From the NCBI GenBank assembly GCA_019894735.1, contig JAGXOB010000100.1, positions 1-8,224 on the forward strand: 8,224 nucleotides of DNA, in the 5' to 3' direction. Position numbers and translations under genes: made by a program. This stretch comes from Promethearchaeota archaeon. Its GTDB lineage: Archaea; Asgardarchaeota; Lokiarchaeia; Sigynarchaeales; SOKP01. The stretch's first letter is position 1. Each line of letters begins with the position of its first letter. The notes beneath the pieces were generated by a model. The model worked only from the letters and a program-made list of their open reading frames with translations, had not been told where the DNA came from and made no database searches. This document shows, in pieces, positions 1 through 8,224 of this stretch.

Positions 1-554
1 ATCTCGAAGAAAAAGTGGAGGATTCGATCAAAACTCAAAAAGTATTTTCGATATCGATTACTACGTTTATTATCATAGTTAGAGAAGGAGTAGAATTAGT
101 TCTGCTAACAACAGGTTCCGCATCTATAGGATCCTTAAATCAATTTAGCGTTATCTTAGGTTCTATTATAGGGTTAGCGATCTCGATTCTCATAGGACTT
201 TTAATTTTCTATGGTATAAGATCAATAAACTTGAGAATATTTTTCAAAATAACAAATGTGATGCTAATTTTATTCGCTGCTGGGTTAATAACATATGGAA
301 TTCACGAATTTATTGAAGCAGGAATAATTCCTCCGATTATTGATGAAGTATGGAATATTAAGCATATCTTACCAGAAAGCTTTCCCGATGGGAATCCAAC
401 AACGCCCGAATTTTTAGAAATTATCGGAGCATTGCTAAAGGCTCTATTTGGGTATAATGCTAACCCTGCTTTGTTAGAAGTAATTATATATCCGGTGCTA
501 TTAGTCTCTATCGGCTTGATTTCCTTGTTAATATGGAGACGAAACAATACCTAA
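1..554 (+). CDS. FTR1-family iron permease, C-terminal half (5' end outside window)
   Basis: This is probably the second half of a membrane permease for ferric/ferrous iron. The reading frame is open to the left edge (codons from base 3), so the GTG at 15 is unlikely to be the true start. Numbering from that GTG, REGVE lies at residues 23-27 at the end of a hydrophobic helix. FTR1 proteins carry two REGxE motifs that bind iron, and this fits the second one. After it come two hydrophobic helices joined by a short basic stretch, then an AAGLITYGIHEFIEAG segment, a loop with the family-like FGYNANPALLEV pattern, and a last helix ending in WRRNNT. That order matches the C-terminal half of EfeU/FTR1 proteins. 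The first REGxE motif and the N-terminal helices should lie upstream. The gene ends against a convergent regulator gene and has its own T-run. Whether it works with a periplasmic oxidase partner cannot be seen here. Confidence 0.82.
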   Translation, partial: LEEKVEDSIKTQKVFSISITTFIIIVREGVELVLLTTGSASIGSLNQFSVILGSIIGLAISILIGLLIFYGIRSINLRIFFKITNVMLILFAAGLITYGIHEFIEAGIIPPIIDEVWNIKHILPESFPDGNPTTPEFLEIIGALLKALFGYNANPALLEVIIYPVLLVSIGLISLLIWRRNNT

Positions 555-555
555 A

Positions 556-563
556 TTTTTTTT
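556..563 (+). terminator. T8 run after the iron permease gene
   Basis: Eight consecutive T begin two bases after the permease stop codon, with no preceding hairpin. Archaeal RNA polymerase commonly terminates at such U-tracts, so this is a plausible 3' end in the short convergent gap. Confidence 0.5.
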
Positions 564-583
564 ATTTCATTATTCCAGATTTG

Positions 584-589
584 AAAAAA
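584..589 (-). terminator. T6 run (minus strand) after the regulator gene
   Basis: Six A on the plus strand read as T6 on the minus strand, five bases past the regulator stop. With the T8 run on the other strand, this gives each of the two convergent genes its own U-tract within 40 bases. Confidence 0.4.
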
Positions 590-594
590 TAGAC

Positions 595-852
595 TTAAAC
601 TATTATTTCGAAAAGACTTACGCGTTTATCAACTAAATCCTTGGATTTTTTAATAAAATTTTTCTCTTGCAACTTTTTAAGAGCGTAGGCGGTTGTTCGT
701 TTAGGAAGAAGCGTTTTTGATATAATTTCTTGTTGTTTCAACGGACCTCTTTGTTTCAATAAATATAAAATAAATTTACTCGATGGAGATAATGAAAATA
801 AGTCTGCTTTTTGTTCATAATCCATAATGAAGTATTTATCCTCTACAATCAT
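595..852 (-). CDS. small winged-helix transcriptional regulator (MarR/TrmB-like fold)
   Basis: This is an 85-residue protein made almost entirely of one winged helix-turn-helix domain. Helix 1 spans about residues 22-34 (PSSKFILYLLKQ), helix 2 about 39-48 (KQQEIISKTL), and the recognition helix about 51-64 (KRTTAYALKKLQEK). A wing follows with the pattern DLVDKRVSLFEI, near 72-83. The R/KRT-x5-L-x2-L and D-x-R wing features are typical of MarR-type regulators. There is no ligand-binding or long dimerisation domain. The start at 852 is favoured by AGGTGG four bases upstream and a TATA-like box about 50 bases upstream; Met10 is an alternative. The gene converges on the iron permease, so iron-linked regulation is possible, but nothing in the protein shows a metal site. 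The target is unknown. Confidence 0.72.
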   Translation of the reverse strand: MIVEDKYFIMDYEQKADLFSLSPSSKFILYLLKQRGPLKQQEIISKTLLPKRTTAYALKKLQEKNFIKKSKDLVDKRVSLFEIIV

Positions 853-856
853 GTAA

Positions 857-862
857 CCACCT
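857..862 (-). promoter_or_regulatory. ribosome binding site AGGTGG for the regulator
   Basis: On the minus strand AGGTGG sits four bases before the ATG at 852. It matches part of the archaeal anti-Shine-Dalgarno complement (GGAGGTGA) and supports this start over Met10. Confidence 0.5.
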
Positions 863-897
863 ATATTAAAATTATTTTGATGTTTATTATTTTGTTC

Positions 898-912
898 AAT
901 TTATAATAAAGT
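898..912 (-). promoter_or_regulatory. TATA-like box for the regulator gene
   Basis: The minus strand reads ACTTTATTATAAATT here. An archaeal start site about 26 bases downstream would fall near 878, leaving a leader of about 26 bases that includes the AGGTGG site. In DNA this AT-rich, such boxes also occur by chance. Confidence 0.35.
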
Positions 913-970
913 TTATGTATATTTAAGATTATCGGGAATTGATTAATTTAATTTTCGGAATAAGGCTGTG

Positions 971-1021
971 TTTCAAATAGCTACAATTTTGAAAAAAAAG
1001 TTTCAAATTTAAACTTTCAAA
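971..1021. repeat. TTTCAAA heptamer cluster with TTTGAAA inverse
   Basis: TTTCAAA occurs at 971-977, 1001-1007 and 1015-1021, and its inverse TTTGAAA at 988-994. The pair 988-994/1001-1007 forms a perfect 7-base inverted repeat, and AAGTTT/AAACTT overlaps it. This could be a binding-site cluster or simple AT-rich drift. Confidence 0.35.
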
Positions 1022-1106
1022 ATTTATCGGATATCATTAGAGAGGAGAGACATTAAATTAAAAAATGGGTCTTTTTATGGTTTCTAAATCAATCTTCTCA
1101 TAATTA

Positions 1107-1121
1107 TGCAAAAATTGCACA
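1107..1121. promoter_or_regulatory. dyad motif copy 1, TGCAAAAATTGCACA
   Basis: TGCAA-AAA-TTGCA is a perfect 5-base inverted repeat with a 3-base spacer. A second copy with one change lies at 5370-5384 in the divergent promoter region (14 of 15 bases identical). TTTATAATA starts five bases after copy 1. It looks like an operator for a dimeric regulator; the protein that binds it is unknown. Confidence 0.4.
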
Positions 1122-1149
1122 TATCTTTATAATATTTTACGTAAATACT

Positions 1150-1170
1150 ATTCTTCAAATAAAGAAGAAT
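1150..1170 (+). other. short hairpin, 7-bp stem and 7-base loop
   Basis: ATTCTTC (1150-1156) and GAAGAAT (1164-1170) are perfect inverted repeats around AAATAAA. The hairpin lies about 20 bases after the TATA-like box at 1126-1134, so it would be at or near the 5' end of any transcript made from there. Confidence 0.3.
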
Positions 1171-1353
1171 TTGAATTAAATTGATTTTGACTTCGCCCTT
1201 AGCATTATTTGAAATAATCTAATTTCTTGGGATATTTTGTTTGAATTTTTTTCTTCTTTCCCTCTTTTTATTAACTCTCGCTTTCTTAAAATCATATAGC
1301 TACTCGAATTTCACATAATATGTTAAAAAGGGGTAGATATCTTAAAATTAAGT

Positions 1354-1359
1354 AAAAAA
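1354..1359 (-). terminator. T6 run after the oxidoreductase operon
   Basis: On the minus strand a T6 run lies about 30 bases past the stop codon of the last operon gene, with a second weaker T-run near 1324-1328. There is no hairpin. This is a plausible archaeal U-tract terminator for the three-gene operon. Confidence 0.35.
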
Positions 1360-1389
1360 TAGAATTTTTATGCCAATAATCGTGGTGAT

Positions 1390-2769
1390 TTACTGATAAA
1401 ATTCGCAATCGTTAAGGAGTTGAGATATATCCATTACTTTTATTGGAGAATTATCTTCATTGGCTACTTGAAATAAATTATTCTTACAAAACACGCATGA
1501 ACTGACTAAAACCTCTGCATTGGTTTCTAAGGCTTCTTTCAATCTATCTTCACGTATTCTTACCATACAAGTACGGGTTTCGGCTATCCTATCTCTTCCA
1601 ATTTCGCCAGCGACATCTCCATACAACGCTTTAACTCCGCCTCCTGCTCCACAACACCAGGCCATGTCCCTATTATGTTTCATTTCAAATAATTTTACAC
1701 CTTCAATCATTTGAATCAATTCTCTTGGTTCCTCATAAACATTGCAATATCTCCCTAAATGACATGGGTCGTGATAAGTAATCAATAAAGGATTATCTTT
1801 GGATCGTTTGGTATATCTGATCTTTAAATTTTTCTCCTTTACCATTCTCAGGGCATATTGCGTCAAATGGAAAAGATCGAAACCTAGGTTTCCACCCGCA
1901 TATTTAGTGTATTCTAATGTAAAAGTGGAAAAACATCCTGAACATGAAAAGACAACTTCAGTAACACCACTATTTCGAATCATTTCATAGTTATGCTTAA
2001 CGAGAGCTAAAGCCTCATCTTCTAAGCCTGTACGAAATAATACCGATCCACAGCATCTTTCCTCTGGAAAAACCACAAATTCAATTCCCAGTTTTCCTAA
2101 AACTTCACTTGTTGCATTAACCAGTTCTTTATTTCGGTAAGCAGACGTACAACCAACAAAGTAACCTACTTTACGGGGCTTTTCTTTCCTTGCGTTTTGA
2201 TCCTCAACTGCAAGTGTGTCCTCAATCGCTGCAAGTTCTTTTTTTGCTCGTTCATAAGCTTTTTTTCCATCTTCAGAACCCTCACACCAATTAAATCTAT
2301 CAGTATGTTGTTCAAGAAATGGATTATTATTACTAAGGATTGATTTTCGAAGGCCTTTTAACTTCTCAGGCATGGCACCTTTTTTAACAACGGACTTACG
2401 CAAATTTTGAAACACTTCAAGCGTATTTATTCCCACAGGACAGACTACTTTGCAATTACCACAGAGCATACAGCGGTAAACAGAGGGGATTATATCTTCT
2501 TTATCAAACTTTATATCCTTACGGTCTAATGCTTTGATAATTCTATTCCGTCCACCAGCATAATCAGTTTCTGACCAGGAAGTATTATAAACTTTGCAAA
2601 CGTGACGGCAATACCCACAATGAGTACAACGTTCATAACCGAACTTTTCTTCTTTTTCCTTTGTTTTTGGTTCAATTAAATTCGCTTTAGAAGGAGAAAC
2701 TAAACCAGCAACCGGTGGACCTGTTGTAACTACATCGCGTATATCCTTTTTATCTTTACCTTCACTCAT
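1390..2769 (-). CDS. HdrD/GlcF-type iron-sulfur oxidoreductase subunit with two CCG domains
   Basis: This 459-residue soluble protein probably relays electrons from the FAD protein encoded just upstream. Two 4Fe-4S ferredoxin motifs lie near the N-terminus: C48, C51, C54, C58 and C100, C103, C106, C110 (the second ends CP). Two cysteine-rich CCG domains follow. The first has C207, C239-C240 and C276/C279, spaced CX31CCX35CX2C, which fits the family rule. The second has C336, C372-C373 and C425/C428, with 51 residues between CC and the last pair. That is longer than I recall for relatives, and the extra stretch contains C401. CCG domains bind a non-cubane 4Fe-4S cluster in HdrB/HdrD and occur in GlcF, GlpC and LutA. 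No membrane helix or signal peptide is visible. AGAGGAT seven bases before the ATG supports the start. The paired FAD gene favours a GlcF-like role over heterodisulfide reduction; the substrate is unknown. Confidence 0.85.
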   Translation of the reverse strand: MSEGKDKKDIRDVVTTGPPVAGLVSPSKANLIEPKTKEKEEKFGYERCTHCGYCRHVCKVYNTSWSETDYAGGRNRIIKALDRKDIKFDKEDIIPSVYRCMLCGNCKVVCPVGINTLEVFQNLRKSVVKKGAMPEKLKGLRKSILSNNNPFLEQHTDRFNWCEGSEDGKKAYERAKKELAAIEDTLAVEDQNARKEKPRKVGYFVGCTSAYRNKELVNATSEVLGKLGIEFVVFPEERCCGSVLFRTGLEDEALALVKHNYEMIRNSGVTEVVFSCSGCFSTFTLEYTKYAGGNLGFDLFHLTQYALRMVKEKNLKIRYTKRSKDNPLLITYHDPCHLGRYCNVYEEPRELIQMIEGVKLFEMKHNRDMAWCCGAGGGVKALYGDVAGEIGRDRIAETRTCMVRIREDRLKEALETNAEVLVSSCVFCKNNLFQVANEDNSPIKVMDISQLLNDCEFYQ

Positions 2770-2776
2770 ATTTTTA

Positions 2777-2783
2777 TCCTCTG
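2777..2783 (-). promoter_or_regulatory. ribosome binding site AGAGGAT for the Fe-S subunit
   Basis: On the minus strand AGAGGAT lies seven bases before the ATG at 2769, inside the 86-base gap after the FAD gene. It is the clearest ribosome site in the operon and allows independent translation of this last gene. Confidence 0.5.
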
Positions 2784-2855
2784 TTCTATTTATTATTTAC
2801 CAACTTCAAGATGTGGTTTTATGTAATTAATTTTAATTGTTATATTTTATTTGAC

Positions 2856-4373
2856 CTATTTTTTTTTAAAAGAGATTTTATACAGTAATTTTGCTGTGTT
2901 AAAAAGGAGCGAAATTCTCCATAGTTTCATTCTAGCTTTAATTATACGATAAGAGTTAAACATATCTTTGGGATCTAATTTATCTTTCAATACTTTTCTC
3001 TCTTTTACAACTTCTCGTTTGTATTTTCGCAAATAAAAAGTATTAACAATCCCTATTGTGTAGAGGCTATCTCCTTGTTTAAATGCTTTCATGGACAAAT
3101 CGTGCAAAAATGCCTTAACAGTAAAAAATTCGATAGGTCTAGTAATATCTGAGAGCCCAAATATTTTTACTCGGCTCCAACCTTCTTCCCCAGAAATCGT
3201 ATAAGCTGCAATAGGAAACTTATAGTTACCAGCTCTTTTTACATAACTCTCGTAAAAGGATAATAATCTATCATTTGAAATCCAATATTCCTGAAAGATG
3301 ATATTTCTGCTCGTTCTTCCAATAGCTACTTCAGCATCGCTAATATCACGCCACTTTTCTTTTAGATAAGATTTATCTACCCCAACGCCATTTGAATTTA
3401 GAGCTATTTCTTCGGAAGCCGAAACACTTTTAAAAGTTACTTCTGGATCATCGTAAAAAACCGCCCAAACTAACCATTCTTGGCTTGGAAAATTGATGTG
3501 TGAATATCGTTCGAACTTTCGTTCTGAAATTGAAAGGAAAAATGGTTTATCTGGTACTTTACTCATTAAGGCTTTATAATAATTAATAGCATCTTCAAGA
3601 GAAGAAAATCCATATCCTATAATCTCTAACGAAGTTTTTAAATTTGTAAGAGATAATTCTATTTCTGAAACTGCACCATATATACCATAGGTTCCGGCAA
3701 TATCATCAAGCGATATTTCTCCTTTAGAATCCCTTGATATATACTCAATTTTGCCATTTGGAAGAACTAAAGTTAACGAGATAATCGAATCAGCCATTGT
3801 ACCATATTTTAGTACACCAATTCCTGCTTTACCTGGCGTTGCAAGAAACCCACCTACACAAGATGTTTTAAAGCTAGTTGGATAAGCCTTAGGTGCTAAT
3901 CCGTAATCTGAGAGCTTCTCAATTAGATTTAACCAAGAAATTCCGGCCCCAACTCTAACCGTCATTTTCTCAGGATCAATATGTTCAACTTTATTTATCC
4001 GACGCATATCAATTATCACTCCTCCTTTGGAAGGAGTTGCTGAGGAAAAGCACGATGTACCTGCAGCTCTTATTGTTATAGGTAGTGAGCGCTCCCAACA
4101 CTTCTCTATTAACTGCGATAGGCTCTCCGTGTCAGCAGGTCGAACAATGATACTTGCGAGATAATTTTTTTTAAATTTATAATGATAAGAGGGTAAAGAG
4201 GTAAGATCCGCAGAAGCAGACTCTAGCTCGTATTTATTAGTGCTTACATGGTATGGGGAAATAAATTCTTTAACAATTTCCTCGAAATTACGCTTTTTTC
4301 CCCCTTTTTTTATTTTTTCTGGGGTTTGGGTCAATTTCCCACTTAATTTTTCCTTAACTATTGTCTCATTCAT
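2856..4373 (-). CDS. GlcD-type FAD-binding oxidoreductase (2-hydroxyacid dehydrogenase-like)
   Basis: This 505-residue protein is likely the flavin subunit that oxidises a 2-hydroxyacid such as glycolate or D-lactate. A PCMH-type FAD domain spans about residues 70-250. It begins with the typical IIVRPADTESLSQLIEKC entry and has a Gly-rich RAAGTS loop at 102-107, IIDMRRINKV at 120-129 and a VGAG turn at 141-144. GGFLATPGKAGIGVLKYG (174-191) follows, then VLPNG at 203-207. The rest is the substrate cap, and LDPKDMFNS (466-474) is the usual near-C-terminal DPxxxxN motif. It has no cysteine cluster, so it needs the Fe-S partner encoded 86 bases downstream. The tail after about 480 is basic and amphipathic (RMKLWRISLLFNTAKLLYK) and could hold the protein on the membrane. 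The gene starts 17 bases after the membrane-protein gene, so the two are almost surely co-transcribed. The true substrate cannot be read from sequence; an alkylglycerone-phosphate-synthase-like or sugar oxidase role is less likely. Confidence 0.82.
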   Translation of the reverse strand: MNETIVKEKLSGKLTQTPEKIKKGGKKRNFEEIVKEFISPYHVSTNKYELESASADLTSLPSYHYKFKKNYLASIIVRPADTESLSQLIEKCWERSLPITIRAAGTSCFSSATPSKGGVIIDMRRINKVEHIDPEKMTVRVGAGISWLNLIEKLSDYGLAPKAYPTSFKTSCVGGFLATPGKAGIGVLKYGTMADSIISLTLVLPNGKIEYISRDSKGEISLDDIAGTYGIYGAVSEIELSLTNLKTSLEIIGYGFSSLEDAINYYKALMSKVPDKPFFLSISERKFERYSHINFPSQEWLVWAVFYDDPEVTFKSVSASEEIALNSNGVGVDKSYLKEKWRDISDAEVAIGRTSRNIIFQEYWISNDRLLSFYESYVKRAGNYKFPIAAYTISGEEGWSRVKIFGLSDITRPIEFFTVKAFLHDLSMKAFKQGDSLYTIGIVNTFYLRKYKREVVKERKVLKDKLDPKDMFNSYRIIKARMKLWRISLLFNTAKLLYKISFKKK

Positions 4374-4390
4374 TTTTTTTACACTTCAAT

Positions 4391-5278
4391 TTAAAATAAA
4401 GGAACTAATATAAAACCTAAAAAGAATGCTGCCCACCAGCAAACCAAAGTAATGTATCCCGTAAGTTTGGCGTATTTACGCTCGGCAGCTATACCAAACA
4501 ACATGCTAAGAAGCCCCGTAAATAATCCCACTGCCCCTAAAATGATATGACTTACATGTATGCCGAAGGGCTCAAAAGAAAACAAAGCATTTAGATCAAA
4601 ACCAAGGTTAAGGTTAATCAAAGAAACAGCGTTGATTAGGGTTAGAATCCAAGAAGCTCCACTAAATATTCCGTGTATTTTCACAAATTTATTTTCGTTT
4701 ATTAATACGAGGATAGTCCCAAGACTCAATAATAATAAAGCAGATAAACCGAGGATCAATCCAGTGTGATCAAAAATTTCGATTTGTGGCTCAGGTGGGG
4801 CCACTCCTCCTACACTAAAACCTATTTCTACATAGGCGAAATCAGGCTCGGCAACTGCTAAGTTGTCTCCTGCTAGTATGAAAAGAGAGTAAAAACCGTC
4901 TGTTTCAGGGATCGTAATGTTAAAAGTAATGATCATGGCACCTAAACCCGGATCTTTATCTTCTCCAAGATCATCATCCAATATTCTATCAGTAGAGGGA
5001 AGAATAATTAATTGTCCATTTTGCATTACGCTCGTAATTTCATTAGGAGCCAGAATAAATAAATTGGGTCCAGTGGCAGTTACATTAAACACAACAACTT
5101 CTGAGGGATCCACTGAATTAGTGGTGCTTATATTAGCTGAAATTGTATATCCTCCCGGTACTGTATGACAGTCACTGTGATCTAATTCTTGGCTTGGAAA
5201 TGCGTTTCCATTTAGAACCAGTAGCAATACTGGTAAACCAATAATTGCGATAAACAAGATGAGAATTTTTTTCTTCAT
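4391..5278 (-). CDS. secreted HxxCH domain fused to a four-helix membrane domain; putative membrane cytochrome
   Basis: I do not recognise a named family for the whole 295-residue protein. Residues 1-26 are a signal peptide (KKK, then a hydrophobic core). Residues 34-38 read HSDCH, followed by an extracytoplasmic beta-rich domain to about 160 with SVDPSE, a repeated aliphatic pattern and ITIPET. This domain is similar to the one in the gene at 7531. Four membrane helices follow (about 172-194, 200-222, 241-263, 271-295). They look like a duplicated two-helix unit: K200-x2-G203-x6-W210 matches K271-x2-G274-x6-W281. Each unit starts with His at the predicted outer end (H171; H241/H244), which could ligate a b-type haem, and H202 is on the inner side. 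The gene heads the operon with the FAD and Fe-S subunits (17-base gap). I infer a membrane electron acceptor or exporter for them. A structural or metal-binding role for HxxCH is the alternative. Confidence 0.65.
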   Translation of the reverse strand: MKKKILILFIAIIGLPVLLLVLNGNAFPSQELDHSDCHTVPGGYTISANISTTNSVDPSEVVVFNVTATGPNLFILAPNEITSVMQNGQLIILPSTDRILDDDLGEDKDPGLGAMIITFNITIPETDGFYSLFILAGDNLAVAEPDFAYVEIGFSVGGVAPPEPQIEIFDHTGLILGLSALLLLSLGTILVLINENKFVKIHGIFSGASWILTLINAVSLINLNLGFDLNALFSFEPFGIHVSHIILGAVGLFTGLLSMLFGIAAERKYAKLTGYITLVCWWAAFFLGFILVPLF

Positions 5279-5369
5279 TATCCTTACATCGTATTGTTAT
5301 AATCTTAATTGGTATTGTAAAACAAATAAAGCTTTTATTTAGAAATTATAAGTGAATTTTAAAGTTTGA

Positions 5370-5384
5370 TGCGAAAATTGCACA
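5370..5384. promoter_or_regulatory. dyad motif copy 2, TGCGAAAATTGCACA
   Basis: This copy matches 14 of 15 bases of the motif at 1107-1121. Here the inverted repeat TGCGA-AAA-TTGCA has one mismatch. Its place in the middle of a divergent promoter suggests an operator shared by the oxidoreductase operon and the haem lyase gene. Confidence 0.4.
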
Positions 5385-5435
5385 CTTTTCTCATAAAATA
5401 CTTGCTGATGAAAGAGTATGGTTCTAGTTTATGAA

Positions 5436-5445
5436 TTTTTATAAC
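5436..5445 (+). promoter_or_regulatory. TATA-like box for the CcmF-like gene
   Basis: TTTTTATAAC lies about 40 bases before the ATG at 5482. A start site about 26 bases on would leave a very short leader. No ribosome site is visible before the ATG, which fits a leaderless or nearly leaderless mRNA. Confidence 0.35.
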
Positions 5446-5481
5446 AATCTTTTTTAATCCTAGTTATTTCATTCATTTATT

Positions 5482-7191
5482 ATGAAAATTGATCACTTTT
5501 CACTTAAGAAGATATTACTAATTGATTTGATAGTGATCTTAAGTATTGCTATTGTTATTCCTCTCGTATTAGATTTATTTGGGCTAAATATCAAGATAAT
5601 AGCCATTTCCTTTATAGGGAATTTTCTAATCATTTCTACGATCATTATTACTATTGTCGATCTCTTTTATCTTATAAGATTTAGACGAAATATTTACCTT
5701 TTAGCTTCGCTAAGTATGAGTTTTACGATTTCTTTATTTTTACTTTTAGAATATTGTTTTCTAAATGACTATTATGATTTTATCTATGTCTGGAGTTATA
5801 GTAAATCTACCCTCCCTATTATTTACAAGATGGTAGCGATTTGGGCTGGTGAAGCCGGTTCTATCATGACTTGGATGTTATTTAATTCTATCATTATTTT
5901 CTTTTACAGGCTCAAGAATCAGATAAAGGATGACATTATTTTTATAATATCAGTTATAATTTCTTTACTAATTTCATCCATATTTTTGGTTATTTTATTT
6001 TCTTATGAACCTTTTCAAATTCAGACTCCTTTTATATTTCCTAACGGATTAGGTTTGAATCCGCTTTTAATATCTCCATTTATGATTTGGCATCCATTAT
6101 TTACATTTATAGCTTACGCCATTTTCTTAATTCCCTTTACTATTTCAATTATTGAAATTATTAAGCCAAATTTTTCTCTGGAAAATCCTTACCAAAAATC
6201 CTTTTATGATTTTTGTATAAAGTTTGGTTGGTTAGTATTGACCGTAAGTATTGGATTGGGCGCATATTGGGCAAAAATAGCACTTAATTGGGGTAGATAC
6301 TGGGGCTGGGATCCTGTGGAGACCGTTTCTCTTGTCCCTTGGTTTTTAAGTACAGCATATTTTCATACTAGGACTTTTAAAAAGAAAAACAGTAGATTGG
6401 TCAAAATCAACATAATTTCGATATTTTTATCTATAGTTTTTTCCACTTTAATAACGCGTGGAGGAGGTTTGACTTCTTTACATGCCTTCACAGGGGAAAA
6501 TAATTTAGTAACTTGGACTTTAATCGTTGGCTCAGCATTAATTATTTTCTCGCTATATGTTATATATAATAGTTTAAATTCTTTATCTGAAGAATATAAA
6601 AAAACGAGACTCTTATTAGATTATTTAAGTTACATATTTTTATTTATGTTAGCTTTTGTTTGCATCTTTGGTCTTTTTATCACTCCTCTGTCAGTTTTTC
6701 TCTCTACCTTCTTTAGTTTTAATATAATATTCGTAGGAACAGATTTTTTTATTCTGACAACATTAATATTAGCTTCTGGATTAGCTCTTACACTAATATT
6801 TTGCTCACTATATGGTATATATAAATTAAAATGGATTGCTGTAGCATTAATAATAGGCGTGGTATTTCAATCCGTTATTTCTTTAGTACTATTCCTTTTT
6901 TCGAGCATTTGGATAAATCCACTGATTGCAATATTCATACTGGCATTACTGACTTCAATTTTAAAATTAATAAAAGATTTTGATAGTGGTAAAGGAATAA
7001 AGCATTTTTTTAAGATTAACTCAAAAACTTATGTTCATATAGGTTTATCTTTAATCTTAATTGGAACGCTAATTGATCCTGAAACCTGGTTTTTTCAAGA
7101 CATTTTCTTTATTTCAGGGTTTTTATTTTTAGTGAGTGGAATAATTCCCTCCATACTTATTCTATTAATTCTTAAGAGAAACAAAGAGTAA
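5482..7191 (+). CDS. ccmF: CcmF-type cytochrome c haem lyase
   Basis: This is a polytopic membrane protein of 569 residues that attaches haem to apocytochrome c in System I maturation. The CcmF order is clear: PIIYKMVAIWAGEAGSIMTW (near 113-132), then GLNPLL with WHPLF, where H204 matches the first external His. The WWD motif WGRYWGWDPVE follows at 270-280, then H295 in AYFHTR, H334 in TSLHAF and H519 in YVHIGLSLILIG near the C-terminus. These four histidines correspond to the two haem-binding pairs of bacterial CcmF. The H519 site and the entry segment argue for CcmF over CcmC or CcsA, which lack them. The protein is somewhat shorter than E. coli CcmF (about 650 residues). The ATG at 5482 has no ribosome site but follows a TATA-like box. 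No ccmA, B, C, E or H lies in the window. The gene sits between two genes for HxxCH proteins, which are its candidate substrates. Confidence 0.9.
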   Translation: MKIDHFSLKKILLIDLIVILSIAIVIPLVLDLFGLNIKIIAISFIGNFLIISTIIITIVDLFYLIRFRRNIYLLASLSMSFTISLFLLLEYCFLNDYYDFIYVWSYSKSTLPIIYKMVAIWAGEAGSIMTWMLFNSIIIFFYRLKNQIKDDIIFIISVIISLLISSIFLVILFSYEPFQIQTPFIFPNGLGLNPLLISPFMIWHPLFTFIAYAIFLIPFTISIIEIIKPNFSLENPYQKSFYDFCIKFGWLVLTVSIGLGAYWAKIALNWGRYWGWDPVETVSLVPWFLSTAYFHTRTFKKKNSRLVKINIISIFLSIVFSTLITRGGGLTSLHAFTGENNLVTWTLIVGSALIIFSLYVIYNSLNSLSEEYKKTRLLLDYLSYIFLFMLAFVCIFGLFITPLSVFLSTFFSFNIIFVGTDFFILTTLILASGLALTLIFCSLYGIYKLKWIAVALIIGVVFQSVISLVLFLFSSIWINPLIAIFILALLTSILKLIKDFDSGKGIKHFFKINSKTYVHIGLSLILIGTLIDPETWFFQDIFFISGFLFLVSGIIPSILILLILKRNKE

Positions 7192-7235
7192 TGTAATACT
7201 ATAAATTAAACTAATAGATAGGATCTAACTGTATT

Positions 7236-7253
7236 TAATTTTATTTAAAATTA
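7236..7253. repeat. AT palindrome TAATTTTA-TT-TAAAATTA
   Basis: An 8-base perfect inverted repeat with a 2-base centre, made only of A and T, lies 45 bases past the haem lyase stop. It may mark the 3' end of that transcript or may be chance in this composition. Confidence 0.3.
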
Positions 7254-7291
7254 TAAATATCTGATTTATATAATATAAACATGCTTTAAGC

Positions 7292-7367
7292 GGGTTCAAA
7301 TTGAAACTAATTATTACTTTTAGTTTAAAAATCAAACTAGAACAATTTCAATTGTTTAAATTAACCC
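7292..7367 (+). other. nested inverted repeats, possible RNA structure
   Basis: GGGTT (7292-7296) pairs with AACCC (7363-7367), and inside it AATTGAAA (7299-7306) pairs with TTTCAATT (7346-7353). Two alternative smaller hairpins are AAACTA/TAGTTT (7304-7309/7321-7326) and AACAAT/ATTGTT (7341-7346/7351-7356). GGGTT/AACCC is the only GC-bearing stem in this stretch. No known RNA family is recognised. Confidence 0.25.
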
Positions 7368-7491
7368 AAATTAATAAAAGTTATAAATTATAGGGAATTT
7401 CCTTAAATTAAGCAAATTTATAACATATTTGATTTGTTCAAATGCATAACGAACTATATCAATTATTAAAAACAGAAAAGCAAAGATAACG

Positions 7492-7525
7492 CGTTTAAAG
7501 TTTTATCTTTTTAAGAAAAAAGGGG
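7492..7525 (+). promoter_or_regulatory. promoter-proximal region and AGGGG ribosome site of the secreted-protein gene
   Basis: GTTTAAAG (7493-7500 region) is a weak TATA-like box about 32-38 bases before the ATG. AGGGG (7521-7525) lies five bases before the ATG at 7531 and supports this start. Confidence 0.35.
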
Positions 7526-7530
7526 TTTTA

Positions 7531-8224
7531 ATGAAAATAAACAGAAAAATTTCGTCTTTTTTAATCACTACCATACTGTTTTTATCAATCTTGGGGTTTG
7601 TAATAGCAGATACAGAGTTTTTCCCTGATTTCACCGGAGAGGGGCACGGGGGTTGCCATGGTCCTATAACAGAAAGTGCTAGTGGGTATATCTCTTTAAC
7701 GTCAAATTCAGGATCATCTGTAAATCCAAGTGAAACTTTTACAATTACTATCCAAATATTAAGTTTTAGTGAGGCTCAAGGTAGAAATATTGAAGTAGGT
7801 TTTCCAAGTGGGTCTCCTGGCAGAGGAGATAACAAGGATTTTTCCTTTAACACAACTCAACAACCAATCAATATAGATAGTTCTGGGAATTCAGTAACGT
7901 TAGATTTTCAAGTTACAGCACCAGCAACTGAACTAACCTATACTCTCCATTCTGATGCTATTCGCAGAGTTGGTGGTGGCCCATCCTATTTTGCTCATGG
8001 TGATTTTATCGTTACTGTGGAAGTGCCAAATAATCCACCTCAATTTAACAATATAGTTGAGAGTCGTGATCCTTTAGAATTTGGTCAACAAGAAACTTTC
8101 CAAGTCGATGTGACTGATTCTGAAACAAGTGTCGACACCGTCTTTATTGAATTAGAAGGTATTAACTACACTATGTCTAATATTGTTGGAGACACATTCG
8201 AATATAACTGGACTCCAAGTACTC
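7531..8224 (+). CDS. secreted HxxCH-domain protein, N-terminal part (3' end outside window)
   Basis: The frame is open for 231 residues to the right edge. Residues 1-26 form a signal peptide (basic N-terminus, hydrophobic core, ending VIADTE or nearby). Residues 39-43 read HGGCH within GEGHGGCHG. A beta-sandwich-like domain follows to about residue 164, with ASGYISL, SVNPSETFTITI, a LDFQVTAPATELTYTLHSDA stretch (about 145-144 region ends at H140-A143) and FAHGDFIVTVEV. From about 167 a second Ig-like domain begins (NNPPQFNNIVES, DVTDSE). The first domain aligns by eye with the extracytoplasmic domain of the protein at 4391-5278: both have HxxCH, then G-Y, then SV(N/D)PSE, then F-x-(V/I)-T-x-P. 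I recall bacterial choice-of-anchor V/reelin-like domains with a CxxCH at the equivalent place; that link is tentative. H140 and H156 are conserved-looking candidates for a distal ligand. A C-terminal anchor, if any, is outside the window. The cell-surface location is well supported, the function is not. Confidence 0.7.
   Translation, partial: MKINRKISSFLITTILFLSILGFVIADTEFFPDFTGEGHGGCHGPITESASGYISLTSNSGSSVNPSETFTITIQILSFSEAQGRNIEVGFPSGSPGRGDNKDFSFNTTQQPINIDSSGNSVTLDFQVTAPATELTYTLHSDAIRRVGGGPSYFAHGDFIVTVEVPNNPPQFNNIVESRDPLEFGQQETFQVDVTDSETSVDTVFIELEGINYTMSNIVGDTFEYNWTPST

Follow-up and report, generated by a model that had tools for sequence, protein, structure and literature searches.

A histidine and a single cysteine appear to replace the usual two-cysteine haem c anchor in an Asgard lineage, with a matching change in the maturation machinery

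Introduction

Haem c is usually anchored to protein through two cysteines, and the locus described here raises the question of whether archaea can do with one. The window, the whole 8,224-nucleotide stretch of Asgard archaeal DNA that was analysed, carries a gene for the haem lyase CcmF between genes for two predicted exported proteins, each with an HxxCH motif close to its N-terminus. According to PMC8262978, mitochondrial cytochromes c with a single thioether occur in euglenozoans alone, and the reason for their existence has been a mystery for almost 50 years. Our literature search recognised no paper on HxxCH haem sites or on Asgard single-cysteine cytochromes; one paper that contains the string HXXCH concerns peptide nanoparticles.

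Results

The original prediction placed HSDCH and HGGCH in two proteins on either side of CcmF, with His in place of the first Cys of CxxCH. Both positions and both replacements were borne out by the sequence (Table 1). In each protein an N-terminal hydrophobic segment precedes the motif, so that both N-termini are export-like on inspection, and the AF2 model of the membrane protein contains an N-terminal helix. The gene between them is indeed CcmF, matching PF01578 above its cut-off (E 1.5e-27), TIGR00353 below that model's cut-off (E 9e-43) and PDB 6zmq over residues 66-438 only (E 1.6e-22). The WWD motif and the four His, in WHP, FHT, LHAF and VHIG, are kept throughout its clade (the CcmF tree leaves out a fragment from G046). 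As predicted, no canonical CxxCH occurs among the window's frames of at least 60 codons, where the iron-sulphur protein supplies the sole other xxxCH, HDPCH. The gene for the GlcD-like subunit follows the membrane protein gene after 17 bp on the shared strand, and the relative L001 has the same gene order for the iron-sulphur subunit. An Rfam search of the window gave zero matches at gathering score.

Table 1. Coordinates of genes and motifs in the window.
Feature	Position	Strand	Remarks
HdrD/GlpC-like iron-sulphur subunit (CCG, 4Fe-4S)	1390-2769	-	NCBIfam equivalogs all below cut-off
GlcD-like FAD dehydrogenase subunit	2856-4373	-	PF01565 E 3e-32; TIGR00387 E 1e-28, below cut-off
Membrane protein, predicted exported: Ig-like domain (~44-155) and four-TM domain	4391-5278	-	
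HSDCH motif	5165-5179	-	Residues 34-38 of the 295-aa membrane protein
CcmF haem lyase, clade-specific	5482-7191	+	Profile matches, WWD motif, four conserved His
Large multi-Ig protein, predicted exported, N-terminus only	7531-8224	+	Frame continues beyond window end
HGGCH motif	7645-7659	+	Residues 39-43 of open frame 7531-8223

We asked how far the motifs are conserved. The membrane protein has 158 homologues, of which 120 were listed; with three fragments set aside, all 117 listed sequences that reach the motif carry H-x(1-4)-CH, counted after clustering at 90% identity and therefore not as independent events. HxxCH is the form in 104 of these, with the two intervening residues varying freely. 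Homologues of the large Ig-domain protein, clustered in the same way, carry H-x(2-4)-CH in 35 of 36 cases, the 36th beginning after the motif, and in those 35 proteins (862-1515 aa) the motif Cys is the only Cys. The expectation that Cys and final His would be conserved therefore held (60/60 aligned membrane proteins and all 117 listed), but a fixed spacing did not, since HxCH, HxxxCH and HxxxxCH also occur. Nor is the first His universal, because the membrane proteins of two relatives read ATLGCH (G123) and ATLSCH (G143). The dN/dS values were 0.24 and 0.26 for the two HxxCH proteins and 0.13 for CcmF. Within the membrane domain, His171, His202 and His244 are invariant and His241 nearly so. 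In G123, nine ORFs have xxxCH soon after a hydrophobic N-terminus; three are family members and six appear unrelated by eye, a background of 6 in 2001 ORFs for motifs within 60 residues of the hydrophobic segment. Given this background and the conservation among homologues, we rejected a chance origin of the motifs.

The motif proteins travel with Ccm genes. CcmF and a protein with H-x(2-4)-CH are neighbours in all five genomes that have the close CcmF type (G001, G118, G121, G123 and G130). In L001, CcmB, CcmC and CcmE exceed their Pfam cut-offs near CcmF, a region before which the window ends, and a CcmA-like ATPase matches many ABC models, with the CcmA model below cut-off. Across the phylum, CcmE or CcmF was found in 7 of the 9 genomes with a membrane protein devoid of a CxxCH-type motif, compared with 31 of the 218 remaining genomes (Fisher p 6e-5, with no kinship correction), counts in which the nine include G162, CxCH on re-reading, and which keep an apparently false CcmE match from G005 (a 462-aa frame without the handle). 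The two exceptions among the nine are G154 (NDNCH) and G162, in which no CcmF, CcmE or PF01578 match was found, yet CH is kept. CcmF is missing from G133 and G143, which have CcmC and CcmE; the membrane protein genes of both lie less than 150 bases from a contig end and face it, so this gap possibly stems from assembly.

Does this Ccm system have canonical clients? In the one-contig relative G123, of which 61% was read (17.2 kb of that part being N), none of 22 CXXCH ORF matches had an export-like N-terminus. In G118, inspection of the first 30 of 131 CXXCH DNA matches revealed none in an exported protein.

Relatives with two cysteines do exist in the phylum. All seven membrane proteins read from other Asgard genomes (G187, G190, G191, G196, G201, G207 and G210) share the Ig-like and four-TM architecture, the invariant CH and the membrane His, three of which are invariant across H and C forms alike, and have iron-sulphur proteins nearby as read by eye. 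They differ in having the first Cys, in CxxCH, CxxxCH or CxxxxCH. A multihaem protein adjoins the membrane protein in G196, G201 and G210, and a CcmE with CPSKY was found in these three genomes and in G190. Small domain proteins of the phylum likewise occur with CxxCH-type motifs, and G186 encodes one with CxCH beside another with CxxCH; spacing thus varies in H forms and C forms alike. Judged by this homology, it is the place of the first haem Cys that His occupies in the window's clade. Identity to the window protein is just 27-30% for the C forms, and the tree has long branches that come together; a C-to-H direction therefore rests on outside knowledge.

The carrier CcmE differs in parallel. 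In all seven single-cysteine genomes that have it, CcmE keeps the haem-handle Cys and lacks the Tyr of CxxxY; its C-terminus reads ...QCS-stop in G001, G118, G121, G130, G133 and G143 and ...YCCDRSTGV-stop in G123. By comparison, CPSKY, CPSRY or CSSKY is present in 14/14 genomes of the G185-G215 set, and the Tyr is kept in every one of the six genomes in which a C form was also read (G186, G190, G196, G201, G205 and G210). The original prediction had further argued that a site with one Cys would escape the need for thiol reduction, and this proved half right. None of 227 genomes from the phylum, those with CxxCH among them, has a CcmH (PF03918) match above cut-off, and the eight weak matches below it include none from single-cysteine genomes; because the absence is phylum-wide, we rejected it as a special adaptation. 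The CcdA/DsbD membrane domain, in contrast, is rarer where the sites have one Cys, exceeding its cut-off in 1 of 7 single-cysteine Ccm genomes compared to 21 of 26 comparison genomes (the G042-G052 and G185-G215 sets, 25 of the 26 with a CcmE or CcmF match). The differences in motif, CcmE and CcdA may be traceable to one transition.

We also examined structure models. The AF2 models of both HxxCH proteins are Ig-like; that of the membrane protein has a mean pLDDT of 84, falling below 50 over residues 23-39, the motif region. Foldseek and VIA-align 2 listed generic Ig-like domains for both models, generic bundles for the helices and no cytochrome or haem template, which is weak evidence either way and excludes nothing. 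The first domain of the large protein matches choice_anch_V (NF041895) over residues 41-142 (E 5e-7, 29.8 bits) and its G001 copy scores 33.5 bits, both below the curated cut-off of 42; the likeness consists of a motif followed by an Ig-like sandwich. Members of this choice-of-anchor V family presumably carry CxxCH. A bacterial match (L002) was dropped as an apparent chance beta-sandwich, the motif being absent near it.

Discussion

These results suggest that the locus probably belongs to a Ccm pathway whose products are single-thioether cytochromes connected to a GlcD/HdrD-type dehydrogenase. Both HxxCH motifs would be haem c sites that naturally use a single cysteine. Haem would be exported by a pared-down archaeal System I (CcmA, B, C, E and F, no CcmH) on CcmE, held covalently by the Cys of this carrier in the absence of the usual Tyr, and CcmF would bond one vinyl group of the haem to the lone Cys of the client. 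In the membrane protein, Cys37 would then form the thioether and His38 the proximal iron ligand, with His34 at the first-Cys position. The HdrD/GlpC-like subunit would be the electron donor to the membrane protein, and electrons might run from the dehydrogenase first to b-type haem within the membrane domain, next to the exported haem c and finally to the large surface protein. The original single-cysteine reading has gained from the conservation, the Ccm co-occurrence and the CxxCH relatives, while haem attachment itself is what we infer. Several observations count against it: CH persists in G154 and G162 without detectable Ccm; the first His is missing from the G123 and G143 membrane proteins; the motif region is modelled with low confidence and the fold searches gave no cytochrome; and the E. 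coli Ccm system is reportedly inactive on single-Cys variants, to which it is said not to attach haem.

The part played by the first His bears on a variant of this scheme. His-vinyl C-N bonds occur in bacterial CcmE and cyanobacterial GlbN, and the haem could be held here by two bonds, the Cys thioether and a His-vinyl C-N bond from the first His, made by a System I whose CcmE carrier has only a Cys. We consider this unlikely. The strict conservation of His at a changing distance, from HxCH to HxxxxCH, mirrors the range from CxCH to CxxxxCH and is compatible with such a double attachment.

That His, Cys and His are all conserved could instead reflect the binding of a different metal (copper, zinc or non-haem iron), with the Ccm system serving other proteins. 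The two related proteins that keep CH in genomes lacking detectable Ccm, and the missing haem template, would fit such a site. It is nevertheless quite improbable, because true CxxCH accompanies the same membrane domain elsewhere in the phylum, the 22 CXXCH ORF matches in the 61% of G123 that was read included no exported candidate, and a first His that is absent in G123 and G143, at a spacing of 1-4 residues, is unlike a fixed ligand set. Very improbable, in our estimate, is that the sites are relics of a decaying Ccm system, with CH surviving for a b-type haem bound non-covalently or without any cofactor. The loss of the Tyr and the C-terminal tail from CcmE and the scarcity of CcdA would agree with decay, but L001 retains CcmF, CcmC, CcmB, CcmE and the CcmA-like ATPase, the CcmF motifs are kept throughout its clade, the dN/dS of CcmF is low, and CH is invariant over 117 sequences. 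An inter-chain disulphide, or a cell-surface attachment point for another group, would suit a Cys that stands alone in 35 large surface proteins and is the least credible explanation, as it accounts neither for the invariant His next to the Cys nor for the relatives with CxxCH and the adjacency of CcmF.

If the motifs are single-cysteine haem sites, nature has provided a test of what the first Cys, the Tyr of CcmE and thiol reduction contribute: a Ccm system with a Tyr-less CcmE and with visible clients that each have one Cys. It may also point to an electron route to the cell surface in Lokiarchaeota-type Asgard archaea, relatives of the ancestor of eukaryotes, which CXXCH searches would have missed.

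Two known systems offer comparisons. The Methanosarcina acetivorans CcmABCEF system (PMC9084895) shares CcmB, C, E and F and a CcmA-like ATPase with L001, together with the absence of CcmH and a CcmE in which Cys replaces the bacterial His. According to that source, archaeal CcmE has CXXXY universally and the clients are CXXCH, whereas the relatives of the window have CcmE without the Tyr and single-Cys clients. The second comparison is with the euglenozoan mitochondrial cytochromes c and c1 (PMC8262978), to which we found no similarity here. Their single-Cys sites, AAQCH and FAPCH, resemble those proposed for the window in placing the proximal His directly after a lone Cys and in having another residue instead of the N-terminal motif Cys, but they are matured by KCCS rather than Ccm, and the replacing residue is Ala or Phe. 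In the window's clade His replaces the Cys, except in the membrane proteins of G123 and G143, which have neither residue at that position.

HxxCH proteins on either side of CcmF

The original prediction placed two exported HxxCH proteins on either side of a CcmF haem lyase, and the gene order bears this out. The order is repeated in L001, a contig of Candidatus Lokiarchaeota bin49 and the closest named relative (77% identity over query residues 1-231), where the motifs are HEICH and HSSCH. Beyond the shared genes, L001 carries an ATPase of the ABC type (the CcmA model matches at E 3e-32, under its cut-off, and other ABC models outscore it), CcmB (PF03379, E 5e-10), CcmE (PF03100, E 1e-7) and CcmC (PF01578, E 1.5e-17; TIGR01191, E 7e-21, below cut-off). 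Among the matches listed, homologues are named Lokiarchaeota, Hermodarchaeota, Hodarchaeota, Odinarchaeota, Thorarchaeota or Promethearchaeota, and the window contig is archaeal. Comparing the window with L001 indicates purifying selection on CcmF (Nei-Gojobori dN/dS 0.13) and on both candidate clients (0.24 and 0.26). In both contigs, an FTR1/EfeU-type iron permease adjoins electron-transfer genes.

Genes of the window and selected loci (L) of genomes (G) from the same phylum
Sequence	Feature	Coordinates	Strand
Window	FTR1 iron permease, cut at window edge	3-554	+
Window	MarR-type regulator	595-852	-
Window	HdrD/GlpC-like iron-sulphur protein	1390-2769	-
Window	GlcD-like FAD protein	2856-4373	-
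Window	Membrane protein with HSDCH	4391-5278	-
Window	CcmF	5482-7191	+
Window	Large exported protein with HGGCH	7531 to window end	+
L080 (G123:C1)	Two CcmF genes in tandem	3299073-3302575	
L084 (G123:C1)	Membrane CH protein, ATLGCH, without first His; G123 has two copies	1734230-1735345	
L094 (G154)	CH protein, NDNCH	9466-10380	
L095 (G162)	CH protein, CxCH	9150-10058	

Conservation and origin of the motif

The proposed haem site depends on its Cys and final His, and both are constant, with a His before CH, in all 117 membrane-protein homologues that reach the motif (among 120 matches listed of 158). Spacing is HxxCH in 104, HxxxxCH in 12 and HxCH in one; within the 104, free variation is confined to the two positions that separate His from Cys. 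The 36 large-protein homologues comprise 31 HxxCH, three HxxxxCH, one HxxxCH and one fragment beginning past the motif, and 35 of 862-1515 residues contain a single Cys each. Their lengths (P0121-P0155) cluster near 862, 955, 1143, 1327 and 1513 residues, in steps of about 93 or double, as if Ig-like repeats had been gained or lost in pairs.

The membrane protein was matched in 34 of 227 genomes of the phylum, many in the membrane domain alone. Only the four-helix domain matched, with the exported domain unaligned, at L011-L013 and L015-L018 (G086, G087, G089, G135, G136, G146, G147); among these seven genomes PF01578 exceeded its cut-off in G089 alone. Seven long proteins carry Cys in place of the first His (C-form: CATSGCH in G187, CTASGCH in G190, CTTSGCH in G191, CSSVCH in G196, CSVCH in G201, CSSCH in G207, CSTCH in G210). 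In 60 aligned sequences spanning the two forms, no change occurs at the Cys or His of CH, at three membrane-domain His or at one Trp, and at least 90% keep a fourth membrane-domain His. In an unrooted tree built without the motif columns, one branch parts the seven C-forms from 48 H-forms (SH-aLRT 100 and 99), with a program warning that long branches meet. The other five rows are ATLGCH twice (G123), ATLSCH (G143), NDNCH (G154) and CxCH (G162); the first His is not indispensable, because the G123 and G143 proteins lack it.

A profile of small domain proteins (7983 candidates scored) recovered both forms among the 45 matches listed: 16 with His and 24 with Cys before CH, and five that stop short of the motif. 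Thorarchaeota-named proteins occur in both, so names are no sorting criterion. In G186 one protein reads CGGCH and a second CGCH; the shortened C-x-CH, a spacing unusual for haem c, occurs in exported proteins of L042 (G186:C20) and L019 (G162). The spread of spacing is much alike for the H-form His and the C-form first Cys. Because C-forms occur among its relatives, the H-form is, on these alignments, a variant of a family with ordinary haem c motifs in which His occupies the first-Cys place. We infer that the change ran from Cys to His, by a rule from outside the family rather than a root.

A distinct set of Ccm proteins

CcmF was matched in 32 of 227 genomes. Window-type CcmF (45-76% identity; G001, G118, G121, G123 in two copies, and G130) forms its own clade (support 100), apart from the CcmFs of G185-G215 (99), and an H-x(2-4)-CH protein adjoins it in all five genomes. 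Wherever fragments reach, the window and 29 relatives retain WHP (in some IHP), the WWD motif and the His of the FHT-, LHAF- and later VHIG-type stretches; 6zmq was the only solved relative found. No CcmF was found in G133 or G143, where the gene for the membrane protein sits at the end of a contig.

CcmE exceeded its cut-off in 27 of 227 genomes; the G005 match is likely false. Its C-terminus divides the groups: CPSKY, CPSRY or CSSKY in all 14 G185-G215-set genomes, CPSKY in six G043-G053 genomes and CLSKF in G049, against terminal QCS in G001, G118, G121, G130, G133 and G143 and terminal YCCDRSTGV in G123. C-form and CcmE were both read in G186, G190, G196, G201, G205 and G210. At L149 (G143), L150 (G130), L152 (G118), L154 (G121), L155 (G001), L158 (G133) and L161 (G123), CcmE lacks the Tyr, ending at the Cys of the haem handle or soon beyond it.

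CcmH exceeded its cut-off in none of 227 genomes (eight weak matches lay below). CcdA/DsbD_TM did so in one of the seven single-Cys Ccm genomes (G121; G123 had one match below), compared with 14 of 19 in G185-G215 and seven of seven in G042-G052 (Fisher p 0.02 vs 19 and 0.002 vs 26, uncorrected for kinship). G154 and G162 had no CcdA/DsbD_TM.

Candidate clients

The G123 genome is a single contig of 3.34 Mb, of which 2.02 Mb (17.2 kb masked) was covered. There, 22 CXXCH motifs lie in ORFs, none of which has an export-like N-terminal segment by a hydropathy cut. In nine ORFs of that portion xxxCH closely follows such a segment. Three belong to the family, namely both 371-aa membrane proteins and a 212-aa protein (HDYMGCH); the other six were judged unrelated by eye. 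In G118, none of the first 30 of 131 CXXCH DNA matches was seen in an exported protein. Unlike this picture, multihaem CXXCH proteins adjoin the C-form in G196, G201 and G210.

Interpretation

The HxxCH motif is a real and strongly conserved feature, and it probably marks a prokaryotic haem c system that uses a single cysteine and relies on a modified Ccm. G154 and G162 have no CcmF, CcmE, CcmC or PF01578 match, yet keep CH in a membrane protein whose gene adjoins iron-sulphur or FAD-type genes (by eye); they may have lost Ccm, their assemblies may be incomplete, or CH may serve another purpose. All of the associations described above may trace to a single change in the ancestor of one clade. 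AlphaFold2 gave an Ig-like sandwich and four helices for the membrane protein (mean pLDDT 84; residues 23-39 below 50) and pLDDT 76 for the large protein; fold searches with both found generic folds only.

On the single-cysteine haem c reading, CcmF would join one haem vinyl to the Cys. With a lone Cys, the motif could form no internal disulphide, in keeping with how rarely CcdA occurs in these genomes. The E. coli Ccm system reportedly does not attach haem to single-Cys variants (Allen 2002), and we therefore propose that the lokiarchaeal CcmF clade and shortened CcmE may be adapted to such attachment. In the apparent operon the membrane-protein gene comes first, then the genes resembling GlcD and HdrD. 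If the proteins work like the HdrDE and GlcDEF systems, electrons could pass from a 2-hydroxyacid or similar donor through FAD and iron-sulphur to a membrane b haem, for which His171 and His244, placed on the outer face by the topology read from the model, are candidates. From there they would reach haem c outside the cell and the large protein with Ig repeats.

In the literature searched, we found no paper on haem sites of the HxxCH type or on Asgard cytochromes with a single Cys. PMC8262978 describes mitochondrial cytochromes with one thioether bond as unique to Euglenozoa. For archaeal CcmE, PMC9084895 calls CXXXY universal and gives evidence for haem binding by its Cys, whereas CcmE of the single-Cys genomes keeps the handle Cys and lacks the Tyr.
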